Shown: one piece after another, positions 1-64,000 of the stretch
Numbering within the stretch: position 1 is the first letter of the stretch
Layout: each line of letters starts with the position of its first letter
From: Burkholderiales bacterium
Lineage (GTDB): Bacteria > Pseudomonadota > Gammaproteobacteria > Burkholderiales > Burkholderiaceae
Assembly (NCBI GenBank): GCA_026225235.1
Contig: JAMFSK010000041.1
Coordinates: 1-64,000 of the forward strand
DNA: 64,000 nucleotides
Direction of reading: 5' to 3'
Position numbers and translations under genes: made by a program
The notes under the pieces: generated by a model
Seen by the model: the letters and a program-made list of their open reading frames with translations, nothing else
The model's database searches: none
Told to the model about the DNA's origin: nothing

Positions 1-73
1 GAACAGGACCGTGAAACGACTCCACGCCGATGATAGTGCGGGTTCCCGTGTGAAAGTAGGTAATCGTCAGGCT
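1..73 (+). rRNA. rrf: 5S ribosomal RNA, 3' part
   Basis: The sequence matches the 3' two thirds of a betaproteobacterial 5S rRNA, from the gaacaggaccgtgaaacgac segment to the closing gtaatcgtcaggct. The 5' end lies outside the window. An rrn operon therefore ends here, and the terminator that follows supports this. The exact 3' base is uncertain by one or two nucleotides. Confidence 0.93.
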
Positions 74-83
74 GTTACACCCC

Positions 84-120
84 AAAAAGCCCTGCTCAAT
101 CGAGCAGGGCTTTTTGCTTT
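84..120 (+). terminator. Rho-independent terminator of the rRNA operon
   Basis: A perfect 14-bp stem (84-97 with 102-115) closes on the four-base loop aatc. The 5' arm begins with five A and the 3' arm ends in a T-rich run, so it could work in both directions. It lies about 10 bases after the 5S rRNA. Confidence 0.92.
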
Positions 121-210
121 TACGCGCGCGATTTTCTTTACGTGACCGTGAACGAGGTCGAACGGCGTAGCATGATGTTTCTCGAAAAAGATCAGCGTTC
201 AGGGGTTGGC

Positions 211-2286
211 ATGAAGCACTTTACCGGCGTAGTCAGCGCAGTCTGCCCGCATGATTGCCCCGATACTTGTTCGCTGCGCGTCTCGGTCGAAGATGGCAAA
301 GCCATTAAAGTTAGCGGCAATCCGGACCATCCGCCAACTAACGGCGTGCTCTGTACCAAGGTCTCGCGCTATACCGAGCGCACTTATCACCGCGACCGCC
401 TGACCCAACCGATGCGTCGCGTTGGCGCTAAAGGCGAAGGCCGATTCGAACCGATCAGTTGGGACGAAGCGCTCAAGCTGGCTGCCGAGCGCTTGGCGCC
501 GATCGCTGCGCGCGCCCCGGAAGCCATCCTGCCCTACAGCTATGCCGGTACCATGGGCCTGGTCCAGGCCGAAAGCGTTGCGCGCTTCTTCCATAAGCTG
601 GGCGCCTCCTTGCTCGATCGTACGATCTGCGCCTCAGCAGGGGCTGCGGGCCTCAAGTACACGTACGGCGCAAGCGTCGGCATGCACGTCGAGCAGTTCG
701 AAAACAGCAAGCTGATCCTGATCTGGGGCAGTAACCCGATCGTGTCGAGTGTCCACTTCTGGACTCGCGCGCAGGAAGCCCGTCGTCGCGGTGCGAAGCT
801 AATTGCCATCGACCCCTACCGATCGTTGACCGCCGAGAAGTGCGACCAACATATCGCGCTCAAGCCAGGTACCGATGGCGCACTCGCGCTTGCCATGATT
901 CACGTGCTGACTCAGGAGCAGTTGATCGACGCGGACTACATCGCGCGATACACCGTAGGCTTCGATGAACTCAGGGCGCGCGCGGCACTGTACGACCCTG
1001 CCCGCGCCGCTGCGATCTGCGGAATACCGGAAGACGTGATTGTGGCGCTTGCCCGCGAGTACGGCACCACCAAGCCCGCGGCCATTCGCCTGAACTACGG
1101 CATGCAACGTTCGCGCGGCGGTGGCAACGCAGTCCGCGCGGTTGCATGTCTGCCTTCGCTGACCGGCGCCTGGCGTGACCCGGCAGGTGGTCTACTGTTA
1201 TCTTCGTCGGGATTCATCCCGGTCGATAGCGTCTCGCTTGCGCGCCCCGACCTGATGCCGGGTTGGCCATCGCGCCAGCCGCGGACGATCAATATGAGTG
1301 CGATCGGCGATGCGCTCTGCCACCCGGGTGACGACACCTTCGGTCCGAAGGTCGAGGCTCTGATTGTCTACAACTCGAATCCGGTTGCCGTGGCGCCCGA
1401 TTCAGTGAGAGTCGCGCAAGGTTTCGTACGCGAAGACTTGTTCACGATCGTCCTCGAACACTTCCAGACGGATACGGCCGATTACGCCGACCTGCTGCTT
1501 CCGGCGACGACCCAGCTCGAACATTTTGACGTCCACAAAGCCTACGGTCACACCTATCTCATGGTGAATCGTCAGGCGATCGAGCCGATCGGCGAGGCGC
1601 GCCCGAACACCGAGATCTTCCGGGGCATCGCCCGCGCGATGGGGCTCGATGAACCGGCGCTCTATGAGACGGACGAACAGATCGCCGAAAGTGCGTTCGA
1701 CTGGACGCATCCCGCGCTACGCGGCGGCAGTCATGAAAAGCTGATGCACGACGGCTGGATCAAGGCGAGGATACCCGACGCGCCATTTGCCGAAGGGGGC
1801 TTTCCGACCCCGTCTGGAAAATGCGAGTTCTTCTCGAAGCGCCTCTTGGCCGAAGGTCTGGATCCGGTGCCTGACTACCTGGCGCCGCACGAGTCGTCCG
1901 AACGGGATCCGCTGTTGGCGGAGCGATACCCGCTTGCAATGATCTCGCCCCCGGCGCGTAATTTCCTGAATAGCAGCTTTGTCAATGTCGATAGCCTGCG
2001 CAGCCCAATCGGTGAGCCCAGGCTCGATATCCATCCGCATGACGCCGCCTACCGGCAGATCGCCGACGGCCAGCGCGTGCGTGTGTTCAACGACCGCGGC
2101 TCGCTCGAGCTGACGGCGCGCGTGACTGACCGCGCTCGCGAGGGTGTCGTGGTCGGGCTTTCGATCTGGTGGAAAAAACTGGCGGCCGATCGCCGCAACA
2201 CCAATCAGCTGACCGCCCAGGCGCTGACAGATCTTGGCCGCGCCGCCACGTTCTACGACTGCCTGGTCGACGTCGCGGCGGCTTGA
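211..2286 (+). CDS. Molybdopterin oxidoreductase family protein (bis-MGD, 4Fe-4S)
   Basis: This is a DMSO-reductase superfamily enzyme of 691 residues. The N-terminus carries a [4Fe-4S] motif, Cys12-x3-Cys16-x3-Cys20-x27-Cys48. Cys140 in the segment TICASAGAAG sits where the Mo ligand lies in formate dehydrogenase-like members. The C-terminal part, with segments such as LDIHPHDA and RVRVFNDRGS, is the molydopterin dinucleotide-binding domain. No Tat signal is visible, so it is probably cytoplasmic. The substrate cannot be read from sequence. I chose ATG 211 because AGGGG lies five bases upstream and homologues start close to the first Cys. An in-frame GTG at 142 and ATGs at 172 and 175 are alternatives. 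It stands alone between the rrn operon and fadD. Confidence 0.85.
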   Translation: MKHFTGVVSAVCPHDCPDTCSLRVSVEDGKAIKVSGNPDHPPTNGVLCTKVSRYTERTYHRDRLTQPMRRVGAKGEGRFEPISWDEALKLAAERLAPIAARAPEAILPYSYAGTMGLVQAESVARFFHKLGASLLDRTICASAGAAGLKYTYGASVGMHVEQFENSKLILIWGSNPIVSSVHFWTRAQEARRRGAKLIAIDPYRSLTAEKCDQHIALKPGTDGALALAMIHVLTQEQLIDADYIARYTVGFDELRARAALYDPARAAAICGIPEDVIVALAREYGTTKPAAIRLNYGMQRSRGGGNAVRAVACLPSLTGAWRDPAGGLLLSSSGFIPVDSVSLARPDLMPGWPSRQPRTINMSAIGDALCHPGDDTFGPKVEALIVYNSNPVAVAPDSVRVAQGFVREDLFTIVLEHFQTDTADYADLLLPATTQLEHFDVHKAYGHTYLMVNRQAIEPIGEARPNTEIFRGIARAMGLDEPALYETDEQIAESAFDWTHPALRGGSHEKLMHDGWIKARIPDAPFAEGGFPTPSGKCEFFSKRLLAEGLDPVPDYLAPHESSERDPLLAERYPLAMISPPARNFLNSSFVNVDSLRSPIGEPRLDIHPHDAAYRQIADGQRVRVFNDRGSLELTARVTDRAREGVVVGLSIWWKKLAADRRNTNQLTAQALTDLGRAATFYDCLVDVAAA

Positions 2287-2614
2287 AGGTCGGGCTGTTG
2301 CCATTGGTCCTCCCATGTCGGCGTAGAGCACAACTGACCGAAGGCCAGGGCCATCGCGCTCAGCCTGAACACGCCGGCGTGGTTCACGACGCCTTATACG
2401 AACTGCTCGCTCCCTCCATCGCCTCTCGACGGCTCCCGCTAGTCGCGATATTGTCAGTCGATTGAGACTGGACACGACCCCTGCGCATGCACCACGCACC
2501 GTTCCCGACCAGCGTCTGGAGGCGCGCGTCTAGTCGCCGACGTTGCCTGACTACGAACAACCCGGATAGCATCGCGTTTTAGCACGACCATTCGAAAATA
2601 AAACAGGAGACAGT
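2287..2614. other. Intergenic region before fadD, no gene seen
   Basis: These 328 bases hold only short overlapping frames with no recognisable protein and no clear remnant. The fadD ribosome binding site (caggaga, about 2603-2609) lies at the end. A weak promoter candidate, ttgcct (2543-2548) and gatagc (2565-2570) with a 16-bp spacer, is too poor to call. Confidence 0.6.
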
Positions 2615-4288
2615 ATGGACCGGATCTGGCTGAAGTCTTACCCCCCCGGCGTGCCGGCACAGATCGATACGTCTATCTATCCCTCGCTCGTTGAATTGCT
2701 TGAAGAAAGCTTCAAGATCTACAGCGATCGGCAGGTATTCACCTGTATGGGCAAGAGTCTGTCCTATCGCCAACTGGACGAGGCTTCGCTGAAGCTGGCT
2801 GCTTGGCTCCAGTCGCGGGGTTTGCAGCCGGGCGCGCGTGTTGCCCTGATGATGCCCAACGTGCTCCAGTATCCCGTCGCCATCGCCGCCGTCCTGCGCG
2901 CGGGTTACACCGTCGTCAATGTGAACCCGCTCTACACGCCGCGTGAGCTCGAACACCAGATCAAGGACAGCGGTGCAGAAGCAATCGTGATTCTCGAGAA
3001 CTTCGCGACCACGCTGCAGAAGGTCATCGGGAACACGCCAATCAAGCACGTGGTCGTCGCCACGATGGGCGATATGCTCGGGATCAAAGGGCCGCTGGTC
3101 AACCTCGTGGTCCGCAAGGTCAAGAAGATGGTGCCCGCGTGGAGCCTGCCGGGACATGTGCGATTTAACGATGCGCTGGCCCATGCCGACACTAAGCATT
3201 TCAAGCGGCCGACGATCGGACCGGATGCAGTCGCCTTCCTCCAGTACACCGGAGGAACCACGGGTGTCGCCAAGGGCGCAACGCTGCTGCATCGCAACAT
3301 CGTTGCCAACGTGCTTCAGTCCGATCTCTGGCTGCAGCCGGCACGGGAGAAGAAACCCGATCTGGGCCAGTTCATCTGCGTGATCGCGCTTCCGCTCTAT
3401 CACGTCTTCGCGCTGACCGCGGGCGGCCTCCTCACCATCCGCACGGGAGGAATGGGGGTCTTGATCCCGAACCCTCGCGATATTCCGGGGCTGATCAAAT
3501 CGCTGAAGGGAATCAAGTTCACCTCCTTTCCGGGTGTCAACACGCTCTATAACGCGCTTCTCAACAATCCGGAATTCAAGAACCTCGACTTCTCGAATTT
3601 GATCGCCGCCAGCGGCGGGGGCATGGCCGTTCAGGAGATCGTTGCGCGTCGCTGGGTCGAAACGACGGGGTCGCCGCTGCTCGAAGGTTACGGTCTGTCG
3701 GAAACATCGCCGGTCGTCAGTTGTACCCCTGCGAACTCGACCCGCTATTCCGGCACGATCGGCTTGCCGATGCCGTCGACCGATGTCTCGATTCGCGACG
3801 ACGATGGCAACGAGGTCCCGCTCGGTCAGCCGGGCGAGATCTGCATTCGCGGGCCGCAGGTGATGGCGGGCTATTGGAATCGCCCGGACGAAACGGCCAA
3901 GGTGATGACCCCGGACGGCTTCCTCAAATCGGGCGACGTGGGTGTCATGGAGGCCAGCGGCGAGATCCGCATCGTCGACCGGAAGAAAGACATGATTCTG
4001 GTCTCGGGCTTCAATGTCTATCCGAACGAGGTCGAAGACGTCGTCTCCCAGCACCCGGGCGTCTTCGAAGTGGCGGCCGTGGGTATCGCCGACGAGAACT
4101 CCGGCGAGGCGGTCAAGCTGTTCATCGTCAGGAAGGATGAGGCGCTGACCGAGTCCGAGATCATTGCCTTTTGCAAGGAGCGCCTGACGGGCTATAAACG
4201 GCCGCGCACCATCGAGTTTCGCACCGAGCTGCCGAAAACCACCGTCGGGAAGATCCTGCGGCGAGAACTTCGCGACGGAAAGGTCTGA
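2615..4288 (+). CDS. fadD: Long-chain fatty acid--CoA ligase
   Basis: The protein activates fatty acids to acyl-CoA through an acyl-adenylate, feeding beta-oxidation and lipid synthesis at the inner membrane. It has 557 residues, normal for FadD. The AMP-binding P-loop [12 protein letters not shown] starts at Tyr211. The later adenylate motif GYGLSETSP, the segment [10 protein letters not shown], the hinge region [19 protein letters not shown] and the catalytic lysine in [11 protein letters not shown] (Lys546) are all present. A caggaga ribosome binding site precedes ATG 2615. A 7-bp inverted repeat (4286-4292 with 4299-4305) overlaps the stop codon but has no T-tract. Family members with other acid specificity cannot be excluded. 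Confidence 0.93.
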
Positions 4289-4364
4289 CGACGCACGTGT
4301 CGTCAGGCGATGTCTGCGGCCCACCGGTGGTAAGGTGATGGCTTGCAGATGTCCGATAGACGAT

Positions 4365-5069
4365 ATGAACTTCGATAGCCTGATCACCGAATTCGACCGT
4401 GGCTTACGGTCGCTCTCTGGCGTGGTGCGTGCGCACCGGCCTTCGCCTGCGGCGAGCCTCGACTTGTCCGCCAGCAACGTACCGTCCAGCGCCGATGTTG
4501 CCCTCGCAGCGGCTGACACGGCGGCTGACACCAGCGAACTGCCGCCAGGCGTGCTGACCCCGCTGGAAATGAAGCATGCCGCCGGCCTCATGCGCGTGAA
4601 TCACGTCGGTGAGATCTGCGCGCAGGCGCTGTATCAGGCGCAAAAGCTCACCGCGCGCTCCGAAACGCTGCGACGCGGCTTCGAACGGGCCGCGCGCGAG
4701 GAAGAAGACCACCTCGCCTGGACCGCCGAGCGCCTGACGCAACTCGATTCCCGCCCCAGTCTGCTCAATCCGCTCTGGTACACGGGCGCGCTCGCTATTG
4801 GCCTCCTCGCGGGTCGCCTGGGCGACAAGATCAGCCTGGGTTTCATGGCGGAGACCGAGCGTCAGGTCGAACAGCATCTCGACGGTCACCTCGATACGCT
4901 GCCCGCCAACGACATCGCGTCGCGCACGATTGTCGAACAGATGCGTGACGACGAAGCCGAGCACGCGCGTGCGGCGAGCGCTGCGGGCGCCGTCGACCTG
5001 CCTTTGCCGGTGCGCTCGTTAATGCGCGCGGCGTCGCGTGTGATGACGAGGACCGCCTACTACATCTAG
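4365..5069 (+). CDS. coq7: Demethoxyubiquinone hydroxylase Coq7
   Basis: This non-haem di-iron hydroxylase carries out a late ring hydroxylation in ubiquinone synthesis at the membrane. With the start at 4365 it has 234 residues. The four-helix ferritin-like iron ligands are visible: Glu83 in VGEICAQ, Glu113-x2-His116 in REEEDHLAW and Glu197-x2-His200 in DEAEHARA. The region [12 protein letters not shown] supplies a further glutamate. The open frame extends up to GTG 4335, but ATG 4365 ([17 protein letters not shown]) fits the usual N-terminus of the family. The first 60 residues include an Ala/Ser/Pro-rich stretch before the core begins. Confidence 0.93.
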
Positions 5070-5542
5070 TAACGGCGCTTGAACGAGGGCCTCGGTCATC
5101 CGGCCCTGGTGCTGATCCCGTGGTGCCCGCACCCGCACCCGGCACGCGCGGCACCCGAGAAATTCGTTCCTCACGGAAGCCGGCTGAACTTACTCGTTCT
5201 GCGGTGACTTGGTTCCTCCTCTTGCTCGCCTAGACCGCGTCGCAGACCCCGCCTCACCCCAAAATCGGCAATAATGGATACCTCCCACCGGTGGCTGAAC
5301 ACCCGGTCGTCCATTTTTGCCGCACCGCATCAATCGACTGAAACCTCGTCCCAATTTCATACCTCCGCTTCAAAAAAACGCACAGGGCGCCCGGCGCTTG
5401 ACGCTGTTTCTCATCCATTACTTTCACTAGCTCAATTAGCGCCTTCATTCTTATAGCTTTTTCAATTTCACCCAGCCTCAAGAACCCTCGCTAAGTCTTT
5501 GTTCTAGCACGCAAAAACAGGGCGCCCGCCCGGCAAAGTCGC
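5070..5542. other. Long intergenic region upstream of mraZ, no gene seen
   Basis: About 470 bases without a convincing gene. The second half (about 5300-5510) is clearly richer in A and T than the surrounding DNA, with runs such as cttcaaaaaaacgc and cttatagctttttcaattt. The segment cagggcgcccg occurs twice, near 5390 and 5518. This could be upstream regulatory DNA of the division cluster or a decayed gene; neither can be shown. Confidence 0.6.
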
Positions 5543-5571
5543 TTGACCGCCCTTACACCTTCCTCTAAAGT
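5543..5571 (+). promoter_or_regulatory. Sigma-70-type promoter of the mraZ/dcw operon
   Basis: A -35 box TTGACC (5543-5548) and a -10 box TAAAGT (5566-5571) are separated by 17 bp. The -35 matches the consensus at five positions and the -10 at four. The -10 overlaps the first MraZ box, which fits autorepression. The start of transcription would fall near 5578, inside the operator. Confidence 0.65.
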
Positions 5572-5592
5572 GGGAAACAGTGTGGGAAAGTG
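5567..5592 (+). promoter_or_regulatory. Predicted MraZ operator (two TGGGAAA boxes)
   Basis: Two direct repeats TGGGAAA start at 5571 and 5583, a 12-bp period, inside a segment flanked by AAAGTG at both ends. MraZ is known to bind TGGG-type direct repeats in front of its own gene in other bacteria. Position over the -10 box and directly upstream of mraZ supports the call; binding itself is inferred. Confidence 0.75.
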
Positions 5593-5624
5593 CATTTTTG
5601 TGTGAAATCGAGGGGAGATATCAC

Positions 5625-6053
5625 GTGTTCCAAGGGGCGTCGGCGCTGACGCTCGATGCGAAAGGGCGCATGTCCGTGCCCACTCGTTATCGCGACGCGC
5701 TGCAAGGGCAGGCTGAAGGCCGGGTGACGATCACCAAGCATCCCGACGGCTGCCTGTTGCTCTTTCCACGCCCCGAATGGGAAGTGTTTCGCACAAAAAT
5801 CGCCGCTCTGCCAATGGATGCTCATTGGTGGCGCCGGATCTTTCTCGGTAATGCATCAGATGTCGAAGTGGATGGGGCTGGACGTGTGCTGGTGTCGCCG
5901 GAGCTGCGTCTTGCAGCATCGCTGGAGCGCGAAGTGATTTTGCTCGGAATGGGCAGCCACTTCGAAATCTGGGATGCGCAGACGTATGCCGCCAAAGAGC
6001 AGGCGGCCATGGCGCAGGGCATGCCCGACGCGCTGAAGAACTTTACTTTCTGA
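5625..6053 (+). CDS. mraZ: Transcriptional regulator MraZ
   Basis: MraZ is a ring-shaped DNA-binding protein with two SpoVT-AbrB-like (MraZ) domains that represses its own operon. The protein has 142 residues, the usual size. The first domain runs from [20 protein letters not shown], the second from [20 protein letters not shown]; both have the D-x-(A/K)-GR-(M/V)-x-(V)-(P/S) signature. The frame opens at GTG 5580, but GTG 5625 is preferred because it follows the ribosome binding site AGGGGAGA (5611-5618) and gives the family N-terminus. It is the first gene of the dcw cluster and lies 9 bases before rsmH. Confidence 0.95.
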
Positions 6054-6062
6054 AGCGCCGCG

Positions 6063-7016
6063 ATGACTGGGGTCTCGAATCAGCAACTGCAGCACCAGAC
6101 GGTGTTGCTGGATGAAGCGGTCAATGCGCTCGTCTGGCGCACTGACGGCCTCTATGTCGACGGCACGTTCGGCCGCGGCGGCCATAGCCGCGCGGTGCTG
6201 GGCAAGCTCGGCGATGGTGGCCGCCTGATCGGCTTCGACAAGGATCCGCAAGCGATTGCCACCGCACAGGAGATGGCGGACAAGCGTTTCGAGATCGTGC
6301 ACGACAGCTTCGCGACGCTTGCCGACGCGCTGTCGGAGCGCGGCATCGGCAAGGTGTCGGGCGTGTTGCTGGACCTGGGCGTGTCGTCGCCGCAGTTCGA
6401 CGATCCCGCGCGCGGTTTCAGCTTTCGCCATGACGGCCCGCTTGACATGCGTATGGACACGACGCGCGGCGAATCGGCCGCCGAGTGGCTCGCGCATGCA
6501 ACCCTGCAGGAATTGACGGAGGTGATTCGCGATTATGGGGAAGAACGGTTTGCTTTTCAGATTGCAAAGGCGATTGTTGCTCGCCGGTCAGCATCCGACG
6601 AGCTGGGTCCTCTCGCCAGCACACGCGAGCTTGCCGCGATCGTGGCTCACGTCGTCAAAACGCGCGAGAAGGGGAAGGACCCCGCAACTCGCACCTTTCA
6701 GGCTATACGGATTCACGTCAATCAAGAGCTTGCGGAGCTGCAAGTAACGCTTGATGCGGCATTGGCATTGCTGGAGCAAGGGGGGCGGCTGGTCGTGATC
6801 AGCTTTCATTCGCTCGAAGACCGCATCGTCAAGCGATTCATGCAATCGCAGGCGAACGTGCCTCCGCTCGATCGACGTCTTCCCTTGCGTGCCGCCGAAC
6901 TTCCCGTCCCGCCGATGAAGCTGCTGGGCCGCGTGATGGCGAGCGATGAAGAAATCGCTGCGAATCCGCGTGCGCGCTCCGCCGTCATGCGCGTGGCCGA
7001 GCGGGTGGCGCCATGA
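6063..7016 (+). CDS. rsmH: 16S rRNA (cytosine-1402-N4)-methyltransferase RsmH
   Basis: RsmH (MraW) methylates N4 of C1402 in the decoding centre of 16S rRNA, using S-adenosylmethionine. The 317-residue length is typical. Family motifs seen include [25 protein letters not shown] (SAM-binding loop), [27 protein letters not shown] and [16 protein letters not shown]. The last four bases overlap ftsL as ATGA. No strong ribosome binding site precedes ATG 6063, so translation may depend partly on mraZ. Confidence 0.96.
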
Positions 7017-7492
7017 GCCGCCTAAACTTCCTGTTGCTGCTGATCGTGGTGATCTGCGCCCTGTCGGTCGTCAACGCGACGAATCGCCAGCGCGAACTGT
7101 TCATCTCGCTCGGGCGTGCTCAGATGCAGGAGCGTCAGCTTCAGCAAGACCTCGCCCAACTCCAATATCAGCAAAGCGCGCAGTCGAAGACGTCGCGTGT
7201 CGAAAGCGTCGCGACTTCCGAACTCAAGATGCAACCGGTCACCGCCGGTCGCACGCAATACCTGACCGTAGCGGGCGCCTCTTCGACGGCGGCCGATGAC
7301 GCCCTCAGTGGTCCTGTGTCGACCGGCTCTGGCGCAAGCGCATCGGGCACGTTGGGTGCCTCTGCTACGACAGGAACGTTGGCGCCCTCAAGCGGATCTG
7401 CTTCAAATCCCGCTGCATCGGCGGCCACCTCATCCTTCGCTTCGAACGTGGCGCGTGCCCCGGGCACGGCAGCCTCCGGAGCGTCGAAATGA
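7013..7492 (+). CDS. ftsL: Cell division protein FtsL with long low-complexity C-terminus
   Basis: FtsL is a bitopic membrane protein that joins FtsB and FtsQ in the divisome. A short cytoplasmic end is followed by a membrane helix (about residues 5-20, [15 protein letters not shown]) and a periplasmic coiled coil rich in Gln and Leu up to about residue 60. The segment around SELKMQPV ends the conserved part. From about residue 87 to 159 the sequence is almost only Ala, Ser, Gly, Thr and Pro, which ordinary FtsL of about 90-110 residues lacks. It overlaps both rsmH and ftsI by ATGA, so the three are probably translationally coupled. Confidence 0.9.
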
Positions 7493-9390
7493 AAAAGACG
7501 TCCGGCAACAAGTCGGTCCGTTTCACTCCGAACCCGATCCTTTCGCTTCGACTGCCGATGTGGCGCTCGAAGCTCGTCGTATTCCTGCTCTTCCTGGCTT
7601 TCGTCGCGCTCGCGGCGCGTGCACTCTGGATCCAGGGGCCCGGCAACGCGTTCTACCAGAAGCAGGGTGAGAGCCGCTACCAACGTACGCTCGAGTTGCC
7701 CGCCACGCGCGGCCGCATCACCGACCGCAATGGCCTCACGCTGGCAACAAGCCTGCCGGTGCGCGCCATCTGGGCGATCCCTGAAGACGTGCCCGACGAT
7801 CTCGATCCGGGCAAGCTCTCCGCGCTCGGCAAGCTGCTCGAGATGCAGCAGAAAGAACTCCACGGCAAGCTCGCCGATGGCAAGAACTTCGTTTACGTCA
7901 AACGTCAGGTGCCGATCGATGTCGCGGCGCAAATTGCCGCGCTCGACATTCCGGGTATCTATCAGCGCACGGAGTATCAGCGCTTTTATCCCGAAGGCGA
8001 GATCACGGCTCACCTTGTCGGCTTTACCGATGTCGAAGACGAAGGCCAGGAAGGCGTCGAACTCTCGATGCAGAAGATGCTCAATGGGGTGCCGGGCAGC
8101 CGTCGCGTGATCAAGGACCGCATGGGCCGTATCGTCGAAGACGTCGACGAGCTCGCGGTGCCGCGCAATGGCCAGGACCTGACGCTCTCGATCGACAGCA
8201 AGATCCAGTACATCGCGTACACCGACCTTAAGGCGGCGGTCGACAAGCATGGCGCGAAGGCGGGCGCGGCGATTGTCGTCGATGTGCAGACGGGCGAAGT
8301 GCTCGCGCTGACCAACTATCCAACCTTCAACCCGAATGACCGTTCGCACCTGACCGGCGAGCAACTTCGCAATCGCGCACTGACCGATACGTTCGAGCCG
8401 GGCTCGATCATGAAGCCCTTCACGATCGCGCTGGCGCTCGACCTTCATCACGTCACGCCGGACACGCTCGTGAATACGTCGCCGGGTCGTTTCATCCTCG
8501 ATGGCGCGCCGATCACCGACGACTCGAACTTTGGCGTGTTGACTGTGGCGGGTGTGATCCAGAAGTCGAGCAATATCGGCACGACGAAGATCGCGATGAC
8601 GCTGCGGCCCGAAGAGATGTGGAATATGTTCACCAGCGTCGGCTTCGGGCAGGCGCCGAAGATCGGCTTTCCGGGCGCCGTCGCGGGGCGCTTGCGGCCC
8701 TGGAAGAGCTGGCGCCGTATCGAGCAGGCGACGATGGCTTACGGCTACGGCATTTCGGTGTCGCTGTTCCAGCTCGCCCGCGCCTATACGATGTTCGCGC
8801 GCGACGGCGAGTTCGTACCCCTGAGCATCTATAAGAATCCCAGCAATGCGAGCGTCGACGGTCCGCAGGTCATCTCGCCGACCACGGCACGTGAGATCCG
8901 CAAGATGCTCAGCAACGTGACGGCTGCGGGCGGTACGGCACCCGATGCCGAAGTGCCGGGTTACAGCGTCGGCGGCAAGACGGGTACGGCGTACAAACAT
9001 GGTCCGCATGGCTACGACCACTCGCACTATCGCGCCTCGTTTGTCGGCATTGCCCCGATCTCCACGCCGCGCATCGTGGTCGCGGTCTCGATCGACGACC
9101 CGACCGGCGGCTCGCACTTCGGTGGCCAGGTAGCCGGCCCGGCGTTCTCGTCGATCGCGGGCGACACGCTGCGCGCGCTGAACGTCGCGCCTGATTTGCC
9201 GATCAAGGCGATGGCCGTGAACACGACCGCGACGCAGGACGGCCCGGTGCCGGCAGATACGAGCATGAACAAGACGCCGCCCGCGACCCACGCCGTCAAG
9301 ACCCGGAGTGCGCCCGTGCCGGCTGGGCTGCACAAGCAAAAGGTAGCCTTCAACGCGATGACCGCCACCCTTGCGCAGGTGACGCGATGA
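7489..9390 (+). CDS. ftsI: Septal peptidoglycan transpeptidase FtsI (PBP3)
   Basis: This class B penicillin-binding protein crosslinks septal peptidoglycan with FtsW. It has 633 residues. An N-terminal membrane helix (about residues 27-45, VVFLLFLAFVALAARAL) follows a basic cytoplasmic tail. The dimerisation domain includes RGRITDRNG. The catalytic serine is Ser306 in the SxxK motif GSIMKP (Lys309), the SxN motif is Ser360-Ser361-Asn362, and KTG is at 497-499. After about residue 570 there is a variable Pro/Ala/Thr-rich tail of some 60 residues. It starts inside the ftsL stop and its own stop overlaps a small downstream ORF. Confidence 0.96.
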   Translation: MKKTSGNKSVRFTPNPILSLRLPMWRSKLVVFLLFLAFVALAARALWIQGPGNAFYQKQGESRYQRTLELPATRGRITDRNGLTLATSLPVRAIWAIPEDVPDDLDPGKLSALGKLLEMQQKELHGKLADGKNFVYVKRQVPIDVAAQIAALDIPGIYQRTEYQRFYPEGEITAHLVGFTDVEDEGQEGVELSMQKMLNGVPGSRRVIKDRMGRIVEDVDELAVPRNGQDLTLSIDSKIQYIAYTDLKAAVDKHGAKAGAAIVVDVQTGEVLALTNYPTFNPNDRSHLTGEQLRNRALTDTFEPGSIMKPFTIALALDLHHVTPDTLVNTSPGRFILDGAPITDDSNFGVLTVAGVIQKSSNIGTTKIAMTLRPEEMWNMFTSVGFGQAPKIGFPGAVAGRLRPWKSWRRIEQATMAYGYGISVSLFQLARAYTMFARDGEFVPLSIYKNPSNASVDGPQVISPTTAREIRKMLSNVTAAGGTAPDAEVPGYSVGGKTGTAYKHGPHGYDHSHYRASFVGIAPISTPRIVVAVSIDDPTGGSHFGGQVAGPAFSSIAGDTLRALNVAPDLPIKAMAVNTTATQDGPVPADTSMNKTPPATHAVKTRSAPVPAGLHKQKVAFNAMTATLAQVTR

Positions 9391-9473
9391 ACGCAATGAC
9401 GCTCGATATGACGATCGAACTTCGCGTGCGCCAGGTTGCCCTGCTGACGAATACAACGAAGGTGAAACCATGA
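9387..9473 (+). CDS. Possible 28-residue micro-ORF bridging ftsI and murE
   Basis: ATG 9387 overlaps the ftsI stop as ATGA, the frame stays open for 28 codons, and its TGA (9471-9473) overlaps the murE start at 9470 as ATGA. The peptide begins MNAMTLDMTIELRVRQVALL and ends TNTTKVKP. It resembles nothing I know. Its exact fit at both ends suggests a translational coupling relay, but it could be chance. No strong ribosome binding site of its own is seen; the start could be reinitiation after ftsI. Confidence 0.4.
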   Translation: MNAMTLDMTIELRVRQVALLTNTTKVKP

Positions 9474-11017
9474 GCGCGAGTCCACCGCTCAACGATGCCC
9501 GCCTGGTAGTGGATGTGATTGCATGGCTGCGCGAGCGGACCGGCGAACTGGCGAACCTGCACGCCGACTCCCGTGCACTCGCTACGGGCGACGTCTTTCT
9601 CGCGTATGCAGTCGACGGCGCCGACAACCGCTCGCATGCCCTCGATGCGATTCGTCAGGGTGCGAGCTGCGTGCTTTGGCAGAGTGACGACGGCGTCGTG
9701 CCGCCGGACTCGATCGAACATCTGCTGCCGGTTCCGTCGCTCGACCGGCTCGCGGGTTCCATTGCGAGTGCGTGGTACGACGAGCCGAGCCACGCGATGA
9801 ATGTGATCGGCATCACCGGCACCAACGGCAAGACTTCGTGCAGCCACTGGATTGCTCAAGCACTCAGCCGCGTTGGCCAACCGTGTGGCGTCATCGGTAC
9901 GCTCGGCGTGGGCTTGCTGTCGGGCCATCTTGTCGCGACGGGTTTTACGACGCCGGATGCCCCCCAGCTCCAACGCACGTTGGCACGTTTGCGCGACGAT
10001 GGCGCTCGGGCGGTCGCGATGGAAGTGTCTTCCCATGCCCTGCATCAGGGTCGGGTGAATGGCACGGCGTTCAACGTCGCCCTGTTCACGAACCTTACGC
10101 AGGACCACCTCGACTACCACGGCACATTCGAAGCCTACGAGGCCGCGAAAGCCCGGTTATTCGATTGGTCGGGCCTCAAGGCCGCGGCGATCAACCGCGA
10201 CGATCCGGCCGGTCTGCGCTTGCTTGCGACGCCGCGCGCGGGTGTGCAGGCCATCGCTTACGGAATCGGTGACCTGCCCGACACCCTGGCGCCCGGTGTC
10301 GCGTCGATTGCCGCGAAGCGGGTCCGTTCGACGGCTAACGGGACGGCGTTTCACCTCGAGTCCGATTGGGGCAGCGCCGATCTTGAAGTCGCGACGCTCG
10401 GCGAATTTAACGTCCATAACTTGCTCGCTGTGTTCGGTGCCTTGCTTGCCAGTGATATTCCCTTCGGTGCGGCAGTCGCCCAGCTTGCAAGAATCGAATC
10501 CGTGCCGGGTCGCATGCAACGGATCGGCGGCCGAATTGCCGCAGATGAGCCGCTGGTCGTGATCGACTATGCCCATACGCCCGATGCCCTCGAAAAGACT
10601 CTCGACGCCCTGCGTCCTGTGGCCGCCGTGCGCAAGGGCAAACTCGTGTGCGTGTTCGGCTGCGGCGGCGATCGTGACGCGGGCAAACGCCCGAAGATGG
10701 GCGCGATCGCCGAACGGCTCGCCGATCACGTCGTGTTGACGAGCGACAACCCGCGCACGGAAGTGCCGGGTGCGATCCTCTCGCAGATTGCCTCCGGCAT
10801 GCAGCACGCCGATCGCGCGCGACTGATCGAAGACCGCGCGAGCGCGATCCTTCAGGCGGTCCGTGGCGCGGCGCGCGAGGACGTGGTGGTGCTCGCCGGC
10901 AAGGGACACGAAGCGACACAGGAAATCATGGGCCGCAAGCGCGCGTTCTCCGATCTCGACCACGCCCGGCTGGCACTGGCTGCGCGCGTCACCAAAGCTC
11001 ACGGGGAGGGCGCATGA
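9470..11017 (+). CDS. murE: UDP-MurNAc-L-Ala-D-Glu--meso-diaminopimelate ligase MurE
   Basis: MurE adds the third amino acid to the peptidoglycan stem in the cytoplasm, using ATP. The protein has 515 residues. The ATP-binding loop GTNGKTS starts at Gly117 (Lys121). The segment YHGTFEAYEAAKARLF contains the carbamylated-lysine region. The motif DNPR at 426-429 is the usual mark of meso-diaminopimelate specificity, as expected for a Gram-negative. AAGGTG lies just upstream of ATG 9470. The end overlaps murF by ATGA. Confidence 0.96.
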   Translation: MSASPPLNDARLVVDVIAWLRERTGELANLHADSRALATGDVFLAYAVDGADNRSHALDAIRQGASCVLWQSDDGVVPPDSIEHLLPVPSLDRLAGSIASAWYDEPSHAMNVIGITGTNGKTSCSHWIAQALSRVGQPCGVIGTLGVGLLSGHLVATGFTTPDAPQLQRTLARLRDDGARAVAMEVSSHALHQGRVNGTAFNVALFTNLTQDHLDYHGTFEAYEAAKARLFDWSGLKAAAINRDDPAGLRLLATPRAGVQAIAYGIGDLPDTLAPGVASIAAKRVRSTANGTAFHLESDWGSADLEVATLGEFNVHNLLAVFGALLASDIPFGAAVAQLARIESVPGRMQRIGGRIAADEPLVVIDYAHTPDALEKTLDALRPVAAVRKGKLVCVFGCGGDRDAGKRPKMGAIAERLADHVVLTSDNPRTEVPGAILSQIASGMQHADRARLIEDRASAILQAVRGAAREDVVVLAGKGHEATQEIMGRKRAFSDLDHARLALAARVTKAHGEGA

Positions 11018-12558
11018 GCATGCTGACCCTGCGCGAAGCGGCTTCGCTGGTGCCTGGTTCAACGATCCTCGGCGACGAGCACATTGCGTTCGACCGTATC
11101 TCGACCGATAGCCGCACGGTCGGTCCGGGCGATTTGTTCGTCGCGCTCAAGGGCGAGAACTTCGACGCACATGACTTTCTCGACCAGATCGCCGAGCGTC
11201 AGGCGACGGCAGTGCTCGTCTCGCGCAGTCCGGCTGACTCGAGCATTCCGGGCCTGCGTGTCACCGACACGCGCGTAGCGCTCACGGACCTCGCCCATGG
11301 CTGGCGCGCGAAGTTCGCGCTGCCGCTGGTGGCGGTCACGGGTAGCAATGGCAAGACGACGGTCAAAGGGATGATCGCGTCGATCTTCGTCGCAGCAGTA
11401 GGAGAGGGCGCCCGGCTCGCGACGGCGGGGAACCTGAACAACGACATCGGCGTGCCGCTCACCTTGCTGCGACTGAACGGTTCGCACAAGCTCGCGGTGG
11501 TCGAGCTCGGCATGAACCACCCCGGCGAAACCGAATTGCTTGCCCGTATCGCACAGCCGACGATCGGGCTGATCAACAACGCCCAGCGTGAGCATCAGGA
11601 ATTCATGTCGACGGTCGAAGCGGTCGCGCTCGAACACGCGAGCGTGATCCACGCACTGCCGGACGGCGGCCATGCCGTGTTTCCGGCCGATGACGCCTAT
11701 GCAGGGATCTGGCGCGTTGCCGCGACGGATCGGCAGATCGTCGATTTCGCGCTCGAGCAGGATGAGTTGGTTGAATCGGGCGATGCACCGGCGCCAACCC
11801 CACCCACCGAGCATGGCAGCCGACGCGCACGTGCTCGCGCCAGCGCGCTCCCGCCGATCGATCGCGAGGCTGTGGCCCACGCGGCGGTGCGCGGGCGTCG
11901 CCTGCCTGACGGTCGATTGCACATCGACACGCCGGCGGGTGCAATCGATGTTGCGCTCAATGTGATCGGCGATCACAACCTGCGCAACGCGCTGGCCGCC
12001 GCGGCGGCCGCCTATTCAGCAGGTGTCTCGCTCGACGCGATCCAGGCCGGCCTCGAAGGTTTCGAACCCGTCGCCGGACGCCTGCAACGCAAGCAGGCGA
12101 AGCGTGCGCCGTTCGAAGGTATCGCCGTGATCGACGACACCTACAACGCGAACCCCGATTCGATGCGCGCGGCGATTGCCGTGCTTGCCGCCGCCGCCAG
12201 TCCGCGCGTGCTCGTGATCGGCGACATGGGCGAGGTCGGCGACTACAGCGCCGCCTTCCATCGCGAGATCGGCGAGTTTGCGCGCGAGCAGGGCATCGAT
12301 GCGATGTATGCGCTCGGCGCTGAATCCCTTGCCTCGGTTCAGGCGTTCGGTGCGCAGGCCCGGCATTTCGAAACGCTCGATGCGCTGCTTGAAGCGTTGC
12401 TCGCCGCACCGCTCGACGTCACACATGCAGTAAGCGGCACCGCGGGCGAGACACCCCGCGGCACGATTCTCGTCAAGGGCTCGCGTTTCATGCGCATGGA
12501 GCGCGTGGTGCAGGCCCTGACACTGGAAGCAGCGCCGGGCTCGCCCGGCGCGCATTAA
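11014..12558 (+). CDS. murF: UDP-MurNAc-tripeptide--D-Ala-D-Ala ligase MurF
   Basis: MurF adds D-Ala-D-Ala to the UDP-MurNAc-tripeptide, completing the cytoplasmic stem peptide. The protein has 514 residues against roughly 450-470 in typical members. The ATP loop GSNGKTT is at 110-116, the segment ELGMNHPGE follows, and VIDDTYNANPDSMRAAI marks the C-terminal domain. The extra length is an insert of about 40 residues near 247-290 rich in Ala, Pro and Arg (EQDELVESGDAPAPTPP and on). It overlaps murE by ATGA, and mraY starts 12 bases after its stop. Confidence 0.95.
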   Translation: MSMLTLREAASLVPGSTILGDEHIAFDRISTDSRTVGPGDLFVALKGENFDAHDFLDQIAERQATAVLVSRSPADSSIPGLRVTDTRVALTDLAHGWRAKFALPLVAVTGSNGKTTVKGMIASIFVAAVGEGARLATAGNLNNDIGVPLTLLRLNGSHKLAVVELGMNHPGETELLARIAQPTIGLINNAQREHQEFMSTVEAVALEHASVIHALPDGGHAVFPADDAYAGIWRVAATDRQIVDFALEQDELVESGDAPAPTPPTEHGSRRARARASALPPIDREAVAHAAVRGRRLPDGRLHIDTPAGAIDVALNVIGDHNLRNALAAAAAAYSAGVSLDAIQAGLEGFEPVAGRLQRKQAKRAPFEGIAVIDDTYNANPDSMRAAIAVLAAAASPRVLVIGDMGEVGDYSAAFHREIGEFAREQGIDAMYALGAESLASVQAFGAQARHFETLDALLEALLAAPLDVTHAVSGTAGETPRGTILVKGSRFMRMERVVQALTLEAAPGSPGAH

Positions 12559-12570
12559 GAGGGAAGGAAG

Positions 12571-13740
12571 ATGTTACTGGCCCTGGCGCAGTGGCTGCAG
12601 AACGATGCAAGCTTCTTGCGCGTGATCAACTACCTGACGTTTCGTGCAGTGATGGCGGCGATGACTTCGCTCACCATCGGGCTCGTCTGCGGCCCGTGGG
12701 TGATCCGCAAGCTCACGCAGCTCAAGGTCGGGCAAGCGGTGCGGACCAACGGCCCGCAAACGCACCTGGTCAAGTCCGGCACCCCGACCATGGGCGGCGT
12801 GCTGGTGCTGCTCGCCATCGCGATTTCGACCTTGCTGTGGGCTGACCTGACCAACCGCTTTATCTGGATCGTGCTGCTCGTGACCTTTGGTTTCGGCCTG
12901 GTCGGCTGGGTCGACGACTATCGCAAGGTCGTGCACAAAGACCCGCGCGGCATGCCCTCGCGCGAAAAGTATTTCTGGCAATCCGTGATCGGCCTGTTTG
13001 CCGCGGTCTATCTCGCATTCAGTGTCTCGGAAGCGAGCAACGCGCGCGTGTACGACCTGTTCATGGCGTGGGTTCACAGCGGCTTCTCGCTCGAGCTGCC
13101 CGCGCGGACCGACTTGATGGTGCCGTTCTTCAAGTCGATCAGCTATCCGCTCGGCACGCTCGGCTTCATTGCGCTCACCTATTTCGTGATCGTGGGTTCG
13201 AGCAACGCGGTCAATCTGACGGATGGTCTCGACGGCCTCGTGATCATGCCCGTCGTGCTGGTCGGCAGCGGGCTCGGCGTGTTCGCCTATGTAATGGGCA
13301 GCGCGGTCTATTCGAAATACCTGTTGTTCCCGCATATCCCGGGTGCCGGCGAACTGCTGATCTTCTGTACCGCGATGTCGGGCGCGGGGCTCGCCTTTCT
13401 CTGGTACAACACGCACCCCGCCCAGGTCTTCATGGGTGATGTCGGCGCGCTCGCCCTGGGTGGCGCGCTCGGCACGATTGCCGTGATCGTCCGGCAGGAG
13501 ATCGTGCTGTTCGTGATGGGCGGGATCTTCGTGGTCGAAACGCTGTCGGTGATGCTCCAGGTTTCGTGGTTCAAGTTTACCAAGCGGCGCTTCGGCGAAG
13601 GCCGCCGGATTTTCCGGATGGCGCCCTTGCATCACCATTTCGAATTGTCGGGCTGGAAGGAAACGCAGGTCGTCGTGCGGTTCTGGATCATCACCTTGAT
13701 GCTGGTGCTGATCGGTCTGTCGACGTTGAAGCTGCGCTGA
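12571..13740 (+). CDS. mraY: Phospho-N-acetylmuramoyl-pentapeptide transferase MraY
   Basis: MraY transfers phospho-MurNAc-pentapeptide from UDP to undecaprenyl phosphate, making lipid I at the inner membrane. The protein has 389 residues, the usual size, with about ten membrane helices. Diagnostic segments are [27 protein letters not shown] with the aspartate pair, [30 protein letters not shown] and the histidine-rich loop [15 protein letters not shown] gagggaaggaag ribosome binding site fills the gap after murF. Confidence 0.96.
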
Positions 13741-13848
13741 GTGTCGAGCGAGTTTGAAGTGCGTCACCACGAAGGTGCGGTGCAAGCAGATTCGGGTTAC
13801 GTCAATGCATTAACCGGGCCGCCCAGCGGCCCAACAAGGAAAGCCTGA
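13741..13848 (+). CDS. Possible 35-codon micro-ORF between mraY and murD
   Basis: GTG 13741 follows the mraY stop directly and in the same frame, and the frame stays open until TGA 13846-13848, one base before murD ATG 13850. The peptide starts [20 protein letters not shown]. It could be a mini-gene, a read-through tail of mraY, or just an open gap. murD has its own ribosome binding site (aaggaaag, about 13836-13843), so coupling is not required. Weak case taken alone; listed because three other gaps in the cluster look alike. Confidence 0.2.
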
Positions 13849-13849
13849 G

Positions 13850-15454
13850 ATGTTCGGCGATTTGCAACGACCGACAGTGCTGGTATTGGGGCTCGGGGAA
13901 TCGGGCCTGGCGATGGTGCGCTGGTGCGCGCGCCATGGCTGCCGGCTGCGCGTCGCCGATACGCGCGAGTCGCCGCCGAACCGTACGGCGCTGGAAGCTG
14001 ACGGCTTGCGTGCCGAGTTTGTCGGCGGCGCGTTCTCGCCCGCTTTGCTTGACGACGGCATCGAGCTGGTCGGCATCAGCCCTGGCCTGTCGCCGCTTGC
14101 GCCCGATGTGGCGCCTCTCCTTGCGGCTGCGCGCGAACGGGGTATCCCGGTCTGGGGCGAACTCGAATTTTTCGCGCAGGCACTCAGAACGCTTGGCGAG
14201 AATGGCTACGCGCCGAAGATCCTGGCGATTACCGGCACCAACGGCAAGACCACGACGACGCAATTGACCGGTCTGCTCTGCCAGCGTGCGGGCAAGTCGG
14301 TGGCCGTTGCGGGCAACATCAGTCCGGCCGCGCTAGACAAACTGTCTGAAGCGATCGACTCGACGGCGTTGCCTCAGATTTGGGTGCTGGAGTTGTCGAG
14401 CTTCCAGCTCGAGACGGCCTACACCTTCACGCCGCATGCGGCGACTGTGCTGAATATCACGCAGGATCATCTCGACTGGCATGGTGGTCTCGATGCGTAT
14501 GCGGCGGCCAAAAGCCGGATCTTCGGCGCGCAGACAGTGCGTGTTCTGAACCGCGATGACGCACGCGTGATGGCCTTGGCGAAGACAGTGTCCACAACCA
14601 CGACCGCGTCGGGCACCGGCGCGAAGTCGTCAGGTGCGTCCAGCGCTTCCGGTGCACAGGCATCGAGCGCCACCGCGGTTGACAGCACGGACGCCGTGGC
14701 GCGCGTGGTGACGTTTGGTCTCGACAAGCCCACGCAGGATGGCGACTTCGGCCTGCTGCGGGAGTCGGGTCTCGCCTGGCTGGTTCATTGCGTCGACGAG
14801 GCCGACACGCCGCCCGAAAGCACCTCGACGCGCCGTCGCCGGACGCCCGGCATCGAGCCGGAGATTGCGATCAAGCGCCTGATGCCGGTCGACGCGTTGC
14901 ATATCCGTGGCTTGCACAACGCGGCCAATGCACTCGCCGCGCTTGCGCTGGCGCGCGCGATCGACCTGCCGCTCGCGGCCTTGTTGCACGGCCTGCGTGA
15001 GTACCGCGGCGAACCGCACCGTGTCGAAACGATCGCGACGTTCGACGGTGTCGACTATGTCGACGACAGCAAAGGCACGAACGTCGGCGCGACGGTGGCC
15101 GCACTCGATGGTCTCGCGCAACGCATCGTGCTGATCGCCGGTGGCGAAGGCAAGGGTCAGGATTTTGCGCCGCTCGCCGCGCCCGTAGCCCGCTGGTGCC
15201 GCGCGGTGATGCTGATTGGCCGCGATGCGGCAGTGATTCGCACCGCACTCACCGATACAGGTGTGGCGCTGCATGAACATGCGACGCTCGAAGACGCGAC
15301 ACGTGCGGCAGCGACACTGGCGCAAGAGGGCGACGCCGTGCTGTTGTCACCTGCGTGTGCGAGCTTCGACATGTTCCGCAACTATGCGCATCGCGCTGAA
15401 GTATTCCATGCGACGGTCGACGACATCGCCGCGGACCGGGGAGTGGTGCTATGA
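13850..15454 (+). CDS. murD: UDP-MurNAc-L-Ala--D-Glu ligase MurD with inserts
   Basis: MurD adds D-glutamate to UDP-MurNAc-L-alanine. The protein has 534 residues against about 440-500 usually. The N-terminal UDP domain begins [16 protein letters not shown], the ATP loop GTNGKTTT starts at Gly129 (Lys133), and [18 protein letters not shown] marks the C-terminal domain. Two stretches look inserted in the central domain: Ser248 to about 281, almost pure Ser/Thr/Gly/Ala, and 316-338, rich in Thr, Ser and Arg. The reading frame is intact throughout. It overlaps ftsW by ATGA. Confidence 0.95.
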
Positions 15455-16749
15455 ATTTCATTCAGGGGTTGCTCTCACGTCTGACCGGCGCGCGTAGCGC
15501 GATGCCGGACAGCACGGCATCGGCATCGCCGATGCGCGGCGGCGCGCTCGGCACGTCGCGTCGCGCCAGTGGATCTGGCAGCGGCCTCGACCGGATCAGC
15601 CCGACACGCTCGAAGATGCTCGAATACGATCACACCCTGATGTGGGTCGTGATCGCCTTGCTCGGGCTTGGGCTTGTGATGGTCTACTCGGCGTCGATCG
15701 CGATGCCGGATTCGCCGAAGTATTCGGCCTATACGACCAATCACTTTCTGATCCGTCACATCGTTTCGCTCGTGGTCGGTCTGGTCGCGGCGGTGTTCGT
15801 CTTCCGTATCCCGATCAACACCTGGGACAAATGGGCGCCCAAGTTGTTCGTGTTTTCGCTTTTTTTGCTCGTGATCGTGCTGGTCCCGCATATCGGCAAG
15901 GGCGTGAACGGCGCACGCCGGTGGATTCCGCTCGGCATCACGAATATGCAGCCGTCGGAAATCATGAAGCTCGCCGTGACGATCTACGCGGCGAACTACA
16001 CGGTGCGCAAACAAGAATTCATGCACAGCTTCAGCAAGGGCTTTTTGCCGATGGCCTTCGCGGTCGGCACGGTCGGTGCGATGCTGCTGCTCGAGCCCGA
16101 CATGGGCGCTTTTATGGTGATCGCCGCGATCGCCATGGGCCTGCTGTTCCTGGGTGGCGTCAACGCCAAACTGTTCGGCGGCCTCGTGTTGACCGCGGTC
16201 GGCACCTTCAGCTTGCTGGTCTGGGCATCGCCGTGGCGACGTGCCCGGATCTTCGCCTACCTCGATCCGTGGGACGAGCAATACGCGCAGGGCAAGGCGT
16301 ATCAGCTCACGCACTCGCTGATCGCGTTTGGCCGGGGCGAATGGTTCGGCGTCGGTCTGGGCGGCAGTGTCGAAAAACTCAACTACCTGCCCGAAGCCCA
16401 TACCGACTTCATCCTCGCGGTGATCGGCGAGGAGCTCGGCTTCGTCGGCGTGCTGGTGGTGATCCTGTTGTTCTACTGGATCGTGCGCCGCGCGTTCGAG
16501 ATCGGCCGTCAGGCCCTCGCGCTCGACCGCGTCTTCGCCGGACTCGTCGCCAAGGGAATCGGCCTGTGGATCGGTGCGCAGACCTTTATCAATATGGGCG
16601 TGAACCTCGGCTTGCTGCCGACCAAGGGCCTGACCTTGCCGCTCGTCTCGTTCGGCGGCTCGGGGATTTTGCTCAACTGCATTTCGATCGCGCTGCTGCT
16701 GCGCGTCGATTATGAAAACCGCGTCCTGATGCGCGGAGGCAAGGTATGA
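15451..16749 (+). CDS. ftsW: Septal peptidoglycan glycosyltransferase FtsW
   Basis: FtsW is the SEDS-family polymerase that works with FtsI at the septum. It has 432 residues with about ten membrane helices. A polar N-terminal tail of about 55 residues, rich in Ser, Gly and Arg, precedes the first helix ([20 protein letters not shown]). SEDS signatures include [55 protein letters not shown] and [15 protein letters not shown]. It overlaps murD and murG by ATGA at its two ends. Confidence 0.96.
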
Positions 16750-17840
16750 GTCACGCGCGCACCCTGATGGTGATGGCTGGTGGCACCGGTGGACATGTGT
16801 TCCCGGGGCTCGCGGTCGCCCATCGGATGCAGGCGCAGGGCTGGCGCGTGGTGTGGCTCGGCAACCCCGGCGGCATGGAAGCGACGCTGGTGCCGAAGCA
16901 CGGTATCCCGATCGAGTTCGTGCAGTTTGGCGGACTGCGCGGCAAGGGCCTGATGACCTTGTTGAAGCTGCCGCTGAATCTGCTGCGGGCGTGCTCGCAA
17001 AGTCTCGGGGTATTGCGCCGGATCCAGCCCGATGTCGTGCTCGGCATGGGCGGCTACATCACCTTCCCCGCGGGCGTGATGGCCGCGCTGACCGGGCGGC
17101 CGCTCGTCTTGCACGAACAGAATTCGATCGCGGGCCTCGCGAACCGGGTGCTCGCCAAACTGGCGAAGCGGGTGCTCGTTGCGTTTCCCGGCGCGTTGCC
17201 CGGTGGCGAATGGACCGGCAACCCGATTCGCGAAGAACTCCGCGACATGCCGACGCCGGCCGAGCGCTATGCGAGCCGCAGTGGTCCGCTCAAGCTGCTG
17301 GTGGTGGGGGGCAGTCTCGGTGCCGCGGCGCTCAATGAAATCGTGCCGCTCGCGCTCGCGCAACTGCCCGAGGCGGGGCGGCCACATGTGGTTCACCAGG
17401 CGGGCGTCAAGCACATCGGCGCCCTTAAGACGTACTACGAGAATGCGGGCCTCGGCCACGATCCGTCGATCCGGCTGGTGCCTTTTATCGACGACATGGC
17501 GAGCGCTTACGCGGAAGCGGATCTTGTGATCTGCCGCTCGGGCGCGATGACGGTCGCCGAGATTGCCGCAGTCGGTGTGGCGGCGCTCTTCGTGCCGTTT
17601 CCGCATGCGGTCGACGATCACCAGACGAGCAATGGTCGCTTTCTCGCGGACCATGGCGGCGCGCTGCTGATCCAGCAACGTGAGTTGACCGTCGAAGGGC
17701 TCGTCACCTGGATCGGTGCGCAGACGCGCGCAAGCCTCACCGCGATGGCGGTTCATGCGCGCGAATGCGCGAAGCCCGACGCGACCGAAGTAGTCGCGGG
17801 CGTCTGCGCCGCCGTCGCGCAAGGCAAGGAATCACCATGA
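16746..17840 (+). CDS. murG: Lipid II synthase MurG (UDP-GlcNAc transferase)
   Basis: MurG adds GlcNAc to lipid I on the cytoplasmic face of the membrane. It has 364 residues, the normal size, and a GT-B fold. Visible motifs are [18 protein letters not shown] (first glycine-rich loop), [43 protein letters not shown] (second glycine-rich loop) and [17 protein letters not shown] with the donor-binding region [14 protein letters not shown]. It overlaps ftsW and murC by ATGA. Confidence 0.97.
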
Positions 17841-19225
17841 AGCACATCGTCAAGAATATTCACTTTGTCGGAATCGGCGGCGCCGGCATGAGCGGTATCG
17901 CTGAAGTCCTGCTCAACCTCGGCTATCGGGTCAGCGGCTCGGACCTCGGCCGCAGCGCCGTGACCGAGCGCCTGATCGCGCTTGGCGCCAAGGTGGCGTT
18001 TGGACATGACGCGGCCAATATCGAAGGCGCGAACGCCGTGGTCGTCTCGACCGCCGTGCGCTCGGACAACCCCGAGGTGCTCGCCGCGCGCCAGAAACGC
18101 GTCCCGATCGTGCCGCGCGCGGTGATGCTCGCCGAACTGATGCGCCTCAAGCAGGGCATTGCGATCGCCGGCACACATGGCAAGACCACCACGACCAGCC
18201 TCGTCGCGAGCGTGCTCGCTGCCGGCGGACTCGATCCGACCTTCGTGATCGGCGGCCGCCTCAACAGCGCCGGTGCGAACGCGCGGCTCGGCACGGGCGA
18301 CTTCATCGTGGCCGAGGCCGACGAGTCTGACGCTTCGTTCCTGAACCTGTTCCCGGTGATCGAGGTGATCACCAATATCGATGCGGACCATATGGATACG
18401 TATGGTCACGACTTCGCGCGGCTCAAGCAGGCGTTCATCGAATTCACCCACCGCCTGCCCTTCTACGGCATCGCGGTGCTCTGCGTTGACGATCCGAGCG
18501 TGCGCGAGATCGTGCCGTTCGTGTCCAAGCCGATCATCCGCTATGGCTTTGTGCAGGATGCGCAGGTCCGCGCGGTCGATGTCGTGGCGCGCGCGGGCAA
18601 GATGTTTTTCACGGTCTTGCGTGAAGAGGCGCCCCCCATGCAGATCGAACTGAACCTGCCGGGGACACATAATGTGCAAAATGCACTCGCCGCGATAGCG
18701 ATTGCGACTGAACTTGAGGTCGCAGATGCCGATATCCAGAAAGCACTCGCTGAATTCAACGGCGTTGGCCGGCGCTTTCAGCGCTTCGGCGAAGTGCCGA
18801 TCGCGCAGGGAACTTACACGCTGATCGACGACTATGGGCATCACCCGGTCGAGATGGCAGCGACCATTGCCGCAGCGCGCGGGGCCTTTCCGGACCGTCG
18901 CCTTGTGCTTGCATTCCAGCCGCACCGCTTTACGCGTACGCGTGACTGTTTCGAAGATTTTGTAAAAGTGCTGTCGACCGTCGACGGTCTGGTCCTGACC
19001 GAGGTCTATGCGGCGGGAGAAGCGCCGATCGTCGCTGCCGACGGCCGTGCCCTCGCGCGTGCCATTCGCGTGGCCGGCAAGGTCGAGCCGGTGTTTGTCG
19101 AGACCGTCGACGAGGTGCCTGACGCACTAGCGGGTTTCGTACAGGATGGCGATGTCGTCATCACGATGGGCGCGGGCTCGATTGGTACCGTGCCGGGGCG
19201 TCTGGTGCAGGAACAGAAAGTTTGA
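17837..19225 (+). CDS. murC: UDP-N-acetylmuramate--L-alanine ligase MurC
   Basis: MurC adds the first amino acid, L-alanine, to UDP-MurNAc. With ATG 17837 it has 462 residues. The N-terminal nucleotide domain reads [18 protein letters not shown], the ATP loop is [12 protein letters not shown], and [16 protein letters not shown] and [11 protein letters not shown] mark the later domains. The frame is open further upstream to 17765, but that would run deep into murG; the ATGA overlap with murG fits the rest of the operon. Its stop overlaps a small downstream ORF that leads to ddl. Confidence 0.96.
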
Positions 19226-19290
19226 TTGGCAAGATGGGCAGTCGCGGTCAACGCTGCGCGAGGCGGCGCGTTTTGAAGTGCCGGCCATGA
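19222..19290 (+). CDS. Possible 22-residue micro-ORF bridging murC and ddl
   Basis: TTG 19222 overlaps the murC stop as TTGA. The frame runs 22 codons to TGA 19288-19290, which overlaps the proposed ddl start ATG 19287 as ATGA. The peptide is very basic ([20 protein letters not shown] at the start). An internal ATG at 19234 could also be used. Same architecture as the ftsI-murE and ftsQ-ftsA gaps; function, if any, would be coupling of translation. Confidence 0.35.
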
Positions 19291-20282
19291 AGGCGGATGA
19301 AGCCAGGGACAACGGTTTGACTGAGATCGGGAAGAGCGGAGTGGATCCGAAAGCATTTGGAAAAGTGGCCGTGCTGATGGGCGGCGAATCGGCTGAGCGC
19401 GAGGTGTCGCTGAACTCGGGCCGGCTGGTGCTCGCCGCGCTGCGCGAACGCGGCGTCGATGCGCATGCATTCGATCCGTCCGAGCGCGCGCTGTTCGACC
19501 TGCAGCGCGAAGGTTTCGTGCGCGTGTTCAATGCGCTGCACGGCGGCTATGGCGAGAACGGCACCTTGCAGGGCGCGCTCGAATTCCTCGGCATCCGCTA
19601 CAGCGGAACAGGCGTGCTTGGCTCGGCGCTCGGCATGGACAAGCTGCGCAGCAAGCTGATCTGGCAGCAGACCGGTATCCCGACGCCGCCGTTCGAGATC
19701 GTTCATCGGGGCGAAGACTACGCGGCACGGGTCGATGCGCTGGTCGCAAAGCTTGGCTTGCCGCTGTTCGTCAAGCCGGCGAGTGAAGGATCGAGCGTCG
19801 CGGTGATCAAGGTGAAGTCGGCGGATGCGCTCGCGAGTGCGCTCGCCGAAGCTGCGCAGTTCGACCCGATCGTGCTGGTCGAGAAGAGTATCGACGGCGG
19901 TGGCGAATTCACGCTGTCTATCGCGGGCGAACTCGACTTGCCGATTATCCGGATCGTGCCTGCGGGAGAGTTTTACGACTATCACGCCAAGTACATTGCG
20001 AACGACACGCAGTACCTGATTCCGAGCGGGCTGAGCGAGGCGGATGAAAACCGCTTCAAGGCGCTCTCGCGGCGCGCGTTCGAAGTGCTCGGCTGCAGTG
20101 ACTGGGGCCGTGCGGACTTCATGCTCGATGTCGACGGGAACCCGTATTTCCTCGAGGTGAACACAGCGCCGGGGATGACGGATCACTCGCTGCCACCGAA
20201 GGCCGCGCGTGCGGTCGGCATCAGCTACGCGGACCTTGTCATGACGGTGCTTGCACAGACCCTTGAGACACAAAAGAAATAG
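19287..20282 (+). CDS. ddl: D-alanine--D-alanine ligase
   Basis: Ddl joins two D-alanines with ATP to supply MurF. With ATG 19287 it has 331 residues. The N-terminal signature [20 protein letters not shown], the HGGYGENG loop, the ATP-grasp segment [16 protein letters not shown] and the metal site [16 protein letters not shown] are present. The start is uncertain: GTG 19341 lies nearer to the conserved part ([12 protein letters not shown]), and the open frame extends upstream to 19146. I prefer 19287 because of the ATGA junction with the small ORF before it. Some species carry a second ddl elsewhere; this is the dcw-linked (DdlB) type. Confidence 0.92.
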
Positions 20283-20329
20283 TCCAATTTGAACTGATTG
20301 CAAACGAAACGAACTGAACGCACCGAACC

Positions 20330-21292
20330 ATGTGGCATAACACCCGCCAACTCAATATGATCGCTTCCGCGCTCTATGCGCTGGTGGCGCTCGCCCTATT
20401 GAGTGCGGGCATGCGCTGGACCGCGCAGCGGCCGATGTTCGCCCTGCATGCCGTACAGATCGACGGTGACACCGAGCACGTCAATGCACTCACCGTGCGT
20501 CGGGCGCTGATCGATCACCTGCAGGGCAACTTTTTCACGGTCAACCTCGACACCGCACGTGCGGCCTTCGAGTCGATGCCGTGGGTGCGTCATGCAAGCG
20601 TGAGGCGGGTGTGGCCCGACCGGATTGCGGTCGATCTCGACGAATACAAGCCGCTCGCCACCTGGGGCGATGACCGGATGGTCAGCGTCGACGGTGAGTT
20701 GTTCACGGCGAATCAGGGTGAAGTCGAAGGGGAACTGCCGGCTTTCGACGGTCCCGAGGGCAGCGAGCAAGACGTGGTGGCGCGCTATCGCGACTTCACG
20801 CAGTGGTTCGCGCCGCTGCACGCGAAGCCCGTCGAGGTCGACTTGTCGCCGCGCTATGCGTGGACCGTCAAGCTGTCCAACGGACTGCAGGTCGAATTCG
20901 GCCGCGAGCGCAATGCACAGACGCTCGCCAGTCGCGCGCAGCGCTTCGTCTCGTCATGGGACCAGACGACGCAGCGTTGGGGCAAGGATATCGAGTACGC
21001 GGATCTGCGCTACCCGAATGGGTTCGCCGTGCGCAGCGCGAGCGTGCAGATCGCCGAGGATCCGGCCGACGTTGCGGCCCGCGCGGCCGCAGCGAAGGCA
21101 GCCTCGGCCAGCGTCGCGAGTACCAAATCGGGTTCGCGCAGCGGCGCGCCCTCGGCAAAGGCAGGCAACAAGAGCACCACCGCATCAGGCAGGACCGCAG
21201 CGAGCAAACCGTCGGGCAATAACGGGAATTCGGGCAAAACCATCGGCACACCGGGCAGCACCGCGCCGAAGCAACGAGGGGCCGAGCAATGA
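20330..21292 (+). CDS. ftsQ: Cell division protein FtsQ with Ala/Ser/Lys-rich tail
   Basis: FtsQ is a bitopic inner membrane protein that links FtsL/FtsB to the rest of the divisome. A membrane helix (about residues 9-24, ALYALVALALLSAGMRW) is followed by the POTRA domain (FALHAVQIDGDTEHVNAL to WVRHASVRRVWPDRIAVDL) and the beta domain. Conserved length would be about 245 residues; residues 244-320 form a tail rich in Ala, Ser, Gly, Lys and Thr. It starts 47 bases after ddl with no clear coupling ORF. Its TGA overlaps the small ORF that leads to ftsA. Confidence 0.94.
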   Translation: MWHNTRQLNMIASALYALVALALLSAGMRWTAQRPMFALHAVQIDGDTEHVNALTVRRALIDHLQGNFFTVNLDTARAAFESMPWVRHASVRRVWPDRIAVDLDEYKPLATWGDDRMVSVDGELFTANQGEVEGELPAFDGPEGSEQDVVARYRDFTQWFAPLHAKPVEVDLSPRYAWTVKLSNGLQVEFGRERNAQTLASRAQRFVSSWDQTTQRWGKDIEYADLRYPNGFAVRSASVQIAEDPADVAARAAAAKAASASVASTKSGSRSGAPSAKAGNKSTTASGRTAASKPSGNNGNSGKTIGTPGSTAPKQRGAEQ

Positions 21293-21354
21293 ACGCGATC
21301 CAGACGGTGCGGCGCTTGCCGCAAGCAACACGGGCACAGAGTCAAACGCTATGA
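21289..21354 (+). CDS. Possible 21-residue micro-ORF after ftsQ
   Basis: ATG 21289 overlaps the ftsQ stop as ATGA. The frame runs 21 codons (MNAIQTVRRLPQATRAQSQT, then L) to TGA 21352-21354, which overlaps a second ATG at 21351. Together with the five-codon ORF that follows, it exactly fills the gap between ftsQ and ftsA by stop/start overlaps. Confidence 0.4.
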   Translation: MNAIQTVRRLPQATRAQSQTL

Positions 21355-21366
21355 GTCAAACGCTAT
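21339..21366 (+). repeat. 14-bp tandem duplication at the ftsA start
   Basis: The unit gagtcaaacgctat occurs twice in direct succession (21339-21352 and 21353-21366). The duplication doubles the sequence ahead of the ftsA ATG, so that a five-codon ORF (MSQTL) starts at 21351 and ends by overlapping the true ftsA start. Confidence 0.9.
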
Positions 21367-21368
21367 GA
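21351..21368 (+). CDS. Possible 5-codon ORF (MSQTL) overlapping the ftsA start
   Basis: ATG AGT CAA ACG CTA TGA: the start overlaps the stop of the preceding 21-codon ORF and the stop (21366-21368) overlaps ftsA ATG 21365, both as ATGA. It exists because of the 14-bp duplication. It may be a relic of the same start site copied twice rather than a gene. Confidence 0.3.
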   Translation: MSQTL

Positions 21369-22597
21369 GACAAGACTACAAGGACCTGCTGGTCTCCCTG
21401 GACATCGGGACCTCGAAGGTCGTCGCCATCGTGGCCGAGCTAAAAGGCGAAGGGCACTACGAGGTGATCGGACTCGGGCAGAGCGACTCTAAGGGTCTGA
21501 AGAAGGGCGTCGTCGTCAACATCGAGGCGACGGTCCAGTCGATCCAGCGCGCGCTCGAGGAAGCCGAGCTGATGGCCGACTGCAAGATCACCAATGTCTT
21601 CACGGGGATCGCCGGCAGTCACATCCGCAGTTTCAATTCGAGCGGGATGGTCGCGATCAAGGACAAGGAGGTCATGCAGGCCGATGTCGCTCGCGTGATC
21701 GAGACCGCCAAGGCGATCAACATCCCGACCGACCAGCAGGTGCTGCATATCCTGACCCAGGAATTCATCATCGACGGCCAGGAAGACGTGCGTGAGCCGA
21801 TCGGGATGAGCGGGATTCGTCTCGAAGTGAAGGTGCATATCGTCACGGGCGCCGTGTCGGCCGCGCAGAACATCGTCAAGTGCGTACGGCGCTGCGGCCT
21901 CGAGGTCAACGACCTGATCCTGCAGCCCCTTGCCTCGAGTCTGGCGGTGCTGACCGAAGACGAGAAAGAACTGGGCGTGGTGCTTGTCGACATCGGCGGT
22001 GGCACGACCGATATCGCGATCTACAGCGAGGGTTCGATCCGTCATACCGCGGTGATCCCGATCGCGGGCGACCAGATCACCAACGACATCGCCATGGCGC
22101 TGCGCACGCCGACGCCCGACGCTGAAGACATCAAGGTGCGTCACGGCATCGCGAAGCAGGCACTCGCCGATCCGGACGAGATGATTGAAGTGCCCGGCCT
22201 CGGTGAACGGGGTCCGCGCGTGTTGTCACGTCAGGCGTTGGCGGCCGTCGTCGAGCCCCGCGTCGAAGAGTTGTTTTCGCTGGTGCAGCAGGTCGTGCGC
22301 GAGTCGGGCTACGAGGAACTGTTGTCCTCCGGCATCGTGCTGACCGGTGGCGCGGCGACGATGGAAGGCATGGCGGAGCTTGGCGAAGACATCTTCCTCA
22401 AGCCGGTGCGCATCGGCGTGCCCGAATACGAAGGCGGTCTCGCGGACGTGGTGCGTAACCCGCGCTATTCGACCGCGATGGGTCTGTTGCTCGAAGGTCG
22501 TTCGCAACGCATGCGCGGCCGCAAGGTCGCGGTGCAGTCCGGTTCTGCCAATCAGGTCTGGACGCGCATGAAGGAATGGTTTCTCGGAAATTTTTAA
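21365..22597 (+). CDS. ftsA: Cell division protein FtsA
   Basis: FtsA is an actin-like ATPase that tethers the FtsZ ring to the inner membrane and recruits later divisome proteins. It has 410 residues. The phosphate-1 region reads LLVSLDIGTSKVVAIVAEL, the phosphate-2 loop VVLVDIGGGTTDIAIYSEG and the adenosine region GIVLTGGAATMEGM. The last residues (WTRMKEWFLGNF) form the amphipathic membrane-targeting helix. No strong ribosome binding site precedes ATG 21365; the sequence before it is the duplicated 14-mer, so reinitiation after the tiny upstream ORFs is plausible. Confidence 0.96.
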   Translation: MRQDYKDLLVSLDIGTSKVVAIVAELKGEGHYEVIGLGQSDSKGLKKGVVVNIEATVQSIQRALEEAELMADCKITNVFTGIAGSHIRSFNSSGMVAIKDKEVMQADVARVIETAKAINIPTDQQVLHILTQEFIIDGQEDVREPIGMSGIRLEVKVHIVTGAVSAAQNIVKCVRRCGLEVNDLILQPLASSLAVLTEDEKELGVVLVDIGGGTTDIAIYSEGSIRHTAVIPIAGDQITNDIAMALRTPTPDAEDIKVRHGIAKQALADPDEMIEVPGLGERGPRVLSRQALAAVVEPRVEELFSLVQQVVRESGYEELLSSGIVLTGGAATMEGMAELGEDIFLKPVRIGVPEYEGGLADVVRNPRYSTAMGLLLEGRSQRMRGRKVAVQSGSANQVWTRMKEWFLGNF

Positions 22598-22742
22598 GCA
22601 GTGGCAGTTGGCAAATGAGTTTGCGGTAGATGAAGCAGCAAGGATTGTGAAGCGCCGGTGGGCGGCGACCGGTGCGCGGTGGGGGATTGCCCGATCCCTT
22701 GTCGGACTACGGCCGGTGTTTTATCTCTGACGGAGGCACTCA

Positions 22743-23930
22743 ATGGATTTCGAAATGCTGGAAACGGAAACCAACGGCACGATCATCAAGGTCGTCGGCG
22801 TTGGTGGTGCGGGCGGCAATGCCGTCCAGCACATGATCAACCGCGGCGTGCAAGGTGTGGAGTTCATCTGTATGAACACCGACGCACAGGCGCTCTCGCG
22901 TTCGAAGGCGCAGGTCGCGATCCAGCTCGGCAAGACCGGTCTGGGCGCGGGTGCGAAGCCGGACATGGGCCGTGCCGCGGCCGAAGAAGCACGTGAGCGG
23001 ATTGCAGATTCGCTGCGCGGCGCGCACATGGTGTTCATCACCGCCGGCATGGGCGGCGGTACGGGCACGGGCGCTGCGCCGGTGGTCGCGCAGATCGCGA
23101 AAGAGATGGGCGTCCTGACGGTAGGTGTCGTCTCGAAGCCTTTCGAGTTCGAAGGTGGCAAGCGCATGCGCGTGGCGGAAGCCGGCTCCCAGCTTCTCGA
23201 AGATCACGTCGACTCACTCATCGTAGTGTTGAACGACAAGCTCTTCGAGGTGATGGGTGACGACGCAGAAATGGACAAGTGCTTCCAGTGCGCCGATGAC
23301 GTCTTGCATAACGCTGTGGCGGGCATCGCCGAAATCATCAACGTCGACGGTCTGGTGAACGTCGACTTTGAAGACGTGAAGACGGTGATGGGCGAGCAGG
23401 GCAAGGCGATGATGGGCACGGCCACGGTGGCCGGCGTCGATCGCGCGCGCCTTGCAGCCGAGCAGGCTGTAGCCAGCCCGCTGCTCGAAGGGGTCGATCT
23501 GTCGGGTGCACGCGGCGTGCTGGTGAACATCACTGCAAGCCGTTCGCTGCGTCTCTCCGAAACGCGTGAAGTCATGAACACGATCAAGAGCTATGCCGCG
23601 GACGACGCGACGGTGATCTTCGGTACGGTTTATGACGACGCGATGGGCGATGCACTGCGCGTGACGGTGGTGGCGACCGGCCTCGGTCGGGCGGCGAAGA
23701 AGCCGATGGCAGCGCCGATGACGCTGCTCAAGACTGGTACCGACAATATGCCGGTCGGTTCGATGATGCATGGCCATCAACCTGCCATGACGACAGACTA
23801 CGGCGCGCTCGATACGCCGGCAGTGTGGCGCAGCACGCGTGAAACGGCGGCCTCGCATGTGGCCGCCCTGCAGGAAAAGGGTGTGGACACGTACGACATT
23901 CCGGCCTTCCTGCGCAAGCAGGCAGACTGA
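22743..23930 (+). CDS. ftsZ: Cell division protein FtsZ
   Basis: FtsZ is the tubulin-like GTPase that forms the division ring. It has 395 residues. The N-terminal segment IIKVVGVGGAGGNAVQHM, the tubulin signature GGGTGTGAAP and the T7 synergy loop region around NVDFEDVKTVM are present. A variable linker leads to the C-terminal peptide DTYDIPAFLRKQAD, the docking site for FtsA and other partners. Its own ribosome binding site (ggagg near 22732) stands in a 145-base gap after ftsA, where an internal promoter could lie, though none is clear. Confidence 0.97.
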   Translation: MDFEMLETETNGTIIKVVGVGGAGGNAVQHMINRGVQGVEFICMNTDAQALSRSKAQVAIQLGKTGLGAGAKPDMGRAAAEEARERIADSLRGAHMVFITAGMGGGTGTGAAPVVAQIAKEMGVLTVGVVSKPFEFEGGKRMRVAEAGSQLLEDHVDSLIVVLNDKLFEVMGDDAEMDKCFQCADDVLHNAVAGIAEIINVDGLVNVDFEDVKTVMGEQGKAMMGTATVAGVDRARLAAEQAVASPLLEGVDLSGARGVLVNITASRSLRLSETREVMNTIKSYAADDATVIFGTVYDDAMGDALRVTVVATGLGRAAKKPMAAPMTLLKTGTDNMPVGSMMHGHQPAMTTDYGALDTPAVWRSTRETAASHVAALQEKGVDTYDIPAFLRKQAD

Positions 23931-23940
23931 GCGTGCCGAC

Positions 23941-23998
23941 GGGCCGGCTTTAAAAAGGCCAGCTCTAATAAGGCCAGCTTGACTAGGGCCAGTGATAG
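23941..23998 (+). repeat. Imperfect 15-bp tandem repeat after ftsZ
   Basis: Four degenerate copies of a unit like aaggccagctctaat follow each other: the core ggcc(a/g)g(c/t) recurs near 23943, 23958, 23973 and 23988. The units alternate G/C-rich and A/T-rich halves. Looks like a small intergenic minisatellite; no function visible. Confidence 0.6.
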
Positions 23999-24232
23999 CG
24001 CGGGCAGGCGATTCACACGATTGCGGTCGTGGGGACACTTGCCGCCCGACGAGGGGTGTTGCGGAGTCACCGGGGACGCCGCACGCCGGGCATCGTGAAC
24101 AGCGCCGTTTTTGCGCCTCGGGCAGGGTGCGCAGACGGGTAAGATTCTGGCGCCGCGGCTTGACCGCGCGGTACGGAGCTTGCTGCTCTCAGGGTGGCGT
24201 GATGTGTTGTAGATGTGCATCAGAAGAAGTGT

Positions 24233-24267
24233 CCGGTCGCTCGACGTGCCTCCGTTCGAGCGACCGG
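24233..24267. repeat. Perfect 12-bp inverted repeat
   Basis: ccggtcgctcga (24233-24244) pairs perfectly with tcgagcgaccgg (24256-24267), leaving an 11-base loop. There is no T-tract after either arm, so it is not a standard terminator. It may be an RNA structure that protects the ftsZ mRNA end or a protein site. Confidence 0.7.
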
Positions 24268-24479
24268 CGCAGCAAACAGGCGTACAAAGAGGCGCATGAG
24301 AAGCAAACGACAGGCGAATGAGAGGCGTATGCCGCAAGCTGACATCGCGAGTGGCTGTAGCACGCACTGGTAATGTCGAGAAACAGTTGGAAACGCATCG
24401 AAGCAAAAAAACGGCTATCATTCGGCTATTAAGAAATGAGTCACGATTGCGATAATTAATAAGGTAGGTAGAGTCCGAC

Positions 24480-25397
24480 ATGCTGAAGCAGCGAACCATC
24501 AAATCGATCGTCAAAACGGTCGGCATCGGTCTGCACTCTGGGCGCAAAGTTGAATTGACATTGCGTCCGGCGGCAGCCGACACCGGCATCGTCTTCACGC
24601 GCGTCGATCTGCCTCAGCCTGTCGAGATTCCCGCGCGTGCCATGAGCATCGGCGACACGCGCCTCGCCTCCGTTTTGCAGCGCGACGGGGCGCGTGTTTC
24701 GACGATTGAGCACATCATGTCCGCGTGTGCGGGTCTGGGTATCGACAATCTCTATGTCGACGTCACGGCTGAAGAAATCCCGATCATGGACGGCAGCGCA
24801 GCGTCGTTCGTGTTTCTGATCCAGTCGGCTGGCATCGAGCAGCAGAACTCGCTCAAGAAATTCATCAAGGTCAAGAAGGTGGTCGAAGTCCGTGAAGGCG
24901 ACAAGTTCGCGCGGCTCGAACCGTACTTTGGTTTTCACCTCAAATTCACGATCGACTTCCGCCATCCCGCGGTCAACAAGACCGGGCAGGAATGTGAAGT
25001 CGATTTTGCCGATACGTCGTATGTGCGCGAGATCTCGCGTGCGCGCACTTTCGGTTTCGCGCATGAAGTCGAACAGATGCGCGAACTCGGCCTCGCGCGC
25101 GGCGGCAGCATGGACAATGCGATCGTGCTGGACGAGTACCGGATTTTGAACAACGACGGGCTGCGTTATAGCGACGAGTTTGCCAAGCACAAGATGCTGG
25201 ATGCAATCGGCGACCTGTATGTGATCGGACACCCGCTGCTCGCTTCGTACACCGCCTACAAGTCGGGCCACGGCTTGAACAATGCCTTGCTGCGCGAATT
25301 GCTTGCGCACGAAGATGCTTACGAAGTCGTGTCTTTCGAAGACACCAAGAGTGCTCCGCGCGGCTTCGAATATGACACGCAGGCCGTATTTGCCTGA
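24480..25397 (+). CDS. lpxC: UDP-3-O-acyl-N-acetylglucosamine deacetylase LpxC
   Basis: LpxC is the zinc enzyme of the first committed step of lipid A synthesis in the cytoplasm. It has 305 residues, the normal size. Zinc ligands His78, His237 and Asp241 and the acid/base His264 stand at the family positions; the segments [20 protein letters not shown] and [12 protein letters not shown] surround them. It starts [21 protein letters not shown] ribosome binding site aaggtaggt lies upstream, and a strong terminator follows the gene, closing the dcw-lpxC region. Confidence 0.97.
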
Positions 25398-25433
25398 GCG
25401 ACCCGGCTGCGGCCGAGGCGGTTTTCACCCTGT

Positions 25434-25469
25434 AAAAAAAGCCTCGCTTCAGTTAGCGAGGCTTTTTTT
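25434..25469 (+). terminator. Rho-independent terminator after lpxC
   Basis: The stem gcctcgct (25441-25448) pairs with agcgaggc (25455-25462) across a six-base loop and is extended by seven A upstream and seven T downstream. It would work in both directions. Confidence 0.93.
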
Positions 25470-25542
25470 ACGTCTGTCGCGGTTGGAATCGATGAGCCGC
25501 GGCGCAGCGCGGTGACAGGCGGCCGGTGACAGGGTGGCAGCT

Positions 25543-25640
25543 GACAGCTGACAGGTGACAGGTGACAGGTGACGGGTGACGGGTGACAGGTGACAGGTGA
25601 CAGGTGACAGGTGACAGGTGACAGGTGACAGGTGACAGGC
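25543..25640 (+). repeat. Heptamer tandem repeat (gacaggt), 14 copies
   Basis: Fourteen consecutive 7-bp units fill this stretch: one gacagct, nine-plus exact gacaggt, two gacgggt in the middle and a final gacaggc. Related degenerate units (gacagggtg, gacagcc-like) extend to about 25512. It lies between the lpxC terminator and the 3' end of dciA, outside coding sequence, so copy-number change would not alter a protein. Confidence 0.95.
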
Positions 25641-25691
25641 GATCAACGGCCGGGACCGTCCATCTGCGATGGGCAGGGGACCGGATGCCGC

Positions 25692-26273
25692 CTATTTTGT
25701 TCCGCCGTGACGGGCCACCATGCGCTCAAGCGCTTCGCGCAGCGGCGAGTCTTCAAGGCCGCCAGCCAGCTCGCGCAGGCAGGCCACCGCAACCGATGAC
25801 ACCTTCGCGTGTTTCGGCGCCACGACCGGCTTAATGACGGGGCGCACCTTGACCTTGAAGCCATTGACCGGCCAGCCGCGTTGCTGAAGGTCGTGGACGA
25901 GCCCGCGCTCGAGATGCCTGAGCCGGGCGGCGAGGGCGCTGTGCCCCGCGAAAATCGTCAACATCTCCCCTTTAATCGCCCCTACCGACACGTGAGGGGC
26001 GAGGTAATCGGGCAACAGCATGGCCAGGTCGCGCTCGATCGCGCTGACCTGGCGCATGCCGGCGCGTAGCGCGGCGAGTGCATCGGTTTCACCGAGCAGG
26101 TCGCCGACCGGACGCGCGGAACGGGGCCTGCGAGGGCCGCGATAAGGCGTGAAATTGGACGGATTGGGCTTCACTTGGGCTTTACTCGGTCCTGACATCA
26201 GGCGCCGGGGCTTGAAAATTTCGAATCGTGGAATCATTGTAAGGGCAAGGGCTGTACCGGCGCGCGTCGTCAT
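25692..26273 (-). CDS. DciA-like DUF721 protein
   Basis: The protein belongs to the DUF721 family, whose member DciA helps load the replicative helicase DnaB at the origin. It has up to 193 residues. A basic, Pro/Arg-rich first part is followed by the DUF721 core ([20 protein letters not shown], then [18 protein letters not shown]), a KH-like fold, and a C-terminal segment of about 45 residues. Internal ATGs at 26237 ([10 protein letters not shown]) and 26198 (MSGPSKAQ) are alternative starts. It is divergent from secA, from which about 130 bases separate it. The role in replication is inferred from the family. Confidence 0.75.
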
Positions 26274-26404
26274 GCCTGAAATCCTTGCCCGTTCGGGGCC
26301 CGGGGACCCAAAGCGCGCGAGTGCGGCGTGTTAAAATCCCGCTTTTGCAAAACCCGAGGCCAAGCCGGCGGGGCGCCCCCGCGCGTCACGACGCAGACGA
26401 TCCG

Positions 26405-29233
<2,829 letters not shown>

Positions 29234-29237
29234 TCCC

Positions 29238-29265
29238 GAGCGGACCCTGCTGTCAGGGTCCGCTC
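29238..29265 (+). terminator. Strong hairpin after secA, possible terminator
   Basis: gagcggaccctg (29238-29249) pairs perfectly over 12 bp with cagggtccgctc (29254-29265) across the loop ctgt. It starts five bases after the secA stop. No T-tract follows, so it may instead protect the mRNA end or act as a weak terminator before argJ. Confidence 0.55.
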
Positions 29266-29378
29266 CGGGCGCGAGCCATTCGCGTTCCGTAGACCGACCC
29301 CGCGCCCGCGCGGGTTTTCTCCCCGGGGCCGTGCCGCCGTCCGGCGGCTCACGACCCGTTGATCTGAAGCGCACAACG

Positions 29379-30617
29379 ATGGCCGTCAACTTTCCCTCGA
29401 TCGATCCCGCTCAACTTCACCCTGTCGCCGGCGTCACGCTGGGCTGGGCCGAAGGTCATATCCGCAAACCGAATCGCAAGGACGTGCTGGTCATCTCGCT
29501 CGATGAGGGCGCGACGGTCTCGGGCGTTTTCACGGCCAACCGTTTTTGCGCAGCGCCGGTCATCGTCTGTCGCGAGCATCTCGCGAAAGTGGCGACGAGC
29601 GGCGGCATACGGGCGCTCGTGATCAACACCGGCAATGCGAACGCGGGGACGGGGGAACCGGGTCTTGCCGACGCGCGCGCCACGTGCGTCGAGCTCGCGC
29701 GACTGATGGGTTTCAAGCCTGAGCAGATCCTGCCGTTCTCGACCGGCGTGATCCTCGAACCGCTGCCGATCGACCGGCTCAAGGCGGCGCTGCCCGATGC
29801 GCTGGCGCACCGTGAGGCGGCGAACTGGTATGTGGGGGCGCAGTCGATCATGACGACCGACACGCTGCCCAAAGTGGCTTCGAAGCAGGTCACGATCGAC
29901 GGCCACACGGTGACCATGACCGGTATCAGCAAGGGCGCCGGCATGATCCGGCCGAACATGGCCACCATGCTCGGCTTTCTCGCCATTGACGCGACTGTCG
30001 CCCAGCCCGTGCTCGACGAGATGGTCAAATACGTCGCGGACCGCTCGTTCAACTGCATCACGATCGACGGCGACACCTCGACCAATGACTCGTTTATCGT
30101 GATGGCCTCGGGCCGTAGCTCGCTGCCGGCCATTACCTCGGCCACCGGGCCCGCCTACGAGGCGCTCCGGGACGCCGTGACGGCTCACGCGCAAACGCTC
30201 TCGCAACTGATCGTGCGCGATGGCGAAGGCGCGACCAAATTCATTACCGTGAAGATTGAAGGCGGCGCTGACGTCGCCGAATGCAGAAAGATCGCTTACT
30301 CGATCGCGCATTCACCACTCGTGAAAACCGCGTTCTTCGCATCCGACCCGAACCTCGGCCGGATCCTCTGTGCGGTCGGTTATGCGGGCGTCGACGATCT
30401 CGACGTGAGCCGCACCGACCTGTATCTCGATGACGTGCTCGTCGCCAAGAGCGGCGGCCGTAACCCCGACTATCGTGAAGAAGATGGCCAGCGTGTGATG
30501 AAGCAGGCCGAGATCACCGTGCGTCTGCGCCTTGGGCGCGGCGACGCGGAAGCCACGGTCTGGACCTGCGACCTCTCGCATGAGTATGTGAGCATCAACG
30601 CCGACTATCGGTCCTGA
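29379..30617 (+). CDS. argJ: Bifunctional ornithine acetyltransferase / N-acetylglutamate synthase ArgJ
   Basis: ArgJ transfers acetyl groups from N-acetylornithine to glutamate and so recycles the acetyl group in arginine synthesis. With ATG 29379 ([19 protein letters not shown]) it has 412 residues. The precursor is cleaved by itself at [16 protein letters not shown], where Thr196 becomes the nucleophile at the start of the beta chain. Further motifs are GNANAGTG and [12 protein letters not shown]-like ([14 protein letters not shown]). Whether it also makes acetylglutamate from acetyl-CoA cannot be told from the sequence. A longer open frame begins inside secA and is discounted. Confidence 0.95.
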
Positions 30618-30733
30618 TTCGGGTCTGGCTCGGGCGTTTTGCCCCAGTCTCTGGCCCCCCTGGCCTCAGGCTTGAGCGAGCGTCCGTTCTTAACCGTCAA
30701 AACCCGGCCCCGGCCGGGTCACCGTTGCTCCGC

Positions 30734-31600
30734 ATGGACAAACTCGAACAATTCCTGACTCGCGCCGAGCAGTTGCTTGGGCGCCTCGAAACACTCTTGC
30801 CGCCGGCTGCGCCGGAGATCGCCTGGGATTCGGCCGTGGCGTTCCGCTGGCGCACCCGCCAGGGTCGCGGCTATCTGCAGCCCGTGCCGAACCTCTCGCT
30901 GATCGGCCTCGACGACCTCCAAAACATCGACCGGCAGAAACAGCTGATCGACCAGAACACGCGTCAGTTCGTGGCGCTTCAGCCCGCCAACAATGTGCTG
31001 CTGACCGGCGCGCGTGGCACCGGAAAATCGTCACTGATCAAGGCTTGTCTGAATCAGTACAAGGATCAGGGTCTGCGCCTGATCGAAGTCGACAAGGACG
31101 ATCTGCATGACCTTGGCGATATCGTCGACCTGATCTCCGGGCGGCAGGAACGCTTTATTGTGTTCTGTGACGACTTGTCGTTCGAGGAAGGCGAATCGGG
31201 CTACAAGGCGCTCAAGGTGGCCCTCGATGGGTCGATCGCCGCGCAGTCGGACAACGTTCTGATTTATGCGACCTCGAATCGTCGCCATTTGTTGCCCGAG
31301 TACATGAGCGACAACGAAACCTACAAGCACACCAACGATGGCGAAATCCATCCGGGCGAGGTCATCGAAGAGAAGATCTCGCTGTCGGAGCGCTTTGGCT
31401 TGTGGGTCAGTTTCTATCCGTTCAAGCAGGACGACTATCTGGCGATCGTCGGGCACTGGATGAAGCATTTCGGGCGCAGCGATGACGACGTCGCGTCTGC
31501 GCGCGGCGATGCGCTGGTCTGGGCCCTCGAGCGCGGCTCGCGCTCGGGACGCGTCGCGTGGCAGTTCGCGCGGGATTGGTCGGGCCGTCGGCAAGGGTGA
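30734..31600 (+). CDS. DUF815-type AAA+ ATPase
   Basis: A 288-residue P-loop protein of the DUF815 family, close to AAA+ ATPases. An N-terminal helical part (MDKLEQFLTRAEQLLGRL) precedes the Walker A motif GARGTGKSS (Lys98) and the Walker B-like segment ERFIVFCDDLSFEEGE. The segment NVLIYATSNRRHLLPEYM looks like a sensor 1 region and GRVAWQFARDW lies at the end. The function of the family is not settled. The start is ATG 30734; an in-frame TTG at 30725 is an alternative. A Nudix gene begins six bases after its stop, so the two are probably co-transcribed. Confidence 0.85.
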   Translation: MDKLEQFLTRAEQLLGRLETLLPPAAPEIAWDSAVAFRWRTRQGRGYLQPVPNLSLIGLDDLQNIDRQKQLIDQNTRQFVALQPANNVLLTGARGTGKSSLIKACLNQYKDQGLRLIEVDKDDLHDLGDIVDLISGRQERFIVFCDDLSFEEGESGYKALKVALDGSIAAQSDNVLIYATSNRRHLLPEYMSDNETYKHTNDGEIHPGEVIEEKISLSERFGLWVSFYPFKQDDYLAIVGHWMKHFGRSDDDVASARGDALVWALERGSRSGRVAWQFARDWSGRRQG

Positions 31601-31605
31601 GGCGT

Positions 31606-32037
31606 ATGAGCGAGCAGGACAACACCGCAGGGCACGCGCCCGATGGCCGCCCGGTGACCGAGGTCGCGGTCGGGATCCTTGTCGCAGCGGACGGCCGTTT
31701 CCTGCTCGCGCAGCGTCCGGCAGGCAAGCCCTATGAAGGCTACTGGGAATTCCCGGGCGGCAAGCTCGAGGCCGGCGAGTCAGTCGAAGCCGCGCTCGGT
31801 CGCGAGCTGCACGAGGAGCTTGGCATCACGATCGGCGATTGCGCGCGGTGGCGCGTGCTCGAGCACGACTACCCGCATGCCTACGTGCGACTCCATTTCT
31901 GCAAGGTCACGGTGTGGGACGGAGAACTCGTCGGCCGCGAAGGCCAGGCGTTTGCGTGGCAACGGCAGCCGATCGACGTCGGTCCGCTGTTGCCCGCGAC
32001 CATCCCCGTGCTCGACTGGCTCGCGGAGCGGGCCTAA
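31606..32037 (+). CDS. mutT: MutT-like Nudix hydrolase
   Basis: The 143-residue protein resembles MutT, which hydrolyses 8-oxo-dGTP to keep it out of DNA. The Nudix box reads from [20 protein letters not shown] to EELGI, with all glutamates in place. The segment [20 protein letters not shown] is typical of MutT. ATG 31606 ([20 protein letters not shown]) follows the DUF815 gene by five bases with the ribosome binding site aagggtgagg inside that gene's end. Its last four bases overlap the end of the convergent yacG gene. Confidence 0.88.
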
Positions 32038-32225
32038 TTCAGATCGTCTTTGGGCGAGCCGTCGGGGTTTTCTTCGTCGGTTTTGCCGGCGATCGTGTAT
32101 TTCTCGGCCGCCCAGGCGCCGAGATCGATCTGCCTGCAGCGGTCCGAGCAAAATGGCCGGAACGGGCTTTCAGGTGTCCACGCGACCTTTTTGCTGCAGG
32201 TCGGGCAATTCACGAAGGTAGTCAT
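32034..32225 (-). CDS. yacG: DNA gyrase inhibitor YacG
   Basis: YacG is a small zinc protein that binds GyrB and inhibits gyrase in E. coli. The protein has 63 residues from ATG 32225 ([10 protein letters not shown]). Four zinc cysteines are visible: Cys7-x2-Cys10 and Cys26-x3-Cys30. The tail is acidic ([15 protein letters not shown]), as usual. The frame extends to TTG 32246, but the ATG follows gagaagg and fits the family. It is the last gene of the pilD-coaE-zapD-yacG string on this strand. Confidence 0.92.
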
Positions 32226-32297
32226 CGCCTTCTCTCTTCGAGTCAAGCCGCCAGCAAGCGAGGGGGCCGCCTCATCGAGGCCGGCCGGACCACCCGC

Positions 32298-33053
32298 TTA
32301 CAGCGTACAGAGTGTCAATTCGAACGGAACATCGTTGTCGACCGCACGAGGGCGCAGATCGCCCCCCTGGGTCGTGAACCGCACCCACAACATATATTTG
32401 TTCGCGCTCGCCTCGGGAATCACCCGGGCATCGTCAGGCACGCGAACCTGCATCAGATGATACGTCCTGCCGGACAACATCTGCTGATAGCTCCCCTGCA
32501 CGGCCATCACCTTGGCAGACTGACCGGATTCGCGTGCGAGCCGCAGCACAATTGAGGCGGCGTCGCGCAGCGGCAGCAGCGGCATCACCCATTTGGCGAT
32601 ATCTTGCCGGCGCTGGTCGAGCGGGAGTTGCTGCCATGCATAGTAAGACGGCAGATCAAACCGGCACGTGCCGCCCGGGATGATCGCGCGGCTGCGGATG
32701 CTCGTGAGCCACTCGTTGTCGACGAGATGCTGGGTCGCCTTGCCCTGCATCTGGTTCAGATTCGAGAGGGTGGTTTCGATCTCGCCGAGTACGACCTCGA
32801 GCGTCGCCTGTTCAATATCGGGATTGCCGCGATAGGGCGCGAGCGTGACGCGCTGGCGCTCCAGTTCCTTGAGCAGGTCTGACTTGAGGTCGGAGCGTCC
32901 CGCCACTTCCGAGATTTCGAAGAGCGTCGTCAGCGCGACGTGATGCTCGCGCGGATCTTCCTGATGCAGGAAGAATGAGAAGCGGTCGAACAGATCTTCG
33001 AGCCGCAACAGCGTTCGGATTCGCTCGTTGAACGGATACTCGTAAAGGATCAA
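32298..33053 (-). CDS. zapD: Cell division protein ZapD
   Basis: ZapD crosslinks FtsZ filaments. With a TTG start at 33053 it has 251 residues, close to the 247 of E. coli. The N-terminus [20 protein letters not shown] is the family signature; segments such as [20 protein letters not shown] and [20 protein letters not shown] are also typical. I chose the TTG because AAAGG stands seven bases before it and the family normally starts at this Ile-Leu-Tyr; the open frame extends 19 residues further to an ATG at 33110 with no conserved sequence. Lies between yacG and coaE as in many beta- and gammaproteobacteria. Confidence 0.93.
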
Positions 33054-33137
33054 TGCTCGCCTTTGCCGGGATTGGGTTGAAAAATGTTCTACGCATTCTA
33101 ATGCCGGCATAGACCCCGTCGCAACGACGGCGCACAG

Positions 33138-33752
33138 CTATCTCTCGCCGCTGAGCGCCAGATAGCGCCGGTGCAGCGCATCAACTTGCTCATAAACCGC
33201 GTCAGCCGTGGCTTTGTCGTTATCGATCACGTCGTCGGCCACTGCGAGCCGCGCCTCGCGACTTGCCTGCCTTTGCATGATCGATTCGACTTGCGCGCGT
33301 GTGAAACCGCTGCGCCGCATCACCCGATCGATCTGCGTCTCGCGTGTGCAGTCGACGACCAGCACCCGATCGGCCCGTTGTTTCCAGTTGCCGGACTCCA
33401 CCAGCAGGGGCACGACGAACATCCGATACGGTCCGCTGGCCGCTTGCGCCGCCGCTTCACTCGCGGCCCGAATCAAAGGGTGGGTGATCGATTCAAGCAC
33501 GTGTTTCGCATCCAGGTTACTAAACACGAGCGCCCGCATGCGCGCACGGTCGAGCGCGCCGTCGGCGGTGACGAACTCGGGGCCGAATGCCGCTTCGATG
33601 GCGGGCATCGCCGGACCTCCCGGCGCCGTCACGGCATGGGCGATGACATCCGAATCGATGATCGACACGCCATGTGAGGCGAATCGATCGGCGACGAGGG
33701 ACTTGCCGCTGCCGATGCCTCCGGTCAGGCCGATCGAAAACATGCGTTTCAT
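33138..33752 (-). CDS. coaE: Dephospho-CoA kinase CoaE
   Basis: CoaE phosphorylates the 3'-OH of dephospho-CoA, the last step of coenzyme A synthesis. With ATG 33752 it has 204 residues. Walker A is GGIGSGKS at 11-18; [14 protein letters not shown] and the segment [14 protein letters not shown] follow. The start comes one base after the pilD stop, with the ribosome binding site ggagg inside the pilD end, so the two genes are coupled. An open frame further upstream into pilD is discounted. An ATG at 33743 is an alternative start. Confidence 0.94.
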
Positions 33753-33753
33753 T

Positions 33754-34734
33754 TCAGCCTCCGAATGCGCCGCTGCCGTACAAGGGCAACGACGGCCAGA
33801 AGGGCGTGCCGGCGAACAGCGTGATGCAGCCGGCAATGGCGAGGAAGGGCCCGAACGGCAGCGGCTCGTCGCGCCTCATGCGCCGCGTGGCGAGCATCAG
33901 GAGTCCGACGATCGCGCCCGTCACCGAACTCAGTACGAGCACCTGCACCAGGCCACTCCAGCCGAGCCACGCCCCGAGCGCGGCGAACAGCTTGAGATCG
34001 CCATGACCGATTCCCTCGACGCCACGCCACCACCAGAAGCCCCAATAGACGCACCAGAGAAAGCCGTAGCCCGCGGCTGCACCGATCACGGCATCGCTCA
34101 GTATGGCAAACGTTGGACTCAGATTGATCAGCAGTCCGGCCCAGAGCAAGGGCAGCGTGATGACGTCGGGCAGCAGTCCAGTTTCCCAGTCGATACAGGT
34201 GAGCGCGAGTGCAACCGCTGCGAAGCCGAAGCCTGCGACAGCAGGCCATCCTGCGCCGAAGCGCCACCATGCGAGGGCGGCCAGCAGCCCGCTGGCCAGT
34301 TCGATCAGCAGGTAGCGCGGCGAGATAGGGACATCGCACTGGCTGCAGCGACCGCGCAACAGGACGTAGCTGAGAACCGGAATGTTCTCCCAGGCGCGAA
34401 GGCGATGGCCGCACGCGTCGCAGTGCGAGCCGGGGTGCATGAGGTTGTAGGGCGAGGCGGGGGGAGGAGGTGGCTGAGATTCGTCAAACTGGCGTGGCTC
34501 TTCGCTCTCGGCCCCTTTAGGTCGCGTGGCCGCACTGGCGTCTGGCCGATCTTTGAGATACTCGGCGACGCCTGCTTCCCAGCCGCGTTCGAGCATCGTC
34601 GGCAGTCGGTGCACGACGACCGTGATGAAGCTGCCGATCACCAGTCCGAACGCGACGACGAACGCGTACTGGAGGGCGGAGGGCAACAGCGAGAAGCCGT
34701 CGAACAGCGAGGACAGACCGGTCAGCATCGTCAA
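33754..34734 (-). CDS. pilD: Type IV prepilin peptidase / N-methyltransferase PilD
   Basis: PilD cleaves and methylates prepilins and type II pseudopilins at the inner membrane. The 326-residue protein has the N-terminal methyltransferase domain with two zinc Cys pairs (CDAC and CSQC, in [16 protein letters not shown] and [16 protein letters not shown]) and about eight membrane helices. The catalytic aspartates are in [11 protein letters not shown] and [10 protein letters not shown] Pro-rich loop of about 30 residues ([10 protein letters not shown]) lengthens the cytoplasmic part. The reading frame is intact although pilC and pilB beside it are ruined, so it may serve a type II secretion system or pilins encoded elsewhere. 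Confidence 0.93.
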
Positions 34735-34820
34735 AGAGTAGAGGGCAAGGAGCGTGCAGACGCACGGTGAAAGAGGCCGCTCATGCTACACCAGCGACGC
34801 GGAGCATTGCGCGTGGCGGG

Positions 34821-35029
34821 TTAAACGACTTGACCGAGTTCGATGATCGGCGGGTAGAGCGCGATCATCAGGCCACCGACGAGTGCACCGAGTACGACGA
34901 TGATCATGGGTTCGACGAGCATCGAGGTCCCGGTCGGCGAGGTCGGCCAGATCGATCAGCAGGTGATCGAGCGCGCCCGTCTCCTTGGCGACGGCGATCG
35001 GCCGCACCACCGTTGCCGGAAAGCAGCTC
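34821..35029 (-). pseudogene. pilC: pilC remnant (C-terminal end only)
   Basis: Read on this strand, one frame gives SCFPATVVRPIAVAKETGAL and then DHLLIDLADLADRD, and after a frameshift near 34925 another frame gives LVEPMIIVVLGALVGGLMIA and the end YPPIIELGQVV before the stop at 34821-34823. These match the last 70 or so residues of PilC/GspF, the inner membrane platform protein of type IV pili. The first three quarters of the gene, about 300 codons, are gone. The remnant is joined directly to the pilB remnant by a deletion near 35029. Confidence 0.85.
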
Positions 35030-36175
35030 GTGCGCCGCGTCCCGACGGACAATCCGCTCGCGCAGCGCGGGTGTCATCAGTATGATCTGGTGAATGCCGA
35101 CCTGCCCGCGGTAGCCGATCCGATGGCATAGATCGCAGCCGATCGGTCGATGGAGTGGCTCGGCGCGCTCAATCGCGGCTCGTCAAAACCTCCAGCCCGC
35201 AATACGTCGCGATCCGGTCGATACGGCTCTCGACACGCAGGGCAGACGCGACGCACAAGTCGCTGGGCCGTGACCAGTCGGATCGCCGCAGCAAGGTTGT
35301 AGGGCTCGATGCCAATGTCGAGCAGACGCGCGAGCGTCGCAGGGGCATCGTTGGTATGCAGCCTCGAAAGAACGAGGTGGCCGGTTTGCGCCGCTTTGAC
35401 TGCTACGTCCGCCGTTTCCCGATCGCGTATCTCTCCGATCATGACCACATCGGGGTCTTGGCGTAGCAACGCGCGCAACGCCACGGCGAAGGTGAACCCC
35501 GATTTCTCGCGAATGCTGACTTGATTGACGCCCGCGAGTTGGATTTCCGCTGGGTCCTCGACCGAGCACAGGTTGGACGACACGTTGTTCAGGTGGTGCA
35601 TGAAGTAGTAGAGCGAGAGCGTCTTGCCACTACCGGTCGGACCCGTGACAAGCAGCGGACCATGCGGTGCCCGAAGCGCCTGGGAAAATGATAGCTTGTT
35701 GCTCCGGCTCGAATCCTAGCGAGGCGAGGGCGAGATTCGCCGGCAGGCTATCGAGCCGGCGCAGTACGGTCGTCTCTCCGAAGAGGGTGGGCAGTGTACT
35801 GACCCGGTATTCCTCGATCTGGCCGGGCCGATGCGAATCCTCGGGCGGCCATCCTGAGGAATGCGCCGCTCGGCGATATCGATGCGCGAGAGCACCTTCA
35901 CACGTGTGATGAAGGCGTCGCAAAGACTGGCGGCAGGCCGCGCGCTCTCGTGGAGTACACCATCGATACGCAGGCGGATACGCTAGCCTTCTGCGTCGGG
36001 CTCGACATGAATATCCGAGGCCCGCTGATTGTTTGCATCGCCGCAGTACGTCTCGAAGCAGGCGGGCCGCGGGCGAATCCATCGCGTCATCGGCGCTTGC
36101 AATGTTCGTGAGGCGACAGCCGGTGAAGGTCGGCCGCGGCGGCGAGGAAGAACCGAAATCCATGAGCAGCTCCAA
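35030..36175 (-). pseudogene. pilB: pilB pseudogene (several frameshifts and a stop)
   Basis: Type IV pilus assembly ATPase remains are spread over all three frames: MDSPAARLLRDVLRRC, then QRASDIHVEPDAEG followed by an in-frame TAG (complement of 35983-35985), then FITRVKVLSRIDIAERRIPQ, then EEYRVSTLPTLFGETTVLRR, then the Walker A segment GPLLVTGPTGSGKT (about 35621-35650), then one long frame from SSNLCSVEDPAEI through DPDVVMIGEIRDRETADVAV to CPACREPY. Further on, CDLCHRIGYRGQVGIHQI appears in another frame. The N-terminal domain is missing and the last 40 or so codons are cut by the fusion to pilC. At least four frameshifts plus the stop exclude a working protein. Confidence 0.93.
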
Positions 36176-36258
36176 CGAGTTTCAAAGAAAGCTCATCGTC
36201 GCGCTATGCCGTACTTGAAAGAACTCGTCCGAATGGCCAATGCCGAAGCCGAAGCCGC

Positions 36259-37545
36259 TCAGGCTCGCACGCGTGCCGGTGGAGGTTTGAACAGCTTGAC
36301 CGTCTTGATCGCCTGATTGTCGATTTGCATGACTTCGAGCCGGCAGCCGCCGACCTGCAACGCGACATCGCCTTCGGGGATCTCCTGCAACGTTTCGAGA
36401 ATCAGCCCGTTGAGCGTCTTGGGCCCGTCGACCGGCAGCCTGAGTCCGAGCCAACGGTTGAGTTCGCGCAGGGGCATCGCGCCGGCGACAATGCATTCTC
36501 CCTTCGCATTCCAGCCGGCGCGCGTGTTCGCCGAACGCGGCATCGACGTGGTGAATTCGCCGATCAATTCCTCGATGATGTCCTCGGGCGTGACGAGCCC
36601 CTGCACCTCACCATATTCGTTGACGATCAGGCCGATGCGCTGGTTGTTCTCCTGAAAGAACTGAAGCTGCTGGAACACTGCGGTCCCGGTCGGCACGAAG
36701 TAAGGCTCCGTCAGCAATTCGCGCAAGGTTTCACGATCGAGCTCCTCATGGTGGCGCAGCGCTGCGAGCGTCTTGCGCACGTGCAGCACACCGAGCACCC
36801 GGTCGATATCGACCTCATAGACCAGCAACTTGTTGTGATAGCAGGTCTCGAGTTGCTGAAGGATCTGATCAAGCGGTGAATTGAGGTCGAGCGCTTCAAT
36901 ACGCGTGCGTGGCACCATCACGTCATCGACCGTGATGTTCTCGAGCTCGAAGAGATTCAGCAGGATGCTGCGGTGCTTGTTCGGCATGAAGCTGCCAGAT
37001 TCCATCACGATGCTGCGCAGTTCTTCGGCGGACATCGTCACGTTGCTTGCATCACGCGGATTGATGTGGAGCACCCGAAGGATGGTCGAAGCAAAGAGGT
37101 TCACGAACCAGATCAGCGGCCGCAGAAAGCGCATCAGCGGAGCGATGATCAATGCCGCAGGCAGCGCGATTTTCTCTGGATAGGTTGCGCCGACGATCTT
37201 CGGCGTAATTTCGGCAAACACGATGATCAGGAACGCGACCACGCCGGTCGTGATCGATAGCACGACATTGTTGTGGCCAAACGTATGAAGCGCGATCGAC
37301 GTTGTGAGCACCGGGATCAGCGTGTTGATCAGGTTATTGCCGATCAGCACAGCGCCGAGCAGGTCTTCAGTGCGTGACAGCAGACTTTGTGTGGTCTTGG
37401 CGCCGACCGCACCCTTCTGGGCGAGGATCTTGAGACGGTGGCGATTGATCGCCATCATCGATGTTTCGGAAATTGAAAAGAAGCCGGACAGCAGCAGGAG
37501 AATGGCGACCAGACCTGCCTGTGCCCATAAGGGAAGCGATTCCAC
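36259..37545 (-). CDS. HlyC/CorC family membrane protein (DUF21-CBS-CorC)
   Basis: A 428-residue protein with an N-terminal DUF21 membrane domain (about residues 8-190, four helices, with SGFFSISETSMMAINRHR and FAEITPKIVGATYPEKIALP), two CBS domains (about 205-330, VPRTRIEALD to GLVTPEDIIEELIGE) and a C-terminal CorC/HlyC transporter-associated domain (GECIVAGAMPLRELNRWLG to the end). Related proteins are linked to magnesium or sodium export and metal resistance; the ion cannot be told here. Lies upstream of the ruined pilB in the same direction. Confidence 0.9.
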   Translation of the reverse strand: MESLPLWAQAGLVAILLLLSGFFSISETSMMAINRHRLKILAQKGAVGAKTTQSLLSRTEDLLGAVLIGNNLINTLIPVLTTSIALHTFGHNNVVLSITTGVVAFLIIVFAEITPKIVGATYPEKIALPAALIIAPLMRFLRPLIWFVNLFASTILRVLHINPRDASNVTMSAEELRSIVMESGSFMPNKHRSILLNLFELENITVDDVMVPRTRIEALDLNSPLDQILQQLETCYHNKLLVYEVDIDRVLGVLHVRKTLAALRHHEELDRETLRELLTEPYFVPTGTAVFQQLQFFQENNQRIGLIVNEYGEVQGLVTPEDIIEELIGEFTTSMPRSANTRAGWNAKGECIVAGAMPLRELNRWLGLRLPVDGPKTLNGLILETLQEIPEGDVALQVGGCRLEVMQIDNQAIKTVKLFKPPPARVRA

Positions 37546-37734
37546 GCGGGGGGAAAGCCGGAAAAAGAGTTGAGAACACTATAGCAGACCGATTTTCAGG
37601 GCTGCTGGGCGGAAGGTCGGGGAACAACTAGAGCAAGGGTGCCGACTGGTGTGCGCCTCGCAGCCGGCCGGGTGGACGATCTGATGAAATGGTCCGAGCC
37701 GACATCCTTGATTTACAAACCGACCAGGCAACAA

Positions 37735-37767
37735 AAAACCTCGCGTGCCTTTCGGCACCGAGGTTTT
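37735..37767 (-). terminator. Terminator downstream of tRNA-Pro
   Basis: aaaacctcg (37735-37743) pairs with cgaggtttt (37759-37767), and the inner arms gtgcc and ggcac extend the stem. On the minus strand a T-run follows. It lies 36 bases beyond the CCA end of the tRNA. Confidence 0.85.
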
Positions 37768-37802
37768 AGTCACAACTGACGACATTGCTTGAATGTCTTT
37801 TC

Positions 37803-37879
37803 TGGTCGGGGTGAGAGGATTCGAACCTCCGGCCTCTACGTCCCGAACGTAGCGCTCTACCAGGCTAAGCTACACCCCG
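37803..37879 (-). tRNA. tRNA-Pro (anticodon CGG)
   Basis: A complete 77-base cloverleaf read on the minus strand: it begins cggggtgtagcttagcctgg, has the anticodon loop ttCGGga (anticodon at complement of 37843-37845), the T-arm ggttcgaatcc and an encoded CCA end (37805-37803). The first base C pairs with G72 in front of discriminator A. It closely resembles other bacterial proline tRNAs. Confidence 0.97.
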
Positions 37880-37913
37880 AATCCGGCTTGCCGGCGTGTC
37901 CCTCAAAGCATTG

Positions 37914-38894
37914 CTAGGAAAGGCGCGCCGTCGAATAAGAACATAAGTCTAGCAGGCTTTCTTTGTAAAGGGAATCGGGAAATCGAACAATCGCTTCGAG
38001 GGCGGCGTGCGCTTCGCGCTCCGCGCCCTGCAGTGTGTAGTCGAGCGCACCCGAACGCGTGATCGCGGTGAAGATCGTGTCGAACCGGTCCGTACCGCCT
38101 TGCTCGATAGCTTCGCGCGCCAGCAGGCGTTCCTCGCGGCTGCCGTGCTGCATGAGCCAGATCAGCGGCAGCGTCGGCTTGCCTTCACGCAGGTCGTCGC
38201 CCGCATTCTTGCCCATCGACTCAGGCGTACCCGTGTAGTCGAGCCAGTCGTCCATGATCTGAAAGGCCGCGCCAATGTGACGACCATACTCGGCGGCCGC
38301 GGTTTCCTGCGAAGGGCTCGCGCCGGCGAGCACCGCGCCCAGCAGGGCAGCGGCTTCGAACAGCTTGGCGGTCTTGTAGCGGATCACCTGCATGTAGCGT
38401 GCTTCATCGACGTCGGGGTCGTGCATGTTCAGCAACTGCAGCACTTCACCTTCGGAGATCACGTTGGTCGCGTCGGAGAGGATCTGCATCACCCGCATCT
38501 GGTCGACGCCGACCATCATCTGGAAGGCGCGCGAATACAGAAAGTCGCCGACCAGCACGCTCGCCGCATTGCCGAACAACGCATTGGCGGTCTGCTTGCC
38601 GCGCCGCAGCGCTGACTCGTCGACAACGTCATCGTGCAGCAGGGTCGCGGTGTGGATAAACTCGACCACGGCCGCAAGCTCGTGCCGATGGTGGCTCGTG
38701 TCGCCGAGCGCACGCGCAACCATAAGCAGCAGGGCCGGGCGCAGGCGCTTGCCACCCGCGCTGATGATGTACTCGGAGATCTGGTTGATGAGCACGACCT
38801 CGGACGCCAGGCGTTTCCGGATCACCCGGTTTACCTGTTCCATATCTTCGGCGATCGGAGCGAGAAGGCTTGTAGCGGAGGTCGTGGCGGTCAA
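37914..38894 (-). CDS. ispB: Octaprenyl diphosphate synthase IspB
   Basis: This polyprenyl synthase elongates farnesyl diphosphate to the long side chain of ubiquinone (usually C40 in this group). It has 326 residues. The first aspartate-rich motif is LLHDDVVDES and the second is QIMDDWLDYTG; GGKRLRPALLLMVA and the segment ISEGEVLQLLNM are further typical parts. It ends 34 bases before the tRNA-Pro gene and diverges from rplU. A minus-strand -10 candidate TATAAT is at the complement of 38930-38935, without a clear -35. Confidence 0.94.
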   Translation of the reverse strand: MTATTSATSLLAPIAEDMEQVNRVIRKRLASEVVLINQISEYIISAGGKRLRPALLLMVARALGDTSHHRHELAAVVEFIHTATLLHDDVVDESALRRGKQTANALFGNAASVLVGDFLYSRAFQMMVGVDQMRVMQILSDATNVISEGEVLQLLNMHDPDVDEARYMQVIRYKTAKLFEAAALLGAVLAGASPSQETAAAEYGRHIGAAFQIMDDWLDYTGTPESMGKNAGDDLREGKPTLPLIWLMQHGSREERLLAREAIEQGGTDRFDTIFTAITRSGALDYTLQGAEREAHAALEAIVRFPDSLYKESLLDLCSYSTARLS

Positions 38895-38976
38895 CGCGGG
38901 TACCGAAAGTCTTGTTGGATAACCGGGCGATTATAGACTGTTCCCGTGTCGCATCGCCGGCTACCGGCGTCGAGCT

Positions 38977-39004
38977 TTGACCGTCGGGAAAACTTCTGTA
39001 TAAT
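38977..39004 (+). promoter_or_regulatory. Promoter of rplU-rpmA
   Basis: TTGACC (38977-38982) and a perfect TATAAT (38999-39004) are separated by 16 bp, about 55 bases upstream of the rplU start. This is one of the clearest sigma-70 promoters in the window, as expected for a ribosomal protein operon. Confidence 0.85.
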
Positions 39005-39059
39005 CAAACGTTTCTCCGCACGGTGCGGGGGAAAGAATGAATTCGAGTGAGGTTCAACA

Positions 39060-39371
39060 ATGTACGCGGTCATAAAAACCGGCGGCAAGCAATACAAAGT
39101 TGCTGCTGGCGAAAAACTTAAGATAGAACAGATACCGGCAGACATTGGCGCAGAAATCACGCTCGACCAGGTGCTCGCAGTAGGCGAAGGTGAATCGATT
39201 CAGTTCGGCGCACCCCTGGTCAGTGGGGCTTCGGTCAAGGCTACCGTCATCTCCCAGGGTCGTCACGATAAAGTGAAGATCTTCAAGATGCGTCGTCGTA
39301 AGCACTATCAGAAACGTGCTGGCCACCGCCAGAACTATACTGAAGTGCGCATTGACGCGATCAACGCTTAA
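39060..39371 (+). CDS. rplU: 50S ribosomal protein L21
   Basis: L21 is a primary 23S rRNA-binding protein of the large subunit. The 103-residue sequence starts [20 protein letters not shown] and ends in the basic segment [20 protein letters not shown] typical of the family. It follows the strong promoter at 38977-39004 and precedes rpmA by 21 bases. Confidence 0.98.
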
Positions 39372-39392
39372 CGGCCGCGAAGGAGCAAGCAA

Positions 39393-39659
39393 ATGGCACA
39401 CAAAAAAGCAGGCGGCTCGTCCCGTAACGGCCGCGACTCAGAATCCAAGCGCCTTGGCGTGAAGGTGTACGGCGGTCAGGCAATCCTGGCTGGCGGCATC
39501 ATCGTTCGCCAACGCGGTACGCGTATGCACGCGGGCAACAACGTCGGCCTGGCCAAGGATCACACCTTGTACGCGCTGGCTGACGGCCACGTGCTGTTCA
39601 CGATCAAGGGCGCGGCGAAGAAGCAGTTCGTCAACGTCGTCCCGGTCGCTGCGGAGTAA
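39393..39659 (+). CDS. rpmA: 50S ribosomal protein L27
   Basis: L27 sits near the peptidyl transferase centre of the large subunit. The 88-residue protein starts [20 protein letters not shown], with the conserved GG-S-S-x-N-GRDS stretch, and continues [19 protein letters not shown]. aaggagcaagc supplies a strong ribosome binding site. Confidence 0.98.
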
Positions 39660-39731
39660 GACGCGCAAGCCTTGCAGCGATTCAGGCCGCAAGGTGGCGA
39701 TGTCTTGAAGGCCCCGCAGTACAGGCCCCGC

Positions 39732-39760
39732 AGGCCCCGCATTCCAGCGGGGCCTTTTTT
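39732..39760 (+). terminator. Terminator after rpmA, with extra copies of its 5' arm
   Basis: aggccccgc (39732-39740) pairs with gcggggcct (39747-39755) over the loop attcca, followed by six T. The same 5' arm occurs twice more just upstream (39709-39718 and 39723-39732), so three copies compete for one 3' arm. Confidence 0.9.
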
Positions 39761-39794
39761 GTTTTTAGCGTCGTTTTGTTTGAGCGTCTGGTAG

Positions 39795-40982
<1,188 letters not shown>

Positions 40983-41096
40983 GTGGAGTAAGCGAAGCTC
41001 GCGCCCGAACCCCTGGGCCGACGGATAAGCCATCACCACGCCCCGGAATTTTCGACATGCCGGGGCTGTTCAACATCTACGCTAGGGTGGGGAAAC

Positions 41097-42215
41097 ATGC
41101 GATCGGTGATTGCCGATGCAAAACGGTTGGTGGTCAAGGTCGGGTCAAGCCTGGTCACCAATGATGGACGCGGCCTCGACCATGAGGCGATTGGTCGCTG
41201 GGCCACGCAGATCGCGGAGCTTCGCGCGCGCGGCAAGGAAGTGGTGCTGGTCAGTTCGGGTGCGATCGCCGAAGGGATGCAACGTCTGGGCTGGACCAAA
41301 CGTCCGCGCGAAATCGATGAACTTCAGGCGGCTGCCGCAGTGGGCCAGATGGGCCTCGTGCAGGTCTACGAAAGTCGGTTTTCGCAACGCGGGATCCAGA
41401 CCGCTCAGATTCTGCTGACCCATGCCGACCTCGCCGACCGCGAGCGCTATCTCAACGCACGTTCGACGTTGCTGACGTTGCTGCGTCTGTCGGTCGTGCC
41501 GATCATCAATGAGAATGATACGGTCATCACGGACGAGATCAAGTTTGGCGATAACGACACGCTGGGTGCGCTCGTGGCCAACCTGATCGAAGGCGATGCG
41601 CTGGTGATCCTCACTGATCAGACGGGGCTCTACACGGCAGATCCCCGCAAGGATCCGACGGCCACGCTGGTCGCCGAGGCGGTCGCCGGCGATGCGGAAC
41701 TTGAGCGGATGGCCGGCGGCGCGGGCAGCAGTCTCGGTCGCGGCGGCATGCTGACCAAAGTCATCGCGGCCAAGCGCGCGGCGAACAGCGGCGCGAATAC
41801 GGTGATCGCGAGTGGTCGCGAACCCGACGTCCTTGTGCGTCTCTCTGACGGCGAAGCGATCGGCACGCAATTGATCGCGCGCACCGCCCGGCTCGCGGCG
41901 CGCAAGCAATGGATGGCCGACCATCTCCAGATGCGCGGGCGCGTCGTGATCGACGACGGCGCGGCAGCGAAGGTGACCTCCGATGGCAAGAGCTTGCTGC
42001 CGATCGGCGTGATCGACGTCCAGGGTGTTTTTGCACGGGGCGAGGTGATTGCCTGTCTGAACCCGCAAGGCCGCGAAATCGCGCGCGGCCTCACCAACTA
42101 CAGCAGTACCGAGACACGGATGATCCAGCGCAAACCCAGCGGTGAGATCGAAGGCGTCTTAGGCTACATGCTCGAGCCCGAACTGATTCACCGCGACAAT
42201 CTGGTGATCGTCTGA
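41097..42215 (+). CDS. proB: Glutamate 5-kinase ProB
   Basis: ProB phosphorylates glutamate in the first step of proline synthesis. The 372-residue protein has the amino acid kinase domain ([68 protein letters not shown]) and the C-terminal PUA domain from about residue 280 ([20 protein letters not shown]). Feedback inhibition by proline is a feature of the family. A 114-base gap after obgE and a clear terminator after proB frame it. Confidence 0.96.
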
Positions 42216-42217
42216 AA

Positions 42218-42257
42218 GAAAAAATAGCCACGGATCCAAACCGTGGCTAATTTTTTT
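42218..42257 (+). terminator. Terminator after proB
   Basis: tagccacgg (42225-42233) pairs with ccgtggcta (42241-42249) over a seven-base loop, flanked by A-run and T-run, so it can serve proB and the convergent CNP1-like gene. Confidence 0.93.
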
Positions 42258-42292
42258 GCGAGAGACGTGCCGGTCGCGCCGGCACGCAAGAT

Positions 42293-42916
42293 TCAACGAT
42301 TCGTCAGATCGCTGATCGTTCGCTTGTAGCGAATGTTCTGCGCCATCGACTTGGCGGTGCCGTATGGCGTCTGGAAATAGCAGAGGTAGTCATGCGCAAG
42401 CGCCGCATGATAGGCATTGAACTGGTTCTCTTCGACCGCATCCCAGTCGGTGTTCGTATCGCGATCCCACCCGGTACCGTCTTCGTCGACCGCGGCATAC
42501 ATGCGCCAGCGCTCGCCCGCGTCACAACGCAAGCCTTCATAGCGGACATTGCGTGCACCCGACGGGCTCGTGATGACGACGGTGTAGCGAATCACATGAT
42601 CTTCCTTGCCGATCGAAATCGACTTCGGATCGATCGCGAAGACCAGTGACGTCTGCTTCGACACTTCGAAAGGCAGCAAGTCATCATTGTTCGGTAGCGG
42701 CGGCAGCGTATCGACCTTCTCTTCCTTGAAGATCGATTTACGATCGAAAAAATACTCGAACGTGCTTTGCTCGCCATCCGGGCTGCTCGCGCCTTCACCG
42801 GGCATCGGGCGGTCGCTCGGGTCGGCATTGACGACGGTGGGAAGCAAGGTGGCGCAGGCAAGAGCGGCGATGGCGGTCGCGCGCGCGGCGCGGCCTGACA
42901 AGCGGAAGAAGTTCAA
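42293..42916 (-). CDS. CNP1-like secreted protein
   Basis: A 207-residue protein of the CNP1-like (cryptic neisserial protein) family, of unknown function. A signal peptide covers about residues 1-31, with a basic start (FFRLSGRAAR), a hydrophobic core and a cleavage site after VVNA. The mature part contains DLLPFEVSKQTSLVFAIDPK and VITSPSGARNVRYEGLRCDA and two to three Cys that may form a disulfide. It is probably periplasmic or envelope-bound. It lies between rppH and the proB terminator, on the same strand as rppH with 47 bases between them. Confidence 0.85.
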   Translation of the reverse strand: MNFFRLSGRAARATAIAALACATLLPTVVNADPSDRPMPGEGASSPDGEQSTFEYFFDRKSIFKEEKVDTLPPLPNNDDLLPFEVSKQTSLVFAIDPKSISIGKEDHVIRYTVVITSPSGARNVRYEGLRCDAGERWRMYAAVDEDGTGWDRDTNTDWDAVEENQFNAYHAALAHDYLCYFQTPYGTAKSMAQNIRYKRTISDLTNR

Positions 42917-42963
42917 GGTCTTGGAGTCCAGGGCGGGCCGCGCGATCGCGCGCGGCCACGTCG

Positions 42964-43680
42964 TTATTTGTCGGGGTCGGTGGTGCGGTGAAAAGAGGGG
43001 AGCAGGGTGGTCGAAGCGGCTTCGAGCGTGCCCGTATGGGCGCTCTCGTGCGAGGTGGAAGTCAGAGATTCCGCATGGGATTCCAGGTGCGATTCCGCGT
43101 GCGACAGCGCCTGAGCAGCCGGCTCGTCCGCATGCCCTTCCGCGGTGTCCTCACAGGGAGTCTCCGGGGGATTCGCATGCGCGTGCGCGTGACCTGCGTG
43201 CGCACCCACCCGCCGCATGAAGCGCGACAGTTCCGACAAGGCGAGCTGATACACGTCGCGCTTGAATTCGATCACCGCATCGAGCGGGACCCAGTACTCA
43301 TTCCAGCGCCAGGCATCGAACTCCGGATGGTCGGTTGCTCGCAGACAGATGTCACAATCACGCCCTACCATGCGCAGCAGAAACCAGATCTGTTTCTGCC
43401 CTCGATAGTGGCCGCGCACCTCGCGCTTGATAAACTTGTCGGGCACCTCATAACGCAGCCAGTCGCGTGTGCGACCGAGCACTTTGACGTGCTGGGGCTT
43501 CAAGCCGGTTTCTTCGTGCAACTCCCGGTACATCGCCTGCACGGGGTTCTCGCCGAACTTGATGCCCCCTTGCGGAAACTGCCACGAATGTTCGCGTAGC
43601 CGTTTGCCCCAAAACACTTCGTTGCGCGCGTTCAAGAGGATGATGCCGACGTTCGGGCGAAAGCCTTCACGATCCAGCAT
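42964..43680 (-). CDS. rppH: RNA pyrophosphohydrolase RppH with long His/Ala/Glu tail
   Basis: RppH removes pyrophosphate from 5' triphosphorylated mRNA, which opens it to RNase E. The Nudix domain fills about residues 6-160, with the N-terminus [20 protein letters not shown] and the Nudix box from Gly38 (GGIKFGENP) to REL and EETGL near 60. After [15 protein letters not shown] a tail of about 75 residues follows, rich in His, Ala, Glu and Ser ([13 protein letters not shown]), which the core enzyme does not need. The 238-residue length is well above the 160-180 of E. coli-like forms. It is divergent from proS. Confidence 0.93.
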
Positions 43681-43827
43681 ACAACCACCTTCGAATCCTT
43701 TAAAATTGCTTTGATTATAAACAGATAACGGGCTCCGCGCACCGTTTGAGGGACGCCGCCCCGCCGGGCCGCCATTACGGCGCGCAACGGTGGCGCGCGG
43801 CGCCTTCGCTTTTTGGGAAACCCCTGA

Positions 43828-45564
43828 ATGAAAGCATCACGTTTTTTCATCGGCACGCTGAAGGAAGCGCCTGCCGACGCTGAGATCGTCAGTCACCAGT
43901 TGATGGTTCGTTCCGGCATGATTCGCCGGGTTGCAGGCGGTATTTACGACTACCTGCCATTGGGGCTGCGCTCGATTCGCAAGGTCGAGGCGATCGTACG
44001 CGACGAGATGGAAAAAGCGGGTGCGCTGGAATTGCTGATGCCGGCTGTGCAGCCGGCCGAGCTCTGGCAAGAGTCGGGCCGCTGGGTCAAATACGGCCCG
44101 GAACTGCTGCGACTGAAAGATCGCCACGATCGCGAGTTCGTGATCGGGCCGACCCATGAGGAAGTGGTTACCGATATTGCACGCCGCGAGATCCGAAGCT
44201 ATCGTCAGCTGCCGGTGAATTTCTATCAGATCCAGGCCAAGTTCCGTGACGAGATTCGCCCGCGTTTCGGCGTGATGCGCGGTCGCGAGTTCATCATGAA
44301 AGATGCCTATTCCTTCGACAAGGATGTCGAGGGTCTCAAGGTCACGTATCAGAAGATGTACGACGCCTACACGAGCGTGTTCAACCGCATGGGCCTCACC
44401 TTCCGCGCGGTTGCGGCCGACAACGGTTCGATCGGCGGCACGGGATCGCATGAATTTCAGGTGATCGCCGATACGGGCGAAGACGCGATCGTCTATTGCC
44501 CGACTTCCGACTATGCAGCGAACATCGAAGCGGCTGAAGCGATGCCGCTGCTGACGTCGCGTGCCGCTGCCGCTGAGGCGATGACGAAGACCGCGACGCC
44601 GGGCAAGGCGAAGTGCGAGGACGTTGCCGAACTGCTCGGCATTCCGCTTGCGCGCACCATCAAGTCGGTCGTGATGGCGGTCGATACCGAAGCGGGCGAG
44701 CCGCAAATCGTGTTGCTGCTGATCCGCGGCGATCATGCGATCAATGAGGTCAAGGTCTCGAAGCTGCCGGGCCTCGCGGATGCGCGCATGGCGACCGAGA
44801 AGGAAATCATCGACACCTTTGGCACGCGGCCGGGTTATCTCGGTCCGATCGGTACGCGCAAGCCGGTCACGGTGATTGCCGATTCGACGGTCGCCAATAT
44901 GAGCGATTTCGTGGTCGGTGCCAATGAAGCCGACTATCACCTGACCGGTGTGAACTGGGGCCGTGACCTGCCGGAACCGACTGTGGCCGATGTGCGCGAA
45001 GTCGTCGCGGGCGATCCGTCGCCGGACGGTAAGGGCGTGCTCGAGATCTGCCGTGGCATCGAAGTCGGCCAGGTTTTCCAGCTCGGCACGAAGTATTCGG
45101 AAGCGATGAACGCGACCTATCTCGACGAGTCGGGCAAGCCCAAGCCGATGGTCATGGGTTGCTACGGGATCGGCATCACGCGGGTGCTCGGCGCGGCGAT
45201 CGAACAGAACTTCGACGCCCGCGGGATCATCTGGCCGGAGTCGATCGCGCCGTTCGAGGTGGTGGTCTGCCCGATGGGCTATGACCGCAGCGAGACTGTG
45301 CGGGCCGAAGCGGACCGCGTCTATGCCGAACTGAAGGCAGCCGGCATCGACGTGATTCTCGACGATCGCGGCGAGCGTCCGGGCGTGATGTTCGCGGATT
45401 GGGAACTGATCGGCGTGCCGCATCGGCTCGTGATCGGCGATCGCGGTCTCAAGGACGGCAAGATCGAGTACCAGGCGCGCCGTGCGACCGAGCCGACGCT
45501 GCTTGCCGCAGCCGATGCCGTGGCGGAGGTCGCGCAGTACGTCAAGACCGCGCTCGGACGCTAA
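43828..45564 (+). CDS. proS: Prolyl-tRNA synthetase
   Basis: ProS charges tRNA-Pro; the class II enzyme has 578 residues, the bacterial type with an editing (INS) domain. Motif 1 lies near [19 protein letters not shown], motif 2 in [20 protein letters not shown], and motif 3 in [20 protein letters not shown]. The editing domain spans roughly residues 225-400 and includes [18 protein letters not shown]. The anticodon-binding domain closes the protein. A 147-base divergent gap from rppH precedes it. Its TAA overlaps the next ATG by one base. Confidence 0.97.
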
Positions 45565-46175
45565 TGGAATACAACTTCCTGTCGGCGACGGTGCTGCTGG
45601 TTTTGATCACCGACCCGATCGGCAACATTCCGATCTTCATCAATGCCCTGCAACGGGTGTCGATCAAGCGCAGGCCGACGGTCATCCTGCGCGAAGTGGC
45701 GATTGCATTCGGGATCCTGCTGGCCTTTATGCTTGGGGGCCAGCATTTCCTGCAGGCGATGCATCTCAGCGATCTGTCGATCCGGATCGGGGGCGGGATC
45801 GTGTTGTTCCTGATCGCGCTGCGCATGGTGTTCCCCCATCCGGATGGCGCGTTTGGCAACGGCGGCCAGCATTCGGAACCGTTGATCGTGCCGCTCGCCA
45901 TTCCCGCGCTCGCCGGACCGTCGGCGCTTGCGACGGTGATGCTGCTCGCTTCGCAGGCGCCCGATCGTCGCTTCGAATGGGTTGCCGCGTTGACGGTGAC
46001 GATGGTGATCTGCGCGATCGTGCTGCTGTTATCCGACCGGATTCAGCAATGGCTCGGCGAGCGCACGGTCGCCGCATTCGAACGGCTCATGGGGCTCGTG
46101 CTCGTCGCGATTTCGGTCGATATGCTGCTTGAAGGGGTGCGGATTTTTGCGCGCCAACTGGCGGCGGGGACGTAG
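45564..46175 (+). CDS. MarC family integral membrane protein
   Basis: A 203-residue polytopic protein with about six membrane helices (for example FLSATVLLVLITDPIGNIPI and GILLAFMLGGQHFL). The motif DPIGNIPIFI near the N-terminus is the MarC/UPF0056 signature, and LAIPALAGPSALATVMLL follows. Function is not known; the old link to multiple antibiotic resistance in E. coli was withdrawn. The start ATG 45564 shares one base with the proS stop (TAATG), so translation is coupled. The longer frame that opens inside proS is discounted. Confidence 0.9.
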   Translation: MEYNFLSATVLLVLITDPIGNIPIFINALQRVSIKRRPTVILREVAIAFGILLAFMLGGQHFLQAMHLSDLSIRIGGGIVLFLIALRMVFPHPDGAFGNGGQHSEPLIVPLAIPALAGPSALATVMLLASQAPDRRFEWVAALTVTMVICAIVLLLSDRIQQWLGERTVAAFERLMGLVLVAISVDMLLEGVRIFARQLAAGT

Positions 46176-46187
46176 GGTCCCATCCAG

Positions 46188-46739
46188 CTAGCGCGGGACC
46201 GTGAGTGCCCGGATCGTTGGCAGATTGCGCCAGTAGCCCTTGACGTCCATTCCGCAGCCAAACACATAACGGTCCGGCACTTCAAAACCGCAGAAGTCGG
46301 GGCGCAGGGGCTTTGCCTGCGCGATCGTCTTTTCGCAGAGCACGGCCGATTTGAATTCCTTGGCGCCCATGCTGACGATTCGATCGCGGATCGCGGCCAT
46401 CGTCTGGCCTTCATCGAGGATGTCGTCGATCACGAGCACGATGCGGTCTTTGACCGACTCGGCCGGCGCGACACGCCAGTGCATCTCGCCGCCTTGCGTG
46501 GTGTTGTGGTAGCGCGTCAGGTGAACGTAGTCGAACTCGAGTGGGAAATCGAGATGCGGCAGCAGCATACCGGTGAACACCGCCGCGCCGCCCATTACGG
46601 AGAGCAGCAACGGAAACTTCTCGCCCATCGCCGCCTTGATCTCGACCGCCATCTTGCGAATCGACGCCTGGACGTCTTCTGCGGTCACGATCTCTTCCGA
46701 GGTCTTCAATAATTCGAGCGCTTCTTCTCGGTTCATCAC
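46188..46739 (-). CDS. hpt: Hypoxanthine-guanine phosphoribosyltransferase
   Basis: This purine salvage enzyme joins hypoxanthine or guanine with PRPP. The 183-residue protein has the PRPP-binding motif VLVIDDILDEGQTMAAI, the segment FPLEFDYVHLTRYH in the flexible loop, and KPLRPDFCGFEVPDRYVFGC near the base-binding site. The first codon may be ATG 46739 or 46736. It converges with marC and lies downstream of ffh on the same strand with 56 bases between. Confidence 0.9.
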   Translation of the reverse strand: MMNREEALELLKTSEEIVTAEDVQASIRKMAVEIKAAMGEKFPLLLSVMGGAAVFTGMLLPHLDFPLEFDYVHLTRYHNTTQGGEMHWRVAPAESVKDRIVLVIDDILDEGQTMAAIRDRIVSMGAKEFKSAVLCEKTIAQAKPLRPDFCGFEVPDRYVFGCGMDVKGYWRNLPTIRALTVPR

Positions 46740-46795
46740 GGGTTCGTTCGCTATGCAGGTGTATCTATATTAGTAGGGGCGCGCACAAAGATGGT

Positions 46796-48163
46796 CTAGC
46801 GCATGCCGGGCATCATGCCCTTCATGCCGCGCATCATCTTGGCGAGATTGCCGCCCTTGAGCTTTTTCATCATGCCGCGCATCTGCTCGAACTGCGCGAG
46901 CATCCGGTTGACCTCCTGCACCTGCACGCCCGCACCCGCGGCGATGCGGCGCTTGCGGCTCGCCTTGATCAGCTCGGGCTTGGTGCGCTCGGCAGTCGTC
47001 ATCGAACTGATGATGCCTTCCATGCGGCGCATCTGCTTCTCGGCCTGACCCATGTCGGCATTGCCCGCGGCCTGCTGGAACTGGGCGGGCAGCTTGTCCA
47101 TCAGCGAGCCCAGGCCACCCATCTTTTTCATCTGCGACAACTGGGCGCGAAAATCGTTGAGATCGAAGTCGCCGCCTTTCTTGACCTTGGTCGCGAGCTT
47201 CTGTGCGGCATCGACGTCGACCCCGCGCTGAGCTTCCTCGACGAGCGCGAGAATGTCGCCCATGCCGAGAATCCGGTTCGCCATGCGATCCGGATAGAAG
47301 ACTTCGAGACCATCGAGCTTTTCGCCGACACCGACAAACTTGATCGGCTTGCCGGTCACATGGCGTACGGACAGCGCAGCACCGCCGCGCGAGTCGCCGT
47401 CGAGCTTGGTCAGCACGATGCCGGTCAGCGGCAGGGTATCGCTAAACGCTTTCGCGGTATTGACGGCATCCTGGCCGAGCATGGCGTCGACCACGAACAG
47501 CGTTTCAGCAGGCTTGATCGCGGCGTGCAGCGCGGCGATTTCCTGCATCATCGCCTCGTCGATACCGAGCCGGCCGGCCGTGTCGACGATCAGCACATCG
47601 TGATAATGCTTTTTCGCCCAGTCGAGCGCGGCAAGCGCGATATCGACGGGTTTCTGGTCGGGCTCGGAGGGGAAGAAGTCGGCGCCGACCTGTTCGGTCA
47701 CTGTCTTGAGCTGCGCGATAGCGGCGGGGCGATACACGTCGCACGACACTGTCAGCACTTTCTTCTTTTGCTTTTCGCGCAGCAGCTTCGCGAGCTTGCC
47801 GACCGTGGTCGTCTTGCCGGCGCCTTGCAGACCAGCCATCAGGATGATCGCCGGCGGCGTAACGTTGAAATTGAGTTCCGACGCCTTGCCTTCGTAATCG
47901 CCGCCGATGATCGCGGTCAGTTCGCGCTGGACGACGGCGACGAGCGCCTGACCGGGGGTCAGGCTGGAGATGACGTCTTCGCCGAGCGCCTTTTCCTTGA
48001 CCTTGGCGATAAACTCGCGCACGACCGGCAAGGCGACGTCGGCCTCGAGCAGGGCGAGGCGAACTTCGCGCAGCATGTCCTGGGTGTTCGCCTCAGTGAG
48101 GCGGGCTTCGCCGCGCAGCGTCTTGACGACGCGCGCCATCCGTTGAGTCAGGTTGTCGAGCAT
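46796..48163 (-). CDS. ffh: Signal recognition particle protein Ffh
   Basis: Ffh (SRP54) binds signal sequences of nascent membrane proteins and, with 4.5S RNA and FtsY, targets them to the translocon. With ATG 48163 (MLDNLTQRMARVVKTLRGEA) it has 455 residues. The N domain is followed by the G domain (GLQGAGKTTTVGKL, DTAGRLG, TKLDGDSRGGAAL) and the Met-rich M domain, which ends GGNLAKMMRGMKGMMPGMR. The frame extends upstream 13 codons to 48202 without conserved residues. The gene is divergent from the CcsA-like gene. Confidence 0.97.
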   Translation of the reverse strand: MLDNLTQRMARVVKTLRGEARLTEANTQDMLREVRLALLEADVALPVVREFIAKVKEKALGEDVISSLTPGQALVAVVQRELTAIIGGDYEGKASELNFNVTPPAIILMAGLQGAGKTTTVGKLAKLLREKQKKKVLTVSCDVYRPAAIAQLKTVTEQVGADFFPSEPDQKPVDIALAALDWAKKHYHDVLIVDTAGRLGIDEAMMQEIAALHAAIKPAETLFVVDAMLGQDAVNTAKAFSDTLPLTGIVLTKLDGDSRGGAALSVRHVTGKPIKFVGVGEKLDGLEVFYPDRMANRILGMGDILALVEEAQRGVDVDAAQKLATKVKKGGDFDLNDFRAQLSQMKKMGGLGSLMDKLPAQFQQAAGNADMGQAEKQMRRMEGIISSMTTAERTKPELIKASRKRRIAAGAGVQVQEVNRMLAQFEQMRGMMKKLKGGNLAKMMRGMKGMMPGMR

Positions 48164-48310
48164 AGTGGCGCAGGGGATTGCAGGTACCGGGCCGCCGGAC
48201 ACGATGCGCTTCGCCGGGCGAGCGCGATGCGAACCGGGCGTGTCAGCGAGCCCCTATTGGCATGCTGGCCGGAGCCTCGGTGCGGCGGGACCTTGGTGTA
48301 AACTTCGAAT

Positions 48311-49240
48311 ATGATCATTGTACTGTATGCCCTGACCGCAATCCTCTATGGCAGCCTCTCGGTTGCCGCATGGCGTTCGCGGCGGCATTTCACCGACACG
48401 GTTGCCGAGGCGCTGAGCGCGCGGCCGCAATCGCTCTCGCCGCGTGATCGTTCACTGATCGCTGCGGCGCTCATCGCACATGGCCTGTTGCTCGAGCTGA
48501 CCATCTTCCCCGAAGGCGCCATGATCTACGGCTTCGCCTTCGCCCTCTCGGCGATGCTCTGGCTCGGGGTGGTGATCTACTGGATCGAAAGCCTGTTTTT
48601 TCCGCTCGACGGTTTGCGCATGCTCGTGCTGCCGGTCGCGTTTGTCGCGAGTGTGTTTCCACTTGTATTCGGTGGCGTGAAGGTGCTGCCGTATTCGGCC
48701 GACCTGATGTTCAAGCTGCACTTTCTCGTGGCGAATGTCGCCTATGGTTTGTTGGCGCTCGCGGCTGCCCATGCTGCGCTCATGTTGCTGGTCGAGCGGC
48801 GTCTGCATGCGGCGCGCAATGCACGAGGGGCCGTGCGGCCCGACAGTCGCGCGGGCTTGCGTGCGGGGGCGGGGGCCAGGGACACCGAGATCGACCATTG
48901 GGCCAACACGTGGCTCGACGCACTACCGCCCCTTCTCACGCTCGAGAAGCTGCTGTTCCGTCTGATCGCCGCTGGGTTTGTGGTGCTGACGCTTGCACTC
49001 GTGTCGGGCATCGTATTCAGCGAGCAGCTGTTTCACCAGCCGCTGCGCTTTGACCACAAGACCGTTTTCGCCGTGCTCTCGTGGGTCATGTTCGGCGGCA
49101 TCGTGGCGGGACGTACACTATATGGATGGCGCGGCCGTTCCGCGCTGCGCTGGGTGCTCGCTTCGTTTGGCGCCCTGCTGCTTGCTTATGTCGGCAGCCG
49201 CTTCGTGCTCGAAGTGTTGCTGCATCGACCTGTCGTTTAG
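48311..49240 (+). CDS. CcsA-like cytochrome c assembly membrane protein
   Basis: A 309-residue polytopic protein of the CcmC/CcsA/ResC-like group (often called YpjD), with about eight membrane helices. Segments such as LHFLVANVAYGLLALAAAHA and FDHKTVFAVLSWVMFGGIVAGR contain the His residues expected in haem handling. A polar cytoplasmic or periplasmic loop (residues about 170-200, Ala/Arg/Gly-rich) looks variable. No clear ribosome binding site precedes ATG 48311. Being next to ffh is typical. The exact role in cytochrome biogenesis is not established. Confidence 0.82.
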   Translation: MIIVLYALTAILYGSLSVAAWRSRRHFTDTVAEALSARPQSLSPRDRSLIAAALIAHGLLLELTIFPEGAMIYGFAFALSAMLWLGVVIYWIESLFFPLDGLRMLVLPVAFVASVFPLVFGGVKVLPYSADLMFKLHFLVANVAYGLLALAAAHAALMLLVERRLHAARNARGAVRPDSRAGLRAGAGARDTEIDHWANTWLDALPPLLTLEKLLFRLIAAGFVVLTLALVSGIVFSEQLFHQPLRFDHKTVFAVLSWVMFGGIVAGRTLYGWRGRSALRWVLASFGALLLAYVGSRFVLEVLLHRPVV

Positions 49241-49250
49241 GAAGGATTTC

Positions 49251-49610
49251 ATGCCCCGTTTGATCGTGCTGATCGTGATCGGCTTTATTGCCAACTGGTT
49301 CTGGCGCAACTTGCAGCGTCAGCGCACAGCGGCGGGGCGCATGCGCCAGGACACGCAGGCAAGCGGCCGTGCCAATGGCGCGCGCACGAGTGGAAGTGCG
49401 GGTGACGCCGCGTCGCAGGAGCGCGCGACTGCCTCGCGTCGTCCCCGTGGTGGTCAGCCGGCGCTCGCCGAGCCGATGGTGCGCTGCGCCTTTTGCCAGA
49501 CCCATCTGCCGGTCTCGGAAGCGACGAGCTCACTGGGCGAACATTTCTGCCATCCGCGCCATGCGCGCGACTATGCCGTGCGCGTTGCGCAAGCGGGCGA
49601 CGGACGTTGA
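49251..49610 (+). CDS. PP0621-type small membrane/zinc-ribbon protein
   Basis: A 119-residue protein with an N-terminal membrane helix (MPRLIVLIVIGFIANWFWRN), a polar Ala/Arg/Ser-rich linker, and a C-terminal motif CAFCQTHLPVSEATSS with a later Cys and His (GEHFCHPRHARDYA), which looks like a zinc site. The family (PP0621) has no known function. An aggaagg ribosome binding site lies at the end of the previous gene, and its TGA overlaps the TTG start of ampD, so the three genes from 48311 form an operon. Confidence 0.8.
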   Translation: MPRLIVLIVIGFIANWFWRNLQRQRTAAGRMRQDTQASGRANGARTSGSAGDAASQERATASRRPRGGQPALAEPMVRCAFCQTHLPVSEATSSLGEHFCHPRHARDYAVRVAQAGDGR

Positions 49611-50209
49611 GTTTCGCGATAGATGAAGCGGGCTGGCTGTCGTCGATTACCGGGATGACTCATCGCCCCTCGCCGAATTTTGATGCACGCCCGGAGGGCA
49701 TCGCGCCCTCTCTGCTGGTGATCCACAACATCAGCCTGCCGCCCGGGCAGTTTGAGGGCAGCGCGATCGCTGACTTCTTCCAGAACCGCCTCGACTGGGA
49801 CGCCCATCCGTTCTATGAACAGATTCGCGACGTGCGCGTGTCTGCGCATTTCCTGATTCGCCGCGATGGCACGATCGACCAGTTTGTTTCGTGCAATGAA
49901 CGGGCATGGCATGCGGGACGCTCCAATTTTTTCGGGCGAGAGCGGTGCAACGACTTTTCGATCGGCATCGAGCTCGAAGGGAGTGACACGCAGCCGTTCG
50001 ACGAGGCACAATACGCGCCCCTCGCGGCGCTCGCCTCGTGCCTGGTCACGCACTATGGACTGAACGCGCTAGCGGGTCATTCGGACATTGCTCCGGGACG
50101 CAAGACGGACCCGGGCCCTTGCTTCGATTGGCGTCGACTGCAGCGCGAAATGGGTCTGGCGCCTGAGTACTTTCCCTATCTCTCTGCTGACTTTTTTGGC
50201 ACGCGATAA
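49607..50209 (+). CDS. ampD: 1,6-anhydro-N-acetylmuramyl-L-alanine amidase AmpD
   Basis: AmpD cleaves the stem peptide from anhydro-muropeptides in cell wall recycling in the cytoplasm and so keeps ampC-type beta-lactamases off. With TTG 49607 it has 200 residues. The zinc ligands are His40 in LLVIHNISLP, the His of ERAWHAGRS, and the Asp of GRKTDPGPCF; AGHSDIAPG is also typical. I chose the TTG because it overlaps the previous stop as TTGA and gives the usual N-terminus (SFAIDEAGWL); the open frame begins earlier at 49493. No strong ribosome binding site is seen. Confidence 0.9.
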   Translation: MSFAIDEAGWLSSITGMTHRPSPNFDARPEGIAPSLLVIHNISLPPGQFEGSAIADFFQNRLDWDAHPFYEQIRDVRVSAHFLIRRDGTIDQFVSCNERAWHAGRSNFFGRERCNDFSIGIELEGSDTQPFDEAQYAPLAALASCLVTHYGLNALAGHSDIAPGRKTDPGPCFDWRRLQREMGLAPEYFPYLSADFFGTR

Positions 50210-50281
50210 CACGACCGGGCGCTCTGGCCCGAGCGTGCTGGAGTCTGCCCCTGTCAAGCCAGCTGATCAAATTATTCTTCT
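50210..50281. other. Gap after ampD
   Basis: About 70 bases between ampD and the nrdA promoter. It is A/T-rich near 50262-50281 (caaattattcttctttg), possibly an upstream promoter element of nrdA. No gene. Confidence 0.5.
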
Positions 50282-50309
50282 TTGTGGTCGCCCTCGGTCA
50301 CACTATACT
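50282..50309 (+). promoter_or_regulatory. Probable nrdA promoter
   Basis: TTGTGG (50282-50287) and TATACT (50304-50309), 16 bp apart, form a fair sigma-70 promoter. The -10 box lies inside the first NrdR box, which fits repression by NrdR. Transcription would begin near 50316. Confidence 0.7.
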
Positions 50310-50346
50310 TGGTGTGCGTTGTCGGGAAGGGCACTAGATATTGTGT
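50300..50346 (+). promoter_or_regulatory. Pair of NrdR boxes
   Basis: Two 16-bp sites resemble the NrdR consensus acacwatatatwgtgt: ACACTATACTTGGTGT at 50300-50315 (13 of 16) and GCACTAGATATTGTGT at 50331-50346 (14 of 16). Their starts are 31 bp apart, the three-turn spacing known for NrdR pairs in front of ribonucleotide reductase genes. NrdR represses nrd genes when (d)ATP is high. Binding is inferred. Confidence 0.88.
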
Positions 50347-50383
50347 TTACTGCATAAGTCCATGCCCCGTTTCAGAGCGTTCG

Positions 50384-50419
50384 AAGCACCGAATAAGATC
50401 ACTCTTACTCGGTGCTTTT
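50384..50419 (+). terminator. Leader hairpin with T-run upstream of nrdA
   Basis: aagcaccga (50384-50392) pairs with tcggtgctt (50409-50417); an inner stem taaga (50394-50398) pairs with tctta (50403-50407) over the loop tcac. Four T end the structure. It lies about 70-100 bases downstream of the predicted transcription start and 284 bases before nrdA. It looks like a terminator in the leader, so it could be an attenuator or the end of a short separate RNA. Confidence 0.75.
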
Positions 50420-50702
50420 CGCTCCACCGACGCCGCGCCGGCGCTCTCGCGTGACGTAGTCGACGAGCACCGGTGTCTATCCGGATCGAGGTTTGTCGTT
50501 GTTGTACTTGTTGACTGAGAAAGTCGCTTCGCAGGAGGCGGCCGAGCGTGAGCACAGTGCTTCAAGAACGACCGGCCGGTGCATGCACGATGCACCGCAT
50601 CGGTACCACGGCGCTCACGGCCATGGGGATGGTGATCGGCTTCTTCCATTCGTCAAACGCGGCACGACCGCACACTGAATACAGACCAGGAGCTTTGCAC
50701 AT
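50420..50702. other. Remaining nrdA leader
   Basis: About 280 bases between the leader hairpin and nrdA. It contains short overlapping frames (one of 43 codons, 50590-50721, overlaps the nrdA start) with no recognisable product. The nrdA ribosome binding site (caggagc, about 50687-50693) lies at the end. Confidence 0.5.
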
Positions 50703-53700
50703 ATGCAGACCGAAAACGTGACGACGACGTCGCCAGGCCAGTTGCTCGCCGAAGGGGCAGGCCGCCTCGGCAACGCGCCGGGTTCACAGCCGCTTGCACC
50801 TTCGTCGGCCTATGCCGACTACAAGGTGATTCGCCGCAATGGCTCGGTAGTCGCTTTCGAACCGTCGAAGATTGCGATCGCTGTCACGAAGGCATTCCTC
50901 GCCGTGAATGGCGGGCAGGGCGCTGCGTCTGCACGTGTGCGCGAACTGGTCGAGCAGATGACGCAAAGCGTCGTGCGCGCGTTGTTGCGCAGCCGACCGA
51001 ATGGCGGCACCTTCCATATTGAAGATATCCAGGATCAGGTCGAACTCGCCCTGATGCGCGAGGGCGAGCACAACGTCGCGCGCGCCTACGTGCTGTATCG
51101 CGAGAAGCGGTCGCAAGAACGTGCGCACGACACGGAAGTGCTGCCGACCAGTGGCCTGAACGTGCTCGACAACGGTGTCATGCGCCCGCTCGACATGAGT
51201 GCGCTCAAGTCGCTGATCGCCTCGGCCTGCGAAAACCTCGGCGAAGCCGTAAAGCCGGAGCCGATCGTCGCTGAGACGGTGAAGAATCTGTACGACGGCG
51301 TGCCCATCACGCAAGTCTACGATTCGGCGATCCTGGCCTCGCGCACGATGATCGAAAAGGAGCCGGCTTACAGCCAGGCGACCGCGCGCATTCTGCTGCA
51401 CACGATCCGCCGTGAAATCCTCGGCGAGGAAGTGATGCCCGCCGAGATGACGACCCGCTACGCGGAATACTTCCCGCAATTCATCAAGCGCGGCATCGAA
51501 GCTGAACTGCTCGACGAGAAGCTCGCGCAATTCGACCTGAAGCGCATGGGCGCCGCGCTCGACGCGAACCGCGACCTGCAATTCGGCTACCTCGGCCTGC
51601 AGACCCTGTACGACCGCTACTTCCTGCATCACGACGGCGCACGCATCGAACTGCCGCAGGCATTCTTCATGCGTGTGTCGATGGGCCTCGCGCTCAACGA
51701 GATCGACCGCGAAGCGCGCGCGATCGAGTTCTACAACGTGCTGTCGAGCTTCGACTTCATGAGCTCGACGCCGACACTGTTCAACTCGGGCACGCGCCGT
51801 TCGCAACTCTCCTCGTGCTACCTGACGACGATCGCCGACGATCTCGACGGCATCTATGAAGGTCTCAAGGAAAACGCACTGCTCTCAAAATTCGCCGGCG
51901 GCCTGGGTAACGACTGGACGCGCGTGCGCGCGCTCGGTTCGCACATCAAGGGCACCAATGGCAAGTCGCAAGGCGTCGTGCCGTTCCTGAAGGTGGTCAA
52001 CGACACCGCCGTTGCCGTCAATCAGGGTGGCAAGCGCAAGGGCGCGGTCTGCGCCTATCTCGAAACGTGGCACCTCGACATCGAGGAATTCCTCGAGCTG
52101 CGCAAGAACACGGGCGACGATCGCCGTCGCACGCACGACATGAATACCGCGAACTGGATTCCGGACTTGTTCATGAAGCGCGTCCACGAAAACGGCGAAT
52201 GGACACTCTTCTCACCGTCCAACTGCCCGGACCTGCACGACAAGTTTGGCGCCGAGTTCGAAAAAGCCTACGTCGGCTATGAAGAGAAGGTCGCACGCGG
52301 CGAGCTCAAGCTGTTCCGCAAGGTTCCGGCGGCGCAACTCTGGCGCAAGATGCTGGGCATGCTGTTCGAAACCGGCCATCCGTGGATCACATTCAAGGAT
52401 CCGTGCAATGTGCGTTCGCCGCAACAGCACGTCGGCGTGGTCCACTCGTCGAACCTGTGTACGGAAATCACGCTGAACACGAGCGACCAGGAAATCGCGG
52501 TCTGCAACCTCGGCTCGGTCAACCTCGTGGCCCACATGAAGTCGCAGGGCGATGGGCTGGTGCTCGATCACGACAAGCTCAAGAAGACGATTTCGGTGGC
52601 GATGCGCATGCTCGACAACGTGATCGACATCAATTACTACGCGGTCGCCAAGGCACGTAACTCGAACCTCAAGCACCGTCCGGTGGGCCTCGGCATCATG
52701 GGCTTCCAGGACACACTGCATCTGCTGCGCACGCCGTACGCGTCGATGGACGCGGTCGAGTTTGCCGATCGCTCGATGGAAGCGGTCTGCTACTACGCTT
52801 ACTGGGCGTCGACCGAACTCTCCGCCGAGCGCGGCCGCTACTCGAGCTACCGCGGCTCGCTGTGGGATCGCGGCATCCTCCCGCAGGACACCGTCAAGCT
52901 GCTGGCCGACGCACGCGGCGGCTACGTCGAAGTCGACGCATCGAGCACGCTCGACTGGGACACGTTGCGCGGACGCATCGCCGAGCACGGCATGCGCAAC
53001 TCGAACTGCGTGGCCATCGCGCCGACCGCGACGATCTCGAACATCATCGGCGTCTCGGCCTGCATCGAACCGACGTATCAAAACCTCTACGTGAAGTCGA
53101 ACCTGTCGGGCGAGTTCACGGTCGTCAACGAGTACCTAGTGCGTGACCTCAAGGCGCGCGGTCTGTGGGACGAGGTCATGGTGGCCGACCTCAAGTACTT
53201 CGACGGCACGCTCTCGCGCATCGACCGGATCCCGGCCGACTTGCGCAGCATTTATGCGACCGCCTTCGAAGTCGATGCGAAGTGGCTCGTCGAAGCCGCC
53301 TCGCGTCGCCAGAAGTGGATCGACCAGGCTCAGTCGCTCAACATCTATATGGCAGGCGCGTCAGGTAAAAAACTCGACGAGGTCTACAAACTGGCCTGGT
53401 TGCGTGGCCTGAAGACAACGTATTACCTGCGCACGATGTCGGCGACTCACGTCGAGAAGTCGACCTCCGCACACGGCGCGCTGAACTCGGTGCCGAGCGG
53501 TGGCACCTCGAACAGCGGTAACGGTGGCGCGGGTGGCGCGGGTGGCGTGGGTGGTGGCGGTATCGGCCTCGGTGGTTCGGGTGCGATCACCCCCGTCGGC
53601 GGTGGTGTGCTCGCGAGCGCTTCGGCGAGCGCGGCGCCGGCAGGCGCACCGCTTGCGACAGCAGTTGCAACGACTGCTGCATCGAGCCTGGTCTCGATGA

Positions 53701-53798
53701 GCGCAAGCGCGGTGATCAGCGATGACGATATCGCCGGCCCGGTGTGCATGATGCGCCCCGGCGATCCGGGTTTTGACGAGTGCGAAGCCTGCCAGTGA
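50703..53798 (+). CDS. nrdA: Class Ia ribonucleoside-diphosphate reductase, alpha subunit
   Basis: NrdA reduces ribonucleoside diphosphates to deoxy forms, with NrdB supplying the radical. The 1031-residue protein has an N-terminal ATP-cone (about residues 40-130, YKVIRRNGSVVAFEPSKIAI), the allosteric activity site. Active-site residues are Cys372 (SQLSSCYL), Cys586 and Glu588 (NLCTEIT), and Cys601 (VCNLGSVN); Cys1027-x2-Cys1030 in DECEACQ is the C-terminal thiol shuttle. Residues about 924-1007, just before the shuttle, are an unusual Gly- then Ala/Ser-rich stretch. It is under the predicted NrdR control at 50300-50346. Confidence 0.96.
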   Translation: MQTENVTTTSPGQLLAEGAGRLGNAPGSQPLAPSSAYADYKVIRRNGSVVAFEPSKIAIAVTKAFLAVNGGQGAASARVRELVEQMTQSVVRALLRSRPNGGTFHIEDIQDQVELALMREGEHNVARAYVLYREKRSQERAHDTEVLPTSGLNVLDNGVMRPLDMSALKSLIASACENLGEAVKPEPIVAETVKNLYDGVPITQVYDSAILASRTMIEKEPAYSQATARILLHTIRREILGEEVMPAEMTTRYAEYFPQFIKRGIEAELLDEKLAQFDLKRMGAALDANRDLQFGYLGLQTLYDRYFLHHDGARIELPQAFFMRVSMGLALNEIDREARAIEFYNVLSSFDFMSSTPTLFNSGTRRSQLSSCYLTTIADDLDGIYEGLKENALLSKFAGGLGNDWTRVRALGSHIKGTNGKSQGVVPFLKVVNDTAVAVNQGGKRKGAVCAYLETWHLDIEEFLELRKNTGDDRRRTHDMNTANWIPDLFMKRVHENGEWTLFSPSNCPDLHDKFGAEFEKAYVGYEEKVARGELKLFRKVPAAQLWRKMLGMLFETGHPWITFKDPCNVRSPQQHVGVVHSSNLCTEITLNTSDQEIAVCNLGSVNLVAHMKSQGDGLVLDHDKLKKTISVAMRMLDNVIDINYYAVAKARNSNLKHRPVGLGIMGFQDTLHLLRTPYASMDAVEFADRSMEAVCYYAYWASTELSAERGRYSSYRGSLWDRGILPQDTVKLLADARGGYVEVDASSTLDWDTLRGRIAEHGMRNSNCVAIAPTATISNIIGVSACIEPTYQNLYVKSNLSGEFTVVNEYLVRDLKARGLWDEVMVADLKYFDGTLSRIDRIPADLRSIYATAFEVDAKWLVEAASRRQKWIDQAQSLNIYMAGASGKKLDEVYKLAWLRGLKTTYYLRTMSATHVEKSTSAHGALNSVPSGGTSNSGNGGAGGAGGVGGGGIGLGGSGAITPVGGGVLASASASAAPAGAPLATAVATTAASSLVSMSASAVISDDDIAGPVCMMRPGDPGFDECEACQ

Positions 53799-54219
53799 TG
53801 CAGGGCGCGTGAGCTTCGGTTCACGCGCGAGTGCCGTCTGACTTTTTGCGTGGCGACTTTTTTACGCCTCGACTCAGATGGGGTCACTCGCGTTGCAGGG
53901 TCGATCGAGCTTCGATGACCCATGCAACGCGACCTCTCGAGTGGTGTCGCTTCGGGCACTTTGCGTGGTCTCTCATATGAGATACGAGCCACGCTTCAAC
54001 GACACATATCGACGTGTGAACACCTGAGTCCACGATGCTTCTTCACACGACTCGAGACCTCGCTGCGAGGTGCGCATCACGCTGTTGATGATGAGGTGTG
54101 TGAGCGAGTGTTGTAGGAAGGTCGCAGCACGCGAACAAAAACATGGATTTTCATCAGCGAAGTCTTTTAACGCAGATGAAAAGATGGTACAAACCGTTCT
54201 AACTTGAAGGTGAACATTC
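53799..54219. other. Structured gap between nrdA and nrdB
   Basis: About 420 bases with no gene. It holds several self-complementary parts: the 12-bp palindrome tctcatatgaga (53971-53982), an 8-bp inverted repeat cgtgtgaa / ttcacacg (54013-54020 and 54042-54049), and a small hairpin acctcgctgcgaggt (54057-54071). Repeated cgag, ctcg and cacg words occur. It may carry a separate promoter or RNA structure for nrdB. Confidence 0.6.
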
Positions 54220-55449
54220 ATGCTCAACTGGGATGACGAGAACACGGCCGTAACTCCCGCGAGCGGCGAGCAAGCAAAAGCATTGCACGCAAGCGCAGGA
54301 ACAGCCATCGAAACTCGCACTGCATCGACGCCGATCGCAGCTCAGCACGCTTCCCTTCCGCAAGACATCTTCGTGCGCGACATCGCGACGCCTCCCGTAT
54401 CTGACTCGACTGCCGATGTGCCTCCTGTGACTGCCCGCGTGAACGTGGCGGACAAGCGCATCATCAACGGCAAGACCGACGTCAACCAGCTCGTGCCGTT
54501 CAAGTACAAGTGGGCGTGGGAGAAATACTTGGCCGGCTGCGCGAATCACTGGATGCCGCAGGAAGTGAACATGTCGCGTGACATCGCGCTCTGGAAAGAC
54601 CCGAACGGTCTGACCGAAGATGAGCGTCGCCTGGTCAAGCGCAACCTCGGCTTCTTCGTGACAGCGGATTCGCTGGCCGCGAACAACATCGTGCTGGGTA
54701 CCTATCGCCACATCACGGCGCCCGAATGCCGCCAGTTTCTGCTGCGCCAGGCATTCGAGGAAGCGATCCACACGCACGCATACCAATATATTGTCGAGTC
54801 GCTCGGACTCGACGAGAGCGAAATCTTCAACGCGTATCACGAAGTCGATTCGATCCGCGCCAAAGACGAGTTCCTGATCCCGTTTATCACGGTGCTGACT
54901 GATCCGTCGTTCAAGACCGGCACGCCGGAGACCGACCAGCAACTGCTCAAGTCGCTGATCGTGTTTGCCTGCATCATGGAAGGCCTGTTTTTCTACGTCG
55001 GCTTTACGCAGATTCTTGCGCTTGGCCGGCAGAACAAGATGACCGGCGCAGCGGAACAATATCAATACATCCTGCGCGATGAGTCGATGCACTGCAACTT
55101 TGGCATCGACCTGATCAATCAGATCAAGCTTGAAGAACCGCATCTCTGGACGCCCGCGTTTCGCGCTGAGCTCAACGTGATATTCCAGGAAGCGGTGGAA
55201 CTCGAATACCGTTACGCCGAAGATACGATGCCGCGCGGAGTGCTGGGCCTGAACGCTTCGATGTTCAAGAGCTATCTGCGCTTTATCGCCAATCGCCGCT
55301 GTCAGCAGATCGGTCTCGAAGCACTCTTCCCGAACGAGGAAAACCCGTTCCCCTGGATGAGCGAGATGATCGACCTGAAGAAGGAACGTAATTTCTTCGA
55401 GACGCGAGTGATCGAATATCAGACGGGCGGCGCGCTGAACTGGGAATAA
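54220..55449 (+). CDS. nrdB: Class Ia ribonucleoside-diphosphate reductase, beta subunit
   Basis: NrdB holds the di-iron tyrosyl radical cofactor. It has 409 residues. The radical site is recognisable: Glu181-x2-His184 with Tyr188 ([10 protein letters not shown]) and Glu288-x2-His291 ([13 protein letters not shown]); the C-terminus TGGALNWE carries the usual docking end for NrdA. The first 80 or so residues ([20 protein letters not shown] and on) are low-complexity and variable before [20 protein letters not shown]. tgaaggtgaa supplies the ribosome binding site. It is the partner of nrdA upstream. Confidence 0.97.
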
Positions 55450-55909
55450 GTTCGCCGGGCCCGAAGCGTGACAGAGTTGATTGGGGAGTGTGAGTGCGCC
55501 GGCGTCGCGAGACTGTGGGTCCGCGATGCCGCGCCAACGAGATGTGGAGAAATGGTCGCCTGAATGCAAAGCGCGCCGAGTGGCTTTCGAGCCCCGCACG
55601 ACGATGATAAGCACTTTGCGAGCCCTTCAGTGGGTCGGACCAACTACCCCCGTAATAAAGCCATCCGCGAGGCGGACGGCTTGATCAAACGACTATCGCC
55701 GGCCAGATTGCCGGTTCGTATTTGGCGCGCACAGTCCGGAGTGACCGTGTGCGCCTTGCCGTATTCATTAGCGTAAGCACGTCGAAACGCGTACGCCGAT
55801 GAATGGCCCGCTTCGTAGCGGGTGTGCCTGTGCGCGCACTCTCGGGAAGCGGGTTTTGATGATGGGTGTGGTTTGTTCGACTCTTACTTGAAACCTGAAG
55901 GAGCATAAG
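55450..55909. other. Intergenic region before the histone H1-like gene
   Basis: 460 bases with no convincing gene. The strong ribosome binding site of the next gene (gaaggagc, about 55897-55904) lies at the end, and the last 70 bases are relatively T-rich, where a promoter is likely though no good pair of boxes is seen. No terminator for nrdB is obvious. Confidence 0.55.
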
Positions 55910-56521
55910 ATGGCTACCGCCAAGAAAGCTGCTGCGAAGAAAGCCCCGGCAAAGAAAGTTGCCGTGAAGAAAGTCGCAGCCAAGAAGGTTGCAGTGAAGA
56001 AAGTAGCAGTGAAGAAGGTTGCTGCGAAGAAAGTTGCGGTGAAGAAGGTTGCAGCGAAGAAGGTTGCGACGAAGAAGGTTGCAGCCAAGAAAGTAGCGGC
56101 GAAGAAGGTCGCGCCGGCGAAGAAGGTTGCAGCGAAGAAGGTTGCGACCAAGAAAGTCGCCGCCAAGAAAGTGGCAGCGAAGAAGGTCGTAGCGAAGAAG
56201 GCCGCACCGGCCAAGAAGGCTGCTGCCAAGAAGGCGCCGGCGAAGAAGGCCGCTGCCAAGAAGGCGCCTGCTAAGAAGGCTGCTGCCAAAAAGGCCGCGC
56301 CTGCTAAGAAGGCTGCGCCTGCCAAGAAGGCTGCCGCCAAGAAAGCGCCTGCTGCCAAGAAGGCGCCTGCGAAGAAGGCCGCTGCGAAAAAGGCGGCGGC
56401 TCCTGCCGCCGCTGCCCCTGCAGCGTCTTCCTCGGTCGCACCTGCAGCACCGGCCAACGCGGTGAAGACCGCGCTGAACCCGGCAGCAGCATGGCCGTTC
56501 CCGACCGGCAGCCGTCCTTAA
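55910..56521 (+). CDS. Histone H1-like Ala/Lys-repeat DNA-binding protein
   Basis: The 203-residue protein is almost only Ala, Lys, Val and Pro. Residues about 3-100 repeat units such as VAAKK and VAVKK; about 100-165 repeat AAAKK and APAKK. An Ala/Ser/Pro-rich tail follows, ending AWPFPTGSRP. It resembles the eukaryotic-like histone H1 C-termini found in Burkholderia, Bordetella (BpH1) and AlgP-type proteins, which bind DNA non-specifically and compact or regulate the chromosome. The DNA repeats (15-18 bp, gcagcgaagaaggtt-like) make copy-number change between strains likely. A strong ribosome binding site and its own terminator frame it. Confidence 0.93.
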   Translation: MATAKKAAAKKAPAKKVAVKKVAAKKVAVKKVAVKKVAAKKVAVKKVAAKKVATKKVAAKKVAAKKVAPAKKVAAKKVATKKVAAKKVAAKKVVAKKAAPAKKAAAKKAPAKKAAAKKAPAKKAAAKKAAPAKKAAPAKKAAAKKAPAAKKAPAKKAAAKKAAAPAAAAPAASSSVAPAAPANAVKTALNPAAAWPFPTGSRP

Positions 56522-56587
56522 GCCGTTCGATGCAGCAACTGACGACACGAGGGTGTGTCGCTGATTGAGTAGGCCTACTCGATCTGG

Positions 56588-56622
56588 TCCCGCCGCCGGC
56601 TTGCCGGCAGGCGGGATTTTTT
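56588..56622 (+). terminator. Terminator after the histone H1-like gene
   Basis: tcccgccgccggc (56588-56600) pairs with gccggc and ggcggga (56603-56616) around a TT loop with one bulged A, followed by a T-run to 56622. Confidence 0.92.
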
Positions 56623-56768
56623 ATGCGCCGCTGCTCATAAAAAAAACGGCGCCGCATGGACTGCGCCGCCGTTCGATGCGCACGGGTCGATGAAACCCGT
56701 GGCCGCTTCTCTGATTCTTCTCTGCCTCTTGTATCGGATGACCGTCATCCGATCCCTGCCGGTAGACG

Positions 56769-57245
56769 CTAGTGCGTCACACGCGTCGTGCCGCCGCTCG
56801 AGAGCAGTCGCACGCGATCTCCTGCACGGAACAACTCGCCGGTTTGCTCTTGCGTGATCGCACGCAGGTCGCCGTTGTCGAGCCGCACGGTGAGTTCGAC
56901 ACCATCGCGCGTCGCCACACCATTCTCGATCGCATTGCCCGCGACCGCCCCGGCAATACCCCCGACGATAGCCGTCAGGATCGAGCCGCTGCCGCCACCG
57001 ATCGTGCTGCCTGCGACTGCGCCCAGGGCACCGCCGCCGACCGCACCCAGGCCGCTCGGCTGGCCGCCGTTCGCCTGAATCTTCACCGCCCGCACACTTT
57101 CGAGCGTACCCAGACGAACCGTTTCCTCGCGTTGTGCCGCGCCCGCCGTGTAGACGTCGGGTGACGAGCTGTAGTTCGCACATCCCTGCAATGCCAGTGC
57201 GCCCAGCAACGCGATCGCCGTGGCGACGCGCATGATGCTTTTCAT
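56769..57245 (-). CDS. Glycine-zipper outer membrane lipoprotein (SlyB-like)
   Basis: A 158-residue lipoprotein. The signal peptide ends in the lipobox ALQGC with Cys22 as the lipid anchor. The middle carries a glycine-zipper 2TM stretch (VGGGALGAVAGSTIGGG, then VGGIAGAVAGNAIENG), and the C-terminus binds like a small beta domain (VELTVRLDNGDLRAITQEQT). Related proteins (SlyB/Pcp, YcfJ) sit in the outer membrane and help envelope integrity. I chose ATG 57245 because ggag stands seven bases before it; the open frame reaches up to 57356. It is convergent with the histone H1-like gene. Confidence 0.9.
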   Translation of the reverse strand: MKSIMRVATAIALLGALALQGCANYSSSPDVYTAGAAQREETVRLGTLESVRAVKIQANGGQPSGLGAVGGGALGAVAGSTIGGGSGSILTAIVGGIAGAVAGNAIENGVATRDGVELTVRLDNGDLRAITQEQTGELFRAGDRVRLLSSGGTTRVTH

Positions 57246-57267
57246 ACCATTCTCCATAACCAAAAGA

Positions 57268-58206
57268 TCAGGGCAGTCGATATCCGAACGCCTGATTGAA
57301 TCGTTCAGCGATCTCGTCGCGTGAGAAAGCGTAATTCTGGGGACCTTGTTCGGCAATCTTCAACGCGCCCATCAGGCTCGCGAGACGACCTGTGGTCGCC
57401 CAGTCCCAACCCTGTTCGATGCCGTACAGCAGGCCGCCACGGAACGCATCTCCGCAGCCGGTGGGATCGACGACGCGCGCCGCCTGAACGGCGGGGATGT
57501 CTTCGACGCCACCCGGATGATGAATCCGCGCACCCTGTTCACCGAGCGTCACGATCATCGCCTCGACCTTGGCGGCGATCTCGGCGACTGACCAGCCGGT
57601 CTTGTCGCTGAGGAGTTTTGCCTCGTAGTCGTTGACCGTCACGTAAGTGGCAAGTTCAATCATGCGCTGGAGATCGGCCCCGCTCAGGATCGGCAGGCCC
57701 TGGCCCGGATCGAGAATGAAGGGGATGCCCGCCGCCGCAAACTGTTCGGCGTGCTCGCGCATGCCGTCCAGACCGTCAGGCGCGACGATGCCGAGCGTCA
57801 CCCCTGCTTCCTTGCCGACCGTGTTCAGATGCGATTGCATCATGGCGCCGGGGTGGAAGGCGGTGATCTGGTTGTTGTCGAGATCGGTCGTGATCATGGC
57901 CTGGGCGGTGTACTGCCCGGGCAGCGCGCGCACGTGCGTCGTGCTCAGGCCTAGCGATGCAAACCGCTCGAGATAAGGCTGGGAATCGATCTCACCGACC
58001 GTGCCGACGATGCGTGCATCGCCGCCGAGCATGCGCAGCGAGTAGCCGATATTGCCCGCGCAGCCGCCGAATTCGCGGCGCATGGTGGGCACCAGAAAGC
58101 TCACATTTAGAATGTGCACCTGGTCCGGCAGGATGTGCTCCTTGAACCGGCCTTCAAACGTCATGATGAAGTCGTAGGCAATAGAGCCACAGATCAGCGA
58201 AGCCAA
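57268..58206 (-). CDS. PfkB-family carbohydrate kinase, adenosine kinase-like
   Basis: A 312-residue sugar/nucleoside kinase of the PfkB (ribokinase) family. The first signature GGCAGNIGYSLRMLGGDARI and the C-terminal signature DPTGCGDAFRGGLLYG with the catalytic Asp are visible. It resembles proteins annotated as adenosine kinases in this group; the substrate is not certain. The gene stops 22 bases before the start of the lipoprotein gene on the same strand, and a terminator of tpx lies upstream of its start. Confidence 0.85.
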   Translation of the reverse strand: MASLICGSIAYDFIMTFEGRFKEHILPDQVHILNVSFLVPTMRREFGGCAGNIGYSLRMLGGDARIVGTVGEIDSQPYLERFASLGLSTTHVRALPGQYTAQAMITTDLDNNQITAFHPGAMMQSHLNTVGKEAGVTLGIVAPDGLDGMREHAEQFAAAGIPFILDPGQGLPILSGADLQRMIELATYVTVNDYEAKLLSDKTGWSVAEIAAKVEAMIVTLGEQGARIHHPGGVEDIPAVQAARVVDPTGCGDAFRGGLLYGIEQGWDWATTGRLASLMGALKIAEQGPQNYAFSRDEIAERFNQAFGYRLP

Positions 58207-58225
58207 AATCGAACCTCTTGAATAT

Positions 58226-58249
58226 GAAAAAGCCGCGGTGGCCGCGGCT
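58226..58249 (-). terminator. Terminator downstream of tpx
   Basis: agccgcgg (58231-58238) pairs with ccgcggct (58242-58249). On the minus strand the stem is followed by a run of T (complement of gaaaa at 58226-58230). It separates tpx from the kinase gene. Confidence 0.85.
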
Positions 58250-58348
58250 GAATAAACGCCGACATCCCACTACAGGATATCGGCATCAATATTGGCACCT
58301 GAACCGGTTTTTGAGGGGCCGGCCCCGGTACCGCTCCATCACGAACGA

Positions 58349-58849
58349 TTACTTGAGCGCGGCGAGGGCTGCGTCGTAATTCGGTTCGCTCTTGATTTCA
58401 GGGACCAGTTCAGCGTGCAGGACCTTGTCGTCTTCGTCGAGCACGACCACGGCGCGTGCGGTCAGGCCAGTCAGCGGGCCACTCTTGACGTCGACGCCGT
58501 AGGCCGACTTGAACGCGGGGTCACGGAAGGTCGACAGTGTGATCACGTTGTCGAGGTTCTCGGTCGTGCAGAAACGCGAGGCGGCGAACGGCAGGTCGCC
58601 CGAAATCACCAGTACGACCGTGTTGTCGAGCTTGCCGGCAGCTTCGTTGAACTTGCGCGTGGAAGTCGCGCAGGTCGGCGTGTCGAGGCTCGGCACGATG
58701 TTGAGGACCTTGCGCTTGCCCGCGAAGTCGGCGAGCTTGACGTCGGCAAGGGTCTTGCCGACCAGCGAGAAGGCCGGGGCTTGCTGGCCGGTGGCCGGGA
58801 AGGTCCCGCCGACATCGATCGGGTTGCCGCCGAGGGTAACTTGACTCAT
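58349..58849 (-). CDS. tpx: Thiol peroxidase Tpx
   Basis: Tpx is an atypical 2-Cys peroxiredoxin that reduces peroxides, in the periplasm or cytoplasm, with thioredoxin. The 166-residue protein has the peroxidatic Cys60 in [15 protein letters not shown] and the resolving Cys94 in [27 protein letters not shown] is the family N-terminal part. No signal peptide is seen, so it is probably cytoplasmic. It lies 17 bases after the stop of the DUF3426 gene, so the two may share a transcript. Confidence 0.95.
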
Positions 58850-58866
58850 TGCTCTGCTCCGCCTGT

Positions 58867-61170
58867 TCAGGGATAAAAGATCAAGACACTGTAATTGGCC
58901 GGCGCGGCCCCGGTGGCGGTCAACAGCAGGCGCACCGGCTGATGACCGTCCGCGCCAAGGCCCGCATTCAGGTCAGTGCCCGCCGGCAAATATTGCGCAG
59001 GGCCCACGACCCGCCGGATCACGACGTGCTGGTTCGCGTCGAGCAGCGAGATCTCCACGTTCGGCCAGGCGAGTGCGAGTGCTGCGCGGTTATGCACGCT
59101 CATCGACAATTCGAACTGGTTGGGCAGCGTCGTCTGCGTGAGGGCCGATGTTTCGATCTGAAGCTGGTCGATATTGTGCGGCGGTGAGACCACGCAGCCG
59201 AGCTTCGCGCACGTTTCGCGATAGAGGTTGACCGTCTGCGGCCAGCGCACCATCACAGGCTCGCGTTGCCACCATGCGAGCTGCGCGAGCAGTAACACAA
59301 GGAGCAACAGAGCGACGATCCAGCCGAGCACGCGGCGCGCCGGATGCTGATGCTCGCCGAGCTCTTCCGGATGCGGTTCGACGCGGATCCGGAAATCGTT
59401 GCGATCGTCGTCGGCGAGCGGTGCGAATGCGGAGCCTGCGCTCGCCGCAGCCGCGGCCGCGATGGCTGGTGCGGTGTAGACCAGCGCCGGTTCGACACGG
59501 CTGTCGGGCGGCTGCGCCCACGGATCGGACTGGGCGGTCGGGCCGTAGTGCGGCGAGCCGGATGAGATCGTCGGCTCGACATCGATCACATCGTCTTCGT
59601 GACCGAAACGCGCGTGGCTGAATTGCTCGACCGTGCCGTCGTCTTCTTCGTAGTCGGCTGTGGGTTCCTGGCGGCCGTCGAAAGGCGCGTGAGCTTCACG
59701 AGATTCGACGAGTGTTTGCTCGTGCTCGTGCTCGTGAGGCGCTTCGGCGTGGGCTTCGGCGGCGAGATGTTCGTGCTGAGCCGCGCCGGGAATCCCCGCA
59801 GGCGCTTCGTGCTGCGCGTCGTCGAGCGTCTCGTGATGAACCGCGAGCTCAGCCGCATCGAGTGTCTCGTGATGGGCCGCAAGGGGAGCCTCATCGTGCG
59901 GCTCATGATGCGCCGCCAGCGGAGCCTCGTAGAGCGACTCGGCTGGTGTTTCGACGGCATGCTCTTCAAGCGACTCGGCAGGCGTTTCGAGCGCCGGCTC
60001 TTCAAGCGGGCCCGTGCCGCCGTCCGGATCTTCCGCGACCGGGGCGGGCGCATCGCCCGCGACGCGCGCGTCGTGCTCCGCCGACTCGGCAGCGTGTGCA
60101 ACGAATTCGCGCTCGGTCGCGTCGCTGACTTCCGCATGCAGATTCGGCTCGCTTTCGGCTAGGGCCTGCTCGGTCGCCTCGGCAGCGTGCTCGACAGGTT
60201 CCGCATGCTCAACATGTTCGGCGGGTTCCCGAGGCTCGGCAGCTTCCGCACCTGCTTCGGTACCGAAGTCGAGCGTCTCGATGGGCTTCTCGTCGTGTTC
60301 CTCACCGTGTCCGACGGGCGCATGCACGCCCGGTTCGTCGAACGTCGGCTCGGGCGGCAACACATCGAGCGGTTCTGAAACAGGGGCGAACTCGGGTGCC
60401 TCATGGCCAAAATCGAGTCGCGGCGCGACGGGGCCTGACGGCACACCCGGCGGCAGATCGCCCGGGAATTCTTCGTCCCAGTCCGGCGGCGTGGAAGGGG
60501 CACGGCGTGCACCCGCTTCGGATGGCAGGTCAACTTCCGGCGGCAGCGGGACACCCGCGCGTGCCTCGGGCACCGCTTCATCCGACGGCGCCAGCGATGC
60601 TTCGCTTGCCTCCTCACCGCTCGAGACTTCATGCGCTTCGGGAAATCCGACCTGTGGCTCGGTAAGCGTTGCTTCCGCCGGCGCTTCGTGATGCTCGTGC
60701 TCCACCTCTTCATGGGCCTCGCTCACCGCATCGGCAGCCGCCTCGGACGCGGCGGTGTGATGCGCTTCGGGAAAGACATCCTGCGTCTCGCCCGGCGCTT
60801 CATGAGCCACTGACTCGTGCGTGTCTTGCGCCGCCTCATGCGCTTGTGCAGCAGGGGCTTCGATAGGCGTCTCGGCCGCATCGTGCTGATGCGCTTCGGG
60901 AAACACAGGCTCTTCGCCGGCCTGCGTTTCCGGCTCGACTATTTCGGACGCCTGACTCGTCGCGGGGGCGACAGTCTCGGGGGCCGGGGCAGACACAGGC
61001 GCAGGGGTGGGGGCAGAGGGCGGCCGCATCGGCGGCTCGACCTGGTGAAGCACGCCGTCGAATACTTCACGGCAGTGTCCGCAACGAACCAGACCCCGAT
61101 GCAGCTTGAGCTGGTCGGGGACGATCCTGAACACGGTCTGGCAATGAGGGCAGCGGGTCGCGAGCGCCAT
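58867..61170 (-). CDS. Zinc-ribbon / DUF3426 membrane protein with giant acidic linker
   Basis: A 767-residue protein. The N-terminal zinc ribbon ([14 protein letters not shown], Cys7, Cys10, Cys30, Cys33) belongs to the MJ0042-type family. A linker of more than 500 residues (about 45-600) is rich in Ala, Glu, His and Pro with repeated words such as PEAH, HEA, ETPAESL and AAHHE. A single membrane helix lies near 613-634 ([19 protein letters not shown]), followed by a C-terminal DUF3426 domain of about 130 residues ([20 protein letters not shown]). Function unknown. The start ATG 61170 gives the family N-terminus; ATG 61179 and the frame to 61206 are alternatives. It follows prmA. Confidence 0.88.
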
Positions 61171-61298
61171 AGAAGCCATGTAAGCCGAAGGCCGGTCAAT
61201 GAGCAATAGCCGCTATTCTACTAACGATTCGAGCCTTGCCGTCCATCAGGGAAAATTGAACCGATAGCGTGGACGCTACCGGGTACGTTACCGCGTGC

Positions 61299-62204
61299 TT
61301 ATCTCGCGCTACCTGTGAGGCAAACCCAACCCTCATGAGAGCGCCAGACCTCGAGTGTCATCCAAGGGGCATAAGCCGCCGCCACCTCGTCTGCCTGGCG
61401 CGCGAGCACACCGGAGAGAGCCAGCTTGCCACCCGCACGCACCCGCGACGTCAGCATCGACGCCATCAGCTTGAGCGGGTTCGACAGGATATTCGCGATC
61501 ACCACATCGAACTGCCCGTCGGGCGCATCGTCGGGCAACGCATACTCGACCGGCGCATGGTTGCGCTCGCTGTTGAGCCTGGCCGACTCGACCGCCTGAG
61601 GGTCGATATCGATGCCGACTACCCGGCTTGCACCGCACTTTTGCGCGAGGATCGCAAGGATCCCAGAGCCGCAACCATAGTCGAGCACCGTTTCGCCACC
61701 GTGCAGTGACTGCTCGAGCCACTCCATGCACAGACGCGTGGTCGGATGGCTGCCCGTGCCGAACGCCAGACCCGGATCGAGTTCGAGGATCAGCGCCTCG
61801 GGTTCGGGTGCGACATGCCACGAGGGCACGACCCAGATGCGCTTGCCGATCGGAATCGGGTCGAATTGCGACTGCGTGAGCCGCACCCAATCCTGATCGG
61901 GAAGCTCGCGCAAGGTATGAGCCGGCGTCTCGTCGAGGCCCAGTTCGTTTGCCGCGGCGGCCAGCAGAACGTCGGGCTCGGCATCGGGTGCGACCAGCGC
62001 GATCACGCGCGAGCGCTGCCACGCTTCCCGTTCCGGCGTCAGGCCCGGCTCGCCGAACAGCGGCTGTTCGTCGGGCGTGTCGGCATCGGCATCTTCGACC
62101 GAGACCGATAGCGCACCGAGATCGAGCAGGGCATCGGACAGCGCTTCTGCGTGTTCGCGATCGATTTCGATCACGAGTTCGCGGTAGCTCGCTGGCTCAG
62201 ACAT
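61299..62204 (-). CDS. prmA: Ribosomal protein L11 methyltransferase PrmA
   Basis: PrmA trimethylates ribosomal protein L11. The 301-residue protein has the N-terminal L11-binding domain ([20 protein letters not shown]) and the SAM-binding domain, with [17 protein letters not shown] and [14 protein letters not shown]. Its start overlaps the end of accC by 8 bases, so it is co-transcribed and probably coupled with accB-accC. Confidence 0.95.
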
Positions 62205-63564
62205 CCTCAGACACCGCGCTCTTGCGTTCCTCGAGCCGGTGCTCGAGGTAGTGGATGCTCGTGCCGCCTTCGACGAACTTCGCGTCGATCATCATCTCGC
62301 GATGCAGCGGGATGTTGGTTTCGATCCCCTCGACAACCATCTCAGACAATGCAATACGCATCCGGTTGATGGCCTGTTCGCGGGTCGCACCATAAGTGAT
62401 CAGCTTGCCGATCATCGAGTCGTAGTTCGGCGGCACGTAGTAACCGTTGTACGCATGTGAGTCGACGCGTACGCCCGGACCACCCGGTGTGTGCCACGAG
62501 GTGATGCGCCCCGGCGACGGCGTGAACTTGAACGGGTGCTCGGCATTGATCCGGCATTCGATCGCATGACCGCGGAACTCGACGTCGCGCTGACGCAGGC
62601 GCAGCTTTTCGCCAGCCGCGACACGGATCTGTTCCTGGACGATATCGACGCCTGTGATCAGCTCCGAGACCGGATGCTCGACCTGGACGCGCGTGTTCAT
62701 TTCGATGAAATAGAACTCGTTGTTCTCGTAGAGAAACTCGAAAGTGCCCGCGCCGAGATAGCCCATCTTCTTGCAGGCGTCCGCGCAACGGTCACCGATC
62801 CGGTCGATCAGGCGGCGTGCGATGCCCGGTGCCGGTGCTTCCTCGATCACCTTCTGGTGGCGGCGCTGCATCGAGCAGTCGCGTTCGCCGAGCCAGATCG
62901 CGTTCTTGAACTGGTCGGCCATGACCTGAATCTCGATATGGCGCGGGTTCTCGAGGAACTTCTCCATATAGACCTGCGGGTTGCCAAACGCACGGCCGGC
63001 TTCCTCGCGTGTCAGGTTCACGGCATTGACCAGGGCTGCTTCGGTATGAACGACGCGCATGCCGCGACCGCCCCCGCCGCCAGCAGCCTTGATGATGACC
63101 GGATAGCCGACGGTGCGCGCAATCCGCACGATCTCCTTGGGGTCGTCGGGCAGCGCGCCTTCCGAGCCCGGCACGCATGGCACGCCGGCCTTGATCATGG
63201 TCTGCTTGGCCGAGACCTTGTCGCCCATAAGGCGGATCGTCTCGGGGCGCGGTCCGATGAAGGTGAAACCCGATTGCTCGACGCGCTCGGCGAAGTCCGC
63301 GTTCTCCGACAAGAAGCCGTAACCCGGGTGGATCGCCTCCGCATCGGTGACTTCGGCCGCGCTGATGATGGCGGGCATGTTGAGGTACGACAGCGGCGAA
63401 GGCGCCGGGCCGATACACACAGCCTCGTCGGCGAGCCGTACGTACTTGGCTTCCTTGTCGGCTTCGGAATAAATGACGACGGTCTTGACGCCCAGCTCAC
63501 GGCAGGCGCGTTGGATCCGCAGGGCGATTTCGCCTCGATTGGCGATCAGGATTTTTTCGAACAT
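62197..63564 (-). CDS. accC: Acetyl-CoA carboxylase, biotin carboxylase subunit
   Basis: AccC carboxylates the biotin on AccB with bicarbonate and ATP, the first half of malonyl-CoA synthesis. The 455-residue protein starts [20 protein letters not shown] and has the ATP-grasp glycine loop [15 protein letters not shown], the active-site segment [14 protein letters not shown] and [11 protein letters not shown]. It follows accB by 18 bases and overlaps prmA by 8. Confidence 0.97.
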
Positions 63565-63582
63565 GGCGAGTCCGGGGCTCGC

Positions 63583-64000
63583 TTAAGCGATCACGAAGAG
63601 CGGCTGGCCGTATTCGACCGCCTGGCCGTTCTCGACCAGGATCTCTTTGATGACGCCCGACTTGTCGGCTTCGATTTCATTGAGCAGCTTCATGGCTTCG
63701 ATGATGCAGATGGTGTCGCCTTCCTTGACGGAGTCCCCGATCTGCACGAACGCATCGGCGCCCGGCGACGGTGAACGATAGAAAGTGCCGACCATCGGCG
63801 AGGTCACGACGTGGCCCTGCTGCGCGGCGGGCGCGGGAGCCGCGGCTTCGCCTGCGGGGGCCGTCGGGGCCTGCGGCGCGGGCGCATAGCCCGGCTGGGG
63901 AATGTATTGCATCTGCGCGGCTTGCGGCATGTAAACCGGTGCGGCGTTCTTGACGATGCGGACCTTGCCTTCGCCTTCAGTCACTTCGAGTTCGGAGATG
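63583..64000 (-). CDS. accB: Acetyl-CoA carboxylase, biotin carboxyl carrier protein (5' end outside window)
   Basis: This is the biotin carrier of acetyl-CoA carboxylase. The last 139 or so codons are present; the reading frame runs open to the window edge ([20 protein letters not shown]), so the start lies beyond 64000 and an internal ATG must not be taken as the start. A Pro/Ala-rich linker (about 50 residues) joins to the biotinyl domain, where the lysine of EAMKLLNEI is the biotin attachment site. It is the first gene of the accB-accC-prmA string here. Confidence 0.95.

Follow-up and report, generated by a model that had tools for sequence, protein, structure and literature searches.

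Ribonucleotide reductase sets the supply of dNTPs, and NrdR has been established elsewhere as a repressor that acts when dNTPs are sufficient. For Escherichia coli, passages of PMC12176259 describe two 16-bp NrdR boxes with 15 bp between them, which overlap the polymerase site, and passages of PMC8203912 place nrdAB of the same species under the control of DnaA, with DnaA boxes near the nrd promoter. Leaders have been brought into the picture as well. In Propionibacterium acnes, an NrdR box is accompanied by a cobalamin riboswitch, and much of the transcription of nrdAB stops ahead of its first gene (parts of PMC3848588), while 82 short 5'UTRs, resulting from processing or attenuation, were reported for Burkholderia cenocepacia (parts of PMC5688073, Sass 2017). 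Literature searches on nrdA together with a Burkholderia small RNA, terminator or 5-UTR found no paper, and the same is true of DnaA boxes and nrdA in Paraburkholderia. In addition, a leader of the type presented here is not described in the titles and abstracts listed for NrdR, for RNR attenuation and riboswitches or for Burkholderia start sites, and a word search for "nrd" gave no hit in the main texts of PMC4603805, PMC5688073, PMC7377471, PMC6321483 and PMC7563307.

The leader analysed here precedes nrdA in the window, that is, the whole stretch of 64,000 nucleotides under study. The genus is Pararobbsia, and three congeners were compared, namely the window species, its sister G037 and P. 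silviterrae (L002). The full comparison comprised 82 nrdA leaders (the window, 80 named loci and G037). The features of the locus are as follows.

Ending at 50209, co-oriented with nrdA: ampD.
50282..50309, + strand: sigma-70-type promoter, identified comparatively, with -35 TTGTGG at 50282-50287, a 16-bp spacer and -10 TATACT at 50304-50309.
50300..50315, + strand: NrdR box 1, ACACTATACTTGGTGT, overlapping the -10.
50331..50346, + strand: NrdR box 2, GCACTAGATATTGTGT, 31 bp from box 1.
50375..50424, + strand: hairpin A, consisting of a base stem, a main hairpin and a U-run, from folding and comparison with G037.
50435..50476, + strand: hairpin B, from folding, the probable counterpart of the GCGGCGCC/GGCGCCGC hairpin of related genera, without a U-run.
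50688..50692, + strand: Shine-Dalgarno AGGAG inside the conserved AGGAGCTTTGCA block, whose exact 12-mer occurs in 61 of the 82 leaders.
50703..53798, + strand: nrdA, ribonucleoside-diphosphate reductase alpha subunit (NCBIfam PRK07207.1, 1800 bits).
54220-55449: nrdB.

Between the end of ampD at 50209 and the start of nrdA lie 493 bases. The window also carries, at 55910-56521, an open reading frame for a lysine/alanine repeat protein, the composition of which is presumably like that of histone H1.

The initial annotation had placed a promoter over the first of two NrdR boxes 31 bp apart, and the comparison bears this out, with the -10 lying inside box 1 and both boxes being canonical (31 bp start to start, 15-bp gap). 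The -10 TATACT is positionally kept in 80 of the 82 leaders and a -35 beginning with TTG is present in 63/82, the fit of the window's TTGTGG to the consensus being limited to these three bases. The output of a generic promoter scan of the window did not include the nrdA promoter. Transcription would be expected to start near 50316-50317. A box pair is found upstream of nrdA in all 81 leaders scored (the window and the 80 named loci), the best pair reaching 23-27 of 32 matches, which are to be read as scores with the 31-bp spacing imposed and no control run. Among 20 further stretches from 16 genera by label, some of them identical to stretches of the named loci, 16 have a pair with at least 20/32 matches. 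The nrdR gene itself is present once in each of the three Pararobbsia genomes (196-199 bits). Since the boxes and the -10 recur comparatively and each congener genome has nrdR, control of the window nrdA by NrdR is well supported and appears ordinary.

All three Pararobbsia genomes also encode a second RNR large-chain protein (PF02867; L162 1966-5169, on contig C105 of G000), and the best NrdR box pair near this second gene has 17/32 matches. The second RNR was considered as a reason for shutting off nrdA and was rejected: at least two PF02867 proteins are encoded in 26 of 60 family genomes, the three congeners included, and Pararobbsia is therefore not set apart by it.

Downstream of box 2, at approximately 67-103 nt of the inferred transcript, the leader is predicted to fold into hairpin A. 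Its main part (50383-50418) has an outer stem of 10 pairs and an inner stem of five, separated by a 1x1 loop and capped by a 4-nt loop, and it stands on a base stem in which GAGCG (50375-50379) pairs with CGCTC (50420-50424). The U-run consists of four U (50416-50419) followed by CG; in the minimum-energy fold, three of the four have partners in the 5' arm. Positions 50380-50424 fold at -19.7 kcal/mol (z -6.6), a stability reached by none of 200 shuffles, and the whole stretch 50319-50424 has a z of -5.9. The two-tier hairpin with a T-run some 70-100 bases into the transcript, as first noted, is thus a stable fold, and its distance to nrdA, given as nearly 300 bases, measures 283 bases from the end of the U-run at 50419 to the ATG at 50703. 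Because forbidding hairpin A in the window leader costs 17.6 kcal/mol, the model indicates that it should form by default. A repeated or mobile element as its origin was rejected, as the 433-base leader has a single match in its own genome (83.8% complete). Further upstream, a 5' hairpin (window 50317-50368) is predicted in the three congeners, with UGCCC (50363-50367) as a possible pairing partner of the box 2 RNA.

In the sister species G037, 16 of the 20 pairs of the window fold are unchanged, two carry two-sided compensatory changes and two at the edge no longer form. When six changes were placed at random, at least 18 pairs survived in 8,292 of 200,000 draws, and at least two two-sided compensatory pairs arose in 1,145 of 200,000. 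This count is based on the complete set of 20 window pairs and replaces one made on the 18 pairs shared by both species (none broken, 684/200,000); the revision leaves the standing of both leading readings unmoved, because the count bears on both alike. The U-run is kept as well, with U4 in the window and U5 in G037. These sequence changes suggest that hairpin A has probably been kept as an RNA structure in the two species that provide the evidence, and that its conservation between them is moderately beyond chance. G037 has an alternative fold, lacking hairpin A, that is within 2.2 kcal/mol, and its interval between box 2 and hairpin A matches the window at 16 of 27 bases. In P. silviterrae, hairpin A is weak (-12.3, UUU), with 19 of 51 bases matching the window. 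When a 171-base query was compared with 299 family genomes, only G037 aligned along most of the query among the matches listed, the others being short pieces, and no equivalent of the U-run hairpin was seen in the leaders of other genera compared, except for a weaker one in L003 (Trinickia). Judged from these comparisons, hairpin A is lineage-specific and not a family-wide attenuator. Across Burkholderiaceae, for which a covariation analysis had been suggested, the conserved element is a different hairpin, B.

As a terminator, hairpin A is borderline. In a ranking of sites on both strands of the window that combined hairpin energy with tail score, it came 29th of 122, with a tail score of 2.58 versus 3.2-5.0 for eight of the ten top-ranked sites, and it is absent from the output of a separate terminator scan of the window. 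With cut-offs set just below its own values (dG <= -16, tail >= 2.5), comparable hairpins arise in 15 of 400 dinucleotide-shuffled window leaders and in 13 of 400 for G037. A terminator-like hairpin starting in the first ~170 nt (dG <= -12, tail >= 2.5) is found in 3/3 congeners versus 1/79 other leaders (L003), a count in which the distance and the -12 were chosen after inspection of the list and the three congeners are related species, not independent cases; L074, at -11.7, falls narrowly below the -12 cut-off. In P. silviterrae, the stronger terminator-like site is hairpin B, followed by UUUUC (-19.2, tail 3.13). Some tailed hairpin at dG <= -10 is present in 37 of the 82 leaders, and weaker hairpins with a tail, lying far closer to nrdA, occur in many of the other leaders. 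From the hairpin to nrdA, no promoter-like site was found in the window scan, which also overlooked the main promoter. Taken as predictions, these scores place hairpin A only marginally beyond chance as a terminator.

Our preferred reading, which we put forward tentatively, is that hairpin A is a lineage-specific, constitutive, partial intrinsic terminator that would release a leader RNA of about 100 nt. Transcription of nrdA would start just past NrdR box 1 and would presumably be repressed by NrdR at sufficient dNTPs. Once transcribed, the nascent leader would fold into the stable two-tier hairpin with its four-U tail, upon which a share of the transcripts would stop near 50419, giving a leader RNA of ~103 nt, while the remainder would read through to nrdA. 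Hairpin A would, in that case, lower the ceiling of the promoter and sense no signal. The RNA of about 100 bases that had been suggested is possible and would be expected from any termination at this place, with no indication of a function of its own.

Hairpin B, a GC-rich two-tier hairpin absent from the initial annotation, is the element that related genera share. It is made up of GCGGCGCC, a 4-bp inner stem and GGCGCCGC, the inner stem being mostly GCTC/GAGC, with GTTC/GAAC and ACTC/GAGT also occurring. With at most two mismatches in total, its arms are found in 68 of the 82 leaders versus 0/82 reversed controls; a looser search (2+2 mismatches) had matched 30/82 reversed controls and was replaced. 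The 14 leaders without a match are those of the window and both congeners, L003 (Trinickia), L034 (Paraburkholderia), six Burkholderia (L040, L043, L045-L047 and L057), Candidatus Burkholderia pumila (L060), and L080 and L081 (Pandoraea and unplaced Burkholderiales). The three Pararobbsia leaders fold a similar hairpin at the matching place, which we take, on the strength of predicted folds, as diverged counterparts of hairpin B. We abandoned the idea that hairpin A is itself the family hairpin, its outer stem having become A-U, as hairpin B lies downstream of it in all three congeners. What follows hairpin B in Paraburkholderia and Caballeronia is AAGCATTCC, GGCTTTCC or similar, without a U-run. 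No Rfam match to hairpin B was found in 20 loci, and the hairpin is visible by eye in three of the 20 further stretches (g8b, g10 and g14). In a MAFFT alignment (A1) of 50 of the 80 named loci, chosen for a clear hairpin B, the inner stem was misplaced in Caballeronia, and for that reason the pair counts were made by register. Among the 68 leaders, the changes found in the outer stem are G-U in 27 cells (six kinds), A-C in four cells (four kinds), G-G or A-G in 11 cells, and one two-sided change, which, as sequence changes, would not be decisive as an argument for RNA over DNA.

Many Paraburkholderia leaders carry DnaA boxes, which by eye lie in the interval from NrdR box 2 to hairpin B. The 9-mers TTATNCACA occur 47 times in total versus 0.56 expected from shuffles, and the 24 leaders (of 82) that have them all belong to the set of 36 with a Paraburkholderia label. 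The window leader has no DnaA box. In one locus (L033), seven copies of the DnaA-box 8-mer are present, by eye in steps of ~12 bp. Moreover, in Burkholderia and Paraburkholderia loci such as L015 and L042, within ~100 bases upstream of nrdA, a hairpin CGCTNGCGCA...GCGCAGCG is followed by TTCGTTTTAATC, and the end motif of this nrdA-proximal hairpin is matched in 31 of the 82 leaders.

Appreciable weight must be given to the possibility that the leader hairpin is structural, causing little or no termination and serving to shield or process a long untranslated leader, as hairpin B of related genera, which lacks U, would do if it acts as RNA. Such a role would be in keeping with the GC-rich GCGGCGCC/GGCGCCGC hairpin of the 68 leaders, which has no U-run in Paraburkholderia and Caballeronia, with the three U inside the 3' arm of hairpin A, beyond which the base stem closes, and with the weak tail. 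However, hairpin A is an additional hairpin upstream of B, a U-run is present in both species that keep it, and protection requires no U-run. We give partial termination a slight edge over a role that is structural only. If short transcripts are released, they might also act in trans as a small RNA of ~100 nt under NrdR control, for which the length, the two-hairpin shape and the z of -5.9 are suitable, and 5'UTR-derived short RNAs are reported for B. cenocepacia in parts of PMC5688073. This is improbable, since the 16/27 matches to G037 between box 2 and hairpin A leave no conserved seed there, and only G037 matches along most of the 171-base query among the matches listed from the 299 genomes. 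That the hairpin mainly blocks read-through from ampD is less probable still: ampD and nrdA are co-oriented and no site between 50209 and the promoter is among the best 40 of the 122, but nrdA transcripts would be cut too, and the other leaders compared manage without hairpin A.

The initial annotation had proposed attenuation as a regulated second layer, in which an antiterminator, a leader peptide, a ligand or a protein would set the read-through. The 5' fold of box 2 RNA with 50363-50367, predicted ahead of the hairpin in all three congeners, and the alternative fold of G037 within 2.2 kcal/mol would be compatible with such a switch, whereas loss of the hairpin in the window costs 17.6 kcal/mol and no competing antiterminator fold was found there, the near alternative being confined to G037. 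As for a leader peptide, a 30-codon ATG frame of the window starts with GTG and stops after seven codons in G037, the two sharing few residues (KS-PRFRA) ahead of the G037 stop, and no frame starting within the first 130 nt is kept in sequence and length across the leaders of the three congeners. With Rfam 15, only a tRNA reaches the gathering score in the window, the leader has only two matches, both far below threshold, and none is above threshold in the 20 nrdA loci. Considering also that, apart from a weaker one in L003, no equivalent U-run hairpin was seen in the compared leaders of other genera, we regard a regulated attenuator as hardly probable. The boxes, the -10 and the hairpin are confirmed, control by NrdR is well supported, and regulated attenuation is unsupported.

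Should hairpin A terminate transcription, as in our preferred reading, repression by NrdR would have a constant brake behind it on the transcript, and nrdA would exemplify how close relatives equip one leader with differing regulatory elements. Should it not, the conserved hairpin B would still be a feature of the nrdA mRNA in need of explanation, in a large group with symbionts and opportunists among its members. A wider proposal, which we consider unlikely, is that nrdA leaders of Burkholderia sensu lato share an undescribed, structure-conserved hairpin B past the NrdR site, embellished per lineage by DnaA arrays in many Paraburkholderia and by the terminator-like hairpin A in Pararobbsia, and that dNTP supply would be under a second layer of control made up of these elements, linked to RNA or to replication and lying beneath NrdR. 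Hairpin A is a lineage-specific variant of modest importance, unless a working leader system made of hairpin B and the DnaA arrays comes to light.

Compared with the short 5'UTRs of B. cenocepacia, the shared idea is that leaders can yield short RNAs, although nrd is unmentioned in the main text of that report. As in the DnaA-controlled nrdAB of E. coli, boxes near the nrd promoter are present in 24 of 36 loci with a Paraburkholderia label, but there they lie downstream of NrdR box 2, and the window has none. The NrdR promoter of E. coli nrdAB is resembled by the window in box length, in the 15-bp gap, in the overlap with the polymerase site and in the presence of nrdR in the genome, and no difference is visible in the promoter part, whereas the window leader has hairpins downstream. 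The nrdAB leader of P. acnes is alike in having an NrdR box at the promoter; the early ending of transcription is reported there and proposed here, and a riboswitch is annotated there, whereas the window has no Rfam riboswitch match and no switch was found in it. Because parts of PMC3848588 report NrdR together with early nrdAB termination, which is attributed there to the cobalamin riboswitch, a combination of this kind has a precedent.
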